Of a stretch of DNA of 64,000 nucleotides, positions 1-64,000 are shown piece after piece; positions within the stretch are counted from its first letter, which is position 1, and every line of letters begins with the position of its first letter. Under the pieces are notes generated by a model that searched no databases, was not told the origin of the DNA, and saw only the letters and a program-made list of their open reading frames with translations. The position numbers and the translations under genes were made by a program. This DNA is from an uncultured Burkholderiales bacterium (GTDB lineage: Bacteria > Pseudomonadota > Gammaproteobacteria > Burkholderiales > Burkholderiaceae), in assembly GCA_946480465.1 (NCBI GenBank), contig CAMLJY010000001.1, positions 153,008 to 217,007 of the forward strand, given 5' to 3'.

Positions 1-791
1 CGATAGCCGCCGGCCGTGCCGTCGTAGGCCTCCAGCGGCAGCTCGAAGCGCCGGCCGGTGGCGGGGTCCTCCTGCCGGGTGTAGCCCATCGTGCCTTCGC
101 GCCGGCCCTGCGAGATGCGGTCCTCGGACAAGCCCTTCTGGCGCCAGCTCTCGATCAGGCCCGAGTTGTCCAGCGGGTTGTTGCGCGGCAGCATGACGCT
201 GTCCTGCCCGGCCACCTGGCGCGCATTGGTCACGACGATGCTCTGCGCCACCGCCGGCAGCCACAGCCGGGCCTGGGACCACTGCGCGGCCGGCGCCTGG
301 TACAGCGTCATCGTGGCTGAGTAGCGGCCCCAGCCGCTGCTGAGGCCCACCGTCGCCCGCATGCGCACCGGCACGCCGCGCACCGTGGCCTGGAGCGCAA
401 AGTCCTCGGCCTGCCACGGGCCCCAGATGCCCGGCTGGCTGGGCAGCGGCGCCGAGCCGGTGATGCGCGCACCCGCGTTCACTTGCTGCATCACCATCAG
501 CAGGAAGTCCCGCGGCGTCACCTGGCCGAACGAGCCGTGCAGCAACGCGCTGGAGACCAGGGTCAGGCCGTCCGGAGCGACCAGATCGACGCCGTTGCTG
601 GTCTCGCGATGCGACCAGCCCGTTGGCACGGCCCATCGGAAATATTGGCCCTGCTGCACCTGCAACGCCGGGCGACCGGCCATCGCCGGGGCGCGATCGG
701 GGGCCGGCCCCGGCGGTGCAGCAACGGCCACACCGCAAGCCAGTGCGGCCACGAGCCAGCAGACGGAGGTGCGCAACAGAGCCATCAACAT
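1..791 (-). CDS. Secreted protein of unknown function (3' end missing)
   Basis: An open frame runs leftward from an ATG at 791 and leaves the window without a stop, so about 263 N-terminal residues are visible. The N-terminus reads as a signal peptide: two Met, basic Arg, a hydrophobic stretch (WLVAALACGVAVA) and a likely cut after AVA. The mature part starts with an Ala/Pro-rich linker followed by an aromatic, beta-rich region (YFRWAVPTGWSH) and a second half rich in Trp and Tyr. A second in-frame ATG lies at 785. I do not recognise the family. It is probably exported to the periplasm or cell surface. The gene lies downstream of, and on the same strand as, the toxin-like gene at 1022-1840. 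Confidence 0.7.
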   Translation of the reverse strand, partial: MLMALLRTSVCWLVAALACGVAVAAPPGPAPDRAPAMAGRPALQVQQGQYFRWAVPTGWSHRETSNGVDLVAPDGLTLVSSALLHGSFGQVTPRDFLLMVMQQVNAGARITGSAPLPSQPGIWGPWQAEDFALQATVRGVPVRMRATVGLSSGWGRYSATMTLYQAPAAQWSQARLWLPAVAQSIVVTNARQVAGQDSVMLPRNNPLDNSGLIESWRQKGLSEDRISQGRREGTMGYTRQEDPATGRRFELPLEAYDGTAGGY

Positions 792-1021
792 GGCATCAAG
801 GCCCGAGGTCCATTCCCGATACTCTCCATCGATCACGGGGCCTGTGCGCAGCGAGATTCGCGGCGTCGATCACGCTGCCGCCGCGCCTCTTCGGCCGCTG
901 GCGGGATCGTGGAAAGTCACCGGCCAGTCCGTGCCTGCGCGGCACAACGTGACAGCACCACGGTTCCGACATCTGCAACCGGCCACCGCGGCACGCAACG
1001 GCCTCCATTGGGGCGGGCACC

Positions 1022-1840
1022 TCAAGGAAGCGGGTCGCATCGCCCGCCGGAGACGCCCTGTGTGCAATTCGGGAAGGCGGATTCGGTGATGGTCGCCCCA
1101 GGCGCGCAGGCGTTCGTGTCGCCACGGGCGATGTGCTGGCTGTGGCCCGGGGTCACCGTCGGCAGGTCCGAGAAGAAGCCCAATTGGCGGAAGTTGGGCA
1201 CCACCTCGGCCGTGTCGCGGGCTTGGCCCAGCGCGGGCAATGCCGCGGCCGTCGGCGGAGCGGACTTCGCCAGGTCGCCCGCCTGGGCCGCGGTGTCCGC
1301 GAACTTGCCGAGACGGCCCAGTTTGGCTGCATCGCCCACGTAGGGGAGCATGCTGAGCGCGCTGATGCCTGCGCCGACGTAGTCACCGCGCAGCAGCGAG
1401 ATCAGGCCATCGATCGCGTCGCAGGTGGGCGTCGGATCGAAGACGCCGGCGACGGACAGGGCGAACTGCAGCCCGTCGAGCACCCGGCTGGTCCCGTTGG
1501 TGCTGCCGCCGCCGCCAGGGGCCGTCGTTGGAGCCTGCCCGTCGGGCGAGCTCGTGGCCTGCGTGCCAGCGGGCGAGGCGGCCTCGAATGCCGCCGCGAA
1601 CTCGCGCACGAGGCATTGCCGATCGGCCGGCGTCAATTGCGGCTGCATCTCGGCGAGCAACTGCGCGGCGTGCTCAGGGTCGCCGCTGGCCACGGCGGCG
1701 AGTTCGGACCCGAGGCCGTGCAGGTCCGGCACGCCCGCACACGTCCACGCGTCCAGCAAATCCGGGCCGGCGTGTCCGCAGTCATGTGCGTCGAGCGCGG
1801 CGCAGGCCGGGTGGGTGGTCACTGGGAGGATGGTGCTCAT
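1022..1840 (-). CDS. Polymorphic-toxin-like protein with pre-toxin segment
   Basis: This encodes 272 residues from an ATG at 1840, with a GAGGG-type ribosome site about 8 nt upstream. The N-terminal part is acidic and Cys-containing without a signal peptide. A Gly/Ser/Thr/Pro-rich linker (about residues 92-115) leads into a hydrophobic Gly/Ala segment (FDPTPTCDAIDGLISLLRGD, then ALSMLPYVGDAAKLGRL). That segment resembles the pre-toxin region that precedes the C-terminal toxic domain in many polymorphic toxins. The last 80 or so residues match no toxin I know and contain three Cys. No convincing immunity gene follows in the 230 bases downstream. Toxin or secreted-effector function is inference from the pre-toxin-like segment; it could be an eroded toxin. 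Confidence 0.6.
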   Translation of the reverse strand: MSTILPVTTHPACAALDAHDCGHAGPDLLDAWTCAGVPDLHGLGSELAAVASGDPEHAAQLLAEMQPQLTPADRQCLVREFAAAFEAASPAGTQATSSPDGQAPTTAPGGGGSTNGTSRVLDGLQFALSVAGVFDPTPTCDAIDGLISLLRGDYVGAGISALSMLPYVGDAAKLGRLGKFADTAAQAGDLAKSAPPTAAALPALGQARDTAEVVPNFRQLGFFSDLPTVTPGHSQHIARGDTNACAPGATITESAFPNCTQGVSGGRCDPLP

Positions 1841-2156
1841 GGTTTGGCCCTCGGTTCGTCAATCAGTGCCGCGATTAGGCGGGCCTGCGGCGCGTGGGCC
1901 AAGTCGGGGCCGCTCCGATTGGGAGTCTTCCTAACGCGCCGGGCGGCAGGAGATGGCGCTGGGCATCACCCGCAGCTGCCCTGAGGCACCGAAAGCCAAC
2001 GCGACGCTGGCGGTGGTGGCTGCTTCCTGATGCTGGCCACCGCGACACCTTCAGACATGGGGGTCGCGTTTGCGCGAAGGGGCTGCGGTGGTACAAAGCG
2101 GCCCGCCGGCGCCTTGCCGGCCAAGCCGGCACGGACCGGCGTACAAAGGGAAATCC
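1841..2156. other. Intergenic region, 316 bp
   Basis: This space separates two divergent genes, the toxin-like gene on the minus strand and a lipoprotein gene on the plus strand, so it should hold both promoters. I see no convincing sigma-70 boxes, no tRNA and no likely small gene. The plus-strand half carries GCCGGC-type short inverted repeats near 2101-2140, and a GGGAAA ribosome site lies just before the gene at 2157. Confidence 0.5.
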
Positions 2157-2546
2157 ATGTCCATTCGTCGAACCGCGCCAGCGGTCTGCATGGCCCTGGT
2201 GTTCGCGTTGGCCGGCTGCGCCGCCAGCGTTGAAACCGCACCGGTCGTTTTCGTTGCCGCGCCTGGTGCGGACATCACGCTCACGCAGGCCGCTGACGTG
2301 ACGCTGGTCACCGGCTACAGCCGCTCGCTGCCGCTGGGTAGTCGGTGGCGCAAGACTGGCACCGTGCCGCAAGGCAGTGTGTACCGGCCTGTCGATGCGG
2401 TCTTCACGATCGAGGGCCGCAACGTGCACGAGGCGTATCTCGTGATCTCCCCGCAGCGCCAGCTCGTCGGTTTCTACCTGCCGGGCGAGTCCAGGTTGTC
2501 ACCGCTTTCCGCCCAAATCCCCCTGTCCTACAAGGAACTGCCATGA
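2157..2546 (+). CDS. Small lipoprotein of unknown function
   Basis: This encodes 129 residues with a lipoprotein signal peptide: MSIRRTAP, a hydrophobic stretch, and a lipobox LAGC with Cys near residue 19. The ATG at 2157 was chosen because AAGGGAAA lies just upstream and the signal peptide begins there; an upstream in-frame extension to 2070 would bury the signal. The mature domain is short and beta-rich (Val/Thr alternation), with GSVYRPVDAVFTIEGR near the middle. I do not recognise the family. Its stop overlaps the next gene's start (ATGA), so the two lipoproteins are translationally coupled and probably act together in the envelope. Confidence 0.8.
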   Translation: MSIRRTAPAVCMALVFALAGCAASVETAPVVFVAAPGADITLTQAADVTLVTGYSRSLPLGSRWRKTGTVPQGSVYRPVDAVFTIEGRNVHEAYLVISPQRQLVGFYLPGESRLSPLSAQIPLSYKELP

Positions 2547-2989
2547 AGAGACGCATCGCCCTCGCCGCCCTCGTCAGCACTGCCGCACTGTTCGCGGGTT
2601 GTGCCTCGGGACCCAAGTACGCTGAGATGTCCAAGTCCATCCCGCCGCTGAAGGCGGACCAGGGCCGCATCTACTTCTTCCGCTCCGGCTCGATGGTGGG
2701 CGCCGCCGTCCAGCCGGAGATCCGCCTCAACAACACGGTAGTCGGTGCGTCGAAGCCGGGTGGCTTCTTCTTCGTCGACCGGCCGGCCGGCAACTACGTG
2801 GCTGCCACGTCGACCGAGACCGAGAAGACCCTGAGCTTTGCGCTGGCGGCCGGCGAAACCAAGTACGTGCGTTCCTCGCCCAGCATCGGGCTGCTCGTGG
2901 GCCGCATCGTGCTGGAGCTGGAGGACCCGAAGAAGGGGCAGGCGGAGGTGGAGACGCTGTCGTTCACCGACGGCTTGCCGGCAAAGTAA
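2543..2989 (+). CDS. DUF2846-like lipoprotein
   Basis: This encodes 148 residues with a lipoprotein signal (MKRRIALAAL, lipobox FAGC, Cys near residue 21). The mature part has the layout of DUF2846 proteins: an N-terminal GRIYFFR strand, a polar middle with a GGFFFVDRPAGNY motif and an AAGETKYVR strand, ending in acidic and polar residues. These are small outer-membrane-associated lipoproteins of unknown biochemical role. The start overlaps the stop of the preceding lipoprotein gene by 4 nt. Family assignment is from memory of the pattern and is moderately sure; the lipoprotein call is direct. Confidence 0.85.
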   Translation: MKRRIALAALVSTAALFAGCASGPKYAEMSKSIPPLKADQGRIYFFRSGSMVGAAVQPEIRLNNTVVGASKPGGFFFVDRPAGNYVAATSTETEKTLSFALAAGETKYVRSSPSIGLLVGRIVLELEDPKKGQAEVETLSFTDGLPAK

Positions 2990-3120
2990 GCGGCAGAGAG
3001 ACCGGCGCGTCGGTGTCCGCCGGCGCCAACTCCGGGGCGCCACCATTGCATGAGCGTCGACGCTGCTGGCTCCGGCAATGTGTTGGCGCCCTCGATGATT
3101 GACGGCTATTGCCATCGTTC

Positions 3121-3903
3121 ATGACGCTCGTACCCTTTCGCCGGCTCGTGGCCACCGCCTTGCTCGCGCTGGCCATCGTGCCCGCGCAGGCCGCCGGTCC
3201 GCAGCCCCCCGGCGCGCTGCTGCGCCAGGGCGAGTGGGGTGGCGAGATCGGTACCTACCACCCGCCCGAGGCCTGGCTGAGCCTCCCCGTGAAGCGCTGG
3301 CCGATGGACGGCTGGGGGGTGCTTGTGATCGATGCGGAGCGGGCCACGCTGTCCATCACGCCGCTGTCGGTTGCCGCGGCCCGGCTGCGGCTGATGCCGA
3401 TCACCGACCAGCTGACGGGTACTGCGGGCACGCCGGATGCCGAGTCCACGCCGGCGAGTACCGCGCCGGAAGGCACTGAGGACGACTGGTACCTGCGGGT
3501 GCCTGGGTTGGTGTGGCGGGCCGGCGCGGTGCCTTTGCACCGTTTCAGGAACGGCACGGTTCAGCTCACGCCCGAGCTGGGCCGGCGTATCCAGCTCAGC
3601 ATCGGGGGCAGGCCGTTCACCTTCACGCTGCAGAACGGCCACCGCACGGCCGATGGCCGGCCGTACGGCGAGGGCGTGCAGTTCACCCTGGAAGTGGGCG
3701 GCCAGCGCTATGACTACGACCTGGGCGGCTACGGCTGGGAGGCGCGCATCCTTGCGCTGGGCGACTTCGACGGCGACGGCAAGCCGGACTTCTTGTTCGA
3801 CATTGCCGGCAGCAACAGCGGCCACCACGTGGTGCTGCTGTCGTCCTTCGCCAAGCCGGGCCGCAACCCGCCAACGGCCTACCTGACCGCCACCGGCTGC
3901 TGA
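3121..3903 (+). CDS. Secreted protein with FG-GAP/EF-hand-like motif
   Basis: This encodes 260 residues from the ATG at 3121; an in-frame TTG at 3109 would add only four residues. Residues 1-25 form a signal peptide (VATALLALAIVPAQAAG). The C-terminal third contains GDFDGDGKPDFLFD, a calcium-binding loop of the kind seen in FG-GAP/VCBS repeats, but only one copy is present. The rest is beta-rich and unassigned. It is likely periplasmic or extracellular. The last 25 bp overlap the 3' end of the convergent DUF2917 gene. No enzyme motif is visible. Confidence 0.75.
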   Translation: MTLVPFRRLVATALLALAIVPAQAAGPQPPGALLRQGEWGGEIGTYHPPEAWLSLPVKRWPMDGWGVLVIDAERATLSITPLSVAAARLRLMPITDQLTGTAGTPDAESTPASTAPEGTEDDWYLRVPGLVWRAGAVPLHRFRNGTVQLTPELGRRIQLSIGGRPFTFTLQNGHRTADGRPYGEGVQFTLEVGGQRYDYDLGGYGWEARILALGDFDGDGKPDFLFDIAGSNSGHHVVLLSSFAKPGRNPPTAYLTATGC

Positions 3904-4217
3904 ACCGCCGGCCGGCGCGGCCTGGGGCTGGCAGGGGGCAGTGTGGTGATGGGCGGCGTGGTCAAGGGCGCCGCGGGGTGCCGCGCCTCGACCTGCACGG
4001 TGGCGGGCTTCAGCGCGTAGACGATGGCCGGGCGGTGCGCATCGGTCGTGAACTGCTCGCCGGCCTCGACCACGTAGTCGCAGCAATCGCCGTCGAGCGT
4101 GATCCACAGGGTGCCGGTGCGGCAGCGGATGCGCAGGCCGGCGGCGTCGGGCAGTTTCAGCATCGCGCGGCGCGGCAGGTCCACCGCGGTGCCGGCATGC
4201 AGGGCGTTCGGGCTCAT
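3879..4217 (-). CDS. DUF2917 domain protein
   Basis: This encodes 112 residues. The core, with GLRIRCRTGTLWITLDGDCCDY followed by VEAGEQF, matches the short all-beta DUF2917 fold, where a Gly-Thr-Leu-Trp-Ile-Thr strand precedes an acidic turn. The last 30 residues are Pro/Thr-rich and probably disordered. There is no signal peptide or membrane segment. The gene is divergent from a LysR regulator across a 128-bp spacer carrying a perfect palindrome, an arrangement that suggests control by that regulator. The molecular function of DUF2917 proteins is unknown. Its 3' end overlaps the neighbouring secreted-protein gene on the other strand. Confidence 0.85.
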   Translation of the reverse strand: MSPNALHAGTAVDLPRRAMLKLPDAAGLRIRCRTGTLWITLDGDCCDYVVEAGEQFTTDAHRPAIVYALKPATVQVEARHPAAPLTTPPITTLPPASPRPRRPAVQQPVAVR

Positions 4218-4296
4218 GGCTCGGATCCTTCAGGCATTCGGGGTGGGAATGACTGTAGGCAGCGGTCCACCAGGGCTCAAACGCTAAGATCGAATG

Positions 4297-4323
4297 GTTT
4301 GCATGCGTTGGGCGCATGCAAAC
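4297..4323. promoter_or_regulatory. Perfect 27-bp palindrome, likely LysR operator
   Basis: The arms GTTTGCATGCG and CGCATGCAAAC are exact reverse complements (11 bp each) around the spacer TTGGG. The site lies between the divergent DUF2917 and LysR genes, 22 bp before the LysR start codon. A TAAGAT hexamer just upstream (4285-4290) could be a -10 box for the LysR gene, which would put the palindrome at the transcription start and fit autorepression. Function is inferred from position and symmetry. Confidence 0.75.
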
Positions 4324-4345
4324 TGCCCGCCCAGGAGCCCGTGTG

Positions 4346-5302
4346 ATGAAGCGATCCGACCTGCCGCGCCTGGACCTGCTGCGCAGCTTCGAGGCGGCAG
4401 CGCGCCTGCAAAGCTTCACCCGCGCCGCGGATGAGCTGGCCTTGACGCAGTCGGCCGTCAGCCGGCAGATCCAGCTGCTGGAGGAGGGGCTGGGCGCGGT
4501 TCTGTTCACGCGGCGCCACCGCGCCATCGAACTCACCGATGCCGGCCGCGTGCTGCAGCGCGCGGTGGACGACACGCTCGAACGCCTGCGCGACGCCACC
4601 GCCCGCATCCGGCGCGACCGGCAGCTGCGGCCCTTGTCCGTCACCTGCACGCCGGGTTTCGCGTCGTTGTGGCTGATCCCGCGGCTGGCGCGCTTCACCG
4701 CCACACACCCCAGCACGGACGTGCGCGTGTCTGCCACGCACGAGCTGATGGACCTGGAGCGCAGCGGGCTGGACGTGGCGGTGCGCTTCATCCCGGTGGC
4801 GCGGGGGCAGGGCCGGCCGCTGTTCGAGGAGACGATCGTGCCGGTCTGCGCACCCGCGCTGCTAAAGGACCGAGCCCGACCGCTGAAGACCCCGGCCGAC
4901 CTGGCGCAGCACACGCTGCTGGCGGTGGAGGGCTACCCCGACGAATCGCTGATGGTGGATTGGGCCCCGTGGCTGAACGCGATGGGCCTGCCCGAGCTGC
5001 GCATGCGCAACACGCTGCGCTTTTCGCAGTACACCGATGCGCTGGCCGCCGCCGCCGCGGGCCAGGGCGTGGTGATCGGCCGGCTGCCGCTGCTGGCGCC
5101 GAAGATCGCGGCTGGCGAACTGGTGGCGCCGTTCCAGGCCGGCGCCAAGTCCCGCCGCGGCTACTTCGTCGAGGTCAGCCGCCATGCGGCCGACGTGCCC
5201 GAGGTGCGCGACCTGGTCGCCTGGCTGCATGAGGAGGCGGCTCGGCAGGGGGAGGGACCTTCCGCCGGCGCGCGGCGGCGGCATGCGTCGAAAAGGCGTT
5301 AG
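4346..5302 (+). CDS. LysR-family transcriptional regulator (GcvA-like)
   Basis: This encodes 318 residues. The N-terminal winged helix-turn-helix covers about residues 6-65 (LRSFEAAARLQSFTRAADEL, then TQSAVSRQIQLLEE), and the LysR substrate-binding fold follows from about residue 90 to 295 (PGFASLWLIPRLARF, then GLDVAVRF). This pattern is closest to the GcvA subgroup. The ATG at 4346 is preferred over the one at 4316: AGGAG lies 8 nt upstream, and 4316 falls inside the palindromic operator. It probably regulates itself and the divergent DUF2917 gene; the inducer is unknown. The last 20 residues are basic and poorly conserved in appearance. Confidence 0.92.
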   Translation: MKRSDLPRLDLLRSFEAAARLQSFTRAADELALTQSAVSRQIQLLEEGLGAVLFTRRHRAIELTDAGRVLQRAVDDTLERLRDATARIRRDRQLRPLSVTCTPGFASLWLIPRLARFTATHPSTDVRVSATHELMDLERSGLDVAVRFIPVARGQGRPLFEETIVPVCAPALLKDRARPLKTPADLAQHTLLAVEGYPDESLMVDWAPWLNAMGLPELRMRNTLRFSQYTDALAAAAAGQGVVIGRLPLLAPKIAAGELVAPFQAGAKSRRGYFVEVSRHAADVPEVRDLVAWLHEEAARQGEGPSAGARRRHASKRR

Positions 5303-5354
5303 GCTGCGCGGCGGCATCATCACCACCCGGCCGTGCCTTACGCACGGCAGCTCC

Positions 5355-5993
5355 ATGAAGTCTCATCTCATCCTCCTGCTCGCCCTGTTCGCGTTCAAGG
5401 CTTCAGCCTGCGTCGACCACCAATTGCGGGACGCTGCGGCGTCGGTGCAGGTGGTCGAGCCTTCGGTCACCGCAGCGCAGCGTGACGGCTGCGTGCTGTT
5501 GACGGTGCTCGGATCGGTCAAGAACAACGGCGGCGAGCGGGTCGAGAGCCTGCTCGTTGAAGCGAAGCTCAAAGACGCCAGCGGGAAGACCATCGACGTG
5601 ATCAGCCAACCGGTCCATGGCCTCGTCGTTCCGGCCGGGCAGCAGGTGGCGTTCCGGCTCCTGGCGCCGGCGGCTGCGGCTCCAGCCATGTACGCCGGCG
5701 TCGAGGCCCGCGTCGTCAGCGCCGAGGCCCATGTGCCCTTCGTTCCCCCGCCGCCGGCCCGCGCGGAGAACGAGCCCAACGTCTTCGTCAGCCTGCTCGT
5801 GTCGTGGGCGCCGATGCTGCTGCTGATTGCCGTCTGGGTGCTGCTGGCGCGCAAATTCAGCGGCAAGGGTTCGACGCAGGACAAGATGCTGACCGCCATC
5901 GGCGAGCAGAACGCGCTGCTGGCGCGGCAGATCGCGGCGATCGAGGCCATCGCCTCGGCCGCCGCGGCGAAGAAGGCGGCGAACGAGGCTTAG
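5355..5993 (+). CDS. Membrane-anchored FxLYD-like protein
   Basis: This encodes 212 residues. A signal peptide (MKSHLILLLALFAFKASA) leads into a single beta-sandwich of about 100 residues with the pattern of FxLYD domains (LTVLGSVKNNGGERVESLLV, then VPAGQQVAFRL). A Pro-rich linker (PFVPPPPAR) and one transmembrane helix (LVSWAPMLLLIAVWVLLARK, about residues 150-170) follow, then a short charged, Ala-rich helical tail. The likely topology is periplasmic sandwich and cytoplasmic tail. The stop overlaps the convergent AraC gene by 4 nt. Its cellular role is unknown. Confidence 0.8.
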   Translation: MKSHLILLLALFAFKASACVDHQLRDAAASVQVVEPSVTAAQRDGCVLLTVLGSVKNNGGERVESLLVEAKLKDASGKTIDVISQPVHGLVVPAGQQVAFRLLAPAAAAPAMYAGVEARVVSAEAHVPFVPPPPARAENEPNVFVSLLVSWAPMLLLIAVWVLLARKFSGKGSTQDKMLTAIGEQNALLARQIAAIEAIASAAAAKKAANEA

Positions 5994-6964
5994 CGTTCAA
6001 CGCTGCCCTGGTCGCGCAGCGGCAGGCAGATGTGCGTGCGCAGCGCGGTCGGCGGGGTGTCGCGCGGGTTGTTCAGGTAGTCCTCGACGATCGGGCCGTC
6101 CGCGATCTCGAAGCCGGAGTGCGGCAGCCAGTGGCCGAACAGCCAGCGGTAGGCCGCTCGCATCGAGGAGTACGGCCCTTCGTGCAGCAGCACGGCGTAG
6201 CGGGCGGCCGGCAGCGTGATGCGCTGCAGGCCGGCGGGCAGCGCGGTGCCGGGGTCGGCGGCGCCGCTGACCGCGGCGTGCGAGCGCAGCGCAGCCTGGT
6301 CGATCGCGTCGGGGTCGTCGTGGTACAGGCCCAGCGTGCGCATGCCTGGGCGCGCCAGCCCGTGCGCGGCCACGGTGCCGAAGAGGCGCTCGAAGCCGAG
6401 GCCGATTTCCATGAACGAGCCGCGGTGCTCCACCGCCAGCAGCTCCAGCGCGGGCAGGACCTGCACCGTCACCGCCACCGCCTGGCCCGGCGGCGGCGCG
6501 ATGCCCGGCGGTGCCGGTGCGGCGGCGGCCGCCTGGAAGACGGCGTGGCTGCCTTCGCTTCGGTAGCGGGCCGGCGGCAGGCCGTAGCTGGCCTTGAAGA
6601 TGCGCGTGAACGAGGCCACGTCCGGGTAGCCGGCGCGCCGCGCGATGCCGGCCACCGGCTGCGTGCCGTTCGCCAGCTCGGCGGCGGCGCGCTGCAGCCG
6701 CAGCCGCTTCACGGTGGCGGCCAGCGTCTCGCCGGTCATCGCGTGGTAGATGCGGTGCCAGTGGTGCGGCGACAGGTGCGCCACGTCCGCCAACGCGTTC
6801 AGGTCCAGCGGTTCGTCCAGGTGCGCATGCACGTGGGTGATGACGCGCTGCAGCCGCGCTTCGTAGCGGGCCCAGGCGCGGCGGTCGGGTGCGGCGCCGG
6901 CGCTGTCCGGGTCAGCGCAGGCCGACGTAGATGCGGATGCGGCCGTCGGCGTCGTAGCGTTCAT
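5990..6964 (-). CDS. AraC-family regulator with GyrI-like effector domain
   Basis: This encodes 324 residues. The AraC/XylS DNA-binding region is N-terminal (about residues 35-135), with two helix-turn-helix units: LNALADVAHLSPHHWHRIYH and VAGIARRAGYPDVASFTRIF. A GyrI-like small-molecule-binding domain fills the C-terminal half (about residues 165-320). This is the Rob/SbmC-type layout of regulators that sense hydrophobic compounds. The start at 6964 overlaps the upstream GyrI-like gene by 53 bp in another frame, so the pair is probably co-transcribed. The first 30 residues are low-complexity. Targets and ligand are unknown. Confidence 0.92.
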   Translation of the reverse strand: MNATTPTAASASTSACADPDSAGAAPDRRAWARYEARLQRVITHVHAHLDEPLDLNALADVAHLSPHHWHRIYHAMTGETLAATVKRLRLQRAAAELANGTQPVAGIARRAGYPDVASFTRIFKASYGLPPARYRSEGSHAVFQAAAAAPAPPGIAPPPGQAVAVTVQVLPALELLAVEHRGSFMEIGLGFERLFGTVAAHGLARPGMRTLGLYHDDPDAIDQAALRSHAAVSGAADPGTALPAGLQRITLPAARYAVLLHEGPYSSMRAAYRWLFGHWLPHSGFEIADGPIVEDYLNNPRDTPPTALRTHICLPLRDQGSVER

Positions 6965-7391
6965 GTTCGCAGCGGTAGCTCTTGGGCAGGTCGGTCTGTT
7001 GCCAGATCATGCGCCAGGCCTCGCCCACGCGGTCTTGGCGGCCGCGTTCCACCTCGAACACCGCGCAGCGCTGGGCCGGCAGTTCGACGCGGGTCAGGCC
7101 CGCGGGCACCGGGGTGCCGGGCGGCACGGCGGCGCCGATCACCAGCGAGTACGTGCCTTCGTTGTCGTGGCCTTCATGCTCGAAGCGGATGTAGGCGGCG
7201 AGCACGCCGCCCGTCAGCCGCGGCGTGATGCGGTCGAGCACCCGTTCCGCGGAAAAGCGTTGCCAGTGGGCCGGGATGGTCTGGAAGGCCTCGGCATTGC
7301 TGGTGCGCAGCTCGAGGCCGATCATCGTGGTGGGTTCGGTGTGCTCGATGGTGTACCCGGTGCGCTGGCCGGGATGCTCGATCGTGTGCAT
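6912..7391 (-). CDS. Stand-alone GyrI-like effector-binding protein
   Basis: This encodes 159 residues built as a single GyrI-like (SOUL/AraC effector-binding) domain: GLELRTSNAEAFQTIPAHWQ, a GTYSLVIGAAVP strand, and the C-terminal RIRIYVGLR strand usual for this fold. No DNA-binding segment is present. It precedes and overlaps the AraC regulator that carries its own GyrI-like domain. It may buffer or bind the same ligand as its neighbour, or act alone as a hydrolase or gyrase-inhibitor-like protein. The first assignment is inferred from the pairing; fold assignment is fairly sure. Confidence 0.85.
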   Translation of the reverse strand: MHTIEHPGQRTGYTIEHTEPTTMIGLELRTSNAEAFQTIPAHWQRFSAERVLDRITPRLTGGVLAAYIRFEHEGHDNEGTYSLVIGAAVPPGTPVPAGLTRVELPAQRCAVFEVERGRQDRVGEAWRMIWQQTDLPKSYRCEHERYDADGRIRIYVGLR

Positions 7392-7480
7392 GAGGTGCTC
7401 CGTTTGAACGTGGACGCCATCGTTCCACGGGGCGGTTTGACAAGTCTTGCGGAGTTGCGGGCGGGGCCGTCCGTCCGGAT

Positions 7481-8152
7481 TCAGCGCGGCGGCGTGTTCT
7501 CCACCAGTGCGATGCGGCGCTTGAGCCGCTGCGTTTCCTCGTTATCACCGGCCTGCTCGGCACGCTGCAGCTGCAGCTTCAGCCAGGCCAGCAGCGGGCG
7601 GCGCCAGCCCTGGGCCGAGGCGGTGTCGACCGCCACGCCGTAGATGGCGGGGTGGGCCTGGCCGCTGCGCAGCAGCACGCCGGCGGCGACCAGGCGCGAC
7701 AGCGGGTCCTCGATCTGCTGCAGCGCCGCGGCGTCCGCGGCGCTGGCGGCATGGGGCCTGGCCAGCGCCTGCTGGGCGGCGGGCAGCAGGGCGATGGACG
7801 CCGCATCGGCGCGTCCGGCAAGGTAGGCGGCGTAGGCGCGCTCCGGCGCCGCCGCATCCGCTTCCAGTGCGCGGTAGGCAGGGCAGTCGTCGAAGTCCAG
7901 GCTGGCCACCTGCGCGGCGCAGCGCAGCAGCTCGGCGCGCGCCAGCAGGTCGGGGCGGCCGGTGCGGGCGATCTCGCCGCGCAGGCGGGCCAGCTCCAGC
8001 GCCTCCAGGCGGGTCTCGCCGGACAGGTGGGTCTGCACCACGCGCTCGGCGGCGGCGCGGGCATTCATCTGCCAATCGGGCGGCGGCTTGCCGGCGCAGG
8101 CGGCCAGCAGCGCGGCGGCGAGCACCGGGGCCAGGCGGGTGGCGGCGGTCAT
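7481..8152 (-). CDS. Helical lipoprotein of the MCE operon
   Basis: This encodes 223 residues with a lipoprotein signal (LAPVLAAALLAACAG; Cys near residue 19). The mature protein is almost wholly alpha-helical with many Ala and Arg and has no recognisable domain. It does not look like the PqiC/auxiliary lipoproteins usually found after MCE genes. Its ATG overlaps the stop of the MlaD-like gene (ATGA), so it is translated from the same operon. A role as an outer-membrane partner for the MCE protein is inference from position and lipidation. Confidence 0.8.
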   Translation of the reverse strand: MTAATRLAPVLAAALLAACAGKPPPDWQMNARAAAERVVQTHLSGETRLEALELARLRGEIARTGRPDLLARAELLRCAAQVASLDFDDCPAYRALEADAAAPERAYAAYLAGRADAASIALLPAAQQALARPHAASAADAAALQQIEDPLSRLVAAGVLLRSGQAHPAIYGVAVDTASAQGWRRPLLAWLKLQLQRAEQAGDNEETQRLKRRIALVENTPPR

Positions 8153-9261
8153 GGCAGCTTGATCTCCGTGTCCCGTGCGAACGGCCAGCGGCGGTTCACC
8201 TCGTTGACCAGCTGCTCCACCTTGCGCAGGCTGGCCTCCACTTCAGCGCGCAGGGTGCCGAGGTCCGCCGTGGCCACCTTCGCGTTGGCGGCGATCACCT
8301 GCGCGTCGGCCAGCACCGCATCCACGCGCTTCAGGCTCGCGCGGGCCTCGCCCAGCATCTGGTTCAGCTGCTTCACCGCCGCGCGGGTGTCCTGCATGAC
8401 GCCGTCGCGGCCGAAGACCTGGTCGTCGGCCTTGGCCATCAGCCCGTCGGTGCGGGCCACCAGGCCGTCCAGCCGTGCCAACAGAGTGTTGGTGCGCTCT
8501 ATCGTCAGCAGCAGTTTCCTGGCCTCGGCCTCGCTGCCCATCAGCGCGCCCAGGGCGCCTTGGGGGCCGTTCAGGCGCCCGGTGAGTCCCTGCAGGTTGT
8601 CCAGGCTGGCTCTCAGCGCGGAACCGTCGCCGGTCAGGCGGGCGACGTTCTGCATCGCCTCCTTCGCGGCGGCCAGCAGCTGCGGGATCTCGGCCGTTGC
8701 GTCGCCCTGCAGCACCGGGCGCACCGAGCCGGCTGGCAGCGGCGGGTCGGTGAGGATGCCGCTGTAGGCCTTGATCGAGGTGTTGCCGACGATGCCGCGC
8801 ACGAGGGTGAAGACGCTGCTGGTGCGCAGCCAGTGCGCGTCCTTCTTGGGCACGTCGATCACGATGCGGGCGTTGCCGTCGGGCGCCAGTTCGATGCGGC
8901 GCACGCGGCCGATGGGGAAGCCGGAGAAGGTGAGGTCCATGCCGACGACGACGCCTTCGCTGTCGGGCGAGACCAGCACCAGTTCCTGCGTCGGCTCGAA
9001 CACGCCGCGGGCGTACAGCACGTACAGCACAGCGCCCAGCACCAGGCCGAACAGCAGCATCAGCAGCGCGGTGGCCTTCAGCTCGGCATGGGGCACGGGC
9101 GGCGGTGGCTCGGGCAGCGGCGGCGAGCCGGCGGTCGCCGCGGTGGCCGGGCCGGTGCCGCGGTCGACGCCCGGGGCGACAGACGCGAGGCCCGGGGCGG
9201 TGCCGGATGCGTTGCCGGAGGCCGGCGCGGCGGGTTCTTCAGGGCGGGCGGGATCGTCCAT
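8149..9261 (-). CDS. MCE/MlaD-family lipid-transport protein
   Basis: This encodes 370 residues. After a Pro/Ala-rich cytoplasmic leader of about 65 residues there is one membrane helix (ATALLMLLFGLVLGAVLYVL), then the MCE domain (GVVVGMDLTFSGFPIGRVRR, about residues 105-190). A long helical C-terminal region with repeated Leu/Asp heptads follows, probably forming a periplasmic tube or barrel. MCE proteins carry phospholipids between membranes with an MlaE permease and an MlaF ATPase. The permease gene lies 17 bp upstream; no ATPase gene is present nearby. The start at 9261 is the only ATG that precedes the charged leader. Confidence 0.92.
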   Translation of the reverse strand: MDDPARPEEPAAPASGNASGTAPGLASVAPGVDRGTGPATAATAGSPPLPEPPPPVPHAELKATALLMLLFGLVLGAVLYVLYARGVFEPTQELVLVSPDSEGVVVGMDLTFSGFPIGRVRRIELAPDGNARIVIDVPKKDAHWLRTSSVFTLVRGIVGNTSIKAYSGILTDPPLPAGSVRPVLQGDATAEIPQLLAAAKEAMQNVARLTGDGSALRASLDNLQGLTGRLNGPQGALGALMGSEAEARKLLLTIERTNTLLARLDGLVARTDGLMAKADDQVFGRDGVMQDTRAAVKQLNQMLGEARASLKRVDAVLADAQVIAANAKVATADLGTLRAEVEASLRKVEQLVNEVNRRWPFARDTEIKLP

Positions 9262-9278
9262 CTTGGCGCGGGGGGCGG

Positions 9279-10085
9279 TCAAATGTAGTTGACGGTCAAC
9301 GAGCCCAGTTCGATGAGCACCATCACCGCCAGCATGCGCAGCAGGCCGCGCAGTTCGGCGCCGCTGCGGGTGCGGCGCACCGGCGCATCGGCCATCGCCG
9401 AGACCAGCGGCAGCACGGCGACGGCGGCGGCGAAGAGGGCGGTCTTCAACACGAAGACCAGCGCCACCGGCGGCGACATCACGCCGCCGACGGTGCGGGT
9501 GTAGCCGGGCAGGCCCCAGGGCGAGAAGCCGTAGGCCACCAGGTAGGCCAGCACCAGCGCCACCACCCCGGCGGCCATGGCCAGCAGCGCCACGAGAAAC
9601 AGGCTGGCCAGCGCGCGGGGCAGCAGCTCGTGCTGCAGCGGGTCGCGGCCGGCACGGCGCATCGCGTCCAGCTCGCCGCGGCGGCGCATGGTGGTGATCT
9701 CGGCGCCGGCCGGCAGCGCGCTGCGCACGGCGACGAAAAGCGCGGCGATCAGTGGGATCAGCTCCAGCACCAGCACGCGGATCACCATCTCCAGCGCGTA
9801 CTGCGACAGGCCGTAGCTGAAGGCGGTGACGAGCACGATGCGGGTTATCACCAGCGTCATCAGCGCCGCGATCAGCGTGAACCAGCCCAGCGCGCCGCCG
9901 ACACCGCGCACCAGATGGCTGGCCACGATGGTCCAGCGGCCCTCGCGGTAGCTGGACGGGGTGCCGGCCAGCGCCAGCATCAGCGCCGCGAAGCGCAGCA
10001 CGCGCCACCAGCCGACGAACCAGCGCAGCACGGGCTGCGTGGCGAGCGTGGAGGTGCGTGGAACGGCCGGGGCGGGCGAGGGCAT
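9279..10085 (-). CDS. MlaE-family ABC permease
   Basis: This encodes 268 residues from the ATG at 10085; a GTG at 10112 is an alternative with a slightly better ribosome site. The protein has about five membrane helices and the MlaE pattern: a long first amphipathic region, then helices around LGWFTLIAALMTLVITRIV and LVLELIPLIAALFVAVRSAL, with a cytoplasmic coupling loop (GAEITTMRRRGELDAMRR) that normally contacts MlaF. It forms the membrane channel for lipid transfer with the MCE protein encoded next. The coupling loop is intact, so an ATPase is expected, but its gene must be elsewhere. Confidence 0.9.
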   Translation of the reverse strand: MPSPAPAVPRTSTLATQPVLRWFVGWWRVLRFAALMLALAGTPSSYREGRWTIVASHLVRGVGGALGWFTLIAALMTLVITRIVLVTAFSYGLSQYALEMVIRVLVLELIPLIAALFVAVRSALPAGAEITTMRRRGELDAMRRAGRDPLQHELLPRALASLFLVALLAMAAGVVALVLAYLVAYGFSPWGLPGYTRTVGGVMSPPVALVFVLKTALFAAAVAVLPLVSAMADAPVRRTRSGAELRGLLRMLAVMVLIELGSLTVNYI

Positions 10086-10197
10086 CCGGGGATGATAGGC
10101 GGGGGCCCGCACTGCCCTGCAACGCCTTGTGGCGGCAGCGCCGGCCCCGCAGCGGGCGGCTCGCGGATCATGCGCGCCCCGGAGCCGGGCGCCGCGG

Positions 10198-10956
10198 TCA
10201 GGCGGGTGCGTTCAGTGCCGCGTAGGCCTCGCGCAGGCGGCGCAACAGCGGTGCGTTCAGCTCGTGCGTGTGGCGGTTCCAGCGCTTCATCGCGTGGTCC
10301 AGCTCTTCGTGCAGGCGAGTGGCCAGCGGCCGGTCGCCGCGGCGGGCCGCCCAGATGGCGAACTCGGCGCGGGCCTCGAAGCTGCCGAACTGGCCGACCG
10401 CGGCCTGGAACTCGGTGCGGGCTTCGTCGTGGCGGTCGCTGTCGGCCAGCGCCCGGGCCAGCAGCAGGGCCACCGCCTCAGTACGAAATCCCGGGTCGGC
10501 CTGGCGGATCGCCTGCAGGTGCTGCACCGCCTGCCCTGCGCGCCCGCAGGCCAGGCTGGCGCGTGCGGCGCCGAGGCGGATCTCGTGGTCGCCCGCGAAG
10601 GGGCCGTTCAGCAGCGCTTCGTAGGTGGCGGCGGCTTCTTCGGACTGGCCCACGTCCAGCAGCGCCGCGGCCAGGCGCATGCGGTTCTCGACGGTGGGGG
10701 TGTAGTCGTGCGCGGCACGCGCTTCGCGCAGCTCGCGCGTCGGGTCCAGCGCCTTCACCGCGCCGGCCACCACCTTGCGCGCCTGACGCTCCAGGCGTGA
10801 ACTAGGAAGGTAGATCGTCAGGAAGTAGACGATGCTGCCGAGCAGCGGGAACGAGAAAAGGATGAAGAGCCAGTAGGTCTGCTGGCCGGTGCGCACGACG
10901 TGCACCGCGAAGAACAGCGCGATCAGCACGTGCAGGCCGAGTCCGATGAACGGCAT
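10198..10956 (-). CDS. Membrane protein with tetratricopeptide repeats
   Basis: This encodes 252 residues from the ATG at 10956, preceded by a GGGA ribosome site; an upstream extension to 11028 is low-complexity and was rejected. Residues 1-55 contain two hydrophobic segments (GLGLHVLIALFFAVHVV and WLFILFSFPLLGSIVYFLTI) similar to the N-terminal PLDc_N-type membrane hairpin. The rest is helical with TPR-like units (TVENRMRLAAALLDVGQSEE, then AAATYEALLNGP). It is probably an inner-membrane protein with a cytoplasmic protein-binding face. It lies on the same strand as the MCE operon but 112 bp upstream of it, so co-transcription is uncertain. Confidence 0.85.
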   Translation of the reverse strand: MPFIGLGLHVLIALFFAVHVVRTGQQTYWLFILFSFPLLGSIVYFLTIYLPSSRLERQARKVVAGAVKALDPTRELREARAAHDYTPTVENRMRLAAALLDVGQSEEAAATYEALLNGPFAGDHEIRLGAARASLACGRAGQAVQHLQAIRQADPGFRTEAVALLLARALADSDRHDEARTEFQAAVGQFGSFEARAEFAIWAARRGDRPLATRLHEELDHAMKRWNRHTHELNAPLLRRLREAYAALNAPA

Positions 10957-11137
10957 GGATGGGGTCCCTCTCCGAGTCGATGCGGGGCCGCTTCCCGGTG
11001 AACACCCCTGGGGGAGTGGCCGCGGCACCCGCCGCCGCCTGGGGCGACCCTGCTGCGCCGGATCTAGGAAGAAGCCCGGTCGCTGCGGAAATTCTAGGCA
11101 GCGCAGTGACGCGGCGGTGCCGACGAACAGGGGGGTA

Positions 11138-11656
11138 TCAGCCGCCCGGCCGACGCCGGCGGTAGCGCACGAAGTCGAAGTTGAAGTCGTTGGGCGGCGC
11201 GGCGTGGTGGCGCTGGCGCTCGGTCTCGGCGAACTGCGTGCGGTCCCAGGGCGGGAAGTGGACGTCGCCTTCGAAGTCGGCGTCGATCTCGGTCAGCACC
11301 AGCTCGTCGGCGAGGGGCAGCGCGGCGGCATACAGCTCGGCGCCGCCGATCACGAAGAGCCGTGGCACCGGCCCGGCGGCGGCGATGGCTTCGTCCAGGC
11401 TGCGCGTGGCGATGGCGCCTGCGGCGGCCCAGCCGGGCTGCCGCGTCACGACGATGTTGGTGCGGTTGGGCAGCGGGCGGAAGCGCTCGGGCAGCGAGTC
11501 CCAGGTCTTGCGGCCCATGATCACCGGGCAGCCGGTGGTCTGCGCGCGGAACCAGCGGCCGTCTTCCGGCAGGCGCCACAACAGCTTGTTGTCGTGGCCG
11601 ATCGCGCCGTTGCGGGCGACGGCGACGATGAGGGCGATTTCGGGGCGGTGGCTCAT
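11138..11656 (-). CDS. folA: Dihydrofolate reductase
   Basis: This encodes 172 residues. It reduces dihydrofolate to tetrahydrofolate with NADPH. The family motifs are clear: IVAVARNGAIGHDNKLLWRLPED (start of fold with the Trp/Asp active site region), GCPVIMGRKTWDSLPERFRPLP, NIVVTRQ, and FVIGGAELYAAALPLADEL (NADPH-binding GG and the E-LY motif). The length is typical. Its start codon shares a base with the stop of thyA (TGATG), so the two are coupled. ThyA makes the dihydrofolate that FolA recycles. This is the last gene of the ccdA-ccdB-thyA-folA group. Confidence 0.97.
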   Translation of the reverse strand: MSHRPEIALIVAVARNGAIGHDNKLLWRLPEDGRWFRAQTTGCPVIMGRKTWDSLPERFRPLPNRTNIVVTRQPGWAAAGAIATRSLDEAIAAAGPVPRLFVIGGAELYAAALPLADELVLTEIDADFEGDVHFPPWDRTQFAETERQRHHAAPPNDFNFDFVRYRRRRPGG

Positions 11657-12495
11657 CACACGGCGACGGGCGCCTTGATCGCCGGGTGGTGCACGTAGTC
11701 GCGGACCTCGAAGTCCTCGTACTCGTAGTCGAAGATCGAGGCCGGCCGGCGGCGGATGTGCAGCGTGGGGTAGGGGTGCGGCGCGCGCGCCAGCTGCGTC
11801 TGCACCTGCTCGACGTGGTTGTCGTAGATGTGGCAGTCGCCGCCGGTCCAGATGAAGTCGCCCACCTGCAGGTCGCACTGCTGCGCCAGCATGTGCGTCA
11901 GCAGCGCATAACTCGCAATGTTGAAGGGCACGCCGAGGAAGATGTCGGCGCTGCGCTGGTAGAGCTGGCAGCTGAGCTTGCCGTCGGCCACGTAGAACTG
12001 GAAGAAGGCGTGGCAGGGCATCAGCGCCATCTTCGACAGCTCGGCCACGTTCCAGGCGCTGACGATGATGCGGCGTGAATCGGGGTTGGTCTTCAGCGTC
12101 TTCACCACCTCGGCGATCTGGTCCACGTGCCCGCCTTCCGGCGTGGGCCAGCTGCGCCACTGCACGCCGTAGACCGGCCCCAGGTCGCCATCGGGCTTGG
12201 CCCACTCGTCCCAGATCGTCACGCCGCGTTCCTGCAGCCAGCGCGCGTTGGAATCGCCGCGCAGGAACCACAGCAGCTCCAGGATGATGGACTTCAGGTG
12301 CACCTTCTTCGTCGTCACCAGCGGGAAGCCTTCGTTCAGGTCGAAGCGCATCTGGTGGCCGAACACGCTGCGCGTGCCGGTGCCGGTGCGGTCGGACTTC
12401 GGCGTGCCGTGGATGAACACGTGGCGCATGAAGTCTTCGTACTGGTGGCGGACCGGGCGGGTGGGACCACCGCCGGCTTTGGTGATTTCTGGCAT
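11656..12495 (-). CDS. thyA: Thymidylate synthase
   Basis: This encodes 279 residues from the ATG at 12495 (a TTG one codon earlier is less likely). It methylates dUMP to dTMP using methylene-tetrahydrofolate. Visible motifs are [24 protein letters not shown], the catalytic Cys in [11 protein letters not shown], the dUMP-binding [13 protein letters not shown] and DCHIYDNH. Length and motif order match the E. coli-type enzyme. The start overlaps the ccdB stop and the end overlaps the folA start, giving a four-gene string without gaps. Confidence 0.97.
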
Positions 12496-12809
12496 CAATA
12501 GGCTCCGAAGAGGGCGTCCAGCGCTTCCTGGACGTCCGCGCGGCGCTCGCGCAGGTTGGCGACGGGGGCTCGCAGTTCGCTGACGGGAACCGCGCCCAGT
12601 GCGGCGGTGTCGAGTACCACCTTGTCGCCCTTCACTTCGAGCAGGGGATGGAGGTTGCGTGCGCGCGGTCCGAACACCGCTTCGCGCCGCAGCGGGATCA
12701 TCACGCGGGTTGACAAGCCATCGATGTACTCGTTCTGCACGTCGACGAAGTAGGGCGTGTGCTTGCGTTCGGCGGCCGTCGGGTTGGCGTAGACGTCATA
12801 GCGCGCCAC
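12495..12809 (-). CDS. ccdB: CcdB-family toxin (gyrase poison)
   Basis: This encodes 104 residues beginning at a GTG (12809) directly after the ccdA stop codon. The N-terminus [10 protein letters not shown] and the block [21 protein letters not shown] match CcdB, which traps DNA gyrase as a cleaved complex. The C-terminal end ([11 protein letters not shown]) resembles the gyrase-contacting tail (in F-plasmid CcdB, WGI), but the Trp is absent, so potency is uncertain. It pairs with the upstream antitoxin gene and runs into thyA with a TGATG junction. Family assignment is confident; activity is not shown by sequence. Confidence 0.92.
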
Positions 12810-13061
12810 TCAACGGTCCTTCATGAAGGTGCGGTACTTCTGCATCACCAGGCCTTCTCGCTCGACGCGCTCGTTGTAGGCGGCGATCGCTTCCTTGTTC
12901 TCGTCGTTCCAGCGCTCCCAGTAGCGCTTGCGGACTTCCTCAGCGAGCAGTGCGTCGACGGTTTGGGAGATGTTCATGCCCAGCTCGCGGGCCATGTCCA
13001 GCACCTTGGCGTTGAGGGTCAGGTTGGTGGCTCGCTTGGGGCCGTCGTCCAGGTTCAGCAT
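12810..13061 (-). CDS. ccdA: CcdA-family antitoxin
   Basis: This encodes 83 residues from the ATG at 13061; longer in-frame starts give Arg/Trp-rich translation with no family resemblance. The N-terminal half is a ribbon-helix-helix DNA-binding fold (RATNLTLNAKVLDMARELGM, then NISQTVDALLAEEVRKR). The C-terminal half (WNDENKEAIAAYNERVEREG) is the flexible toxin-neutralising tail typical of CcdA. It ends one base before the toxin's GTG start, the usual CcdAB coupling. It probably represses its own promoter, which would make it an upstream control point for thyA and folA. That last step is inference. Confidence 0.93.
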   Translation of the reverse strand: MLNLDDGPKRATNLTLNAKVLDMARELGMNISQTVDALLAEEVRKRYWERWNDENKEAIAAYNERVEREGLVMQKYRTFMKDR

Positions 13062-13089
13062 GGCTGCCTCCACGATGAATGCGCACGCA

Positions 13090-14901
13090 TTATGCGCGTG
13101 CCGGCTGGGCGTCCTCGGACTCCATGCCGAACTGCATCGCCGCCAGCCGCGCATACAACCCGCCGCGCGCCACCAGCTCGTCGTGAGTGCCGACGTCGAC
13201 GATGCGGCCGGCGTCGAGCACGACGATGCGGTCGGCCTTCAGCACGGTGGCCAGGCGGTGGGCGATGACGATGGTGGTGCGGTGCGCCATCGCGGCTTCC
13301 AGCGCGGCCTGCACCATGCGTTCGCTCTCGGCGTCCAGTGCGCTGGTGGCTTCGTCCAGCAGCAGCAGCGGCGGGTTCTTCAGGATGGCCCGCGCGATGC
13401 TGATGCGCTGGCGCTGGCCGCCGGACAGGCGCACGCCGCGTTCGCCCAGGAAGGTGCGGTAGCCCTCGGGCAGCTTGCTGATGAAGTCGTGGGCGAAGGC
13501 GGCCCTGGCGGCGGCGATGACCTCGTCGTCGCTGGCGTCGGGGCGGCCGTAGCGGATGTTGTCCAGCGCGCTGGTGGAGAAGATCGTGCTGTCCTGCGGT
13601 ACCAGGCCGATGCGCTCGCGCAGGTCCGCGAAGGCGGCGTGCTGGACCGGAACGCCGTCGATGCGCACCTCGCCGGAATCGGCGTCATAGAAGCGCAGCA
13701 GCAGCTGCAGCACGGTGCTCTTGCCGGCCCCGCTGGGACCGACCAGGGCGACGGTCTCGCCGGGCCTCACGCTCAGGTTCAGGTCGGCCAGGGCCGCCTG
13801 CTGCGGGCGCGAGGGGTAGTGGAAGCGCACGTTCTGCAGCTCCACGCGCGAGCCGCCCTGCGTGGGCGGCAGCGGAACCGGCCGCACCGGTTCGGCCACC
13901 GGTGACTTGGCCGACAGCAGTTCCATCAGCCGCTCGGTCGCGCCGGCGGCCCGCAACAGGTCGCCGTAGACCTCGGACAGCACCGCGATGCTGCCGACCA
14001 GGATGATCACGTAGACCACGGTCTGGCCGAGGTGGCCGGCGGTGATCTCGCCGGCGATCACTGCCTGCGTGCCCTGGTACAGGCCCCACAGCAGCGTGCC
14101 GAAGACGGACGCGATGATGAAGGCGATGAGCAGCGCCCGCACGCGGGTGCGCTTGCGCGCGGTGTCGAAGGCGCTCTCGGTGGCGGCGTCGAAGCGCGCG
14201 GCCTCGCGGCCCTCCTGCACGTAGCCCTGCACCACGGGAATGGCGTTCAGCACCTCGGCGGCGATGGCGCTGGTGTCGGCCACGCGGTCTTGACTCGCGC
14301 GCGACAGGCGCCGCACGCGCTGGCCGAAGTAGATGCTGGGCAGCACCACCAGCACCAGGATGCCCAGCACCTGCGTCATCACGTAGGGGTTGGTGACCAC
14401 CAGCATGCCTAAAGCGCCGATGCCCATCACCGCATTGCGCAGGCCCATGCTCAGGCTGGAGCCGACGACGGTCTGCACCAGCGTCGTGTCCGTCGTCAGC
14501 CGGCTCAGCACCTCGCCGGTGGCGGTGGTCTCGAAGAACTCGGGACTCTGGCGCAGCACGTGGGCATAGACGGCGTTGCGCAGGTCGGCGGTCACGCGCT
14601 CGCCGATCCAGCTGACCATGTAGAAGCGCAGTCCCGAGAACAGCGCCAGCGCCACGCCGACGCCGAACAGCGACAGGAAGTGCCCGCGCAGCGCCATCAG
14701 CTGCGAGCCGCGGTCGGCGCCGACCAGGCCACTGTCGATCAGTGATTTGAGTGCCAAGGGCACGACCAGCGTGGTGCCGGCCGCCAGCACCAGGAACAGC
14801 AGCGCCAGCGCGATGCGGGCGCGGTAGGGCTGAAGAAAGGGCAGCAGGCCGCTGAGCGATTTGGGCGTGGCGGCTTTCGGGCGCTCGGACGTCGTGGTCA
14901 T
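13090..14901 (-). CDS. Type I ABC exporter (MsbA/LmrA-like half-transporter)
   Basis: This encodes 603 residues, fusing a six-helix membrane domain (about residues 25-320) to an ATPase domain. The ATPase shows Walker A GPSGAGKS (residues 387-394), Q-loop LVPQDS, the signature LSGGQRQR, Walker B LLLLDEATSALD and the switch His in IVIAHRLATV. As a homodimer it would export a lipid or hydrophobic drug; the substrate is unknown. It is divergent from a MarR-controlled efflux operon across a 103-bp AT-rich spacer, which suggests a common inducing signal. The ccdA gene starts 29 bp past its stop. Confidence 0.93.
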   Translation of the reverse strand: MTTTSERPKAATPKSLSGLLPFLQPYRARIALALLFLVLAAGTTLVVPLALKSLIDSGLVGADRGSQLMALRGHFLSLFGVGVALALFSGLRFYMVSWIGERVTADLRNAVYAHVLRQSPEFFETTATGEVLSRLTTDTTLVQTVVGSSLSMGLRNAVMGIGALGMLVVTNPYVMTQVLGILVLVVLPSIYFGQRVRRLSRASQDRVADTSAIAAEVLNAIPVVQGYVQEGREAARFDAATESAFDTARKRTRVRALLIAFIIASVFGTLLWGLYQGTQAVIAGEITAGHLGQTVVYVIILVGSIAVLSEVYGDLLRAAGATERLMELLSAKSPVAEPVRPVPLPPTQGGSRVELQNVRFHYPSRPQQAALADLNLSVRPGETVALVGPSGAGKSTVLQLLLRFYDADSGEVRIDGVPVQHAAFADLRERIGLVPQDSTIFSTSALDNIRYGRPDASDDEVIAAARAAFAHDFISKLPEGYRTFLGERGVRLSGGQRQRISIARAILKNPPLLLLDEATSALDAESERMVQAALEAAMAHRTTIVIAHRLATVLKADRIVVLDAGRIVDVGTHDELVARGGLYARLAAMQFGMESEDAQPARA

Positions 14902-14944
14902 CGGGGCAGTGTAGGGGGGGGGCCTGGGGGAGACCCTGCTTGGA

Positions 14945-14986
14945 TGATGGCCTCATCAAATAATGTCCTGACAATCTTTGATCAGG
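14945..14986. promoter_or_regulatory. Probable MarR operator region
   Basis: This AT-rich patch lies between the ABC exporter and the marR gene. It contains an exact inverted repeat TGATG-gcct-CATCA (14945-14958) and a second, looser one, CCTGA...TCAGG (14967-14986). Sites of this size just upstream of a marR gene usually bind the encoded dimer. The position would allow control of both divergent genes. No binding is demonstrated by sequence. Confidence 0.5.
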
Positions 14987-15004
14987 CAACTAAATTCCGG
15001 CCCC

Positions 15005-15505
15005 ATGGCACCGAAGTCCCCGCCCAAGACGCCCGCGTTCTATTCCCCGCAGTCGCTGCGGGCCGAAGACAGCATCGGCCTGCTGACCAAGCGGGCGATG
15101 CAGTCCATCGTGCTGCAGGTGGACCGCCGCCTCGCGCCGCACGACCTGACGCATGCGCAGTGGGTGCCGCTGTACAAGCTGGCCAAGGGCGACTGTTCGA
15201 CGATGGCCGAGCTGGCGCGCGAGGTGGCGCTGGACCCCGCGGCCATGACCCGCGCGCTCGACCGGCTCGAGGCCAAGGGGCTGCTGAACCGCGTGCGCTC
15301 CACCGAAGACCGCCGCGTCGTGAAGCTGGCGCTGACCGAGGAAGGCGAGCGCGTCGCCCAGCTGGTGCCGGCCGTGCTGGCCGAGGTCTTCAACGCGCAC
15401 CTGGCCGGCTTCACCAAGGCGGAGTGGGCGACGCTGGTCTCGCTGCTGCAGCGCCTGGTCGCCAATGGCGATGCGCTGCGCGAGGCCAAGGAGGACGACG
15501 AATGA
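15005..15505 (+). CDS. MarR-family repressor of the efflux operon
   Basis: This encodes 166 residues from the ATG at 15005; a TTG at 14978 is an unlikely upstream start. The winged helix is visible (STMAELAREVALDPAAMTRA, then LDRLEAKGLLNRVRSTEDRR, about residues 70-112), with flanking dimerisation helices. MarR proteins repress efflux genes until a phenolic or drug ligand releases them. The stop overlaps the NodT-type gene start (ATGA), so regulator and pump are one operon. This order (marR, outer membrane factor, emrA, emrB) is typical for Burkholderiales. Confidence 0.93.
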   Translation: MAPKSPPKTPAFYSPQSLRAEDSIGLLTKRAMQSIVLQVDRRLAPHDLTHAQWVPLYKLAKGDCSTMAELAREVALDPAAMTRALDRLEAKGLLNRVRSTEDRRVVKLALTEEGERVAQLVPAVLAEVFNAHLAGFTKAEWATLVSLLQRLVANGDALREAKEDDE

Positions 15506-16956
15506 TGACGCACGAAGGGCGCGGCCCGCTGGTGCGCACCGCGGCCGTGGCCACGCTGGCGCTGCTGGCCGCGGGCGTGCTGATGCTGGCCGGCTGCGCG
15601 ACCCCCGGTGCTCCGGCGACGCCGCTGGCCCGCACCACACCGGCGCAGGCGGGGCTGGCCGGTTCGGCCCCGTTGCCTGCGGTGGATGCGGCATGGTGGC
15701 GTGGGTTCGGCGATGCGGCGCTGGACCGGCTGGTCGAGCAGGCGCTGGCGGGCCAGCCCACTCTGCAGGCCGCGGCGGCCCGTGTGGCGCGCGCGGAGGC
15801 CGGTGTGGCCGCCACCCGGGCCGCCACCCGGGCCGCCAACGGTCCGCAGCTCACGTTGGGCGCGGACCTCACGCGCCAGCGCTACACCGAGACCGGCCTG
15901 GTGCCGCCGCCGATCGCCGGCAGCCAGCGCACCTCGGCCACGCTGCAGGCCACTGGAAGCTGGGAGCTGGATTTCTTCGGCCGCCATGAAGCCGCGCTGC
16001 AGTCGGCCATCGGCCAGCGGCGCGCGGCGCAGGCGGAGTTCGCGGCGGCGCGGGTGTTGCTGGCGTCACGCGTCGCGCAGGCCTACGTGGGCCTGGCGCG
16101 GTTGCACGACCAGCGCCGCGTTGCCGAGCGCGCGCTGGCCCAGCGCGAGGCCATGCTGCAGCTGACCCGCCAGCGCGTGGCCGGCGGCGTCGACACGCAG
16201 GTGGAACTGCGCCAGGCCGAGGCCGCCGTGCCCGAGGTGCGGCAGCAGATCGAGGCGCTGGACGAGCAGGTCACGCTGGCGCGCCACCAGCTGGCCGTGC
16301 TGAGTGGCCAGCCGCCGCAGGCCCTGGCCGGCCTGACGCCCACGCTGCAGCCCCTGCATGCCGACCCCGTGCCGGCGACGCTGGGTGCGGACCTGCTCGG
16401 CCGGCGGCCCGACGTGGCGGCCGCCCGCTGGCGCATCGAGGCCGCGGCGCAGGACGTGCAGGGCGCGCGCGCCGCGTTCTATCCCAACGTCAACCTGGCC
16501 GGTTTCATCGCCTTGTCCTCGCTCGGGCTGGACCGCCTGTTGTCGCTCGACAGCGGCAACGCCGGCTTCGGCCCGGCGCTGCGGCTGCCGCTGTTCGATG
16601 GCGGCCGGCTGCGCGCGCAGCTGAAGGGCCGCGAGGCCGACGTGGACGCGGCCATCGCCGCCTACAACGGCGCGGTGCTCGATGCCGCGCGCGAGGTGGC
16701 CGATGCCGCCGCGTCGCTGCGCTCGATCGAGCGGCAGCAGGTGGAGCAGGCGCGTGCGCAGGCCGCGGCCGAAAGCGCCTACGACTTCGCCCAGCAGCGC
16801 TACCGCGCCGGCCTGGGCACCTACCTGACCGTGCTCAGCGCCGAGAGCGGCGTGCTCGCGCAGCGCCGCCTGGGCGCCGACCTGAAGGCACGCGCGCTGG
16901 ACACCCGCGTCGCGCTGATGCGGGCGCTGGGCGGCGGCTGGACCGAACAACTGTGA
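15502..16956 (+). CDS. NodT-family outer membrane efflux lipoprotein
   Basis: This encodes 484 residues. It is the TolC-like outer membrane duct for the EmrAB pump. The N-terminus is a lipoprotein signal (TLALLAAGVLMLAGCATPG). Two copies of the OEP repeat follow, each with long coiled-coil helices (for example QLTRQRVAGGVDTQVELRQA); the marker SWELDFFGR lies near residue 155 and LFDGGRLRAQLKGREAD near residue 370. The ATG at 15502 is 7 nt after AAGGAGG; the adjacent ATG at 15505 is possible. Residues around 105-113 (ATRAATRAAN) reflect a short in-frame DNA duplication. Confidence 0.93.
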   Translation: MMTHEGRGPLVRTAAVATLALLAAGVLMLAGCATPGAPATPLARTTPAQAGLAGSAPLPAVDAAWWRGFGDAALDRLVEQALAGQPTLQAAAARVARAEAGVAATRAATRAANGPQLTLGADLTRQRYTETGLVPPPIAGSQRTSATLQATGSWELDFFGRHEAALQSAIGQRRAAQAEFAAARVLLASRVAQAYVGLARLHDQRRVAERALAQREAMLQLTRQRVAGGVDTQVELRQAEAAVPEVRQQIEALDEQVTLARHQLAVLSGQPPQALAGLTPTLQPLHADPVPATLGADLLGRRPDVAAARWRIEAAAQDVQGARAAFYPNVNLAGFIALSSLGLDRLLSLDSGNAGFGPALRLPLFDGGRLRAQLKGREADVDAAIAAYNGAVLDAAREVADAAASLRSIERQQVEQARAQAAAESAYDFAQQRYRAGLGTYLTVLSAESGVLAQRRLGADLKARALDTRVALMRALGGGWTEQL

Positions 16957-16967
16957 AGAAGACGACC

Positions 16968-18215
16968 ATGGACAAGAGCGACTCATCTGCTGCCGCGGCC
17001 GCACCGGCGGGCGCTGCCGCCGCGGCGCCTGCCGCCCGCCGCAAGGCCCTGGCCGCGCTGGGCGGCGTGCTGGCCGCCGGTGCCATCGGCTGGGCCGCGT
17101 GGTACGCGCTGGTGGCCAGCCGCGTCGAGCACACCGACAACGCCTACGTGCAGGGCCATGTCGTGCAGATAACGTACCAGGTCCCCGGCACCGTCGTCGC
17201 CATCCACGCCGACGACACCGACACGGTGAAGGCCGGCCAGCCGCTGGTCAGGCTGGACCCGGCCGATGCCCGGCTGGCGCTGGAGCAGGCCGAGGCGCAG
17301 CTGGCCCAGACCGTGCGCGAGGTGCGCACGCTGTACGCCAACAACGCCACGCTGGGCGCCCAAGTGGCGTTGCGCGACGCCGAGGTGGCGCGCGCCCAGG
17401 CCGAGCTGGCGCGGGTGCAGGACGACGTCAAGCGCCGCCAGCCGCTGGTGGCCACCGGCGCCGTGGGGCAGGAGGAATTCGCGCATTCGAAGGCGCAGGT
17501 GGCGGCGGCGCAGGGCGCGCTGGCGGCGGCGCAGTCGGCGGCCGCCGCGGCGCGGCAGGCCCTGGCCTCGAACCAGGTGATGACCGCCGGCACCGCGGTC
17601 GAGCAGCACCCTGGCGTGCAGCGCGCCGCCGGCGGCGTGCGCGAGGCCTGGCTGGCGCTGAAGCGCGCCGAGCTGCGCGCGCCGGTCGACGGCGTCGTGG
17701 CGCGGCGCAGCGTGCAGGTGGGCCAGCGCGTGGCCGCCGGCGCGCCGCTGATGACGGTGGTGGCGCTGGACAAGCTGTGGGTCGATGCCAACTTCAAGGA
17801 AGGGCAGCTGAAGAAGCTGCGCATCGGCCAGACGGCCACGCTGGTGGCCGACGTCTACGGCGAGAAGGTGGAATACCGCGGCACCGTGGCCGGCCTGGGC
17901 GCCGGCACCGGCGCGGCCTTTGCGCTGCTGCCGGCGCAGAACGCCACCGGCAACTGGATCAAGGTGGTGCAGCGGGTGCCGGTGCGCATCACGCTGGACC
18001 CGAAGGAGCTGGCGGCGCATCCGCTGCGGGTGGGGCTGTCGATGGAGGTCACCGTGGACGTTCAGGACGGCAGCGGCTCGCCGCTGGCGGCGGCCGCCAA
18101 GGTGGCGACGACGCAGACCACGCAGGTCTTCGATGCGCTGGCGCGCGAGGCCGAGGCCGAGGTGCAGCGCATCGTCAAGGCCAACCTGGGCCACGGCGCG
18201 ACGCGGGTGCACTGA
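16968..18215 (+). CDS. emrA: EmrA-type periplasmic adaptor (membrane fusion protein)
   Basis: This encodes 415 residues. The layout is a short Ala-rich cytoplasmic leader, one membrane helix (LAALGGVLAAGAIGWAAWYAL), the half-lipoyl motif (TDNAYVQGHVVQITYQVPGT), a helical hairpin (about residues 100-210), the second half-lipoyl region (LRAPVDGVVARRSVQVGQRV) and a beta-barrel domain. It links the EmrB pump to the outer membrane factor. The ATG at 16968 was chosen over a GTG at 16953 that lies within the end of the preceding gene. It lies 11 bp after that gene and 17 bp before emrB. Confidence 0.94.
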   Translation: MDKSDSSAAAAAPAGAAAAAPAARRKALAALGGVLAAGAIGWAAWYALVASRVEHTDNAYVQGHVVQITYQVPGTVVAIHADDTDTVKAGQPLVRLDPADARLALEQAEAQLAQTVREVRTLYANNATLGAQVALRDAEVARAQAELARVQDDVKRRQPLVATGAVGQEEFAHSKAQVAAAQGALAAAQSAAAAARQALASNQVMTAGTAVEQHPGVQRAAGGVREAWLALKRAELRAPVDGVVARRSVQVGQRVAAGAPLMTVVALDKLWVDANFKEGQLKKLRIGQTATLVADVYGEKVEYRGTVAGLGAGTGAAFALLPAQNATGNWIKVVQRVPVRITLDPKELAAHPLRVGLSMEVTVDVQDGSGSPLAAAAKVATTQTTQVFDALAREAEAEVQRIVKANLGHGATRVH

Positions 18216-18232
18216 GCGTCGAGGCCCGGCCC

Positions 18233-19846
18233 ATGTCCACTGCAAGGTCCGCAGCGCCGAACCCGCCGGCGGCCGCGCCCGTGCCGCCGGCCCCCGCGAT
18301 GGCGGTGCCCCCGGCGCCGCTGACCGGCGCGCAGCTGGCGCTGGGCACGATCGCGTTGTCGCTGGCCACGTTCATGAACGTGCTCGACTCGTCGATCGCG
18401 AACGTGTCCATCCCCGCGATCGCCGGTGACCTGGGCGTCAGCCCGGGCCAGGGCACCTGGGTGATCACCAGCTTCGGCGTGGCCAACGCCATCTCGGTGC
18501 CGCTCACCGGCTGGCTCACGCAGCGCTTCGGCGCGGTGCGGCTGTTCACGGCCAGCGTGCTGTTGTTCGTGCTCAGTTCTTGGCTCTGCGGGCTGGCGCC
18601 ATCGCTGGAGCTGCTGGTGGCCGCGCGCGTGCTGCAGGGCCTGGTGGCCGGGCCGATGATCCCGCTGTCGCAGACGCTGCTGCTGGCCAGCTACCCGCGC
18701 GAGAAGGCCGGCACCGCGCTTGCGCTGTGGGGCGTCACCACGCTGGTGGCGCCTGTGGCGGGGCCCTTGCTGGGCGGCTTCATCACCGACAACTTCAGCT
18801 GGCCGTGGATCTTCTACATCAACATCCCCGTCGGCCTGCTGGCGGCGCTGGCCACCTGGGCCATCTACGCCCAGCGAGAAACGGCCACCCGCCGCGTGCC
18901 GATCGACCGCATCGGCCTGGCGCTGCTGGTCATCGGCGTCGGGGCGCTGCAGCTGATGCTGGACAAGGGCAAGGAGCTGGACTGGTTCGAGTCGCCGCTG
19001 ATCGTCGGGCTGGCGATCGCGGCGGTGGTCGGCATCGCGCTGCTCATCGTCTGGGAGCTGACCGACGCCCATCCCGTGGTCGACCTGAGGCTTTTCGGGC
19101 GGCGCAACTTCGCCTTCGGCGCGATCACGCTGTCCATCGCCTACGGCCTCTTCTTCGGCAACGTCGTGCTGCTGCCGCTGTGGCTGCAGCAGTACATGGG
19201 CTACACCGCCACCGCCGCCGGCATGGCGCTGGCGCCGGTGGGCATCCTGGCCATCGTGCTGACGCCGCTGGTGGGCCGCAAGGTCACGCAGTGGGATCCG
19301 CGCTGGATGAGCACGGCCGCTTTCCTCGGATTTGCCGGCGTGCTGTGGCTGCGTTCCGGCTTCACGCCGCAGACCGACTTCTGGCACATCCTGCTGCCCA
19401 CGCTGCTGCAGGGCGCGGCGATGGCCTTCTTCTTCATTCCGCTGACGACGCTGACGCTGGCCGGCCTGCCGCCCGAGCGCATGGCCTCGGCCTCGGGGCT
19501 GTCGAACTTCGTGCGCATCACCGCGGGGGCCGTGGGCACGTCCATCGCCACGACGCTGTGGGAATCGCGTGCTTCGATGCACCACGCCCACCTGGCGGAG
19601 GAACTGGCCTTGGGTGACGCGCCGCTGGCGGCCGTCACCGCCCAGCTGGCGCAGGCGGGCCTGAGCCCGGAGCAGGCGCTGCAGCAGATCAACCGGATGG
19701 TGGACCAGCAGGCCTTCACGCGCGCGGCGGACGACATCTTCCTGGTCTCCGCCGGCCTCTTCCTGCTGCTGATCGTGATGCTGTGGCCGATGCGGCGTCC
19801 GGTGCCGATGCGCGCGGCCGCGGGCGGTGCGGGCGCAGCGCACTGA
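18233..19846 (+). CDS. emrB: EmrB-type MFS multidrug exporter (DHA2, 14 TM)
   Basis: This encodes 537 residues. The DHA2 signature is clear: NVLDSSIANVSIPAIAGDLG in helix 1, WVITSFGVANAISVPLTGWL, and motif C near GVTTLVAPVAGPLLGG in helix 5. About 14 membrane segments can be traced to LLLIVMLWPMRR. It drives drug export with protons through the EmrA/NodT conduit. A Pro/Ala-rich N-terminal tail of about 30 residues is unusual, and a downstream Met at residue 23 is an alternative start. It ends the marR operon; the next gene starts 143 bp away. Confidence 0.94.
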   Translation: MSTARSAAPNPPAAAPVPPAPAMAVPPAPLTGAQLALGTIALSLATFMNVLDSSIANVSIPAIAGDLGVSPGQGTWVITSFGVANAISVPLTGWLTQRFGAVRLFTASVLLFVLSSWLCGLAPSLELLVAARVLQGLVAGPMIPLSQTLLLASYPREKAGTALALWGVTTLVAPVAGPLLGGFITDNFSWPWIFYINIPVGLLAALATWAIYAQRETATRRVPIDRIGLALLVIGVGALQLMLDKGKELDWFESPLIVGLAIAAVVGIALLIVWELTDAHPVVDLRLFGRRNFAFGAITLSIAYGLFFGNVVLLPLWLQQYMGYTATAAGMALAPVGILAIVLTPLVGRKVTQWDPRWMSTAAFLGFAGVLWLRSGFTPQTDFWHILLPTLLQGAAMAFFFIPLTTLTLAGLPPERMASASGLSNFVRITAGAVGTSIATTLWESRASMHHAHLAEELALGDAPLAAVTAQLAQAGLSPEQALQQINRMVDQQAFTRAADDIFLVSAGLFLLLIVMLWPMRRPVPMRAAAGGAGAAH

Positions 19847-19988
19847 CGGCGCGAAACGCGGAGCGGACCGGACGAGGCGGCAGCGGCTCACGCTTCCCAC
19901 GAATGGGGGGAAAAGCCCGTTTCGCCGAGTCGGCGCGATGCAATTCTCACGCTCGCAGGGAGACTCTTTGTGGTCGAATCGACGAACC

Positions 19989-20837
19989 ATGAATGCCCCA
20001 CGCTCCGCCGCCGCGTCCATGCCGCCTGCCGCTGCCGAAAGGGACAGCTGGCTGCGCAAGGCGGGGCGCATCGGCGGCATCAAGCTGGCACTGGCCGTGC
20101 TGCCCCTCGCGGTGCTGCTGGCTGGTGCGGTCGGCGAGGCCATCGGCCAACTCTCGGGCCTGGCCGCGGGCATCGGGGCGGCGCTGGCCGCGGCGGCCGC
20201 GCTGCCGGCGCTGCTGGCGGCGGCGGCCGTGTTCTGGCGCGTGGGCCGGGTGCCGGCCGCGGCGGCTCCAGCCATCGACGTCGCCGCCACGCGGGACGCG
20301 CTGACCGGCGCCTTCACCCAGCGCCACTTCGTCGCCGCCACCGATCGTGAATGGTCCCGCATCCGCCGCCATGGCGAGGATGCCGCACTGCTGATGGTCG
20401 ACGTCGACCACTTCCGCGCCGTCAACGACAAGCACGGCCCCGCCTGCGGCGACGCGGCGCTGGTCGAGATCACCCGCCTGGCTTCCGCCACGCTGCGCCA
20501 GTACGACCTGCTCGCGCGCTTCGGCGGCGGCGTGCTGGTGGTCTACCTGCCGCACACCGACCCCATCGGCGCGCTGGACGTGGCCGAGCGCATCCGCGAG
20601 CGCGTGGCGGGCTACCGGCTCAGCTGGGAAGGGCAGTCGGTCGGCGTCACCGTCAGCATCGGGGTGGCCGCGGTCGGTGCCGATCACCAGGCGCTCGACG
20701 GCGTGATTGCCGATGCCGGCACAGCGCTGCGCGAGGCCAAGGCCGCCGGCCGCAATTGCGTGCGTGCGGCCCCGGTGCAGCCGCGGCGCGCCGAGCCCTC
20801 CGGCCGTCCCGCCCAGCCCAAGCGCAGCGGCGCCTGA
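19989..20837 (+). CDS. Membrane protein with degenerate GGDEF domain
   Basis: This encodes 282 residues. Two hydrophobic helices (about 31-49 and 55-82) are followed by a diguanylate-cyclase fold (about residues 98-265). The metal and substrate positions look intact (LLMVDVDHFRAVNDKHGPACGD), but the signature loop reads RFGGGVLVV: residues 179-183 are GGGVL where GGDEF/GGEEF is required. The catalytic acid is lost, so it is most likely not a cyclase and may bind GTP or act as a protein partner. The start at 19989 was chosen because the upstream extension is Arg-rich and not protein-like. Confidence 0.85.
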   Translation: MNAPRSAAASMPPAAAERDSWLRKAGRIGGIKLALAVLPLAVLLAGAVGEAIGQLSGLAAGIGAALAAAAALPALLAAAAVFWRVGRVPAAAAPAIDVAATRDALTGAFTQRHFVAATDREWSRIRRHGEDAALLMVDVDHFRAVNDKHGPACGDAALVEITRLASATLRQYDLLARFGGGVLVVYLPHTDPIGALDVAERIRERVAGYRLSWEGQSVGVTVSIGVAAVGADHQALDGVIADAGTALREAKAAGRNCVRAAPVQPRRAEPSGRPAQPKRSGA

Positions 20838-20915
20838 GCCGCTGCCGAGGGACTGGCGCAGCCGTGCCGGGCGGCTCCGAGAGCTTGGCCCTGCAAGCAC
20901 TGGGCGCGGGCACGG

Positions 20916-20985
20916 ATTCAAGCGCAGCCGGCTTGAATGCCCAGCCGGCTTGAGTGCGCAGCCGGCTCCTTGAAGCACAGCCGGA
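20916..20985. repeat. Tandem 17-bp repeats with CAGCCGG core
   Basis: Three imperfect direct copies (20922-20938, 20939-20955, 20956-20974) and a partial fourth (from 20975) share the core CAGCCGGCTTGA. The first copy also sits in an exact hairpin: arms ATTCAAGC and GCTTGAAT around a 7-nt loop (20916-20938). The repeats fill the space between two convergent genes, so they could act as a terminator for one or both. The AGCCGGCT in each copy is itself palindromic. Confidence 0.8.
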
Positions 20986-20997
20986 CCGTCGTCTCGG

Positions 20998-22116
20998 CTA
21001 ACCGAGCCTGAGCGGCGCGTAGCGGCCGGTCATCTCCAGGTAGCCCAGACCCACCTCGCGGCCGCTGTCGTCCCGCAGCGCGGACAGGCCTTCCCAGTAG
21101 ACCGAGCCGGTGCTCGCGCGGCTGTCGAGTTCCTGCGCGTCCAGCAGCGCCTCGAGGTCGAACCGGCCGGCCGGTGTCGTGACGGTCCAGCGCACGGGGT
21201 AGACGGCCCCGGTGTCGGGGCTGGTCCAGCTGCGGCGGGCTTCGAACCGCACCTCGCCTGGCGCGAAGATGCGCGCGGGGCCGGCCGCCGCGGCACCGCC
21301 GCCGCGGTGGCTGCCACCGGCCCACACCACGCTGCCATCACGCCGCCGCAGCACGAAGGCGGTGAGCGCACCGCCGTCGTGCAGGTTGATGCCGATCCAG
21401 TCCCAGCCGACCGCGCCTTCGGCCAGCAGCTCGTTGCTCCACTCATGGTCCAGCCAGCCGCGGCCGCCGGCGCGCCGCTGTCGCCCGCCTTGCGCCAGCG
21501 TGGCCTGGACCGCGAGCTGGGGCAGGCTGTAGTAGTGGCTGGCGTGCTGCGGCAGCGGTCCCTTGCGCGAGAAGCCGGCCTGGCCTTGCAGCAGCAGCGG
21601 CTGCGTGGGCGCCAGGTCCAGCGTCAGCGCAAAGCCGGCTTCCGGCGCGGCCAGGCGGGCGGCGTAGCGGCCGTCGCCGCTGCGGCGCAGGCGCCAGGGA
21701 CCGATCGCGATGCCGGTGTCCTGCCGCAGCGCATGGGCGTCGGGCAAGGTCTCGTCGCCGGACCAGCGCTGCATGCGCTGCGCATGGCGGTGCTGCCGGC
21801 CCGCGACGTCGGTGATCGCGGCATGGGCGAACAGCAGCTGGCGCGCGGCGAAGCGGCCGGGCAGGTTCGCCGCCAACGACGTGCGGCTGCGGAAGAAGGT
21901 GATCTGCCAGCCGATCGGCGGCGCCTGCGGTGCCTCGCGCAGCCAGCCGGTGGCGTACCACCACTCGGTCCGGGCACCGGGGTGCGCGCCATGGTCGCGC
22001 GGGAAGCGCAAGACGCGGCTCGGCGAGATGGCGTCGTCGTCCGCCGGCAGGGCCGATCGCGCGGGGACGGCGGCCGCGCCCAGCAGCGCCAGCCAGGCGC
22101 GGCGGCGCGGGCTCAC
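20998..22116 (-). CDS. AttH/CrtC-like secreted lipocalin-family protein
   Basis: This encodes 372 residues starting at a GTG (22116) that overlaps the FtsX stop (GTGA) after a strong AAGGAGG. A Tat/Sec-type leader (SPRRRAWLALLGAAAVPARS) opens the protein. The family hallmarks are HPGARTEWWYATGWL, the block RGWLDHEWSNELLAEGAVGW, and DWIGINLHDGGALTAF. These match the AttH and carotenoid 1,2-hydratase (CrtC) fold, two lipocalin-like barrels. It is likely periplasmic. Location with an ABC ATPase and FtsX permease matches attEFGH operons, where the role of AttH is not settled. Confidence 0.9.
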   Translation of the reverse strand: MSPRRRAWLALLGAAAVPARSALPADDDAISPSRVLRFPRDHGAHPGARTEWWYATGWLREAPQAPPIGWQITFFRSRTSLAANLPGRFAARQLLFAHAAITDVAGRQHRHAQRMQRWSGDETLPDAHALRQDTGIAIGPWRLRRSGDGRYAARLAAPEAGFALTLDLAPTQPLLLQGQAGFSRKGPLPQHASHYYSLPQLAVQATLAQGGRQRRAGGRGWLDHEWSNELLAEGAVGWDWIGINLHDGGALTAFVLRRRDGSVVWAGGSHRGGGAAAAGPARIFAPGEVRFEARRSWTSPDTGAVYPVRWTVTTPAGRFDLEALLDAQELDSRASTGSVYWEGLSALRDDSGREVGLGYLEMTGRYAPLRLG

Positions 22117-24653
22117 CAGTCCTCCTTCACTGCCAGCACAGCCTGCCGGGCCGCGGCGCGGCGGGCGCTGAGGGCGGCGGTGAGGCCGCCCGCCAGCATC
22201 ACCGCGGCGGCCAGCGCAGCCAGCGGCCCGGCCGGCCAGCGCATCTCCATCGTCCAGTGGAAGCTCTGCGGGTTGACCACGTGCACCAGCACCAGCGCAA
22301 TGGCCGCGCCGAGGCCGAGGCCCACCGCGCAGCCGGCCAGCAACCAGGCCAGCGTCTCCAGCGTCACCAGCGCGGTCACCTGGCGGCGCGTCAGTCCGAG
22401 GTGCGCAAGCAGGCCGAATTCCTTGCGCCGCGCCAGCACCTGGGCCGACAGGCTGGCCGCGACACCGACCAGCCCGACCGCGATCGCCACCGCCTGCAGG
22501 TAGCGGGTGACGGCGAAGCTGCGGTCGAAGATGGCCAGCGAGATCCGGCGCAGCTCGGCGGTGCTGGTCACCTCCACCGGCCGCTCGGTGCCGGCCAGGC
22601 GTTTCAGCGCGGCTTCCACCGCCGCGCCGGAGGCGCCGGGTGCCAGCCACACGGCCAGGTCGTTCAGGCCCTCGTCGCCGGTGAGGCGGCGGTAGTCCGC
22701 CAGGTCGATCGCCACCGCGCCGAACTGCCGCGCGTAGTCGCGCCAGATGCCGCGCACCAGCAGTGGCGGCAGGCTGGTGGCTTCGCCGCGGCCATCGGTG
22801 GGTTCGATCGGCAGCCGGATGCGCTCGCCCACCGCCCAGCCGTACAAGGCGGCCGCCGGCTCGCTGACGAAAACGCTCACCGTGCCCTCCGCCGGTGCCA
22901 GCAGCGTGCCGCGCAGCGGCAGCCTGGCCGCGGGGTCGGCCAGCGGGCGCGCCACCAGCGCCAGCGCCGGCTGGTGCGGGTCGATGGGCAGCGAGCGCAG
23001 CCGCGCCACCTCCACCCGGGCGACGCCGGGCAGCGCGGCGGCGGCGGCGGCAAAGCCGTCGGGCAGCAGAGCATGTTCGGCCGCGGCGGCGCTGGGCGCG
23101 GTGCGCAGGTACAGGTCGGCCGGCAGCACCTGGTCGAGCCAGGTGCTCACGGCGTCGCGGAAGCTGGCGACCATGACCGTCAGCGCGACCGACAGCGCGA
23201 GGCTCGCGACCACGCCGGCCACCGTGGCGCTGGCGGTGTGCCGTGCGAAGCGGGCGCGCCGCAGCGCCAGCAGCCACAGCGCCGAGCCCGGCGTTCCCTG
23301 GCGTTCCAGCAGCGCCTGCACCGCCACCGGCACCAGCGCCACGCCCCCGGCCAGCAGCAGCGCCACCGCGGCATAGGCGGCGATGGGCAACCCGGCGATC
23401 GGCGGTGCCGCCGCCAGCAGGCCGCCGGCCGCCAGCGCCGCCAGCCCGGGTGCCGCGCGCGGCGGCCGCTGCGGTCCGCTGCCCAGGCCCTTGAGGGCCA
23501 GCGCGGGCGCCAGCCGTTCCGCCTGCCGCGCCGGCCACCAGGCACCGGCCACCGTGGCCGCGACGCCGAGCACGAAGCACGCGGCCAGCGGCAGCGGCGG
23601 CCACTGCAGCTGCGGCGCCAGGCCGGGGAAGTAACCGCCGCCGAGGTCGGCACCCAGCAGGCGCAGCGCGGTCCAGGCCAGTGCCGCGCCGCCGGCCAGG
23701 CCCAGCGCGCTGCCGGCGACGCCGATGGCCGCGCTTTCCAGCAGCACCAGCCGCCGGCGCTCGCGCGCGGCCAGGCCCAGCACGCCCAGCAGGGCCAGCG
23801 TCGGCGTGCGCTGCGCCACCGACAGCGAGACCACCGAATAGACCAGGAAGCCGCCGACCAGCAGCGCCACCAGGGCCAGCACGCCCAGGTTGACGCGGTA
23901 GGCGAGCGAGAGGTTGGAGATGCGCTGCAGCGCTTCATCGGCCGCGGCCACGCGCACCTGCGGCGGCAGCGTCTGCGCGGCGAGCCAGGCGCCGCGGTCG
24001 GTGCCGGCGGCCAACTTCAGGTCGATGCGGCTCAGCACGCCGTCCCGGCCGAAGCCGTGCTGCGCGGCCGCCAGGTCCAGCACCACCAGCGGCGTGCCGC
24101 CCGCGGCCACGCTGCCGCCGACGCGGAAGCGGCGCCAGCCGCCCGGCGATTGCAGCTCGATCTCGTCGCCGGCTACCAGCTTCAGCCCGGCCAGCGCGGC
24201 CGGGTTGGGCCAGGCCAGCGTGGGGTCCAGCACCGCGGTGGCGCCCGAGGCCGCCGCCGAGGGCCGCGGCATCAGCGCCGGCGCGGTGGCGGCGACCTGC
24301 AGCGCATCGATGCCCAGCACGCGCAGCGGCAGCGGCGGCATCGCGCTGCCATCGGCGCGCCGCGCCAGCGTGTCGATCTCGACCACCGGGCTCAGCGCGG
24401 CCACGCGCTCGTCCAGCGCCAGACTGCCGACCAGCGCATCGGCAAAGCCCTCGCGCCGGGTGCCGGCCAGCACCACGTCGGGCTCGCCGTTGACGGCCCG
24501 CACCGCCTGGCCGAATTCGCTCAGCGCGGCGTGGTTGATCAGCTGCACCGAGCTGGCCAGCGCCACGCCCAGCGCCACCGCCAGCAGCGCGGCGGCATGG
24601 CGCCAGGGGTGGTGGCGCCATTCGGCCCAACTGAGCGGCAGCAGCCTCAGCAT
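22113..24653 (-). CDS. FtsX-like ABC permease (AttF/AttG-like)
   Basis: This encodes 846 residues. It has an N-terminal membrane helix (HAAALLAVALGVALASSVQL), a large extracytoplasmic domain, then FtsX-type membrane blocks (LGVLALVALLVGGFLVYSVV near residue 260, and the last four helices near 730-840). It appears to be a fused two-half FtsX permease with about ten helices. With the ATPase encoded upstream it would work in mechanotransmission or lipoprotein/lipid release, as in LolCDE or MacB-type systems. It lies 9 bp after the ATPase gene and overlaps the AttH-like gene. Confidence 0.9.
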   Translation of the reverse strand: MLRLLPLSWAEWRHHPWRHAAALLAVALGVALASSVQLINHAALSEFGQAVRAVNGEPDVVLAGTRREGFADALVGSLALDERVAALSPVVEIDTLARRADGSAMPPLPLRVLGIDALQVAATAPALMPRPSAAASGATAVLDPTLAWPNPAALAGLKLVAGDEIELQSPGGWRRFRVGGSVAAGGTPLVVLDLAAAQHGFGRDGVLSRIDLKLAAGTDRGAWLAAQTLPPQVRVAAADEALQRISNLSLAYRVNLGVLALVALLVGGFLVYSVVSLSVAQRTPTLALLGVLGLAARERRRLVLLESAAIGVAGSALGLAGGAALAWTALRLLGADLGGGYFPGLAPQLQWPPLPLAACFVLGVAATVAGAWWPARQAERLAPALALKGLGSGPQRPPRAAPGLAALAAGGLLAAAPPIAGLPIAAYAAVALLLAGGVALVPVAVQALLERQGTPGSALWLLALRRARFARHTASATVAGVVASLALSVALTVMVASFRDAVSTWLDQVLPADLYLRTAPSAAAAEHALLPDGFAAAAAALPGVARVEVARLRSLPIDPHQPALALVARPLADPAARLPLRGTLLAPAEGTVSVFVSEPAAALYGWAVGERIRLPIEPTDGRGEATSLPPLLVRGIWRDYARQFGAVAIDLADYRRLTGDEGLNDLAVWLAPGASGAAVEAALKRLAGTERPVEVTSTAELRRISLAIFDRSFAVTRYLQAVAIAVGLVGVAASLSAQVLARRKEFGLLAHLGLTRRQVTALVTLETLAWLLAGCAVGLGLGAAIALVLVHVVNPQSFHWTMEMRWPAGPLAALAAAVMLAGGLTAALSARRAAARQAVLAVKEDW

Positions 24654-24662
24654 GCGGCGCGC

Positions 24663-25307
<645 letters not shown>

Positions 25308-25425
25308 GGGGGCGGAAAGCGCCTCAGCCGGCAAGCGCCGCGCCCGGCGGCGATGGGCAGGGCGCAGGCGTCGTCGTCTCGGGGTTCACCGGGCCGATTG
25401 TGGCCTGCGCCGGCCGGGCGGTTCC

Positions 25426-26196
25426 TCAGGCGGGCACCGCGTAGTCGCGCTCGGCCATCAGGTCGACGCCGCAGGACAGCTGCTCGGCCCAGTCGATGAA
25501 TTCCTGCACCGCGGCGCCCTTCATCGGGGCGCCGTGCTGCGGCACGATCATGTCGATGGGCAGGCGGCGCGCCATCTGCGCCCACAGGCGCAGGATCTTG
25601 TTGGAGACCATGTAGCGCCGGTGGAAGCCTTCCATGCGCGGCACGTGCGCGGCCAGCGAGGTCACCGGCACCATGGCTTCGCGGCCGCTGCCGATGGAGG
25701 CGCCGAGGTCGCCGGAGAACAGGATGCGGCTCTTGCAGTCGTAGAACTGGAAGTTCCCCTCCGAGTGCATGAAGTGCGCCGGCAGCGCGATCAGCTCGCT
25801 GCGGCCGATGGCGATGCGCATGCCCGAGTCGGGAATGCCGACCACGCGGCCGGTGGTCTTGCCGGGCTTGCAGAAGTGCGGGACGAAGCGTTCCCAGATG
25901 CGCGAGATGTAGATGCGCGCGCTGCTCGTCGTCGTGGTCCAGCGGTCGAGCGAGGCGATGATGTCCGGATCGGCGTGCGAGGCCAGGATCGCCGCCAGCC
26001 GCTGCGGCGGGAAGTAGCGCGTCATCGCGAGGTAGAGCTCGCCGTAGGCCAGGTTGCCGCCGGGGTCGATGACGGCGCCGGTGTCGCCGTCGACGATCAG
26101 GAACTGGTTGGACTGCACCACGTCGCCGCCTTCGTCGCAGAGGTCGGTGAACATGAGGCACTGGTGCCCCTGGTGGTTGAACAGCTCGATCGGCAT
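25426..26196 (-). CDS. Metallo-beta-lactamase-fold ODP-like diiron protein
   Basis: This encodes 256 residues of the MBL fold with a flavodiiron-type metal site: SHADPDI (residues near 90), a second His in LPAHFMHSEGNF, an Asp in ILFSGDLGASIG, and a His in IVPQHGAPM. These are the ligands of the diiron centre in flavodiiron proteins and in ODP oxygen-binding proteins. No flavodoxin domain follows, which fits ODP. In spirochaetes and some proteobacteria ODP senses oxygen for chemotaxis; in this genome no chemotaxis gene is adjacent. The role is inference; the fold is fairly sure. Confidence 0.87.
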   Translation of the reverse strand: MPIELFNHQGHQCLMFTDLCDEGGDVVQSNQFLIVDGDTGAVIDPGGNLAYGELYLAMTRYFPPQRLAAILASHADPDIIASLDRWTTTTSSARIYISRIWERFVPHFCKPGKTTGRVVGIPDSGMRIAIGRSELIALPAHFMHSEGNFQFYDCKSRILFSGDLGASIGSGREAMVPVTSLAAHVPRMEGFHRRYMVSNKILRLWAQMARRLPIDMIVPQHGAPMKGAAVQEFIDWAEQLSCGVDLMAERDYAVPA

Positions 26197-26305
26197 GGAG
26201 GTCCCGGCGTTGGGAGAAGCCGCGCAGTGTGGGGGCGGGCGCGCCGCGCGGGCTTGAGCTTTCTCAAGAACCAGTGATCGCCATCGCAGGGCCGTTGGCG
26301 CGGCG

Positions 26306-27244
26306 CTATCGTGGTATTTGAGCGTCCCAGGGCTGCGCCAGCAGCCGCTGCAGCGCCGGCATCAGGTCGGTGCGCTCGCAGGGCAGCACCTCGCGCCGCA
26401 TCGAGCGCAGCCAGGTCAGCTGGCGCTTGGCCAGCTGGCGCGTGGCGGCGATGCCGCGCTCGCGCAGCGCCACCAGGCCGCCGGCGTCCAGCCCCGCGTC
26501 CAGCGCCTCCCAGGCCTGGCGGTAGCCGACGCAGCGCATCGACGGCAGGTCCGGGTGCAGGTCGCCGCGGGCGCGCAGCGCGCGCACTTCGTCGACGAAG
26601 CCGGCGGCCAGCATCGTGTCGAAGCGCTGGGCGATGCGCTCGTGCAGCCAGGCGCGTGAATCCGGCTCCAGCGCCACCAGGCGCAGTGGCAGGCCGGGCA
26701 CGGCGCGCTGGCCGTGCAGGGCCGACAGCGGCCGGCCCGTGAGCTGCCACACCTCCAGCGCGCGCTGGATGCGCTGCGCATCGTGGGGGGCGAGGCGGGC
26801 GGCCGTCTCGGGATCGACCCGGGCCAGTTCGGCATGCAGCGCGGGCCAGCCCACGGCCGCGGCGCGCGCGTCCAGCTGCGCCCGCACGGCCATGTCGGCC
26901 TCGGGCAAGGCGTCCAGGCCGTCGATGAGGGCCTTGTAGTACAGCATCGTGCCGCCCACCAGCAGCGCCAGGCGGCCGCGGGCGTTGATCTCGCCGATCA
27001 GCCGCCGCGCGTCGGCGGCGAAGCGCGCCGCGGAGTAGGCCTCGGCCGGGTCCAGGATATCGATCAAATGGTGCGGCACCGCCGCGCGTTCCTCGGCGGT
27101 CGGCTTCGCGGTGCCGATGTCCATGCCGCGGAAGACCAGCGCGGAATCGACGCTGATGATCTCCAGCGGCAGCTGCTCCGCCAGCGCCAGCGCGAGGCCG
27201 GTCTTGCCGGAGGCGGTGGGGCCGGCCAGGCCCAGCGCGTTCAT
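26306..27244 (-). CDS. miaA: tRNA dimethylallyltransferase
   Basis: This encodes 312 residues. It isopentenylates A37 in tRNAs reading UNN codons. Key blocks: P-loop [11 protein letters not shown] at residues 5-15, [16 protein letters not shown] with the conserved Asp, [21 protein letters not shown] and the C-terminal [11 protein letters not shown] followed by [12 protein letters not shown]. The length is typical. The ATG at 27244 overlaps the stop of the MFS gene (ATGA). The usual miaA neighbour mutL lies close by on the same strand, separated by the MFS and pseudouridine synthase genes. Confidence 0.96.
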
Positions 27245-28509
27245 GGCCTTGCCCCGGTGCCGGCGGGGGCCGCCACAGGCAGTCGGGCCTCGCCATGGCG
27301 GCGCACCAGCGTGAGCGCCACCAGCAGCGTGGCCGCGGCGCCGGCGGCCATGCCCAGCGCCAGCGGGCGCACGCTGCGGCCGTCCAGCGCCTGGCCCAGC
27401 CACAGGCCGAAGCCGAAGGCGCCCAGCGCCAGCAGGCAGCCTGCGACCGCGGAGGCCAGCCCCGCGGCATGCGGGAAGGGCCCGACCGCGCCGGCCTGGC
27501 CGCAGGGCTGGTGCACGCCATGGCCCATCGCGTAGGCCCAGCCGGGCAGCATCACCAGCAGCACCGAGCGCGGATCGGCCCAGGCCACCAGCAGCATGCC
27601 CAGCAGCGCCAGGGCGGTGAAGCGCGCGCCCCGCTGCACCGTGCCCGCCAGGCCGTGGCGCGGCAGCCAGCGGCGGCAGCACAGCGTGCCGCCGATGTAG
27701 GCCAGCGACATCGTGCTCATCACTAGGCCCGCGGTCTGGGGCTTCAGGCCCAGCACGCCGATCAGCGTGACGCCGGAGCCGGCGAGGAAGACGAAGAGGC
27801 CGCCGTAGGTGCCGCACACCAGCAGGGCCCAGGCGCGGAAGCCCGGGTGGGCGAGGATGCGCCCGATCTGCGCCGCCAACGGGGCCAGCCGCGTCGCCTG
27901 CGGGTTGCGGTGGCGGATGGTTTCGGGCAGGCGCAGCGCGATGAAGAGCCAGCTCGCCATGCCGACGACCGCCATCGCTGCCAGCGCCGCGCGCCAGCCG
28001 AAGGCGGCGACCAGCAGGCCGGCGGCCAGCGGGCTGGCGATGGCGATCAGCCCCAGGCCCGACAGCGCACGGGCCATCAGCAGCGCACCTTCGTGCGGCT
28101 CGTACAGGTCGCGCACCATCGCGCGGGCGCAGACCACCGGCACCGCCAGCGCCGCGCCCTGCAACAGGCGCCAGCCCACCACCTGCGAAATGCCCGCGCC
28201 CAGCGCCGCGCCGATGCTGGCCAGCGTGTACAGCGCCAGGCCGGCCAGCAGCACCGGCCGGCGGCCGAAGCGGTCGGCCACCGGTCCCCACACCAGCTGG
28301 GCCAGCCCGAAGGCGAGGATCAGCGCCGACATCGTCAGCTGCACCGAGGCCATCGGCGCGGCCAGGCCGGTGGCCAGCGCCGGCAGCGCGGGCAGCATCA
28401 GGTCGGTGGTGACCGGCTGCAGCCCCAGCAGCAGCGCGAGCGCCAGCGCGGCCAGGGCCGGCGACAGCGGCGCGTGCCGCCGGGCCGCGGGGTCGGAGCC
28501 TGTGGACAT
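27241..28509 (-). CDS. MFS exporter, Bcr/CflA type
   Basis: This encodes 422 residues with about 12 membrane helices. The motif [20 protein letters not shown] is the MFS loop 2-3 motif A, and [20 protein letters not shown] in helix 1 is typical of the Bcr/CflA (DHA1) subgroup. It probably exports a drug or metabolite using the proton gradient. It overlaps miaA by 4 nt and begins 44 bp after the pseudouridine synthase gene, all on one strand. Substrate cannot be read from sequence. Confidence 0.92.
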
Positions 28510-28553
28510 GTGAATCGTGCCCGCGCCGGGGTGTCTCAGGGGGCCACGGGCGC

Positions 28554-29321
28554 TCAGCCGAATCGCTCGTCCGGCCTCAGGTAGCGCCACTGCCCGGGCG
28601 GCAGCTTGCCCAGCACCACGCTGCCGATGCGCACCCGCTTCAGGCCGACGACGCGCAGGCCCACCAGCTCGCACATGCGGCGGATCTGGCGCTTGCGGCC
28701 CTCGCGCAGCACGAAGCGCAGCTGGTCTTCGTTGGCCCAGCTGACGCGTGCAGGCTTCAGCTGCTTGCCGTCCAGGGTGAGGCCGTGCTGCAGCAGGCCA
28801 ATCTTCTCGGGCGACCAGGCGGGTGTGGGGGTGACGCGAACCAGGTATTCCTTCTCGACGCGGCTGTCCTCGCCGATCAGCATCTTGGCGATGCGGCCGT
28901 CCTGCGTCAGCACCAGCAGGCCGGTGGAATCGATGTCGAGCCGGCCGGCCGGCACCAGGCTGCGCAGGTGGCCGGGGTGGAAGCGGATCGGCGCCTTGTC
29001 CTCGCGCCAGCGGTTGGCGGCGGTGACGAGCACGCGCGCCGGCTCGTAGCCGTCCTCGGCCTGTCCGGAGACGTAGCCGATGGGCTTGTGCAGCAGCACC
29101 GTCACGCGCTGCGCCTGCTGCTGGCGCGCGGCGGGGTCGATCTCGACCTGGACGTCGGGCTGCACGCGCTGGCCCAGCACCGCGGCCACGCCATTGACGC
29201 GCACCCAGCCGGCCTCGATCCATTCGTCGGCCTCGCGGCGCGAGGCCAGGCCGCGCTCGGCCAGCAGCTTGGACAGGCGGATGCCTTCGGGATTGGCTTC
29301 GTGTGGATCGCTATCAGTCAT
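28554..29321 (-). CDS. rluF: 23S rRNA pseudouridine synthase, RluF-like
   Basis: This encodes 255 residues. An N-terminal S4 RNA-binding domain ([20 protein letters not shown]) is followed by the pseudouridine synthase fold with the catalytic motif [18 protein letters not shown] (Asp near the middle) and [20 protein letters not shown]. The motif arrangement is of the RsuA/RluB/RluF family and closest to RluF, which acts on 23S rRNA U2604. The ATG at 29321 was chosen; extension to 29399 adds a Pro/Arg-rich leader. It follows mutL by only 2 nt, so mutL and this gene are co-transcribed. Confidence 0.88.
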
Positions 29322-29323
29322 GG

Positions 29324-31234
29324 TCAGCGGCCGCGGAGAAACAGCGCGTCCAGCTCCTTCATCGTCACCTGGCGCCAGGTCGGGCGGCCGTGGTTGCATT
29401 GGTCGGCGCGCTCGGTGCGCTCCATGTCGCGCAGCAGCGCGTTCATCTCAGGCAAAGTGAGCGTCCGGTTGGCGCGCACCGCGCCGTGGCAGGCCATGGT
29501 GGCCAGCAGTTCGTCGCGCGCACGCTGCACGATGCGCGAGGCTTCGACCTCGGCCAGGTCGGCCAGCACCGCGCGCGCCAGCGCCACCGGATCGGCATCG
29601 GGCAGGGCGGCGGGGCGCGAGCGCACGGCCAGCACGCCGGGACCCAGGGGCGCCACGTCCAGGCCCAGCGCCGCCAGCGCATCGGCCTGCGCTTCGGCCG
29701 TTGCCAGCTCGGCCGGCGTGGCGGCGAAGGTCGCGGGGATCAGCATCGGCTGCGAAGCCAGGGCGGTGCCGCTGCCGGCGGCTTCGGCCGCCTTCAGGCG
29801 CTCGTAGACGATGCGTTCGTGGGCCGCGTGCATGTCGACGATGACCAGGCCCTGCGCGTTCTCGGCCAGGATGTAGACGCCGGCCAGCTGGGCGATGGCG
29901 CGGCCCAGCGGCCAGCTGGCCGGGGGCGGCTGCAGTTCGGCCGGCGCGGTGTCGTTGGCGGCGGGACGGCCGGGTGCGGCGGCCGGCAGCGCCGCGGCCG
30001 CGCCGTCCGGCAGGGCCGCGGTCGCAGCGGCCGCCGGTGCCGGCTCGAGCCGCCACGGCGCCGGCGCCTCGGCCGCGTGCAGCACCGCCAGGTCCTGCAG
30101 GCTCAGCGCCTGCTGGTGGCCGGCGACCAGCGGGCGCCAGGGGGCTGCCGCGAAGGCGGGTTCGCGACCGGCGGCCGGGCCGGTGGACAGCGGCATCGGT
30201 GCCGCGGCTTCGGCCGTGCCGCCGACCACCGGCGCGCGCGAGGCGGCCAGCGCGGTCTCGATCGCCCGCCGCACCGCCTGGTGCACCTCGCGCCCGTCGC
30301 GGAAGCGCACCTCGATCTTGGTCGGGTGCACGTTGACGTCGACGCGGGTGGGATCGATGTCGAGGAACAGCACGTAGCTGGGCTGGCGGCTGCCGTGCAG
30401 CACGTCTTCGTAGGCGCTGCGGGCGCCGTGCGCGATCAGGCGGTCGCGCACGAAGCGGCCGTTGACGTAGACGTACTGGTGGTCGCTGCGCGCGCGCGCC
30501 GCATCGGGCAGGCCGGCGCGGCCGACCAGCGTCAAGGGGCCGGCCTGCAGCAGCAGTGGACGGCTCTGGGCGATGAAGTCGGCGCCCAGCACGTCGGCGA
30601 TGCGTTCCTCGTCGTCGTCGGTGGCGCGCCACTGCTCGATCAGCTTGCCTTCGTGCCAGACGGCGAATCCGACCTCCGGCCGCGCCAGCGCATGGCGGCG
30701 CACCGCGTCCACGGAGTGGGCCAGCTCGGTGGCATCGGTCTTCAGGAACTTGCGGCGCGCGGGCGTGGAGAAGAACAGCTCGCGCACCTCCACGCTGGTG
30801 CCGCGGGCGCGGGCGGCGGGCTGCAGTTCGCCGCTGCGGGCGTCGAGCCGGTGGGCATGCGCATCGGCGGCGGTGCGGCTGGCGATGGACAGGTCGGCCA
30901 CCGAGGCGATGGCCGCCAGCGCCTCGCCGCGGAAGCCCATGGTGGCGACGGACTCCAGCTCGGCCAGGCTCGTGATCTTGCTGGTGGCATGGCGCTTCAG
31001 CGCCAGCGGCAGCTGCGCGGGCGGGATGCCGCAGCCGTCGTCTTCCACAACGATGCTGCGCACGCCGCCGGCGAGCAGCCGCACGGTGATCTGGCGGGCG
31101 CCGGCGTCCAGCGCGTTGTCGACCAGCTCCCGCACCACCGAGGCCGGGCGCTCGACCACCTCGCCGGCGGCAATCTGGCTCACCAGTTCGTCAGGCAGTT
31201 CTCGGATCGGGCGGGCGGCCGCGGGTGAATTCAT
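29324..31234 (-). CDS. mutL: DNA mismatch repair protein MutL
   Basis: This encodes 636 residues. The GHKL ATPase at the N-terminus shows SQIAAGEVVERPASVVRELV, ELVDNALDAGA, VEDDGCGIP and TMGFRGEALAAI. A long low-complexity Ala/Pro linker (about residues 340-450) joins it to the dimerisation domain (FAATPAELATAEAQADALAA; end near ACHGAVRANRTLT). No endonuclease motif DQHAAEE is evident; HAAHERIVYERL appears instead. The ATG at 31234 is used; an ATG at 31258 would leave only 11 bp to the divergent DedA gene. It links MutS recognition to repair. Confidence 0.95.
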   Translation of the reverse strand: MNSPAAARPIRELPDELVSQIAAGEVVERPASVVRELVDNALDAGARQITVRLLAGGVRSIVVEDDGCGIPPAQLPLALKRHATSKITSLAELESVATMGFRGEALAAIASVADLSIASRTAADAHAHRLDARSGELQPAARARGTSVEVRELFFSTPARRKFLKTDATELAHSVDAVRRHALARPEVGFAVWHEGKLIEQWRATDDDEERIADVLGADFIAQSRPLLLQAGPLTLVGRAGLPDAARARSDHQYVYVNGRFVRDRLIAHGARSAYEDVLHGSRQPSYVLFLDIDPTRVDVNVHPTKIEVRFRDGREVHQAVRRAIETALAASRAPVVGGTAEAAAPMPLSTGPAAGREPAFAAAPWRPLVAGHQQALSLQDLAVLHAAEAPAPWRLEPAPAAAATAALPDGAAAALPAAAPGRPAANDTAPAELQPPPASWPLGRAIAQLAGVYILAENAQGLVIVDMHAAHERIVYERLKAAEAAGSGTALASQPMLIPATFAATPAELATAEAQADALAALGLDVAPLGPGVLAVRSRPAALPDADPVALARAVLADLAEVEASRIVQRARDELLATMACHGAVRANRTLTLPEMNALLRDMERTERADQCNHGRPTWRQVTMKELDALFLRGR

Positions 31235-31269
31235 CGGCGGGATTATCGGCGTGGCCATAATGCCGCCCG

Positions 31270-31935
31270 ATGGAACTGTTCATGACACTGGTCGACTTCG
31301 TGCTGCACGTCGACCGCCACCTGCGCGTCTTCGTCGAGAACCACGGGGCCTGGGTCTATGTGCTGCTGTTCCTGATCCTCTTCGTCGAGACCGGCGTCGT
31401 CGTGATGCCCTTCCTGCCCGGCGACTCGCTGCTGTTCGTGGTCGGCGCGCTGGCGGGCCTGGGGCTCATCAGCTACCCGCTGGCGGTGCTGCTGATGAGC
31501 ATCGCGGCCATCGCCGGCGACCAGTGCAACTATTCCATCGGCCGCTACATCGGGCCGAAGGTGTTCCAGTGGGAGCAGTCGCGCTGGTTCAACAAGCGCG
31601 CCTTCGACGAGGCCCACGCGTTCTATGAGCGTTATGGCGGCATCACCATCGTGCTGGCCCGCTTCATGCCGTTCCTGCGCACCTTCGCGCCCTTCGTCGC
31701 CGGCGTGGCCGCGATGACGCGCAGCAAGTTCACCGTCTACAACGTCGGCGGCGGCCTGCTGTGGGTGGTGAGCCTGACGACGCCGGGCTACCTGTTCGGC
31801 AACCTGCCCTGGGTGCAGCAGAACCTGTCGAAGATCATCTGGGCGATGATCATCATCCCCGGCCTGTTCGTCGGCTTCGGTGCGTTGAAGGCGCGCTCCA
31901 ACAGCGCCAAGCAGGCCGCGGCCGAAGGCCGCTGA
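31270..31935 (+). CDS. DedA/SNARE-associated family membrane protein
   Basis: This encodes 221 residues. It has the DedA signature (GVVVMPFLPGDSLLFVVGAL, then GDQCNYSIGRYIGPKVF) and the acidic/arginine block near RFMPFLRTFAPFVAGVAAM that is essential in E. coli YqjA. Four to five membrane helices are visible. DedA proteins flip undecaprenyl phosphate or other lipids and support membrane homeostasis. It is divergent from mutL with a 35-bp spacer that must hold both promoters or be shared. Specific substrate is not predictable. Confidence 0.93.
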   Translation: MELFMTLVDFVLHVDRHLRVFVENHGAWVYVLLFLILFVETGVVVMPFLPGDSLLFVVGALAGLGLISYPLAVLLMSIAAIAGDQCNYSIGRYIGPKVFQWEQSRWFNKRAFDEAHAFYERYGGITIVLARFMPFLRTFAPFVAGVAAMTRSKFTVYNVGGGLLWVVSLTTPGYLFGNLPWVQQNLSKIIWAMIIIPGLFVGFGALKARSNSAKQAAAEGR

Positions 31936-31989
31936 ACCGAAGTCCGCTCAACCGGGGCGGCTTTCCGCCCCTGCGCTTGGGACCGGGGG

Positions 31990-32175
31990 TCAACGCTCCG
32001 TCACGGAAGCACCGGACACTGCCCGCTTGGGCCGCCGCTGGCGCGCCAGCGCGAAGGCCTCGGCGATGAACCAGCACACCCGGCGCCAGCGCGAAGCGGC
32101 TCCGCGGAGCACGGACTGGGAGGCGAGGGCGAGGTTCATGGCCAGGCGGCGGATCGACGGGAAGGCGCCCAGCAT
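31990..32175 (-). CDS. Possible small basic protein
   Basis: This is a 61-residue frame from an ATG at 32175 to a TGA at 31990; an internal ATG at 32139 would give 49 residues. The translation has an amphipathic, Arg- and aromatic-containing helix (WRRVCWFIAEAFALARQRR) that looks more like protein than noise. There is no clear ribosome binding site. It faces away from DedA and lies downstream of a perfect 30-bp palindrome. I do not recognise it, and it may not be a gene. Confidence 0.3.
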   Translation of the reverse strand: MLGAFPSIRRLAMNLALASQSVLRGAASRWRRVCWFIAEAFALARQRRPKRAVSGASVTER

Positions 32176-32267
32176 TGGCCCGCTTGATGACGGTGGCGTG
32201 TCAGACGCTGTGAACGACACCGGCGCGCCGGAGCAGGCCGTCAGAACGGGCCCGATCGCGGCGCGAC

Positions 32268-32297
32268 TGCTCGCCATGGCTCGAGCCATGGCGAGCA
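32268..32297. repeat. Perfect 30-bp palindrome
   Basis: The 15-base half TGCTCGCCATGGCTC is followed directly by its exact reverse complement GAGCCATGGCGAGCA, with no loop. It ends at base 32297, immediately before the ATG of the M14-family gene. Possible roles are an operator for a dimeric regulator, or a cruciform or hairpin that affects that gene's translation. Confidence 0.9.
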
Positions 32298-33323
32298 ATG
32301 GCAAGGCCGCGCGTGATGCTGCCTGAGCTGGCAGCGATCGAGCACCTGCTGGACGCCGGGCGGCCGCAGCTGCGGCCGGCGCTGGTGGCGGTGGTGCGCG
32401 ACGGCGCCGATTCGTGGCCGGTGCATGCCGCGGTGCTGGGCTCGCCGGATCCACGGGCGCCGGTGTTCGGCGTCGTGGGCGGGGTGCACGGGCTGGAGCG
32501 CATCGGCACCGAGGTGGCGATCGCCTTCCTGCACGCGCTGGTCGAGCGCCTGCGCTGGGACGAATCGCTGCATGCCCAGCTGGCGGCGATGCGCATCGTC
32601 GTGCTGCCGCTGCTGAACCCGGGCGGCCTGGCGCGTTCGACTCGGGCCAACCCGAACGGCGTGGACCTGATGCGCAACGCGCCGGTGGACGCGGTGGACA
32701 AGACGCCGCCGCTGGCTGGCGGCCACCGCCTGGGGCCGCACCTGCCCTGGTACCGCGGCCCGGCGGGCGGTCCGATGGAGCTGGAAAGCCGCGTGCTGTG
32801 CGAGCTGGTCGAGCGCGAGGGGCAGGACGCGCCCTTCATGCTGACGGTCGACTGCCACTCCGGCTTCGGCCTGCGAGACCGGGTGTGGTTTCCGTATGCC
32901 TCGTCGCGCCGGCCCTTCGAGCACCTGGCCGAGCTGCTGGCGATCGCCGAGCTGCTGGACGGCACGTACCCGCAGCACCGCTACCTGTTCGAACCGCAGA
33001 GTGCGCAGTACCTGGCGCACGGCGACCTGTGGGACCACCTGGCGCTGCGCGCCGTCGAGCGCGGCCGCCTGCTGCTGCCGCTGACGCTGGAGATGGGATC
33101 GTGGGTCTGGGTGCGCAAGAACCCGCGCCAGGTGCTGAGCCGGCACGGTCTCTTCAACCCGCTGATCGCACACCGCCAGCAGCGCGTGCTGCGCCGCCAC
33201 GTTCAGTGGCTGGAATTCATGAGCCGCGTGGTGCAAAGCCACGCGCGCTGGCGCCCGGCCGCGGTGCAGCGTGCCCTGCTGCACCGCCGCGGCCTGCAGC
33301 GCTGGTACCGGCCGCTGGGTTGA
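32298..33323 (+). CDS. M14-family zinc peptidase/deacylase
   Basis: This encodes 341 residues. The zinc site of the M14 family is visible: VVGGVHGLERIGTE (His and Glu) and LTVDCHSGFG (the third ligand His), with the NPGGLARSTRANPNGVDLMR substrate loop and a candidate catalytic Glu in LTLEMGSW. This is the class that includes carboxypeptidase A and succinylglutamate desuccinylase; the exact substrate is unclear. There is no signal peptide. The ATG at 32298 follows the palindrome; an ATG at 32316 is an alternative start. No pathway partners are adjacent. Confidence 0.88.
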   Translation: MARPRVMLPELAAIEHLLDAGRPQLRPALVAVVRDGADSWPVHAAVLGSPDPRAPVFGVVGGVHGLERIGTEVAIAFLHALVERLRWDESLHAQLAAMRIVVLPLLNPGGLARSTRANPNGVDLMRNAPVDAVDKTPPLAGGHRLGPHLPWYRGPAGGPMELESRVLCELVEREGQDAPFMLTVDCHSGFGLRDRVWFPYASSRRPFEHLAELLAIAELLDGTYPQHRYLFEPQSAQYLAHGDLWDHLALRAVERGRLLLPLTLEMGSWVWVRKNPRQVLSRHGLFNPLIAHRQQRVLRRHVQWLEFMSRVVQSHARWRPAAVQRALLHRRGLQRWYRPLG

Positions 33324-33338
33324 TAACGGGTTATTGCG

Positions 33339-34208
33339 TCAGGCTCGACGCCCGGGCGCATCAACCGCGCCCTGGCGCATCGCCCGCTGCGCGATCGCCA
33401 GCAGCGACTGGGCGATGCGATCGGCCGTGGTGGCCACCTGCGGCAGCCGGCGCGCGTCCTTGACTCGGCCGTTGTCGTGCAGTGCGGCGCGGAACAGGAC
33501 CCACTGGTTGCGCGCCAGCTCCAGGTCCTCCAGCATGCGCGGATCGGGCAGCTGCTGCGACGAGATGGCCGCGAGCGCTGCGGAGAACTCGCCGAGCGAC
33601 TGCTGCAGGTCGACCTCGATGCCCTTGCTCGACGGGCCGCCGGCCGCCGCCGCGAAATTGAGCTTGCCCACGCGCAGTGCGGTGGCGGCGGCGCGGGTCA
33701 GCAGGTCCACCAGCGTCGCGCGGCCACCGTCCGCCAGGTCGGCCGACAGCGCGGTGCTGACGAAGCTCATCTGCGCGGCCAGTACCTCGCTGTCGCGGTA
33801 GACCTCGTTCCAGCCCGCCGAGGTGGCAGGGCCGGTGCGCACGGTGTCGATGCGCTCGATGAAGGCGCTGACGCCGTCGGACAGCCGCAACAGCTGGCCG
33901 CGGCGCCGGCCGGCGAGGCTGGTGTCGGCGCGCAGCAGCGCCAGGGCACCCACGACGCGCCGGCGTTCGCGCTGCAGTTCGTCCTGTGCGCGCAGCGGAT
34001 CGACGCGGGCCGAGTGCTCGACGCACAGCTTGGCCAGGCGCTCGACGCCCACGCGCAGTTCGGCCGCGGCCATCACCGGCGGTTCCGGCGCCGTGGCCGG
34101 TGCCGCCATGGCGGCCATGCACAGCAGCGCCAAGCCCGCAGCGGCGGCCAGCCGCCGCACGCCTGAAGTTCCCCATCCCGCGCCGTGTCGTTCCGCGCTC
34201 CGCTGCAT
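33339..34208 (-). CDS. Secreted protein with PilJ-N/NarX-like helical domain
   Basis: This encodes 289 residues from the ATG at 34208, with GGAG 8 nt upstream; a TTG at 34226 was rejected. A signal peptide (VRRLAAAAGLALLCMAAMAA) precedes an all-helical domain with long amphipathic helices (residues about 45-260) that resembles the four-helix periplasmic PilJ/NarX-type sensor domain. No transmembrane or signalling domain follows, so it may be a free periplasmic binding protein. It is convergent with the M14 gene (15-bp gap). Domain assignment is from overall pattern and is tentative. Confidence 0.75.
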   Translation of the reverse strand: MQRSAERHGAGWGTSGVRRLAAAAGLALLCMAAMAAPATAPEPPVMAAAELRVGVERLAKLCVEHSARVDPLRAQDELQRERRRVVGALALLRADTSLAGRRRGQLLRLSDGVSAFIERIDTVRTGPATSAGWNEVYRDSEVLAAQMSFVSTALSADLADGGRATLVDLLTRAAATALRVGKLNFAAAAGGPSSKGIEVDLQQSLGEFSAALAAISSQQLPDPRMLEDLELARNQWVLFRAALHDNGRVKDARRLPQVATTADRIAQSLLAIAQRAMRQGAVDAPGRRA

Positions 34209-34282
34209 GCACCCGCTCCCGGCCAAAAGGGGGCGATGCTAGGGAGCGCGCGCGGCAGGCGTGTGACAGCGCGGCCGGCGCG

Positions 34283-35056
34283 CTATGCCGTCAAGGAGGC
34301 CTGTGACCAGGCGTCGATGCGGTCCAGCAGCATCGCCAGCTGTGCCGGGCTGTCGAGCCCGAAGCGCGCGGCCGAGGCCGGATCGGGCGGGGTGCCGACG
34401 CGGATGGTCAGCCAGTGCGGCTCCGCCGCGGCGAAGACGGGCTCGTCGTTGACGTCGTCGCCGGCGAAGAAGGCGGCTCCGACGCCTGCCCGCGCGACCA
34501 GCCGGTGCACGGCGGTGGCCTTGTCGGGCGCGTCGGCAGCGACCACGTTGACGACCAGCTTGCCGGGCAGGGCGGACAGGCCCGGGCCGAGCTGGGGCAG
34601 CAGCTCGCCGATCAGCGCCAGCGCGCGGTCGCGGTCGCGGGACAGGCGGTAATGCCAGGCCATGGACTGCCCCTTGTCCTCGACCATCACGTCCGCGGCG
34701 GCCAGGTCGGCGGCGCGCTCGCGCACCAGCTGGCGCGCGGGCTCCAGCGCGGCGATCAGCGCGGCCGAGGCATGCGGGTCGGCGTCGTCCTCGGCGCCGT
34801 GGTTGCCCACCACCCAGTGCGGCTCGAAGCCCAGGCGGGGCAGCACGTCGTCCACCGCGCGGCCGGTGACGATGGCCACCGGCATGCGCTTGGACAGCTC
34901 ATGCAGCCGCGCCGACACGTTCGGCGCCGGCCGCGCGTCCCCCGGGTGCGCGACGATCGGCGCCAGCGTGCCGTCGAAATCGAACGCCAGCAGCACGGGC
35001 TGTTTGAGGAAAGCGGCCAGGGCCGCATCGCCTTCGGGGGTGAACAGGTGTCGCAT
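34283..35056 (-). CDS. otsB: Trehalose-6-phosphate phosphatase
   Basis: This encodes 257 residues. It removes phosphate from trehalose-6-phosphate to give trehalose. HAD-family motifs are clear: AFDFDGTLAPIVAHP (nucleophile Asp in DFDGT), motif II in VAIVTGRAV, and motif IV FAGDDVNDEPVF. EDKGQSMAWHYRLS matches the OtsB substrate loop. The length is close to E. coli OtsB. It lies 30 bp downstream of the synthase gene on the same strand, giving an otsA-otsB operon. Confidence 0.95.
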   Translation of the reverse strand: MRHLFTPEGDAALAAFLKQPVLLAFDFDGTLAPIVAHPGDARPAPNVSARLHELSKRMPVAIVTGRAVDDVLPRLGFEPHWVVGNHGAEDDADPHASAALIAALEPARQLVRERAADLAAADVMVEDKGQSMAWHYRLSRDRDRALALIGELLPQLGPGLSALPGKLVVNVVAADAPDKATAVHRLVARAGVGAAFFAGDDVNDEPVFAAAEPHWLTIRVGTPPDPASAARFGLDSPAQLAMLLDRIDAWSQASLTA

Positions 35057-35086
35057 CCTTCTTTGCGGGTGTGTGGCTGCGGGCGC

Positions 35087-37555
35087 TCAGGGCGAGGCGG
35101 TCGGTTCGTCCTGGAAGCGGCGCACGCGTGCCTCCACCCGCGCACGCAGGCGCCAGCGGCCGGCATCTGTGAGCATGCGGCCTGCCCAGCGGTAGACGTT
35201 GAATTCGCGCACGGTGGTGCGCAGGCTGGCCATGCGTTCGCGCTGCTCGGCGGTGGGCATGGTGGCGGCGCGTTGCAGCGCATCGGCCGTTTCTTCCACG
35301 TGATAGGGGTTGACGATCAGCGCCTCGGCCAGCTCGCGTGCCGCACCGGCGAAGCGGCTGAGCACCAGCACGCCCTGCATGTCGTCGCGCGAGGCGACGA
35401 ATTCCTTGCTGACCAGGTTCATGCCGTCGTGCAGGCTGGTGACGACGCAGATGTTGGCGGCGCGGTACAGCTCGGTGAGCGCTTCGTGGCCGTGGTGCTC
35501 GGCGAGCAGGTGCACCGGCTGGTAGCCCTCGCGGCCGAAGCGCCGGTTGATGCGATCGGTCAGCGCGTGCACGCGCACCTGGAAGTTCTTGTACTCGTCC
35601 AGGTCGCTGCGGGTGGGCGCGGCGACCTGCACGAAGACGAAGCGGCCGATCCACTCCGGCCACTTCTCCAGCAGCCGCTCGACGGCGTTCAGCCGTTCCA
35701 GGATGCCCTTGGTGTAGTCGAAGCGGTCGACGCCGACGGCGATGCAGGCATCGGCGGGCAGCTTCAGCCGCTCGATGGTGCGGCGGCGGCATTCGGCCAC
35801 CGCGGGCCAGGCCGCCAGTTGCTGCTCGTCCGGCCATTCGATCGAGATCGGGTAGCTCTCGATCAGCGTTTCCTTGTCGCGGTAGGCGATGGTCGAGTGC
35901 TCGTGCTCGATGCGGGCCTCGAGGTAGCGGTCCACCGTCTCGATGAAGTTCTTGCAGTGGAAGCGGGTGTGGAAGCCGAGGATGGTGCTGCCGAGCAGGC
36001 CCTGCAGGATCTCGCGCCGCCAGGGGCAGATGCCGAAGGACTCCGGGTTGGGCCAGGGGATGTGCCAGAAGGTCAGGATGGTGGCCTGCGGCAGGCGCTC
36101 GCGGATCATCGCCGGCACCAACGCGAAGTGGTAGTCCTGCACCAGCACCACCGGGTCCTCGCTGCGCGCCTCGGCGACCACGGCGTCGGCAAAGCGCTGG
36201 TTGATCAGCTTGTAGGCCTCCCAGTCGCTCTGGCGGAACACCGGCCGCACGTGCGCGACGTGGCACAGCGGCCACATGCCTTCGTTGGCGAAGCCGTAGT
36301 AATAACCCTGTTCCTCCTCGGCCGTGAGCCAGATGCGGCGCAGCCAGTAGCCGTCGGCGGGCGGCACGTCGGGCGGCACGCGCACGCGGTCGTTGGCGTC
36401 GACGGTCTCGCGGTCGGCGGTGCCGCTGCCGTGGGCGACCCAGGTGCCGGCACAGGCGCGGGTGACGGGCTCGATCGCGGTGACCAGGCCGCTCGCCGGC
36501 CGGCGCACCACGACCTGGTCTGCGCGCTTGTCGTGGATGTAGGGCTCGCGGTTGGAGACGACGATGATCTGGTCGCCCGCCAGCTGGGTGCGCAGCAGCT
36601 GGCGCAGCCGGTCGGCCGTCCACTCGGCCTCGGGGCCCTGGGCGCGGCGGTATTCGTCTTCCAGGTCGCGCAGGCGGTGGCGCAGGTCTTCGGCGAAGGG
36701 CAGCAGCTCGGGCGTGGGGATCAGCGGCTTGACCAGGCCCTCGCCGCGCATGATGGCGCGCACGCCCTGCACCCAGCCGCGCCAGCTGAGCTGGGCGACC
36801 ACCATCGTGATCACCGCCATCGCCAAGCCCATCGCGACGATCAGTCCGATCAGGTAGCGGCGGGTGTCCTGGCTGCGGCGGTCGATGAAGCTGAAGTCGT
36901 CGACCAGGACCAGCCGGCCGACCAGCTGTGGCGGCAGCCGGGCCGCTTCCAGCGCGCGCAGCACCAGGTCGCGGTCGACGGTGGGCTCGGCGGAGGCCAG
37001 CGTGGTGTCCGTGTTGCCCGAGCGGCGGGCGGGCGTGGCGCCTGCTTCGCCGTTCGGGGCCGAGCGGGCATCGTTGCGGGGGGGCGATTCGTCCGGCGCG
37101 TCGGCCGGCGGACGCAACTCGGGCGGCAGCGGAGGATGGCCCATCACCGGGTAGACGCTGACGTGCACCGTGCCGCCCGGCAGCTCCAGCCGCGAATCGG
37201 CGGTGGCGGCGACCTCGAGCGCGGTGGCGCAGCTCAGCTGGCGGTCGGGGAAACGCGAAGTGCTTTGCACCAGCCGGCCATCGGGCCCGCACAGGCCGAT
37301 GCCGAACAGGCGCTCGCCCTCCGAGGTGCGGTCGAACAACGGCTGCAGCCGATTCAGCCGCCCGCTGGCGATGGCCTCCGCCACCGGTTCGGACAATGCC
37401 TTGGCCACCAGCGCGCCGCGGCTGCTGAGGTCGCGGCTGAACCAGCGCAGGGTCACCTGGTCCATGAGAGGCACGGCGATGTAGGCCACCGCAACCAGCG
37501 TGATCAGCAGCGGCACCAGGAATCGAAGTTGCAGATGGATGGTCTTGAAGCGCAT
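35087..37555 (-). CDS. otsA: Membrane-anchored trehalose-6-phosphate synthase
   Basis: This encodes 822 residues, far longer than the usual OtsA (about 470). Residues 1-330 are an added membrane sensor-like region: a helix at 12-30, a periplasmic segment (about 31-233), a second helix at 234-257 and a HAMP-like linker. The GT20 glycosyltransferase follows from about residue 329, with VVSNREPYI, VQDYHFALVP, FWHIPWPNPESFG, GFHTRFHCKNF, VGVDRFDYTKGI and SLHDGMNLVSKEF. It joins UDP-glucose and glucose-6-phosphate. The N-terminal part suggests osmotic or envelope sensing. That link is inference. Confidence 0.93.
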   Translation of the reverse strand: MRFKTIHLQLRFLVPLLITLVAVAYIAVPLMDQVTLRWFSRDLSSRGALVAKALSEPVAEAIASGRLNRLQPLFDRTSEGERLFGIGLCGPDGRLVQSTSRFPDRQLSCATALEVAATADSRLELPGGTVHVSVYPVMGHPPLPPELRPPADAPDESPPRNDARSAPNGEAGATPARRSGNTDTTLASAEPTVDRDLVLRALEAARLPPQLVGRLVLVDDFSFIDRRSQDTRRYLIGLIVAMGLAMAVITMVVAQLSWRGWVQGVRAIMRGEGLVKPLIPTPELLPFAEDLRHRLRDLEDEYRRAQGPEAEWTADRLRQLLRTQLAGDQIIVVSNREPYIHDKRADQVVVRRPASGLVTAIEPVTRACAGTWVAHGSGTADRETVDANDRVRVPPDVPPADGYWLRRIWLTAEEEQGYYYGFANEGMWPLCHVAHVRPVFRQSDWEAYKLINQRFADAVVAEARSEDPVVLVQDYHFALVPAMIRERLPQATILTFWHIPWPNPESFGICPWRREILQGLLGSTILGFHTRFHCKNFIETVDRYLEARIEHEHSTIAYRDKETLIESYPISIEWPDEQQLAAWPAVAECRRRTIERLKLPADACIAVGVDRFDYTKGILERLNAVERLLEKWPEWIGRFVFVQVAAPTRSDLDEYKNFQVRVHALTDRINRRFGREGYQPVHLLAEHHGHEALTELYRAANICVVTSLHDGMNLVSKEFVASRDDMQGVLVLSRFAGAARELAEALIVNPYHVEETADALQRAATMPTAEQRERMASLRTTVREFNVYRWAGRMLTDAGRWRLRARVEARVRRFQDEPTASP

Positions 37556-37735
37556 GGGGCCGGATCGGTGCCGCGGGCACGGCGTTTGCTGCTTCCGCGG
37601 GTTGCGTTGTCAGGTCGATCGTGACGGACCGACTCAGTTCCCTGGCAGGCGGCGTGCCCGCAAACTTTGCAACCTTTCGATAGGGTACCGCGGCTGGGGC
37701 CCAGCGGGCCGGGCGCCCCGCCAGGCCATGGGGGC

Positions 37736-38191
37736 TCAGCCGCGACCGGTGAGCGCCTCGATCGCGGCCGGGCGCGACAGCGGTTGTGACAGCACCAGCG
37801 CCGTCGTCACGCTGCCGTGCGCGGCCAGCCGGTCGACCACCCGCTCCAGGTCAGCCGGCTCGGCGAAGGCGCAGCGCACGATGAAGCAGTCCTCTCCCGT
37901 GACGCGCACCACGTCGACCACCTCGGGCATCGCGGCCAGCAAGTCGAGATAACGGGCAATGTGCTCGTGGGTGGTGCGGATGCGGACTACCGCCTGCAGC
38001 GGCAGGCCCACCGTTCGCAGATCCACCTGGGCGGCGTAGCCGCGGATGGCCCCGGCGTCTTCCAGCTTGCGCACCCGTTCGCTGACCGCCGGCTGCGACA
38101 GCCCGATGCGCTTGCCCAGCGCCGACAGGCTTTGCCGGGCATTGGCCTGCAGGGCGTCCAGGATCAGGCGGTCCTTCTTGTCGAGCTTCAT
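37736..38191 (-). CDS. Lrp/AsnC-family transcriptional regulator
   Basis: This encodes 151 residues from the ATG at 38191; an upstream extension is Pro/Arg-rich and was rejected. The helix-turn-helix (LDALQANARQSLSALGKRIG, then LSQPAVSERVRKLED, about residues 10-45) and the RAM ligand-binding domain (about 65-145: VVRIRTTHEHIARYLDLLAA, TGEDCFIVRCAF) are standard for the Lrp family. These proteins sense amino acids. It is divergent from the adjacent serine hydrolase gene (126 bp), so it could regulate it. The effector is unknown. Confidence 0.93.
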   Translation of the reverse strand: MKLDKKDRLILDALQANARQSLSALGKRIGLSQPAVSERVRKLEDAGAIRGYAAQVDLRTVGLPLQAVVRIRTTHEHIARYLDLLAAMPEVVDVVRVTGEDCFIVRCAFAEPADLERVVDRLAAHGSVTTALVLSQPLSRPAAIEALTGRG

Positions 38192-38317
38192 GGGAACAGG
38201 GGGGCGCCGGGGCGCCGATGGATTGAAGGTCTGGCCCCTCGATTTTCGATGGCCGGCCATGGCGCACCGGCCGGCGCCTGCTTATCGTGCCCGCAGCTTC
38301 ACTTCACGCGATCCGCC

Positions 38318-39001
38318 ATGTCGCATCCAGTCCTTCTCGTCCCCGGCATCCACGGTTCGGGGCCTGCCCATTGGCAATCGCGCTGGGAAGTGCTGCACCC
38401 GGGCGTGCAGCGCATTGACCAGCGCGACTGGGACCGGCCGGTGTGCGCCGAGTGGGTCGCGGGCATCGACGGTGCCGTGCGGGCACAGGCCGGGCCGGTG
38501 CTGCTGGTGGCGCATTCGCTGGGTTGCCTGGCACTGGCGCACTGGCTGTCCGTCGCCTCGCCGGACCGGCTGGCACGGCTGGCCGGCGTGCTGATGGTGG
38601 CGGTGCCCGATCCGCAGGGGCCGGCTTTCCCGGCCGAGGCGATCGGCTTCGCGCCGGTGCCGCCGCGGCTGCCGGCGCTGCCGCTGGCGGTGTGGACCAG
38701 CACCGATGATCCGTACTCGCCGGACGGCTTCGGCGCGCGCATGGCCGCGGCCTGGGGTGCTGCGCACTGCTCGGTCGGTGCCCGCGGGCACCTGAATGCC
38801 AGCAGCGGGCTCGGCGACTGGCCCGAGGGCTGGGCCTGGGTCGACGAGTGCCGCCGCGGTCAGAAGCGGATCGGCGGTGGATTGCCGGCCGGCGGGCTGG
38901 GCGGTTCGGCCGGCGCCGCAGGCGCGGGCGAGGGTTCTGGCACGGCCGGTGCGGGTGCCGCGGCGCGCGGGCTGAGCGGCACCGGCGCCGCCGCCACGTA
39001 G
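38318..39001 (+). CDS. Serine hydrolase, RBBP9/YdeN family
   Basis: This encodes 227 residues. The alpha/beta hydrolase core is short: LLVPGIHGSGPAHWQSRWE at the N-terminus (HGSGP motif), the nucleophile in LLVAHSLGCLALAHW, an acid near STDDPYSP and the His in GARGHLNASS. This pattern is the RBBP9/YdeN serine hydrolase family, whose members are about 180-190 residues. The remaining tail of about 45 residues is Gly/Ala-rich low-complexity and runs antisense through the glutaredoxin-like gene. The tail is probably a translated extension without its own function. Natural substrate is unknown. Confidence 0.88.
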   Translation: MSHPVLLVPGIHGSGPAHWQSRWEVLHPGVQRIDQRDWDRPVCAEWVAGIDGAVRAQAGPVLLVAHSLGCLALAHWLSVASPDRLARLAGVLMVAVPDPQGPAFPAEAIGFAPVPPRLPALPLAVWTSTDDPYSPDGFGARMAAAWGAAHCSVGARGHLNASSGLGDWPEGWAWVDECRRGQKRIGGGLPAGGLGGSAGAAGAGEGSGTAGAGAAARGLSGTGAAAT

Positions 39002-39477
39002 TCGCGCGGCAGCTTGGATTCGCGGGGGTAGCCGGCCAAGTCCAGCAGGTTGCTCCACTGCGACTCGCCATAGCCGTGGATGGCTTGGGTGCCCACCGTC
39101 ATCGCCGGCATGCCGCGGCCGCCGGTCTGCCGCTCGACCAGCGCCAGGTCTTCCGGTTGCAGCACCTGCCGCTCGGTGAGGGGGATGCCGCGCTGGCGCA
39201 GCATGCGGCGCGCGGTGTCGCACAGGTTGCAGTTGGGCGCCGTGTACAGCACCACCGGGAAACGTGCCACGGTCTGCTGCAGTTCGTAGGGCAGCCCGGC
39301 GGTGGCGCTGCTGGCGGCGGTGCTGCCGCGCGCCCCGCTCACCTGGCCCGCCTGCGCGGCGGCGGGCGGTGGCCGGTCGGTGTAGGTGACGCGGCCGTCC
39401 GGTCCGACGACCTTGTATTGCGCCAGCGCCGGTCCGGCCACCAGCGCGGCGGCAGCGATGCAGAGCAGTCGGTTCAT
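38860..39477 (-). CDS. Secreted glutaredoxin-like protein with DUF4124
   Basis: This encodes 205 residues. A signal peptide (RLLCIAAAALVAGPALA) leads into a DUF4124 segment (QYKVVGPDGRVTYTDRPPP), then a thioredoxin/glutaredoxin fold with CNLC (VVLYTAPNCNLCDTARRMLR), the cis-Pro in GGRGMPAMTV and GYGESQWSNLLD. The C-terminal 45 residues are Pro/Ala-rich. It is likely a periplasmic dithiol oxidoreductase of unknown partner. It starts 27 bp after the prlC stop and its 3' end overlaps the hydrolase gene by 142 bp on the other strand. Confidence 0.88.
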   Translation of the reverse strand: MNRLLCIAAAALVAGPALAQYKVVGPDGRVTYTDRPPPAAAQAGQVSGARGSTAASSATAGLPYELQQTVARFPVVLYTAPNCNLCDTARRMLRQRGIPLTERQVLQPEDLALVERQTGGRGMPAMTVGTQAIHGYGESQWSNLLDLAGYPRESKLPRDYVAAAPVPLSPRAAAPAPAVPEPSPAPAAPAEPPSPPAGNPPPIRF

Positions 39478-39503
39478 GCGCGGGTTCTCCTGCAGTGCGC
39501 TGC

Positions 39504-41564
39504 TCAGGCCATGCCCTGGTGCCGAAGCAGCGCGTCGATGCGCGGCTCGCGGCCGCGGAAGGCGCGGAAGCTCTCGATGGCCGGGCGGCTGCCGCCCGCT
39601 TCGAGGATCTCGCGCCGGTAGCGGCGGCCGGTGTCGGCGTCGAACAGGCCGCATTCCTCGAAGGCGGCGTAGGCGTCGGCCGAAAGCACCTCGGCCCATT
39701 TGTAGCTGTAGTAGCCGGCCGAGTAGCCGCCCGCGAAGATGTGCGAGAAGGTGTGCTGGAAGCGGTTGTACGGGGGTGGGATGACCACCGCCACCTCGGC
39801 GCGCACCTCGTCCAGCAGCTTCTGCACGTCGGCGGAAGCGCCGCGCTCGGCGTGCAGGCGCATGTCGAACAGCGCGAACTCGATCTGGCGCAGCGTCTGC
39901 AGGCCGCTCTGGAAATTGCGCGCGGCGGTCATGCGGTCGAACAGTTCGCGCGGCAGCGGCCCGCCGGTGTCCACATGCGCGGTCAGGCGCGACAGCACCT
40001 CCCATTCCCAGCAGAAGTTCTCCATGAACTGGCTGGGCAGTTCCACCGCGTCCCATTCGACGCCGGAGATGCCGGCCACCGCCAGGTCGTTCACCTGCGT
40101 CAGCATGTGGTGCAGGCCGTGGCCGAACTCGTGGAAGAGGGTGATGACGTCGTCATGCGTCAGCAGCGCGGGCTTGTCGCCCACCGGGGATGCGAAGTTG
40201 CACACCAGCTGCGCCACCGGCGTCTGCAGTGCGCCGTCAACCGAACGATCAGGCCGTGCCCAGCGGCCGCGCACCTCGTCCATCCACGCGCCCGGGCGTT
40301 TGCCGTTGCGGGCGTAGGCATCGAGGTAGAACTGGCCGACCAGCTGCGGCGGGTGGCCGTCGCCCTGGCTGCGCTCGATGCGGAAGAAGCGGACGGTGTC
40401 GTTCCAGGTCGCGGCGGTGTCGGGGCGGATCTGCACCTCGAACAGCGTCTCGACGATGCGGAACAGGCCTTCCAGCACGCGCGGCTCGGTGAAGTACTGC
40501 TTCACCTCCTGCTCGCTGAAGGCGTAGCGGGCTTCCTTCAGCTTCTCCGAGGCGTAGGGCAGGTCCCAGGGCTGCAGGTCGGGCAGGCCCAGGTGCTCGG
40601 CGGCGAAGGCGCGCAGCTCGGCCATGTCGCGCTCGGCGTAGGGGCGGGCGCGGGCGGCCAGGTCGCGCAGGAAGGACATCACCTGCTTTGGCGATTCGGC
40701 CATCTTGGCCACCAGCGACACATCGGCAAAGCTGGGGTAGCCCAGCAGGCCGGCCTCTTCCTGGCGCAGCTCGACCAGCTCGCGCATCAGCGCGGAGTTG
40801 TCACGCTCGGGCGGGCCGAACTCGCTGGCGCGGGTAACGTAGGCCCGGTAGAGGGTCTGGCGCAGGTCGCGGTCGGTGGCGTACTGCATCACCGGCATCC
40901 AGACCGGCATGTGCAGCGACAGGCGGTGTCCGGCTTCGCCCTTTTCCTCGGCGGCGGCGCGGGTGGCCTGCCGGATGTCTTCGGGTACGCCCGCCAGGCG
41001 CTCAGGCCCCACGGTGAGGCTGAAGCCGTCGGTCGCGTCCAGCACGTGCTCGGAGAAGGCCTGGGCCTTCTCGGCCTGCAGTTCCTGGATGGCGGCGAAG
41101 CGCGTCTTGGCTTCGCCCTGCAGCTCGGCGCCGGACAGCACGAAATCGCGCATCGCGTTGGACAGCGCGCGGCGCCGCGGGGCCGAGAGCATGGCCGCCC
41201 CCGGGCCGGTGGCGACGGCCTTGTACTTGGCGTAGAGCCGCTCGTCGGCGCCCAGCTTGGTGTGGAACTCGGTGACGCGGCCCAGGTTCTCGTTGTAGGC
41301 CGCGCGCAGCTCGGGCGTGTTGGCCACCGCGTTCAGGTGGCCGACGGCGCCCCAGGCGCGCGACAGGCGCTCCAGCGGCACGTCCAGCACGGCGGAGAGC
41401 GCGTCGTAGTCGGCCGGGACGTCGGGGCCCACGGCCTTCTCGAGCGCGGCCTCCGCCGCAGGCAGCAATTCGTCGAGCGCGGGCGTGACGTGCTCGGGTC
41501 GGATGTCGGCAAACGGTGGCAGGTCTCCGGGCAGGGCGCCGGTGAGGAGCAGGGGGGTGGTCAT
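39504..41564 (-). CDS. prlC: Oligopeptidase A (M3 metallopeptidase)
   Basis: This encodes 686 residues. It is a cytoplasmic zinc oligopeptidase that degrades signal peptides and short peptides. The HEFGH zinc motif lies in TLFHEFGHGLHHMLT (about residue 478), with the downstream Glu ligand in ISGVEWDAVELPSQFMEN. PPFADIRPEHVTPALDELL at the start and YSYKWAEVLSADAYAAFEE near the end are characteristic. The length matches E. coli OpdA. It is 73 bp downstream of folD on the same strand, likely co-transcribed. Confidence 0.96.
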   Translation of the reverse strand: MTTPLLLTGALPGDLPPFADIRPEHVTPALDELLPAAEAALEKAVGPDVPADYDALSAVLDVPLERLSRAWGAVGHLNAVANTPELRAAYNENLGRVTEFHTKLGADERLYAKYKAVATGPGAAMLSAPRRRALSNAMRDFVLSGAELQGEAKTRFAAIQELQAEKAQAFSEHVLDATDGFSLTVGPERLAGVPEDIRQATRAAAEEKGEAGHRLSLHMPVWMPVMQYATDRDLRQTLYRAYVTRASEFGPPERDNSALMRELVELRQEEAGLLGYPSFADVSLVAKMAESPKQVMSFLRDLAARARPYAERDMAELRAFAAEHLGLPDLQPWDLPYASEKLKEARYAFSEQEVKQYFTEPRVLEGLFRIVETLFEVQIRPDTAATWNDTVRFFRIERSQGDGHPPQLVGQFYLDAYARNGKRPGAWMDEVRGRWARPDRSVDGALQTPVAQLVCNFASPVGDKPALLTHDDVITLFHEFGHGLHHMLTQVNDLAVAGISGVEWDAVELPSQFMENFCWEWEVLSRLTAHVDTGGPLPRELFDRMTAARNFQSGLQTLRQIEFALFDMRLHAERGASADVQKLLDEVRAEVAVVIPPPYNRFQHTFSHIFAGGYSAGYYSYKWAEVLSADAYAAFEECGLFDADTGRRYRREILEAGGSRPAIESFRAFRGREPRIDALLRHQGMA

Positions 41565-41637
41565 GGGGATGCTCGATTCGCCTCGGGGGCGAGGGGTTCC
41601 GTGAAACCGCTTGAGCTGCTTCGACCGACCCCTTCGG

Positions 41638-42489
41638 TCAGCCGGCGCTTCGTTCCGCGGCCTCGACAGTATTGACGAGCAGCATCGTGATCGTCATCGG
41701 GCCCACCCCGCCCGGCACCGGGGTGATCCAGGACGCGACTTCCTTCACGCGAGCGAAGTCCACGTCCCCGCACAGCTTGCCTTCGTCGTTGCGGTTCATG
41801 CCGACGTCGATCACCACGGCGCCCGGCTTCACCATGTCGGCCGTCAGCGTGTTGCGGCGGCCCACGGCGACGACGACCACGTCGGCCTGGCGCGTGTGGT
41901 GACCGATGTCCGCCGTGGCGCTGTGGCATACGGTGACGGTGGCGTTGGCCTGCAGCAGCAGCAGCGCCATCGGCTTGCCGACGGTGTTGCTGCGGCCGAT
42001 CACCACCGCATGCTTGCCCTTCAGCGTGATGCCGGTGGTCTCGATCAGCTTCATGCAGCCGTACGGCGTGCAGGGGCGGAAGCCGGGCAGGCCCGCCATC
42101 AGGTCGCCGGCGCTCTGCACCGAATAGCCGTCCACGTCCTTCAGGGTCGAGATCGTCTCGATCACGCGCTGCGGGTTGATGTGCTTGGGCAGCGGCATCT
42201 GCACCAGGATGCCGTGGATGCTGGGGTCGTTGTTCAGTGCCTCGATGCGGGCCAGCAGGTCGGCTTCGCTCAAGGAAGCGTCGTACTTCTCGAACACCGA
42301 GTGCAGGCCGTAGTCGTTGCAGGCCTTCACCTTGTTGCGCACGTAGACGGCCGAGGCCGGGTCGTCACCGACCAGGATCACCGCCAGGCCGGGCTTGTGG
42401 CCGCGGGCAGCCAGGGCCGCGGCGCGCACCGCCACGTCCTCGCGGATCTTCTTGGACAGGGCGTTGCCGTCGATCAGTTGCGCAGTCAT
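41638..42489 (-). CDS. folD: Methylene-THF dehydrogenase/cyclohydrolase FolD
   Basis: This encodes 283 residues. It interconverts methylene-, methenyl- and formyl-tetrahydrofolate. Key signatures are [18 protein letters not shown] (with the catalytic Lys), [52 protein letters not shown] (NADP site) and [15 protein letters not shown]. The length is standard. A short inverted repeat overlaps its stop codon region (41623-41639). It feeds the one-carbon pool used by ThyA and FolA encoded elsewhere in the window. Confidence 0.97.
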
Positions 42490-42576
42490 TCAGTCAGCTC
42501 CAGAAGTGCGAGAGGCCGCTCGATCGCGGCACCAGGACAGGCCAGCCGCGCCGGGTTCGCCGCGGCAGAAATGCAC

Positions 42577-42601
42577 GAGGCCGCTGGGATGCAGCGGCCT
42601 C
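42577..42601 (-). terminator. Hairpin after the FixJ-like gene
   Basis: The arms GAGGCCGCTG and CAGCGGCCTC (10 bp, exact) flank the 5-nt loop GGATG. The site lies 16 bp beyond the FixJ-like stop codon, in the spacer before folD. It is followed on the minus strand by only a short T tract, so it is a plausible but weak intrinsic terminator for the kinase-regulator operon. Confidence 0.65.
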
Positions 42602-42617
42602 GGGGAACGAGCGCGGG

Positions 42618-43247
42618 TCAGGCCTTGGCGGGAGAGTTCGCGCCCAGCGCGATCTTCAGCAGGTCGGCCACGGTGTTGGCGTTCAGCTTTTCCATGATGT
42701 TGGCGCGGTGCGCCTCCACCGTCTTGATGCTGATGCCCAGGTCGTCGGCGATCTGCTTGTTCAGGCGACCGGCGACGATGCGCTCCAGCACCTGCGCCTC
42801 GCGCGTGGTCAGGCGGCTCAGCAGGGCGTCGCGGCTGGCTTGTTCCTGGTGCTGGCTGAAGGAAGCGCGCGCCTGGTCCAGCATGCGTTCGACCAGGCCC
42901 AGCAGGTCGTCTTCCTTGAACGGCTTCTCGATGAAGTCCATCGCGCCCTTCTTCATCGTGGTCACGGCCATCGGCACGTCGCCGTGGCCGGTGATGAAGA
43001 CGACCGGCAGCGGGCTCTTGCGCTCGAGCAGCCGGTCTTGCAGTTCCAGCCCGCTCATGCCTTCCATGCGGATGTCGGCGATCAGGCAGGCGACCTCGCG
43101 TGGGTCGAAGCGCGACAGGAAAGACTCCGCGGAGTCGAAGCACTTCACGCGGTAGTCCTTGCCCTCCAGCAGCCACTGCAGGGAATCGCGCACGGCCTCG
43201 TCGTCGTCGACGACGTACACGGTGCCTTTCTTCGGAATCAGGCTCAT
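42618..43247 (-). CDS. FixJ-family response regulator
   Basis: This encodes 209 residues. The receiver domain has the acidic pocket (YVVDDDEAVRDSLQWLL), phosphorylation site Asp58 in CLIADIRM, and the conserved Lys108 in FIEKPF. The LuxR-type helix-turn-helix follows (LTTREAQVLERIVAGRLNKQ, then ISIKTVEAHRANIMEKLNAN, about residues 146-200). It would activate transcription when phosphorylated by the kinase encoded 4 nt upstream. It belongs to a kinase-regulator pair divergent from aceE, so the pyruvate dehydrogenase operon is a candidate target. That target is inference. Confidence 0.94.
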   Translation of the reverse strand: MSLIPKKGTVYVVDDDEAVRDSLQWLLEGKDYRVKCFDSAESFLSRFDPREVACLIADIRMEGMSGLELQDRLLERKSPLPVVFITGHGDVPMAVTTMKKGAMDFIEKPFKEDDLLGLVERMLDQARASFSQHQEQASRDALLSRLTTREAQVLERIVAGRLNKQIADDLGISIKTVEAHRANIMEKLNANTVADLLKIALGANSPAKA

Positions 43248-45955
43248 GAGGTGGAGTTCGCAGCAGGTGGCGCGGCGGAGGTCGGGGAGATGGGCTGCGT
43301 CGAAAGCGCCTGGGAAACCCTGGAGGACAGGGGGGGCGGGGGCAGCGTTGTCTCCTCGTGCCGCGCGGTGGTTTCGACGGGCAGGGTGAAGGCGAACCTA
43401 CAACCTGCAACAGAGGCGCCATTGTAGATGTTCTGTGCCTTGATCCGCCCCCGGTGGGACTCCACGATGGACCGGCACAAGGACAGGCCGATGCCCATGC
43501 CTTCGGCCTTGGTGGAGAAGAAGGCTTCGTAGAGGCGGTTGATCACTTCCTCGGGCAAGCCCGGGCCCATGTCGGTGACGCTGAACTCGATCACGCCGCC
43601 TTCTTCCGGCGTGTGGCGCGGGATCACCCGCAGCTCGATGTGGCGGCGCGCCGCCGGCAGCTTGGCCGAGTCGATCGCCTCTGCGGCGTTCTTCAGCAGG
43701 TTCAGCAGCACCTGCTCGATCAGGATCGGGTCGCACTTCAGCACCGGCAGGCGCTGCGCCACGTAGTGGTGGATGGCGACGTTGCGGCGCCGCAGTTCGA
43801 TGCTGGCCAGCTCCACCGCATCCTCGACGATGTCCTTCGCATGGGCCGGCTGGCGCTGCGGCTCGCTCTTCTTCACGAACGCGCGGATGCGGTGGATGAT
43901 CTGCCCGGCCCGCTCGGCCTGGCGCGCGGTCTTCTCCAGCGCGGCGATCAGGTCGGCCTGCTGGATGGTCTCGGCCTTCACGCGCGAGACCATGCCGCTG
44001 CAGTAGTTGGTGATGGCGGTGAGCGGCTGGTTCAGCTCGTGCGCGACCGACGAGGCCATCTCGCCCATCGTGATCAGCCGGCTCGAGACCTGGGCCTTCT
44101 CGGCCTGCGCGGCGGCCTGTTCCTCGGCGCGGCGGCGGGCGGTGATGTCGGTGGCGATCAGCATCTGCGCCAGGCGGCCGTCGGTCCACTGCAGGTAGCG
44201 CGAACGCACGTCGAACCATTTGTCCAGCTGGTGCACGTAGACCTCGCGCGGGTTGGTGCCGATGCCGGTCAGCTCCTGCGCCGGCAGGCCGGACAGGCCG
44301 TCCACCGCGTCGTCCGGCTCGGCGATGAAGGGCACGGCCGGGCCCGCGCCGCTGGCCAGCAGCGCATGGCCACGCGCCTCGGCGCCGAACCACAGGCGGT
44401 AGGAGCGGTTGGCGAACAGCAGCTCGCCCTGCTGCACCGAGAGCACCGACACCGCCGCGTCCAGGCCTTCCAGCACGGTGGTGAAGCGCTCGTGCGAGGC
44501 CGACAGCTGGTCGCGGATGCGCTTGGCCTCGGTGATGTTGGTCATCGAGGTCATCCAGCCGGTCTGGTGGCCGCGCGCGTCCACCAGCGGCGAGACGTAC
44601 ATGCGCGCATCGAACAGCGTGCCGTTCTTGCGCATCACCTTCACCTCGATGCCGCCGGCGGGGCTGCGGCCCTGCAGTTCCTGCTGCAGCAGGCGCGAGT
44701 TCTCCTCGATGCGGTCGTGCGGCCAGTAGGGGTAGGGCGGCAGGCGTCCGATCAGCTCATGCTCGGTGAAGCCGGTCATCGCGCAGAAAGCGGGGTTGAC
44801 GTAGCTGACGCGTCCTTCGAGGTCCATCGCCCGCATGCCGGTCAGCATCGAGTTTTCCATCGCCCGGCGGAAGTTGGTCTCCGCCACCAGCGCGCCCTGG
44901 ATCTGCCCGCGCCGGCGCATGTGGCGCCAGGTGCCCAGCAGCATCCACACCGTCAGCACCGACAGCGCCACCACCATCCAGAACAGCGTGTTGCCGATCA
45001 GGCCGACGGAGGTGCGGTAGCCGGTGCCGCGCAGGATCAGGCCGTTGGCGGCCGGGGCCAGCGGTACGTCGTGCACGATGGATGCGGGCACGCGAGCCGG
45101 GCCCGGCATGGGGGTGACGGAGCTGGCGATCACGCGCTCGCGTTCGTCCACCACGGCGATGGCGTGGCGGCCGGTCACTTCGCTGGGTACGAAGTGGCGC
45201 AGCAGCACGTCGATGGAATATTCGACGACCAGCGCGCCGGAGAAGCTGCCCTTGTCCAGCAGCGGAACGTGCAACTCGAAGACGAGGGTGCCGGCCGGAT
45301 CCTTGAAGGGGCGGGAGTAGATCGGCTGGCGCACGTCGCGCGCGGCGATGAAGGCCCAGTCGGCCTCGCTGGGGCGGCCGGCATTGGCGGCGGCGTTGGC
45401 AGCGGCCACGGCGGCGGCGCTGGCGGCCTCTTCAGCAGCGGTTGCAGCAGCCGTTGCAGCGGCGTTGCCGCGGCGCTTGCTGGGCGCGGGCACCGTGATC
45501 TTTGCCGGCGGCAGCTCACGTTCGAAGTACGCGGTCTGGCGCGCGCGCACCTGGCGTTCGGCGCCGATCCAGCTCAACTGCTGGATCTCCGGCCGGTCGG
45601 CGGTGAAGCGCGCGGCCTGGTCGAGGAAGCTCGCGCCATCGAGCTCGCGGGTGACGATCTCGCGTGCCATGCGCACCAACTGCTCCTGGTTCTCGATCAG
45701 GCGCAAGCGGATCTGCTGCTGCGCGATCTCGGTGTCGCGCTTGACGGCTTCGGCCTCGCGCTCGATTTCCTCGTTCCGCAGGTACCAGAAGGCCGAAATG
45801 ATGGCCGCCAGGAACAGCAGCACCGACGCCAGCGGCGCCAGCGTCGCGAAGCGGTCCTGCCGTGCCGGGGACTGGCGCCGCCACCACCGGCCAAGCAGGC
45901 GCCGGCCGATGGGGGCCGAGGCGGAAGGGACGGTGGAGCGCGCGTTCAGGGGCAT
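43244..45955 (-). CDS. FixL/DctB-like PAS sensor histidine kinase
   Basis: This encodes 903 residues from the ATG at 45955; a GTG at 45994 is less likely. Helix 39-58 and a second helix (TLFWMVVALSVLTVWMLLGT) bound a periplasmic sensor domain. PAS domains follow (ENSMLTGMRAMDLEGRVSYV and a second near HERFTTVLEGLDAAVSV), then the histidine kinase: H-box SSVAHELNQPLTAI, N-box NLLKNAAEAI, G-boxes DMGPGLP and GMGIGLSLCRSI. The periplasmic part holds an alanine-rich insert at residues 164-192. It phosphorylates the FixJ-like regulator. The signal is unknown; no haem-binding PAS His was checked with confidence. Confidence 0.93.
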   Translation of the reverse strand: MPLNARSTVPSASAPIGRRLLGRWWRRQSPARQDRFATLAPLASVLLFLAAIISAFWYLRNEEIEREAEAVKRDTEIAQQQIRLRLIENQEQLVRMAREIVTRELDGASFLDQAARFTADRPEIQQLSWIGAERQVRARQTAYFERELPPAKITVPAPSKRRGNAAATAAATAAEEAASAAAVAAANAAANAGRPSEADWAFIAARDVRQPIYSRPFKDPAGTLVFELHVPLLDKGSFSGALVVEYSIDVLLRHFVPSEVTGRHAIAVVDERERVIASSVTPMPGPARVPASIVHDVPLAPAANGLILRGTGYRTSVGLIGNTLFWMVVALSVLTVWMLLGTWRHMRRRGQIQGALVAETNFRRAMENSMLTGMRAMDLEGRVSYVNPAFCAMTGFTEHELIGRLPPYPYWPHDRIEENSRLLQQELQGRSPAGGIEVKVMRKNGTLFDARMYVSPLVDARGHQTGWMTSMTNITEAKRIRDQLSASHERFTTVLEGLDAAVSVLSVQQGELLFANRSYRLWFGAEARGHALLASGAGPAVPFIAEPDDAVDGLSGLPAQELTGIGTNPREVYVHQLDKWFDVRSRYLQWTDGRLAQMLIATDITARRRAEEQAAAQAEKAQVSSRLITMGEMASSVAHELNQPLTAITNYCSGMVSRVKAETIQQADLIAALEKTARQAERAGQIIHRIRAFVKKSEPQRQPAHAKDIVEDAVELASIELRRRNVAIHHYVAQRLPVLKCDPILIEQVLLNLLKNAAEAIDSAKLPAARRHIELRVIPRHTPEEGGVIEFSVTDMGPGLPEEVINRLYEAFFSTKAEGMGIGLSLCRSIVESHRGRIKAQNIYNGASVAGCRFAFTLPVETTARHEETTLPPPPLSSRVSQALSTQPISPTSAAPPAANSTS

Positions 45956-45995
45956 CGCCGAATTATCCCGGCGTGCCCCGTGACCGCCTGTCACG

Positions 45996-46055
45996 GATTC
46001 GGCGGTTGACCGCCGAATCGGCAGCGTCGCGGCTACGTAGTTTCACTATGCGAAA
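45996..46055. promoter_or_regulatory. Inverted repeats upstream of aceE
   Basis: Two symmetric elements lie between the kinase and aceE. One is an exact hairpin with arms GATTCGGCGG and CCGCCGAATC around TTGA (45996-46019). The second is a looser dyad TTTCAC-TAT-GCGAAA (46041-46055) of the kind that IclR- or GntR-type regulators often bind. Either could control aceE, the kinase gene, or both. Which protein binds is unknown. Confidence 0.55.
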
Positions 46056-46161
46056 GCTACTCGCATCATTTGGAAAGCGTGGGCAGTTGTGTCAAACTCC
46101 GCGCCGTCCGGCGTGGGGCGTTCCGCCACGCCCGCCGGCCCTCATTCCATCCCCGATCTGT

Positions 46162-46176
46162 CACAGGAGACAAGCG
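46162..46176 (+). promoter_or_regulatory. Extended ribosome binding site of aceE
   Basis: The 15-nt string CACAGGAGACAAGCG ends directly at the aceE ATG. The same 15 nt occur before phaC (58380-58394). AGGAG is the Shine-Dalgarno core. Confidence 0.8.
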
Positions 46177-48891
46177 ATGTCCGCAGTGCCCGAATCGTTT
46201 CTAGGCGCCGCCGCCAACGATGCCGATGCCCAGGAAACCCGTGAATGGCTGGACGCGCTGAACGCGGTCATTGCGAACGAGGGCCCCGAGCGCGCCCACT
46301 TCCTGCTGGAGCAACTGATCGGTGAAGCCCGCCAGGCCGGCATCGACCATCCCTTCTCGGCCAACACGGCCTACGTCAACACCATCCCCACCGACCAGGA
46401 AGAGCGCTGCCCCGGCAACCTCGAGATCGAGGAACGCCTGCGCGCCTACATGCGCTGGAACGCGATGGCGATGGTGGTCAAGGCCAACCGGCTCGACCCC
46501 GCTGACGGCGGCGACCTCGGCGGCCACATCTCCTCCTTCGCGTCGGTCGCCACGATGTTCGGCGCCGGCTTCAACCACTTCTGGCATGCCGCCACCGAAG
46601 ACCACGGCGGCGACCTGCTGTACATCCAGGGCCATTCCGCGCCTGGCGTCTACGCCCGCGCCTACATGGAAGGCCGCATCAGCGAAGAGCAGTTGCTGAA
46701 CTTCCGCCAGGAAGTGGACGGCAAGGGCCTGTCCAGCTACCCGCACCCGAAGCTGATGCCCGAGTTCTGGCAGTTCCCCACCGTCTCGATGGGCCTGGGG
46801 CCCTTGATGGCGATCTACCAGGCCCGATTCCTGAAGTACCTGCATGCCCGCGGCATCGCCGACACCAGCAAGCGCAAGGTCTGGGTCTTCTGCGGCGACG
46901 GCGAGATGGACGAGCCCGAATCGCTGGGCGCCATCGGCCTGGCCGCGCGCGAGAAGCTGGACAACCTGATCTTCGTCATCAACTGCAACCTGCAGCGCCT
47001 GGACGGCCCGGTGCGCGGCAACGGCAAGATCATCCAGGAACTGGAGAGCGAGTTCCGCGGCTCGGGCTGGAACGTGATCAAGCTGCTGTGGGGCGGCTAC
47101 TGGGATCCGCTGCTGGCGCGTGACAAGGACCACGTGCTGCGCAAGATCATGATGGACACGGTGGACGGCGACTACCAGGCCATGAAGGCCAACGACGGCG
47201 CCTACGTCCGCAAGCACTTCTTCGGCCAGCATCCGAAGGCGCTGGAGATGGTCGCCAAGATGACGGACGAGGACATCTGGCGTTTGCAGCGTGGCGGCCA
47301 CGACCCGCAGAAGGTCTACGCGGCCTACCACCGCGCCGTGAACCACAAGGGCCAGCCGACGGTGCTGCTGGTCAAGACCGTCAAGGGCTTCGGCATGGGC
47401 AAGGCCGCGGAAGGCAAGAACACCGCGCACCAGGCCAAGAAGCTGACGGACGACGACATCAAGGGCATGCGCGACCGCTTCAACATTCCGGTCAGCGACG
47501 AGCAGCTCGCCAAGGGCATCCCGTTCTACAAGCCGGCGGACGACACGCCGGAAATGAAGTACCTGTTCGAGCGCCGCAAGGCCCTGGGCGGCTACCTGCC
47601 GCAGCGCCGCCCGAAGGCGGACGAGCAGCTGGCCGTGCCGCCGCTGGAGACCTTCAAGGCCGTGCTGGAACCCACCGCGGAAGGCCGCGAGATCAGCACC
47701 ACGCAGGCCTACGTGCGCTTCCTCACCGCGCTGCTGCGCGACAAGCAGCTGGGCCCGCGCACCGTGCCGATCCTGGTCGACGAGGCGCGCACCTTCGGCA
47801 TGGAGGGCCTGTTCCGCCAGATCGGCATCTACAACCCCGAAGGGCAGAAGTACACCCCGGTCGATAAGGACCAGGTGATGTACTACAAGGAAGACAAGGC
47901 CGGCCAGATCCTGCAGGAAGGCATCAACGAAGCGGGCGGCATGGGCTCGTGGATCGCCGCGGCGACGTCGTACTCGACGAACAACCGCATCATGATCCCG
48001 TTCTACGTCTACTACTCGATGTTCGGCTTCCAGCGCATCGGCGACCTGGCCTGGGCCGCGGGCGACATGCAGGCGCGCGGCTTCCTGCTGGGCGGCACCT
48101 CGGGCCGCACCACGCTGAACGGCGAAGGCCTGCAGCACGAGGACGGCCACAGCCACATCCTGGCCGGCACCATCCCGAACTGCGTGACCTACGACCCGAC
48201 CTTCGCGCACGAGGTGGCGGTGATCATGCACCACGGCCTGAAGCGCATGGTCGAGAAGCAGGACAACGTCTTCTACTACCTGACGCTGCTGAACGAGAAC
48301 TACGCGATGCCGGGCCTGACCGCCGGCACCGAAGAGCAGATCATCAAGGGCATGTACCTGCTGCAGGATGCGAAGGTGAAGGCCAAGCAGCCGGCGGTGA
48401 ACCTGCTGGGCTCGGGCACCATCCTGCGCGAATCGATGGCCGCGAAGGAGCTGCTGGAGAACGACTGGGGCGTGGCCGCCAAGGTGTGGAGCTGCCCCAG
48501 CTTCAACGAGATGGCGCGCGACGGCCAGAACTGCGAGCGCCACAACCTGCTGCACCCGACCGAGACGCCGCAGGTGCCCTTCATCGCGCAGCAGCTGGAA
48601 AAGCATGCCGGCCCGGTCATCGCGTCGACCGACTACATGAAGAACTACTGCGAGCAGGTGCGTCCGTTCCTGCCCAAGGGCCGCTCATTCAAGGTGCTGG
48701 GCACCGACGGCTTCGGCCGCAGCGACTTCCGCAGCAAGCTGCGCGAGCACTTCGAGGTGAACCGCCACTACATCGTCGTCGCCGCGCTGAAGACGCTGGC
48801 CGACGAGGGCACGATCCCCGCCACCAAGGCGGCCGAGGCCATCAAGAAGTACGGCATCAATCCTGAGAAGATCAACCCGCTCTACGCATAA
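46177..48891 (+). CDS. aceE: Pyruvate dehydrogenase E1 component
   Basis: This encodes 904 residues of the homodimeric E1 enzyme. It decarboxylates pyruvate with thiamine diphosphate and passes the hydroxyethyl group to lipoyl-AceF. The ThDP site GDGEMDEPESLGAIGLA lies near residue 230, with VINCNLQRLDGPVRGNGKII after it. The ATP/loop region RRKALGGYLPQRR and the partner domain QHEDGHSHILAGTIPNCVTY complete the family pattern. The length is near E. coli AceE (887). It begins the operon aceE-aceF-[Thr protease]-lpdA. The start has the CACAGGAGACAAGCG leader shared with phaC. Confidence 0.97.
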   Translation: MSAVPESFLGAAANDADAQETREWLDALNAVIANEGPERAHFLLEQLIGEARQAGIDHPFSANTAYVNTIPTDQEERCPGNLEIEERLRAYMRWNAMAMVVKANRLDPADGGDLGGHISSFASVATMFGAGFNHFWHAATEDHGGDLLYIQGHSAPGVYARAYMEGRISEEQLLNFRQEVDGKGLSSYPHPKLMPEFWQFPTVSMGLGPLMAIYQARFLKYLHARGIADTSKRKVWVFCGDGEMDEPESLGAIGLAAREKLDNLIFVINCNLQRLDGPVRGNGKIIQELESEFRGSGWNVIKLLWGGYWDPLLARDKDHVLRKIMMDTVDGDYQAMKANDGAYVRKHFFGQHPKALEMVAKMTDEDIWRLQRGGHDPQKVYAAYHRAVNHKGQPTVLLVKTVKGFGMGKAAEGKNTAHQAKKLTDDDIKGMRDRFNIPVSDEQLAKGIPFYKPADDTPEMKYLFERRKALGGYLPQRRPKADEQLAVPPLETFKAVLEPTAEGREISTTQAYVRFLTALLRDKQLGPRTVPILVDEARTFGMEGLFRQIGIYNPEGQKYTPVDKDQVMYYKEDKAGQILQEGINEAGGMGSWIAAATSYSTNNRIMIPFYVYYSMFGFQRIGDLAWAAGDMQARGFLLGGTSGRTTLNGEGLQHEDGHSHILAGTIPNCVTYDPTFAHEVAVIMHHGLKRMVEKQDNVFYYLTLLNENYAMPGLTAGTEEQIIKGMYLLQDAKVKAKQPAVNLLGSGTILRESMAAKELLENDWGVAAKVWSCPSFNEMARDGQNCERHNLLHPTETPQVPFIAQQLEKHAGPVIASTDYMKNYCEQVRPFLPKGRSFKVLGTDGFGRSDFRSKLREHFEVNRHYIVVAALKTLADEGTIPATKAAEAIKKYGINPEKINPLYA

Positions 48892-48915
48892 CTCGAACCC
48901 GCGGAGACAACAGCC

Positions 48916-50598
48916 ATGGCATTGGTGGAAGTGAAGGTTCCGGACATCGGCGACTTCAAGGACGTCGCGGTGATCGAGCTGCTGGTGAAGCCCGGCGACA
49001 CGGTGAAGGCGGAGCAGAGCCTGGTCACGGTGGAGTCGGACAAGGCATCGATGGAAATCCCGTCGAGCCATGCCGGCGTCGTGAAGGAGCTGAAGGTCGC
49101 GATCGGCGACAAGGTCAACGAGGGCTCGGTGCTGCTGATGCTGGAGGCTGAGGGCGGTGCCGCCGCGGCGCCGGCTCCGGCGCCCGCTGCGGCAGCGCCT
49201 GCACCGGCTCCCGCGCAGGCGGCTGCCCCGGCGCCCGCGCCGGCCGCGCCCGCGGCCTCCGCGACGTCCGGTGGCCTGGTCGACGTGCTGGTGCCCGACA
49301 TCGGCGACTTCGCCGAGGTCGCGGTGATCGAGGTGATGGTCAAGCCCGGCGACACCATCAAGGTGGAGCAGAGCCTGATCACCGTCGAGTCCGACAAGGC
49401 CTCGATGGAGATCCCGTCCTCGCACGCCGGCGTGGTGAAGGAAGTGAAGGTCAAGCTCGGCGACAAGGTGTCCAAGGGTTCGCTGGTGCTAACGCTTGAA
49501 GCTGCTGGCGGCGCGCCTGCGGCCGCGCCGGCCGCTGCCGCAGCAGCACCGGCGCCGGCCACCGCGTCGGCCCCCGCCACGCCGGCGGCCGCGCCCGCCG
49601 AGCGCACGTCCCCCACCGCCGCGCTGCCCCCGCACGAGCCGGCCGCGCCCAGGGGCGCGCTGCCGCACGCGTCGCCGTCCATCCGCCGCTTCGCGCGTGA
49701 ACTGGGCGTGCCGCTGGAAGAAGTGAAGGGCACGGGCCCGAAGGGCCGCATCACGCAGGACGACCTGCAGGGCTTCGTCAAGAACGTGATGGCCGGCGCG
49801 GTGCAGACCGCGGCGCAGAAGGCCAAGGCCCCCGCCGGTGGCGCAGCCGCGGCCGGTGGCGCGTTCCCCGGCCTGCTGCCCTGGCCGCAGGTGGACTTCG
49901 CGAAGTTCGGCCCGGTCGAGCGCAAGGACCTGTCGCGCATCAAGAAGATCTCCGGCGCCAACCTGCACCGCAACTGGGTCGTGATCCCGCACGTCACCAA
50001 CCACGACGATGCCGACATCACCGACCTCGAAGCCTTCCGCGTCCAGCTGAACAAGGAAAACGAGAAGTCCGGCGTCAAGGTCACGATGCTGGCCTTCCTG
50101 ATCAAGGCCTCGGTCGCGGCGCTGAAGAAGTTCCCGGAGTTCAACAGCTCGCTCGATGGTGAGCAGCTGGTGATGAAGAACTACTTCCACATCGGCTTCG
50201 CGGCGGACACGCCGAACGGGCTGGTGGTGCCGGTGATCAAGGACGCCGACAAGAAGGGCGTGCTGCAGATCAGCCAGGAGATGAGCGAGCTGGCCAAGAA
50301 GGCGCGCGACGGCAAGCTGGGCCCGGCCGACATGTCCGGTGGCTGCTTCAGCATCTCGTCGCTGGGCGGCATCGGCGGGCGCTACTTCACGCCGATCATC
50401 AATGCGCCCGAGGTCTCGATCCTGGGCGTGTGCAAGAGCAGCACCGAGCCGCGCTGGGACGGCAAGCAGTTCGTGCCGCGCCTGATCCTGCCGCTGTCGC
50501 TGAGCTGGGACCACCGCGTGATCGACGGCGCCGCGGCCGCTCGCTTCAACGCCTATCTGGGAAGCCTGCTGGCCGACTTCCGCCGTATCCTCCTCTGA
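48916..50598 (+). CDS. aceF: Dihydrolipoyl acetyltransferase (E2)
   Basis: This encodes 560 residues. Two lipoyl domains are present with lipoyl-Lys at 43 and 161 (both in [11 protein letters not shown]), joined by Ala/Pro linkers. The E1/E3-binding PSBD follows (SIRRFARELGVPLEEVKGTG, about residues 254-290), then the catalytic core with the active-site motif SLSWDHRVIDGAAAARF. It forms the core of the complex and makes acetyl-CoA. It starts 24 bp after aceE. The first lipoyl domain is nearly identical to that of lpdA. Confidence 0.97.
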   Translation: MALVEVKVPDIGDFKDVAVIELLVKPGDTVKAEQSLVTVESDKASMEIPSSHAGVVKELKVAIGDKVNEGSVLLMLEAEGGAAAAPAPAPAAAAPAPAPAQAAAPAPAPAAPAASATSGGLVDVLVPDIGDFAEVAVIEVMVKPGDTIKVEQSLITVESDKASMEIPSSHAGVVKEVKVKLGDKVSKGSLVLTLEAAGGAPAAAPAAAAAAPAPATASAPATPAAAPAERTSPTAALPPHEPAAPRGALPHASPSIRRFARELGVPLEEVKGTGPKGRITQDDLQGFVKNVMAGAVQTAAQKAKAPAGGAAAAGGAFPGLLPWPQVDFAKFGPVERKDLSRIKKISGANLHRNWVVIPHVTNHDDADITDLEAFRVQLNKENEKSGVKVTMLAFLIKASVAALKKFPEFNSSLDGEQLVMKNYFHIGFAADTPNGLVVPVIKDADKKGVLQISQEMSELAKKARDGKLGPADMSGGCFSISSLGGIGGRYFTPIINAPEVSILGVCKSSTEPRWDGKQFVPRLILPLSLSWDHRVIDGAAAARFNAYLGSLLADFRRILL

Positions 50599-50614
50599 AC
50601 AAGGAGGGCCCACG

Positions 50615-51187
50615 ATGACGACCGTGGCAGTGGCAGTCCGGGGCGGGCAGGTGGCGATCGCCGCCGACGCCCTGGTGACGTTCGGCGACACGCGCCTCGC
50701 GCATGGCTACGAACAGAACGAGAAGGTGTTCCGCATCGGCGACTCCTGGGTCGGCATGGCGGGCACCACGGCCCACTTTCCGGTGCTGCGCAAGGCCCTG
50801 GGCGGACTGGCGCCGGAAGACCTGAAGCTGCACTCGCGCGACGAAGTGTTCGACACCTTCCTGAAGCTGCACCCCAAGCTGAAGGACCACTTCTTCCTGA
50901 ACACCAAGGAAGAAGACGCCGACCCGTACGAGAGCAGCCAGTTCACGGTGCTGATCGCCAATGCGAGCGGCATCTACGGCGTTTACTCGTACCGCGAGGT
51001 GTTCCAGTTCGACCGCTTCTGGGCCATCGGCTCGGGGCGCAGCTTCGCGCTGGGGGCGATGTACGCGGCCTGGGACAAGGCCAAGTCCGCGCGCGAGGTG
51101 GCCGAGACCGGCGTGCGCGCGGGCTGTGAATTCGACAAGAACTCCGCTGGACCGGTGAAGGTCCACACACTCAAGCTGAAGGGCTGA
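50615..51187 (+). CDS. Proteasome/HslV-fold threonine protease (BPH-like)
   Basis: This encodes 190 residues of the Ntn-hydrolase/proteasome beta fold. After Met removal Thr1 is exposed ([18 protein letters not shown]), Asp17 and a Lys (NEKVFRI) align with the HslV site, and [15 protein letters not shown] matches the serine loop. This corresponds to the beta-proteobacterial proteasome homologue (BPH), a tetradecameric protease described in this class. The ATG at 50615 follows AAGGAGG. It lies 16 bp after aceF and 4 bp before lpdA, inside the pyruvate dehydrogenase operon. No HslU or other ATPase is adjacent; native substrate and partner are unknown. Confidence 0.9.
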
Positions 51188-51191
51188 AGAG

Positions 51192-52961
51192 ATGGCACTG
51201 ATCGAAGTGAAGGTCCCGGACATCGGTGACTTCAAGGACGTCGCGGTGATCGAGCTGCTGGTGAAGCCCGGCGACGAGATCAAGGTCGAGCAGAGCCTGG
51301 TCACGGTGGAGTCGGACAAGGCCTCGATGGAGATCCCGTCGAGCGCGGCCGGCGTGGTCAGGGAACTGAAGGTCGCGATCGGCGACAAGGTGAACGAGGG
51401 CTCGGTGCTGCTGACGCTCGAAGCGAGCGGCCAGGCGGCTGCGGCGCCGGCACTGGCTCCCGCGCCCGCAGCGGCTGCACCCGCGCCTGCCGCTGCAGCG
51501 CCGGCAGCCGCACCGGCCGCCGCCAGCTATGCCGGCGGCGCCGACCTCGAATGCGACATGCTGGTCCTCGGCGCCGGCCCCGGCGGCTATTCCGCCGCCT
51601 TCCGCGCTGCGGATCTCGGCATGAAGACCGTGCTGGTCGAGCGCTTCCCCACGCTGGGCGGCGTCTGCCTGAACGTGGGCTGCATCCCGTCGAAGGCGCT
51701 GCTGCACGTGGCCGCGGTGATGGACGAGGCCAGCCACATGGCGGCGCTGGGCATCGACTTCGGCACGCCGAAGGTGGACCTCGGCAAGCTGCTCGCGCAC
51801 AAGAACAAGGTGGTGGGCAAGCTCACCGGCGGCCTGGCGGCGATGGCCAAGATGCGCAAGGTCACGGTGGTGCAGGGCGTCGGTACGTTTGCCGACCCGC
51901 ATCACCTGAGCGTGGCGATGGCCGACGGCAAGACGCAGACCATCCGCTTCAAGAACGCCATCATCGCGGCGGGCTCCGAAGCCGTGAAGCTGCCCTTCCT
52001 GCCCAAGGACGATCCCCGCATCGTCACCAGCACCGGCGCACTGGAACTGCGCCAGCAGCCGAAGAAGATGCTGGTGATCGGCGGCGGCATCATCGGCCTG
52101 GAAATGGGCACGGTGTACTCCACGCTCGGCGCTCGCCTGGACGTGGTGGAAATGCTGGACGGCCTGATGCAGGGCGCCGACCGCGACCTGGTCAAGGTGT
52201 GGCAGAAGATGAACACGCCGCGCTTTGACAACATCTGGCTCAAGACCAAGACCGTCGGCGCCGAGGCCACGAAGGACGGCATCAAGGTGCAGTTCGAGAG
52301 CGTGGACGGTGCGACGAAAACGGAAGGCCTGTACGACCTGGTGTTGCAGGCCGTCGGTCGGGTGCCCAACGGCAAGAAGATCGGCGCCGAGAAGGCCGGC
52401 GTCATCGTCGGTGACCGCGGCTTCATCCCGGTGGACGTGCAGATGCGCACCAACGTGCCGCACATCTTCGCCATCGGCGACATCGTCGGCCAGCCGATGC
52501 TGGCGCACAAGGCGGTGCACGAGGCGCACGTGGCGGCTGAGGTGGCGTCCGGCGACACCAAGGCCCAGTTCGACGCCCGCGTGATCCCGAGCGTGGCCTA
52601 CACCGATCCGGAAGTGGCCTGGGTCGGCCTGACCGAGGACGAGGCCAAGGCCCGCGGCATCAAGGTGAAGAAGGGCCTGTTCCCGTGGACGGCCTCGGGC
52701 CGCGCCATCGCCAACACGCGTGACGAAGGCTTCACCAAGCTCCTGTTCGACGCCGAGACGCACCGCATCGTCGGCGGCGGCATCGTCGGCACGCATGCCG
52801 GCGACATGATCGGCGAGGTCGCGCTGGCCATCGAGATGGGCGCGGACGAGGTGGACATCGGCAAGACCATCCACCCGCATCCGACGCTGGGCGAGAGCAT
52901 CGGCATGGCGGCTGAAGTGGCGCACGGCAGCTGCACCGACCTGCCGCCGCAGAAGCGCTGA
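51192..52961 (+). CDS. lpdA: Dihydrolipoyl dehydrogenase with lipoyl domain
   Basis: This encodes 589 residues, longer than the usual 475 because of an N-terminal lipoyl domain (Lys43 in [11 protein letters not shown]) and an Ala/Pro linker. The flavoprotein part has FAD-binding [18 protein letters not shown], the redox disulfide in [19 protein letters not shown]-binding [12 protein letters not shown], and the C-terminal [11 protein letters not shown] with the catalytic His-Glu. It reoxidises dihydrolipoyl-AceF. It ends the operon; a hairpin follows the stop. Lipoyl-E3 fusions are known in Burkholderiales and Neisseria. Confidence 0.96.
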
Positions 52962-52983
52962 TCCAGCGCAGCTGAGCGCGCGT

Positions 52984-52998
52984 CCCGGCACGGCCGGG
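52984..52998 (+). terminator. GC-rich hairpin after lpdA
   Basis: The arms CCCGGC and GCCGGG flank a 3-nt loop, 23 bp past the lpdA stop. No T tract follows, so it is a weak or Rho-assisted terminator candidate for the pyruvate dehydrogenase operon. Confidence 0.45.
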
Positions 52999-53118
52999 TG
53001 CGCACTATCGCCGCGATCCCGGGGCGGCAAGGCGGGGCGGGGGAGCCTGCGGCTCAAGTCCTGCGGGCCGGTGGCCGACAAGCGAGAGAGGCGCGTCTCT
53101 TTGCGCGCTCCCCTCGCC

Positions 53119-55260
53119 ATGCCCCTCGCCCTCGATCCTGCCGCCGTCCCTCCTGCCGACCACCGTGCCGCGGCCGCCGGGGCTTCCCCACGGCCACCCG
53201 AGGCGCAAGCCCCCGACGCTGCTGCTCCGGCCGAGGCACGGCCCCTGCATGCGCGGCTGCAGTGGGTGGTGTTCATCGTCGTCGCCGTGTGCCTGTTGAA
53301 CGCGCTGCTGGTCCAGCAGTGGGCGGCGCGGGAGGCGCTGGTCCAGCAGCTGGCGCGGCACAACCGCGAAAGCGCGGCCTGGTTGGCGCTGGCCCTCGGC
53401 AGCGAGGGCGCGCGCAGCGCCGAGCAGCGCGACGCTTGGCTGGCCAGCCATGCCGCCGCGGCAGGTTTGCAGCTGGTGCAGCTGCGCAATGCCGAAGGCC
53501 GTGTGCTGTGGCAGCAGCGCGCCGACATCCAGCCGGCGTCGGCCCCGCAGTTCTACACCGCGCTGCTCGACCTGCAGGCCCCACCCGGGCTCGGCACGCT
53601 GCGCGGTGCCGACGGCAAGCCGGCCGGCACGGTGCTGGTGTCCGCCCAGGGCGGCGAGGCGGCGGATGCGCTGTGGCGCGGCCTGTGGCAGACCGCCCTG
53701 GCGCTGACCATGCTGGGCGGCGTGGTGATGCTGGTCGCGGCCTCGGCCGCAAGCCGGCTGCGCCGCGCGCTGGCGCAGGCGGTGGCGCAGGCCGATGCCT
53801 TTCGCGATGGACGCTGCAGCCGCGCCAGGCTGCCCAGCGTTCCCGAGCTGCGGCCATTGGCAGAGAGCATGAACCGCCTGGCCGATCGGGTGCAGGCGAT
53901 GTACGAGGCCACCGCGGCGGACCTGGAACGCCTGCGCCAGCAGGCGCACCTGGATGCGCTGACGGGCGTGCTGCAGCGGCGCCACTTCATCGCCCGGCTG
54001 GAGCAGGTGCTGAGCGGCGACCAGGCTGCCGGCCGGTGCGGCCTGCTGCTGCTGCGCCTGGCGGACCTGACCGGCATGAACCGCCGCATCGGCCATGCCG
54101 GCGCCGACCAGGTGCTGCGCACCATCGGCCAGACCTTGTTGAGCTATCCGCACCGCGCCGACGGCTGCTTTGCCGGGCGCCTCAACGGATCGGACTTCGC
54201 GCTGCTGCTGCCCGTCGGCGCGATGGCCGAGGAGACCGCGGCCACGCTGGTGCGCTCGCTGCGCATGCCGCTGGTGACGCTGGACGGTGCGGCCGCGGTG
54301 TCGGCCGGCGCGGTCGAGCTGCACGGGCCTTGCACTGCGCAGCAGGCGCTGGCGCTGGCGGACGATGCGCTGTGCCGGGCCGAGTCGCAGCGGCCGTTCA
54401 CGGCCGTGTGCCTGAGTGATTCGCACGAACTGACGCCGTATGGCGAGGCGATGTGGCAGCAGCGCCTGGCGCTCGCGCTGGAGCAGGGCCGGGTCACGCT
54501 GGCCGAATTCCCGGTCTGCACCGCCGACGGGCGCGTGCTGCACCTGGACTGCCCACTGCGGCTGCAGGTGGAGCCGGGTGGCCCGTACGAGCCGGCGTCC
54601 CGCTGGCTGGCGCAGGCGGCACGGGCGCGGCTCAGCGCGGCGATCGACGAACGTGCGATCGAGCTGGCGCTGCAGGCCATCGACAGCGATGGCCGTGCGC
54701 GCTGCGTCAACGTCTCGGCGCAATCGCTGGGCTTCAGCGACTTCATGGCGGCGGTGTCGCGCCGGCTGGAGGCATCGCCGCAGGCCGCCACCCGCCTGTG
54801 GATCGACCTGCCGGAATCGCTCGCGCTGGACCGGCCCGCGCTGGTGCAGGAGGCGTCGCGCCGCTGGCGGCCGCTGGGCGTCTACCTGGGGCTGGAACAT
54901 GCCGGCGAGGGCCTGGCCCGCATCAGCCGCCTGATCGACCTGGGCCTCGATTGCGTGCGCATCGACGCGCGCTTCATCGCCGGGCTGTCGCAGCCCGGCG
55001 CGCAGCCCGAGGCAGTGAGCTACCTGCGTGGCCTGGTGCAGCTGGTGCAGAACGTCGGCCTGTCGATCACGGCCGAAGGCGTGGGCTGTGCTTCGGACCT
55101 GGCCCTGCTGTGGAGCCTGGGCTTCGATGCGGCGACCGGCTCGGCGCTGAACATTGCGCCGGCCTCGAACGCCGCCGGCCAGGACACGACGCCACCGGCG
55201 GAAGCGGCCACGTCCGACAGCGCGGCGACCGCCGAGGGCACCGCCGGCAGCCTCAGCTGA
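53119..55260 (+). CDS. LapD-like degenerate GGDEF-EAL membrane protein
   Basis: This encodes 713 residues from the ATG at 53119; a GTG at 53071 is possible. It has a Pro/Ala-rich leader, helix 49-66, a periplasmic domain (about 67-190) like the LapD/MoxY N-terminal sensor, helix 191-211, a HAMP-like linker, then a GGDEF domain (about 275-440) and an EAL domain (about 460-690). Both are degenerate: RLNGSDF replaces GGDEF (residues 354-360), and the EAL and DDFG motifs are lost (AEFPVC, LEHAGEG). A c-di-GMP receptor role, as in LapD, is likely. No lapG is adjacent. Confidence 0.85.
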   Translation: MPLALDPAAVPPADHRAAAAGASPRPPEAQAPDAAAPAEARPLHARLQWVVFIVVAVCLLNALLVQQWAAREALVQQLARHNRESAAWLALALGSEGARSAEQRDAWLASHAAAAGLQLVQLRNAEGRVLWQQRADIQPASAPQFYTALLDLQAPPGLGTLRGADGKPAGTVLVSAQGGEAADALWRGLWQTALALTMLGGVVMLVAASAASRLRRALAQAVAQADAFRDGRCSRARLPSVPELRPLAESMNRLADRVQAMYEATAADLERLRQQAHLDALTGVLQRRHFIARLEQVLSGDQAAGRCGLLLLRLADLTGMNRRIGHAGADQVLRTIGQTLLSYPHRADGCFAGRLNGSDFALLLPVGAMAEETAATLVRSLRMPLVTLDGAAAVSAGAVELHGPCTAQQALALADDALCRAESQRPFTAVCLSDSHELTPYGEAMWQQRLALALEQGRVTLAEFPVCTADGRVLHLDCPLRLQVEPGGPYEPASRWLAQAARARLSAAIDERAIELALQAIDSDGRARCVNVSAQSLGFSDFMAAVSRRLEASPQAATRLWIDLPESLALDRPALVQEASRRWRPLGVYLGLEHAGEGLARISRLIDLGLDCVRIDARFIAGLSQPGAQPEAVSYLRGLVQLVQNVGLSITAEGVGCASDLALLWSLGFDAATGSALNIAPASNAAGQDTTPPAEAATSDSAATAEGTAGSLS

Positions 55261-55825
55261 TGTCGCCGGTGTGCAGCGCGTAGTGCCCGCCATCGCGGCG
55301 GCAGGCGAAGAAGTGCTGCAGCGTCTGCCGCACGGTGCGGAAGGCGATTTCGTCCCAGGGGATCTCGTGCTCGTGGAAGAGCCGTGCCTCCAGCGTCTCC
55401 GGGCCGGGGTCGAGTGAGGCGTCGAGCATGCGGGCGCGGTAGAAGAGGTGCACCTGGCCGACCTGCACGACGTTCATCAGCGTCAAGAGGCCTTGCAGTT
55501 CCACCTTCGCGCCGGCTTCTTCCACCGTCTCGCGCAGCGCGCCCTCGGCCACGGTCTCGCCCAGTTCCATGAAGCCGGCGGGCAGCGTCCACAGCCCGTA
55601 GCGCGGTTCGATCGCGCGCTTGCACAGCAGCACCTGCTCGCCCCAGACCGGCACGGTCCCGACCACGTTGAGCGGGTTCTCGTAGTGGATGGTGTTGCAG
55701 GCCGGGCAGACGGCGCGCTCGCGGTTGTCGTCTTGCGGGATGCGGTAGGTGACGGCGGTGCCGCAGGCGCGGCAGTGCTTGATCTGGCGCGGGAGCAGCA
55801 TCGTGCGAGGAGTGTAGCGGCCCAT
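55253..55825 (-). CDS. Nudix hydrolase with zinc ribbon
   Basis: This encodes 190 residues. An N-terminal zinc ribbon (CRACG and CPAC, about residues 18-45) precedes a Nudix box GFMELGETVAEGALRETVEEAG (about residues 84-105) with the REVEEE-type catalytic core REtVEEaG. It hydrolyses a nucleoside-diphosphate-linked compound, probably an NAD(P)-like or ADP-sugar substrate. The ATG at 55825 has AGGGA at a good distance; an ATG at 55801 is an alternative. It is convergent with the LapD-like gene (8-bp overlap) and divergent from the FAH gene. Confidence 0.9.
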   Translation of the reverse strand: MGRYTPRTMLLPRQIKHCRACGTAVTYRIPQDDNRERAVCPACNTIHYENPLNVVGTVPVWGEQVLLCKRAIEPRYGLWTLPAGFMELGETVAEGALRETVEEAGAKVELQGLLTLMNVVQVGQVHLFYRARMLDASLDPGPETLEARLFHEHEIPWDEIAFRTVRQTLQHFFACRRDGGHYALHTGDIS

Positions 55826-55924
55826 GCTTTGCGTCCCTGCTGCTGCTGGGGTGGCGTGGCATCATCAATCGTTCCCCTGCGCCAAGAAGTCTCACGCGCG
55901 TTCACGCCCCTCTCGGAGACACCC

Positions 55925-56617
55925 ATGAGCCCTGTGATTCCCACGCCGCGCCAGGCCACCGTGCCGGTGGCCGGCGGCGGCGAATTTCCCGTGCACCGCA
56001 TCTACTGCGTCGGACGCAACTACGCCGAGCATGCGCAGGAGATGGGCTTCAGCGGCCGCGAGCCGCCGTTCTTCTTCATGAAGCCTGCCGACGCCGTGCT
56101 GCCGGTGCCCGTTGGCGCCACCGGCGAGATGGACTACCCGCCGCTGACCCAGAACCTGCACCACGAGATCGAGCTGGTGGTGGCCATCGGCACCGGCGGC
56201 CGCAACATCGCGGTCGCGGACGCCGCCAAGCACATCTGGGGCTACGCCATCGGTCTCGACATGACGCGGCGCGACCTGCAGAACGAGATGAAGAAGCAGG
56301 GCCGGCCCTGGTGCATCGGCAAGGGCTTCGAGCAGTCGGCGCCGATCGGGCCGATCCACCCGATCGGGTCCACGGGTGAACTGACGCGCGGCGCGATCAC
56401 CGTCGCCGTCAACGGGCAGCCACGCCAGCAGGGCGACCTGTCCGAGCTGATCTGGAGCGTCAACGAGACCATCGCCACCCTGTCGCAGGCCTGGACCTTG
56501 CAGCCGGGCGACCTGGTCTTCACCGGCACGCCAGCCGGCGTCGCTGCGGTGGTGCCGGGTGACGTGATGGAAGGCGCCATCGAAGGCCTGGGCATGCTGC
56601 GCGTGGCCGTGCGCTGA
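55925..56617 (+). CDS. FAH-family hydrolase (fumarylpyruvate hydrolase-like)
   Basis: This encodes 230 residues. The fold is that of fumarylacetoacetate hydrolases: IYCVGRNYAEHAQEMG, the metal-binding HHEIELVVAIG (Glu ligands), GLDMTRRDLQNEMKKQGRPW, and GDLVFTGTPAGVAAV. It cleaves acylpyruvate-type beta-diketones and may act on fumarylpyruvate from the gentisate route. The downstream isomerase supports this. No gentisate dioxygenase gene is in the window. The start at 55925 fits the N-terminal pattern of the family. Confidence 0.9.
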   Translation: MSPVIPTPRQATVPVAGGGEFPVHRIYCVGRNYAEHAQEMGFSGREPPFFFMKPADAVLPVPVGATGEMDYPPLTQNLHHEIELVVAIGTGGRNIAVADAAKHIWGYAIGLDMTRRDLQNEMKKQGRPWCIGKGFEQSAPIGPIHPIGSTGELTRGAITVAVNGQPRQQGDLSELIWSVNETIATLSQAWTLQPGDLVFTGTPAGVAAVVPGDVMEGAIEGLGMLRVAVR

Positions 56618-56632
56618 GGAATGGAGCAGGTG

Positions 56633-57265
56633 ATGGAGCTGTACAACTACTTCCGCTCGTCGGCGTCCTATCGCGTGCGCATCGCGCTGGCGCTCAAGGG
56701 CCTGGACTACGACTACAAGCCGGTGTCGCTGGTCAAGAACGAGCACCTGCAGGAGTCGTACGCGGCGGTGTCGGCCTCGCGCCTGGTGCCGCTGCTGAAG
56801 GACGGCGAGCACTTCGTGACGCAGTCGCTGGCGATCATCGAGTACCTGGAGGAAACGCACCCCGAGCCGCCGCTGCTGCCGGCCGACCCGCTGGGCCGGG
56901 CCCGGGTGCGCTCGCTGGCGCTGGACATCGCCTGCGAGATCCACCCGGTGAACAACCTGCGCGTGCTGCGCTACCTGGTGGGGCCGCTGAAGGTGTCCGA
57001 AGAGGACAAGAACCGCTGGTACAGCCACTGGGTGGAAACCGGACTGGAGGTGGTCGAGAGTTGCTTGGCCGCGTCGCCAACGCGTTATTGCCACGGCGAC
57101 TCGCCGACCCTGGCCGACTGCGTCCTGGTGCCGCAGATCTTCAACGCGCAGCGCTTCGATTGCCGGCTGGACCACGTGCCCAACGTGATGCGGGTCTTCG
57201 AGGCCTGCATGCAGCTGGACGCGTTCAGCAAGACCCAGCCGTCGGCCTGCCCGGATGCCAGCTGA
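56633..57265 (+). CDS. maiA: Zeta-class GST, maleylacetoacetate/maleylpyruvate isomerase
   Basis: This encodes 210 residues. The zeta-GST glutathione site is visible: LYNYFRSSASYRVRIALALK (SSxSYR motif), VPLLKDGEHFVTQSLAIIEY, and the C-terminal helical domain with SPTLADCVLVPQIFNA. It isomerises maleyl- to fumaryl-pyruvate or -acetoacetate. The ATG at 56633 has GGAG 6 nt upstream. It lies 15 bp after the FAH gene and overlaps pgeF by 11 bp, so all three share a transcript. Which of the two diketo substrates it uses is not decided. Confidence 0.9.
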   Translation: MELYNYFRSSASYRVRIALALKGLDYDYKPVSLVKNEHLQESYAAVSASRLVPLLKDGEHFVTQSLAIIEYLEETHPEPPLLPADPLGRARVRSLALDIACEIHPVNNLRVLRYLVGPLKVSEEDKNRWYSHWVETGLEVVESCLAASPTRYCHGDSPTLADCVLVPQIFNAQRFDCRLDHVPNVMRVFEACMQLDAFSKTQPSACPDAS

Positions 57266-58061
57266 AGACCTGCTGCCCCGCGCGATCCGGCCCGACTGGC
57301 CGGCTCCGACGGCGGTCGGCGCGCTGATGAGCACGCGCGAAGGCGGCGTCAGTGCGCCGCCCTTCGACAGCCTGAACCTGCGGCCCGCCGCGCTGCCTGG
57401 TGATGCGGTGGACGATGCCGCCGCCATCGCCGAGAACCAGCGCCGCTTTTCCGCTGCGCTGGGTGCCGAGGCGGTGTGGCTGGAGCAGGTGCACGGTGCG
57501 GACGTCGTGCGGCTGACGCGGGCCGACCTGGGGCCGCCGGACCGGCCGTTCCACCGTGCCGACGCCAGCATCAGCACCGAGCCAGGCATCGGCTGCGTGG
57601 TGCAGGTGGCCGATTGCCTGCCGGTGCTCTTGTGCGATTGCGGCGGCAGCGTCGTGGGCGCGGCGCATGCGGGTTGGCGCGGGCTGGCCGCCGGCGTATT
57701 GGAGCGCATCGTGGCGGCGATGTGCGAGGCGGGCGGCATCCGCCCCGATCAGCTGATGGCGTGGCTGGGGCCCTGCATCGGACCACGCCAGTTCGAGGTG
57801 GGCGCCGATGTGCTGGCCGCCTTCGGCGCCGCCCCCGCCGCCCCCGACCCGGCCCGCTTCGTCGCGCGGCCGCGGCCTGATGGCTCGCCGCGCTGGCTGG
57901 CGAACCTGCCGCAACTGGCGCGCGACCGGCTGCTCGCGGCCGGCGTCACCGCGGTCAGCGGCGGTACCTGGTGCACCGTTGAAGACCGCTCACGCTTCTT
58001 CTCGTTCCGGCGTGACGGCGTCACGGGCCGGCTTGCCGCCGGCATCGCGCTGCGCCGCTGA
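57255..58061 (+). CDS. pgeF: PgeF/YfiH laccase-domain purine-metabolising protein
   Basis: This encodes 268 residues of the YfiH/LACC1 family. Recognised blocks: STREGGVSAPPFDSLNL, VWLEQVHGADVV, VQVADCLPVLLCD (Cys/Asp site), GAAHAGWRGLAAGVLERI (zinc His) and WLGPCIGPRQFEVG. These proteins act as adenosine phosphorylase or deaminase and in peptidoglycan editing; the exact substrate here is inference. The start overlaps maiA. Its last 72 bp are antisense to the small membrane protein gene. Confidence 0.93.
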   Translation: MPAEDLLPRAIRPDWPAPTAVGALMSTREGGVSAPPFDSLNLRPAALPGDAVDDAAAIAENQRRFSAALGAEAVWLEQVHGADVVRLTRADLGPPDRPFHRADASISTEPGIGCVVQVADCLPVLLCDCGGSVVGAAHAGWRGLAAGVLERIVAAMCEAGGIRPDQLMAWLGPCIGPRQFEVGADVLAAFGAAPAAPDPARFVARPRPDGSPRWLANLPQLARDRLLAAGVTAVSGGTWCTVEDRSRFFSFRRDGVTGRLAAGIALRR

Positions 58062-58259
58062 CGCGGCGGCGGCTTCGGCCTGCCGCCGGGCGCGGCGCCG
58101 CATCGGGGTGCCCATCACGTACAGCACGAGGCCGAGCGGCAGCAAGCCGTACAACAGCAGCGTCAAGAAGGCGCCCAGCACGGTGCCCACGGGCGAGGTG
58201 GCTTCTGCCAGCGTCATCAGAATGACGACGAACAGCCAGGCGACGGCGACGATGTGCAT
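57990..58259 (-). CDS. Small membrane protein next to phaC
   Basis: This encodes 89 residues from the ATG at 58259. Two hydrophobic helices (VAVAWLFVVILMTLAEA and GAFLTLLLYGLLPLGLVLYV) are followed by a basic, Ala-rich tail (TPMRRRARRQAEAAAASAAQ). It is likely an inner-membrane protein. Its position, divergent from phaC across a 136-bp spacer with a near-perfect palindrome, suggests shared control. The last 72 bp overlap the end of pgeF. I do not know the family's function. Confidence 0.75.
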   Translation of the reverse strand: MHIVAVAWLFVVILMTLAEATSPVGTVLGAFLTLLLYGLLPLGLVLYVMGTPMRRRARRQAEAAAASAAQRDAGGKPARDAVTPEREEA

Positions 58260-58271
58260 TTCAAATTGTGG

Positions 58272-58287
58272 TACGCAATATCGCGTA
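58272..58287. promoter_or_regulatory. Near-perfect palindrome in the phaC upstream region
   Basis: TACGCAATATCGCGTA is a 16-bp inverted repeat with one mismatched pair. It lies 109 bp before phaC and 13 bp before the divergent small membrane gene. A regulator-binding site for either gene is a reasonable inference; I cannot name the regulator. Confidence 0.5.
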
Positions 58288-58379
58288 TCGAAAAATGACG
58301 ACATCATCGAGTAAGCTTGAGGCTGTACAAGGTGATGCGGTGCGCACAGCATTGCACATGACCAGCCGTCCCGCGCCGC

Positions 58380-58394
58380 CACAGGAGACAAGCG
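58380..58394 (+). promoter_or_regulatory. Extended ribosome binding site of phaC
   Basis: This is the 15-nt string CACAGGAGACAAGCG, identical to that before aceE, ending one base before the phaC ATG. Confidence 0.8.
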
Positions 58395-58395
58395 C

Positions 58396-60090
58396 ATGAA
58401 GACCCCGTCCCTTCCGACACTGGATGACGCCAGCGCGCAGGCGCAGGCCTTCGGCAGTGCGGTCGGGGAGCTGCTGAAGTCGGTGACCGGCCTGAGCGTG
58501 CCGGTGGACACCCTATCCAAGCTGCAGGCCGACTACGTGGCCGAGGCCACGCGGCTCTGGAACGGCGCGTTGGCCGCCGCCCCGAATGGCGATGCCGCCC
58601 GGCCGGCCCTGAAGGACAAGCGCTTCGCTGCCCAGGCCTGGGGCGAGAATCCGGCGGCCGCGATGGCCGCGCAGAGCTACCTGCTGAATGCCCGCACGCT
58701 GATGCAGCTGGCCGAGGCGGTGCAGGGCGACGAGAAGACCAAGGCCCGCATCCGTTTCGCGGTGCAGCAGTGGGTGGACGCCGCCAGCCCCGCGAACTAC
58801 CTGGCCATGAACCCCGAGGCGCTGAAGAAGGCGATCGACACCCGCGGCGAGAGCATCGCCCAGGGCCTGCAGCACCTCTGGCAGGACATCGGCAAAGGCC
58901 ACATGTCGCAGACCGACGAGAGCGTGTTCGAGGTCGGCAGCAACGTGGCGACGAGCGAAGGCGCCGTGGTGTTCGAGAACGAGCTGTTCCAGCTGATCGA
59001 ATACAAGCCCCTGACCCCCAAGGTGCACGAGCGGCCGATGCTCTTCGTGCCGCCGTGCATCAACAAGTACTACATCCTCGACCTCCAGCCCGAGAACTCG
59101 GTGATCCGCTACACCGTCGAGCAGGGCCACCGTGTGTTCGTCGTCAGCTGGCGCAATCCCGATGCGTCCTTGTCCGCCAAGACCTGGGACGACTACATCG
59201 CCGGTGGCCCGATCAAGGCCATCGAGGTGGTGCAGGACATCACCGGCGCCGAGCAGGTCAACACCCTCGGCTTTTGTGTCGGCGGGACCATCCTGTCGAC
59301 CGCGCTGGCGGTGCTCGCGGCGCGCGGCGAGCATCCCGCGGCTTCCGTCACCTTGCTGACCACGCTGCTCGACTTCAGCGACACCGGCATCCTCGACGTC
59401 TTCGTCGACGAACCCTCGGTGCAGCTGCGCGAGCTGACCATCGGCGCCGGCAGCCCCAATGGCCCCGGCCTGCTGAAGGGCAAGGAGCTGGCCACCACCT
59501 TCAGCTTCCTGCGTCCGAACGACCTGGTGTGGAACTACGTGGTCGGCAACTACCTGAAGGGCGAGGCGCCGCCTCCCTTCGACCTGCTGTACTGGAACGG
59601 CGACTCCACCAACCTGCCGGGCCCGATGTACTGCTGGTACCTGCGCCACACCTATTTGCAGAACGACCTGCGCGTGCCGGGCAAGCTGACCGTCTGCGGC
59701 GAGAAGCTGGACCTGGGCGCGATCAAGGCGCCGGTGTTCATCTACGCCTCGCGCGAGGACCACATCGTGCCCTGGCAGGCCGCGTACGCCTCCACCGGCA
59801 TCCTGAAGGGCAAGAGGCGCTTCGTGCTCGGTGCTTCGGGCCACATTGCCGGCGTGATCAATCCCGCGGCGAAGAACAAGCGCAGCCATTGGGTCAACGA
59901 CAGGCTGCCGGCCGATCCCGCCGCCTGGCTCGAAGGGGCCACTGAAAAGCCCGGCAGTTGGTGGCCGGAGTGGTCGGGTTGGCTGGCCGGCCATGGTGGC
60001 AAGCAAGTTGCTGCACCCAGGACCTACGGCAACCGACAGCACAAGGTCATCGAACCCGCCCCCGGCCGCTACGTTCGCCAGAAGGCCTGA
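58396..60090 (+). CDS. phaC: Class I poly(3-hydroxyalkanoate) synthase
   Basis: This encodes 564 residues. It polymerises 3-hydroxyacyl-CoA into polyester. The lipase-like box GFCVGG contains nucleophile Cys294, with the Asp in YASREDHIVPW and the His in GASGHIAGVINP. Family markers are FVPPCINKYYILDLQPENS and the block TWDDYIAGGPIKAIEVVQDI. Length near 590 and no PhaE partner fit class I. The N-terminal 200 residues form the dimer cap region. It starts the phaC-phaA-phaB cluster, and acetyl-CoA from pyruvate dehydrogenase would feed it. Confidence 0.97.
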   Translation: MKTPSLPTLDDASAQAQAFGSAVGELLKSVTGLSVPVDTLSKLQADYVAEATRLWNGALAAAPNGDAARPALKDKRFAAQAWGENPAAAMAAQSYLLNARTLMQLAEAVQGDEKTKARIRFAVQQWVDAASPANYLAMNPEALKKAIDTRGESIAQGLQHLWQDIGKGHMSQTDESVFEVGSNVATSEGAVVFENELFQLIEYKPLTPKVHERPMLFVPPCINKYYILDLQPENSVIRYTVEQGHRVFVVSWRNPDASLSAKTWDDYIAGGPIKAIEVVQDITGAEQVNTLGFCVGGTILSTALAVLAARGEHPAASVTLLTTLLDFSDTGILDVFVDEPSVQLRELTIGAGSPNGPGLLKGKELATTFSFLRPNDLVWNYVVGNYLKGEAPPPFDLLYWNGDSTNLPGPMYCWYLRHTYLQNDLRVPGKLTVCGEKLDLGAIKAPVFIYASREDHIVPWQAAYASTGILKGKRRFVLGASGHIAGVINPAAKNKRSHWVNDRLPADPAAWLEGATEKPGSWWPEWSGWLAGHGGKQVAAPRTYGNRQHKVIEPAPGRYVRQKA

Positions 60091-60156
60091 CGGCCGAGCG
60101 ACCTTTCCCCCGTCCACACGTCCAAACGTCCCCAGCACCGTTCGAAGGAGATCCTC

Positions 60157-61338
60157 ATGTCCAACGACATCGTCATCGTCGCCGCCGCCCGCACCGCCGT
60201 CGGCAAGTTCGGCGGCTCGCTCGCCAAGGTGGCTGCGCCTGAACTGGGCGCGACCGTCATCGCCGAACTGCTCAAGCGCGCGAAGCTGAGCGGCGACCAG
60301 ATCGGCGAGGTCATCCTCGGCCAGGTGCTGCAGGCCGGCGCCGGCCAGAACCCGGCGCGCCAGGCGGTGGTGAAGAGCGGCCTGCCCCAGGGCGTGCCCG
60401 CGTTGACCATCAACGCCGTCTGCGGCTCGGGCCTGAAGGCCGTGATGCTGGCCGCGCAGTCGGTCGCCACCGGTGATTCGGACATCGTCATCGCCGGCGG
60501 CCAGGAGAACATGAGCCTGGCGCCGCACGTGCTGCCCAACTCGCGCGACGGCCAGCGCATGGGCGACTGGAAGCTGGTCGACTCGATGATCGTCGACGGC
60601 CTGTTCGACGTGTACAACAAGTACCACATGGGCATCACGGCCGAGAACGTGGCCAAGAAGTACGAGATCTCGCGCGAGAAGCAGGACGCGCTGGCACTGG
60701 CCTCGCAGCAGAAGGCGGCTGCCGCGCAGGACGCCGGCAAGTTCAAGGACGAGATCGTCCCGGTGCTGATCCCGCAGAAGAAGGGCGACCCGATCGCCTT
60801 CGACGCGGACGAGTACATCAACCGGAAGACCAACGCCGAAGCGCTGGCCGGCCTGAAGCCCGCCTTCGACAAGGCCGGCTCGGTCACCGCGGGCAATGCC
60901 TCGGGCCTGAACGATGGCGCCGCCGGCGTCATCGTGATGACGGCCAAGCGCGCCGACCAGCTGGGCCTGACGCCGCTGGCCCGCATCGCCAGCTACGCCA
61001 CCGTGGCGCTCGACCCGTCCATCATGGGCATGGGCCCGGTTCCGGCCTCGCAGAAGGCGCTGCAGCGCGCCGGCTGGAAGGCCGCCGACCTCGACCTGCT
61101 CGAGATCAACGAAGCCTTCGCCGCGCAGGCCTGCGCCGTGCACAACGAGATGGGCTGGGACCTGGACAAGGTCAACGTCAATGGCGGCGCCATCGCCATC
61201 GGCCACCCGATCGGCGCTTCGGGCTGCCGCATCCTGGTCACCCTGCTGCACGAGATGCAGCGCCGCAACGCGAAGAAGGGCATCGCCTCGCTGTGCATCG
61301 GCGGCGGCATGGGCGTGGCGCTGACCGTCGAAAGGTAA
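60157..61338 (+). CDS. phaA: Acetyl-CoA acetyltransferase (beta-ketothiolase)
   Basis: This encodes 393 residues. It condenses two acetyl-CoA to acetoacetyl-CoA. Catalytic Cys89 lies in NAVCGSGLKAV, the His in GGAIAIGHPIGASGCRILVT and the second Cys in SLCIGGGMGVAL. Other thiolase signatures, such as GGQENMSLAPHVLP, are present. GAAGGAG precedes the ATG at 60157. It begins 66 bp after phaC. Two hairpins follow its stop before phaB. Confidence 0.97.
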   Translation: MSNDIVIVAAARTAVGKFGGSLAKVAAPELGATVIAELLKRAKLSGDQIGEVILGQVLQAGAGQNPARQAVVKSGLPQGVPALTINAVCGSGLKAVMLAAQSVATGDSDIVIAGGQENMSLAPHVLPNSRDGQRMGDWKLVDSMIVDGLFDVYNKYHMGITAENVAKKYEISREKQDALALASQQKAAAAQDAGKFKDEIVPVLIPQKKGDPIAFDADEYINRKTNAEALAGLKPAFDKAGSVTAGNASGLNDGAAGVIVMTAKRADQLGLTPLARIASYATVALDPSIMGMGPVPASQKALQRAGWKAADLDLLEINEAFAAQACAVHNEMGWDLDKVNVNGGAIAIGHPIGASGCRILVTLLHEMQRRNAKKGIASLCIGGGMGVALTVER

Positions 61339-61349
61339 TCGGATGCGTT

Positions 61350-61423
61350 CCCCGCGGCAGCGGGGCGCTGCCCGGGCCGGTTCTTGCAGCCGCCCGGGCT
61401 TGCTTGTTTGTTGTTCGTTTGTC
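61350..61423 (+). terminator. Double hairpin and T-rich tract between phaA and phaB
   Basis: CCCCGC-ggca-GCGGGG (61350-61365) is followed by GCCCGGGC paired with a second GCCCGGGC (61370-61377 and 61392-61399). A T-rich run (61400-61423) comes next. This is the shape of an intrinsic terminator, here placed inside the pha cluster. It may reduce read-through so that phaB is transcribed less or from its own promoter. Confidence 0.6.
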
Positions 61424-61524
61424 AAAGGGAGCTGGCACACAGGGTCCGCCCGATTGACCGTGATCCGGCATCGGATCAGGCTGGTGTGCGCTTCGAACCA
61501 ACCCCATCGAAGGAGTGAAGAGTC

Positions 61525-62262
61525 ATGAGTCAGAAAGTCGCGTACGTCACCGGCGGCATGGGCGGCATCGGTACCGCCATCTGCCAGCGTCTGGCGAAGG
61601 ACGGGTTCAAGGTCATCGCGGGCTGCGGCCCGAGCCGTGACTACAACAAGTGGCTCGACGAGCAGAAGGCCCTGGGCTTCACGTTCTATGCGTCGGTCGG
61701 CAACGTGGCGGACTGGGATTCGACGGTCGAGGCCTTCTCCAAGGCCGTGGCCGAACATGGCTCGATCGACGTGCTGGTGAACAACGCCGGCATCACCCGC
61801 GACCGCATGTTCCTGAAGATGTCGCCCGAAGACTGGAAGGCGGTCATCGACACCAACCTGAACAGCATGTTCAACGTCACGAAGCAGGTCGTGCCGGGCA
61901 TGGTGGAGAAGGGCTGGGGCCGCATCATCCAGATCTCGTCCGTCAACGGCGAGAAGGGCCAGGCGGGCCAGACCAACTACTCTGCCGCCAAGGCCGGCAT
62001 GCACGGCTTCACGATGGCGCTGGCGCAGGAACTGGCCGCCAAGGGCGTGACGGTGAACACCGTGAGCCCCGGCTACATCGGCACCGACATGGTCCGCGCG
62101 ATCAAGCCCGAGATCCTCGAGAAGATCGTCGCGACGATCCCGGTCAAGCGCCTGGGCACGCCGGAGGAAATCGGCTCCGTGGTGGCCTGGCTGGCCGGTC
62201 CGGATTCGGGCTTCACCACCGGTGCGGATTTCAGCTGCAACGGCGGCCTTCACATGGGATGA
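61525..62262 (+). CDS. phaB: Acetoacetyl-CoA reductase (NADPH)
   Basis: This encodes 245 residues of the short-chain dehydrogenase family. It reduces acetoacetyl-CoA to (R)-3-hydroxybutyryl-CoA for PhaC. The nucleotide site is TGGMGGIGTAIC, the NNAG motif lies at residue 86, and the catalytic Ser-Tyr-Lys are Ser139, Tyr152 and Lys156 (in NYSAAKAG). Strong resemblance to Cupriavidus PhaB is seen. It is 186 bp after phaA; a ribosome site GAAGGAGTGAAG precedes the ATG. The spacer may carry a separate promoter. Confidence 0.97.
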   Translation: MSQKVAYVTGGMGGIGTAICQRLAKDGFKVIAGCGPSRDYNKWLDEQKALGFTFYASVGNVADWDSTVEAFSKAVAEHGSIDVLVNNAGITRDRMFLKMSPEDWKAVIDTNLNSMFNVTKQVVPGMVEKGWGRIIQISSVNGEKGQAGQTNYSAAKAGMHGFTMALAQELAAKGVTVNTVSPGYIGTDMVRAIKPEILEKIVATIPVKRLGTPEEIGSVVAWLAGPDSGFTTGADFSCNGGLHMG

Positions 62263-62360
62263 GCGCTTGGGCGGCAAGCCGCCCGAGCGCACATCCCTGC
62301 GGGGTCATGTTCGGCTCCCCGGGGTCCCCTCCGTGGAAAGGGCTCCAGCCAGGAGGACGG

Positions 62361-62415
62361 CTCCCTCCAGCCTCCCTCCAACCTCCCTCCAACCTCCCTC
62401 CAACCTCCCTCCACG
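62361..62415. repeat. Five tandem 11-bp repeats (CTCCCTCCAAC)
   Basis: Five head-to-tail copies of CTCCCTCCAAC run from 62361 to 62415; the first and last differ at the 3' end, the middle three are identical. One strand is almost purely pyrimidine. The last copy forms one arm of the hairpin at 62402-62424. They lie between the convergent phaB and selU genes. Confidence 0.95.
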
Positions 62416-62424
62416 AGGGAGGTT
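62402..62424. terminator. Hairpin between phaB and selU
   Basis: The arms AACCTCCCTC and GAGGGAGGTT (10 bp, exact) flank the loop CAC. The site is just beyond the selU stop (62429) and 140 bp after phaB, so it could stop transcription from both directions. Neither side has a long T tract. Confidence 0.6.
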
Positions 62425-62428
62425 CCAG

Positions 62429-63553
62429 TCAGTTCGACACTGCTGCCGCGTCGCCTTGGTTCGGGTCAGCAGCGGTCAGGAGCCGGTCAGGGGCTGGTTG
62501 TGCGAGAAGGCGGTCAGCCGCCGTTCCGAGGCTCGATTCATCGACGCCGTCGAGTGCAAGCTCGACGGCGTTTTTCATGTCCGCGTAGTGGCGGTCGATC
62601 GAACGCAGGTACAGCGGGTCGTAGTGCTGCGTCAGCAGCTCCGGCAGCAGCGCCTCCCAATTGCCCGCGCGTGCGTAGCCCTGCCAGCGGGCCACCGTCT
62701 CCTTGCCGCGCAGCTCCACCAGCTGCTGCAGCCGTGCGCACAGCAGCTCGACGTCCACGGTCAGCGCCGCGTAGTCCGCCAGCAGCAGCCGCACGCGTTC
62801 GGCGTCCGGCAATGACACCGAAATGCAGCGGCCATGCCGGTGCATGTGGTTGATCAGTGCGTCCGGCACCAGCAGGGTGCCGATCTTGCGGCTCTCCGAT
62901 TCGACGAACACCGGCCGCGCCGGGTCCAGCTGCTGCAGTACCTGCCACAGCAGGGTGTCGAAGCGCTTCTGGCTCGGCTGCGGCTGGTCGGGCAGGCCGC
63001 CCAGCACCGAACCGCGGTGCTGGGCCAGGCCTTCCAGGTCCAGCACCTGCGCACCGCCGGCAGCCAGCGCTTGCAGCAGGCGTGTCTTGCCGCTGCCCGT
63101 GCGGCCGGTCAGCACCCGGAAGTCCAGGCGCTGCGGCAGCACCGCCAGGTCCTCGCGCACCCGCGTGCGGAAGGCCTTGTAGCCGCCCTCGATCTTCGAG
63201 GTGCGGAAGCCGATCTGGTCCAACACCAGCGACAGCGAACCCGAGCGCTGCCCGCCGCGCCAGCAGTAGACGAGCGGCTGCCACTCGCGCGGCCTGTCCT
63301 GCACCCAGCGTTCCAGGTGGCTGGCGATGTTGCGCGCCACCAGCATTGCACCCAGCTTGCGCGCGGCCAGCGGCGAGTCCTGCACGTACAGCGTGCCGAC
63401 GATGCGGCGCTGCTCGTCGTCGAGCGACGGCCAGTTCACGGCGCCCGGCAGGTGGTCCTCCGCGAACTCGGCCGGCGAGCGCGCATCGATGATGGTGTCG
63501 AAGCGCGCGAGCTCGGCCAAGGTGGCCGGTGGCGGAATGCTCTTCAGGCTCAA
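62429..63553 (-). CDS. selU: tRNA 2-selenouridine synthase
   Basis: This encodes 374 residues. It replaces sulfur by selenium at the wobble uridine of tRNAs. The N-terminal rhodanese domain holds the catalytic Cys in LVYCWRGGQRSGSL (about residue 95), and the P-loop GRTGSGKTRLLQ follows near residue 150. The start codon appears to be TTG at 63553; no ATG precedes the rhodanese sequence DTIIDARSPAEF in this frame. No selD (selenophosphate synthase) is in the window. It lies 73 bp downstream of glnD. Confidence 0.92.
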   Translation of the reverse strand: MSLKSIPPPATLAELARFDTIIDARSPAEFAEDHLPGAVNWPSLDDEQRRIVGTLYVQDSPLAARKLGAMLVARNIASHLERWVQDRPREWQPLVYCWRGGQRSGSLSLVLDQIGFRTSKIEGGYKAFRTRVREDLAVLPQRLDFRVLTGRTGSGKTRLLQALAAGGAQVLDLEGLAQHRGSVLGGLPDQPQPSQKRFDTLLWQVLQQLDPARPVFVESESRKIGTLLVPDALINHMHRHGRCISVSLPDAERVRLLLADYAALTVDVELLCARLQQLVELRGKETVARWQGYARAGNWEALLPELLTQHYDPLYLRSIDRHYADMKNAVELALDGVDESSLGTAADRLLAQPAPDRLLTAADPNQGDAAAVSN

Positions 63554-63626
63554 GTGGTGGCCCCCCAGGCCCTGCGGGCCGCCCCGCCGAGGGGAAGCGA
63601 GCGGCTTCGGAAGGGCCGGGCGGCGC

Positions 63627-64000
63627 TCATTTCGGAGAAGCCAGGGCGTCGAGCAGCTCGCTCTCGATCTGCAGCTGCGCCCGCGTCTGCTGCAGCGCGG
63701 GGCCGTCGACCAGGAAGGTGTCCTCCACCCGCTCGCCCAGCGTCGTGATCTTGGCCAGCTGCAGGTTCACGTGGTGCTGCGCCAGCACGCGTGCGACGGC
63801 GTACAGCAGGCCCGAGCGGTCGCTGGCGCTGACCGTCAGCAGCCAGCGCTGCGCGCGCTCGTCCGGCCGCAGCGACACCCGCGGCCTCACCGGGAAGGAC
63901 TTGACGCGGCGCGACACCCGGCCCCGGCTGGGCTCGGGCAGCGGCCCGGTGCTGGCCAGCGCGGCGCTCATCTGGTGCTCGATCAGCGAGATCAGGTCGC
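63627..64000 (-). CDS. glnD: PII uridylyltransferase GlnD, C-terminal part
   Basis: The frame enters from the right edge and ends at 63627, giving about 124 C-terminal residues. The ACT domain typical of GlnD is seen: LTVSASDRSGLLYAVARVLA, HHVNLQLAKITTLGERVEDTF and the final LQIESELLDAL. GlnD senses glutamine and modifies PII proteins. The preceding residues (SFPVRPRVSLRPDE) match the region between its two ACT domains. The catalytic domain is outside the window. Confidence 0.9.
   Translation of the reverse strand, partial: DLISLIEHQMSAALASTGPLPEPSRGRVSRRVKSFPVRPRVSLRPDERAQRWLLTVSASDRSGLLYAVARVLAQHHVNLQLAKITTLGERVEDTFLVDGPALQQTRAQLQIESELLDALASPK

Follow-up and report, generated by a model that had tools for sequence, protein, structure and literature searches.

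Organization of the locus

The window (the whole 64,000-nucleotide stretch of DNA that was analyzed) contains a pyruvate dehydrogenase (PDH) operon on the + strand. The operon comprises aceE (46174..48891), encoding a homodimeric-type E1; aceF (48916..50598), encoding an E2 with two lipoyl domains, an E3-binding domain and a catalytic domain; and lpdA (51192..52961), encoding an E3 with an N-terminal lipoyl domain. The three products passed the cut-offs of TIGR00759, TIGR01348 and TIGR01350, respectively. Between aceF and lpdA, on the same strand, lies bph (50615..51187), which encodes a 190-aa BPH-type proteasome-like N-terminal-threonine hydrolase. Its reading frame starts with ATG at 50615 and stops with TGA at 51187, and Thr1 directly follows the start Met without a propeptide. 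The coordinates confirmed the spacing given by an earlier, sequence-only reading of this DNA, with 16 bp between aceF and bph and 4 bp between bph and lpdA. The 16-bp gap (50599..50614, + strand) contains a Shine-Dalgarno-like AAGGAGG at 50601-50607, 7 nt upstream of the bph ATG. From the short gaps we infer that bph is co-transcribed with aceF and lpdA. A scan of positions 45900-53300 returned no promoters and no + strand terminators; since 0.3 promoters were expected by chance and aceE also lacked one, the scan was powerless here. The operon is flanked by a gene for a LapD/MoxY-GGDEF-EAL protein (53071-55260), on the same strand ~110 bp after lpdA, and by a divergent gene for a PAS sensor histidine kinase (43244-45994) before aceE.

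The bph product belongs to the BPH family

We analyzed the bph product with family models, sequence searches and a predicted structure. The Pfam model PF00227 (Proteasome) scored 31.2 bits against a cut-off of 22.4, and the matches to solved structures were led by the BPH structures 5ovu (E 1.2e-76) and 5ovs (4.3e-34), with HslV at 6.9e-05. The AlphaFold2 model, built from a 25-row alignment, had a mean pLDDT of 81, with values below 50 at residues 23-32 and 96-102. A Foldseek search with this model placed 5ovu at the top of the PDB matches (E 5.7e-21, TM 0.81, 60% identity), so the protein is predicted to adopt the proteasome-type Ntn-hydrolase fold with the solved BPHs as its best match. On the other hand, the curated HslV models stayed far under their cut-offs (TIGR03692, 25.8 against 157.75; NF003964, 28 against 137), and the neighbors of the gene are aceF and lpdA rather than hslU. 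The HslV/BPH-class assignment of the sequence-only reading thus held up in the Pfam, structure-match and fold searches, none of which put a protein outside the Ntn-hydrolase fold first. The bph product is a genuine member of BPH, an already described family. BPH is regarded as a descendant of HslV. All 7 name-bearing entries among the 120 listed BPH relatives (P0004, P0013, P0015, P0039, P0052, P0072 and P0111) carry the NCBI name 'MFS transporter', which misnames a soluble protein of the proteasome fold.

In mature numbering the window BPH has Thr1, Asp17, Lys36 (Lys33 in the proteasome and Lys37 in Td-BPH) and Ser139, as the earlier reading had proposed, and the family pattern of Thr1 after Met with no propeptide, Asp17, Lys, Gly and Ser is complete. 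Among 188 BPH rows (181 distinct), position 1 was Thr in 187 and Ser in one, a count favored by the script, which preferred starts with T or S as the next residue. Position 17 was Asp in 186 rows and Glu in two, and the Lys was present in 188 of 188. Homologues therefore keep the mature Thr1, the loss of which would have spoken against the earlier reading. The single Ser1 form (L154) is an argG-group BPH (see below) from the same order; Ser1 forms are placed outside Betaproteobacteria in the available text of PMC5777263. The two Asp17-to-Glu forms (L210 and L214) are PDH-linked BPHs.

The protein also has a long acidic pore loop, assigned from the description in the accessible part of PMC5777263. 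The acidic segment NTKEEDADP (50900..50926, + strand; residues 96-104 from Met1) falls where model confidence is low, and across 106 PDH-group rows (99 distinct) the corresponding 14-column segment contained a mean of 4.1 acidic residues. The median dN/dS over 183 close, overlapping pairs of BPH genes was ~0.09, and none of the listed BPH matches (91 in the order sample and 61 in the family-group sample described below) had an internal stop. By these comparisons bph is under purifying selection, and its preservation goes beyond chance.

The biochemistry of two relatives has been described in PMC5777263, as far as its available passages go. Cm-BPH and Td-BPH form tetradecamers (a 14-subunit double ring), and epoxomicin and MG132 form adducts with Thr1; neither Cm-BPH nor Td-BPH cleaved peptides or casein. 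The expectation that the window protein should be active is therefore not safe, given that Cm-BPH, to which it is 60% identical, reacts with inhibitors yet is inert on peptides and casein in that account. We are nonetheless highly confident of the joint reading of the protein as a BPH, a member of this operon and a chamber-type hydrolase with threonine chemistry.

bph is present or absent at one site in the PDH operon

We analyzed the neighborhood of BPH genes in related genomes. Among the best 80 of 179 BPH relatives in GTDB genomes, lpdA was downstream in all 80 and aceF upstream in 79; the remaining locus (L049) is on a contig that ends 111 bases upstream. We then took 250 genomes from the family group to which the Aquabacterium humicola genome (G001) belongs and scored a BPH match at E<=1e-20. 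This search identified 61 carriers, and in all of them aceF was within 200 bases upstream on the same strand (shown by coordinates for 43, by newly fetched loci for 17 and by locus L191 for G249). Wherever the downstream side was checked, in the 18 fetched carriers of the 61, lpdA followed BPH. The end piece of AceF matched 245 of the 250 genomes; aceF was present with no BPH match in 184, and BPH was absent from 189 in total. Genome samples were drawn evenly from groups with a completeness of 95 requested, so that absences outside the inspected loci may partly be gaps. We inspected 40 non-carrier loci, hand-picked from the listed, higher-scoring aceF matches rather than at random, and in 40 out of 40 a lipoyl-bearing lpdA lay ~140 bases or less from aceF with no BPH between. 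At the loci inspected, bph is an insert at one site, either present or cleanly absent. Since lpdA comes directly after aceF in all these non-carriers, bph is dispensable for the PDH operon. The gene is also not confined to one or a few genomes, an outcome that would have undermined the sequence-only reading. The idea that BPH is tied to a lipoyl-bearing LpdA was rejected, as the lipoyl domain occurred in the 40 BPH-negative loci and likewise in each of the 17 newly fetched loci with BPH.

The constant position inside the operon in this near group would fit BPH being a protease dedicated to the quality control or maturation of the PDH complex, one that clears damaged or unassembled AceE, AceF or LpdA or trims their linkers. 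The earlier reading had likewise suggested that the gene is linked to how the dehydrogenase is assembled or turned over. However, the lipoyl-bearing LpdA is kept in every inspected operon that lacks BPH, and BPH is missing from most of the family group. The co-purification with AceE/AceF that the earlier reading proposed as a check has in effect been published for Cm-BPH: in the available text of PMC5777263, pull-downs from C. metallidurans contained no PDH subunit and no HslU. The dehydrogenase link is thus unsupported, and we consider a dedicated PDH role unlikely.

History of the PDH-linked gene

To place the window we compared AceF and LpdA. The nearest row was Aquabacterium humicola, 92% identical. 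In a quick tree built on AceF+LpdA from 97 of the 131 rows (half of L001-L080 left out, and 11 further loci dropped for short matches), BPH presence or absence changed at least 11 times, 6 of these changes being forced by starred branches; such counts do not separate gain from loss. BPH distances tracked AceF+LpdA distances (Mantel r 0.72, n=91, with 0 of 999 permutations as high). Because of this correlation and the carriers in deep branches, where the rows from outside the family were chosen as carriers, our reading is vertical descent of the PDH-linked BPH with repeated loss. A mobile gene was rejected, as BPH distances follow AceF+LpdA and 72,556 plasmid records gave no match. The constant site would be explained if the PDH placement arose once and the gene was lost repeatedly afterwards. 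The placement looks like a single vertically inherited event, and its constancy is therefore weak evidence for a PDH-specific job.

Three operon contexts correspond to three sequence groups

In a sample of 250 genomes of the order, 91 carried BPH at E<=1e-8. The contexts were PDH in 9 (8 from the neighbor check and G001, seen as L002), Hsp33/Hsp15 in 51, argG in 24, and other or cut in 7. In the middle identity group, 51 of the 57 loci were followed within 1500 bases, on the same strand, by Hsp33, an S4-domain Hsp15-like gene or both. The 25 loci of the distant group had ArgG upstream in 24, a DUF520 gene downstream in 22 and a Ppnp gene upstream in 17. In this group (L147-L171) the order is often ArgG, Ppnp, BPH and DUF520 on one strand, with all four present in 15 of 25. 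The DUF520 gene is presumably YajQ-type. Loci were labeled 'hsp33' or 'argG' according to how similar their BPH is to the window protein (>=44% identity or below), and the expected neighbor was absent in 6 of 57 and 1 of 25 loci, respectively.

A quick BPH tree was made from 129 of the 181 distinct rows, a set that omits about two thirds of L001-L080. A single branch (SH-aLRT 91, not starred) set the PDH-linked sequences apart, and another (100, starred) did so for the argG sequences. The three context labels required 2 changes, the minimum possible, although this clustering is partly built in since two labels were set by identity. The single PDH branch bears further on a dedicated PDH role, since the position may count as one event and not as 61; moreover, the other BPH groups sit in unrelated operons. 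A conserved strong Shine-Dalgarno sequence was considered as a sign of high expression and rejected, the core being found by a simple pattern in 26 of the 99 distinct PDH-group loci.

We noted six residues specific to the PDH group (>=90% there and <=15% in the other groups): V20, E32, F54, P55, D75 and Y125. We take positions 54-55 to be equivalent to pocket positions. Position 20 contacts ligands in proteasomes according to passages of PMC6274525, with related passages in PMC11452676. These residues, position 20 included, could mean a specialized substrate, and they count in favor of a dedicated PDH role. A variant of that idea is that the PDH-linked BPHs form a sub-family whose cleavage specificity is distinct (residues at position 20 and around 54-55) and which would act on the PDH machinery under particular conditions and be repeatedly lost where such control is unneeded; we regard this as quite improbable.

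The Hsp33/Hsp15 neighborhood of the middle group instead suggests a stress protease working with Hsp33/Hsp15-type responses, with the PDH placement a regulatory convenience. A stress link is also argued in the accessible part of PMC5777263. On the other hand, 8 PDH and 25 argG-group loci had no Hsp33/Hsp15 neighbor within 1500 bases. The stress tests reported in the same text were negative, and carbonylation patterns under oxidative stress were unchanged by BPH. We judge this reading to be rather doubtful.

HslU and the question of a partner ATPase

An AAA+ domain was found neither in aceE, aceF and lpdA nor in the two flanking genes. With the HslU and ClpX proteins of the Aquabacterium relative as queries, no match was found in the window at E<=0.1, in agreement with the sequence-only reading. 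As in other BPHs, an AAA+ partner gene does not adjoin bph, as judged from the operon and its two flanking genes for AAA+ domains and across the window for HslU and ClpX. In the Aquabacterium relative, a separate proteasome-family gene adjoins hslU.

An HslU match was present in 83 of 91 BPH carriers versus 108 of 159 non-carriers (Fisher p 2e-5, ignoring kinship and genome size), and all 9 PDH-linked order carriers were among the 83. A replacement of HslUV by BPH was thus not supported, co-occurrence being commoner than not (kinship uncorrected). Most carriers encode HslU somewhere else in the genome, which suggests that BPH supplements HslUV and does not stand in for it. The same enrichment would fit a BPH that works with HslU or another housekeeping AAA+ unfoldase. 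However, an HslU match at E<=1e-100 was missing from 8 of 91 carriers, and none exceeded the cut-off in G495 (L067, Caenimonas koreensis), in a search in which 6 of 7 genomes had one. In addition to the lack of HslU in the pull-downs, the available text of PMC5777263 reports that a partner ATPase was not found and that the HslU-contact residues are not conserved, and passages of PMC8665760 repeat that BPH has no known unfoldase. We consider this partnership very improbable.

A general role as the favored account

The account that we favor, tentatively and at somewhat short of an even chance, is a general, ATPase-independent degradation role that is not PDH-specific. BPH would lose Met1 and would assemble into a self-compartmentalizing barrel. 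With no need of an unfoldase, this chamber might then cleave peptides, or polypeptides that have already unfolded or been damaged. Its place in the PDH operon, which is well expressed, would mainly give BPH steady expression. Elsewhere the family adjoins Hsp33/Hsp15 or argG, and PDH is thus just one of its settings. We rate the general role no higher because published work saw neither activity nor a stress effect; the unchanged carbonylation counts against a general protease too, as does the observation, in the accessible part of PMC5777263, that BPH did not substitute for missing E. coli proteases.

Taken together, the family, location, gaps and active-site residues of the sequence-only reading stand, while its assured activity, dehydrogenase link and implied novelty do not. 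The location of BPH in the PDH operon is already in print for C. metallidurans; the available passages of PMC5777263 describe three contexts, namely argG (T. denitrificans), three PDH genes (C. metallidurans) and Hsp33 (Laribacter). New here are the quantified presence/absence census and the finding that the sequence groups of BPH match their contexts. A search of the openly searchable literature, judged by titles and the starts of abstracts and with most subscription papers outside it, found no later functional study. Structures of this compartmental protease family have been solved, but the literature searched gives no substrate, activator or phenotype for BPH. The census offers a natural comparison between relatives that differ in bph while their PDH operons are otherwise similar, and the three groups in three operons are the set needed to ask whether operon context matters.

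Comparison with known systems

The closest known system is Cm-BPH (C. metallidurans Rmet_1198, PDB 5ovu), which is 60-61% identical over nearly the whole length and alike in fold and active site. Its pore loop has five successive acidic residues according to the available text of PMC5777263, whereas the window BPH has KEEDAD. Td-BPH of Thiobacillus denitrificans (5ovs, 5ovt) is of the same family at about 35% identity; it lies in an argG context in the same source, while the window BPH is in a PDH operon. HslV (ClpQ) shares the fold and catalytic residues with the window BPH, but the latter scored 25.8 bits on the HslV model against the cut-off of 157.75, and hslU was not found in the window. 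Anbu is likewise a proteasome-like hydrolase of bacteria for which no partner ATPase is known (PMC5666114, in part). It was absent among the 4 sequence matches and among the 50 listed of 1174 fold matches of the window BPH, and passages of PMC8665760 describe it as an open split ring.
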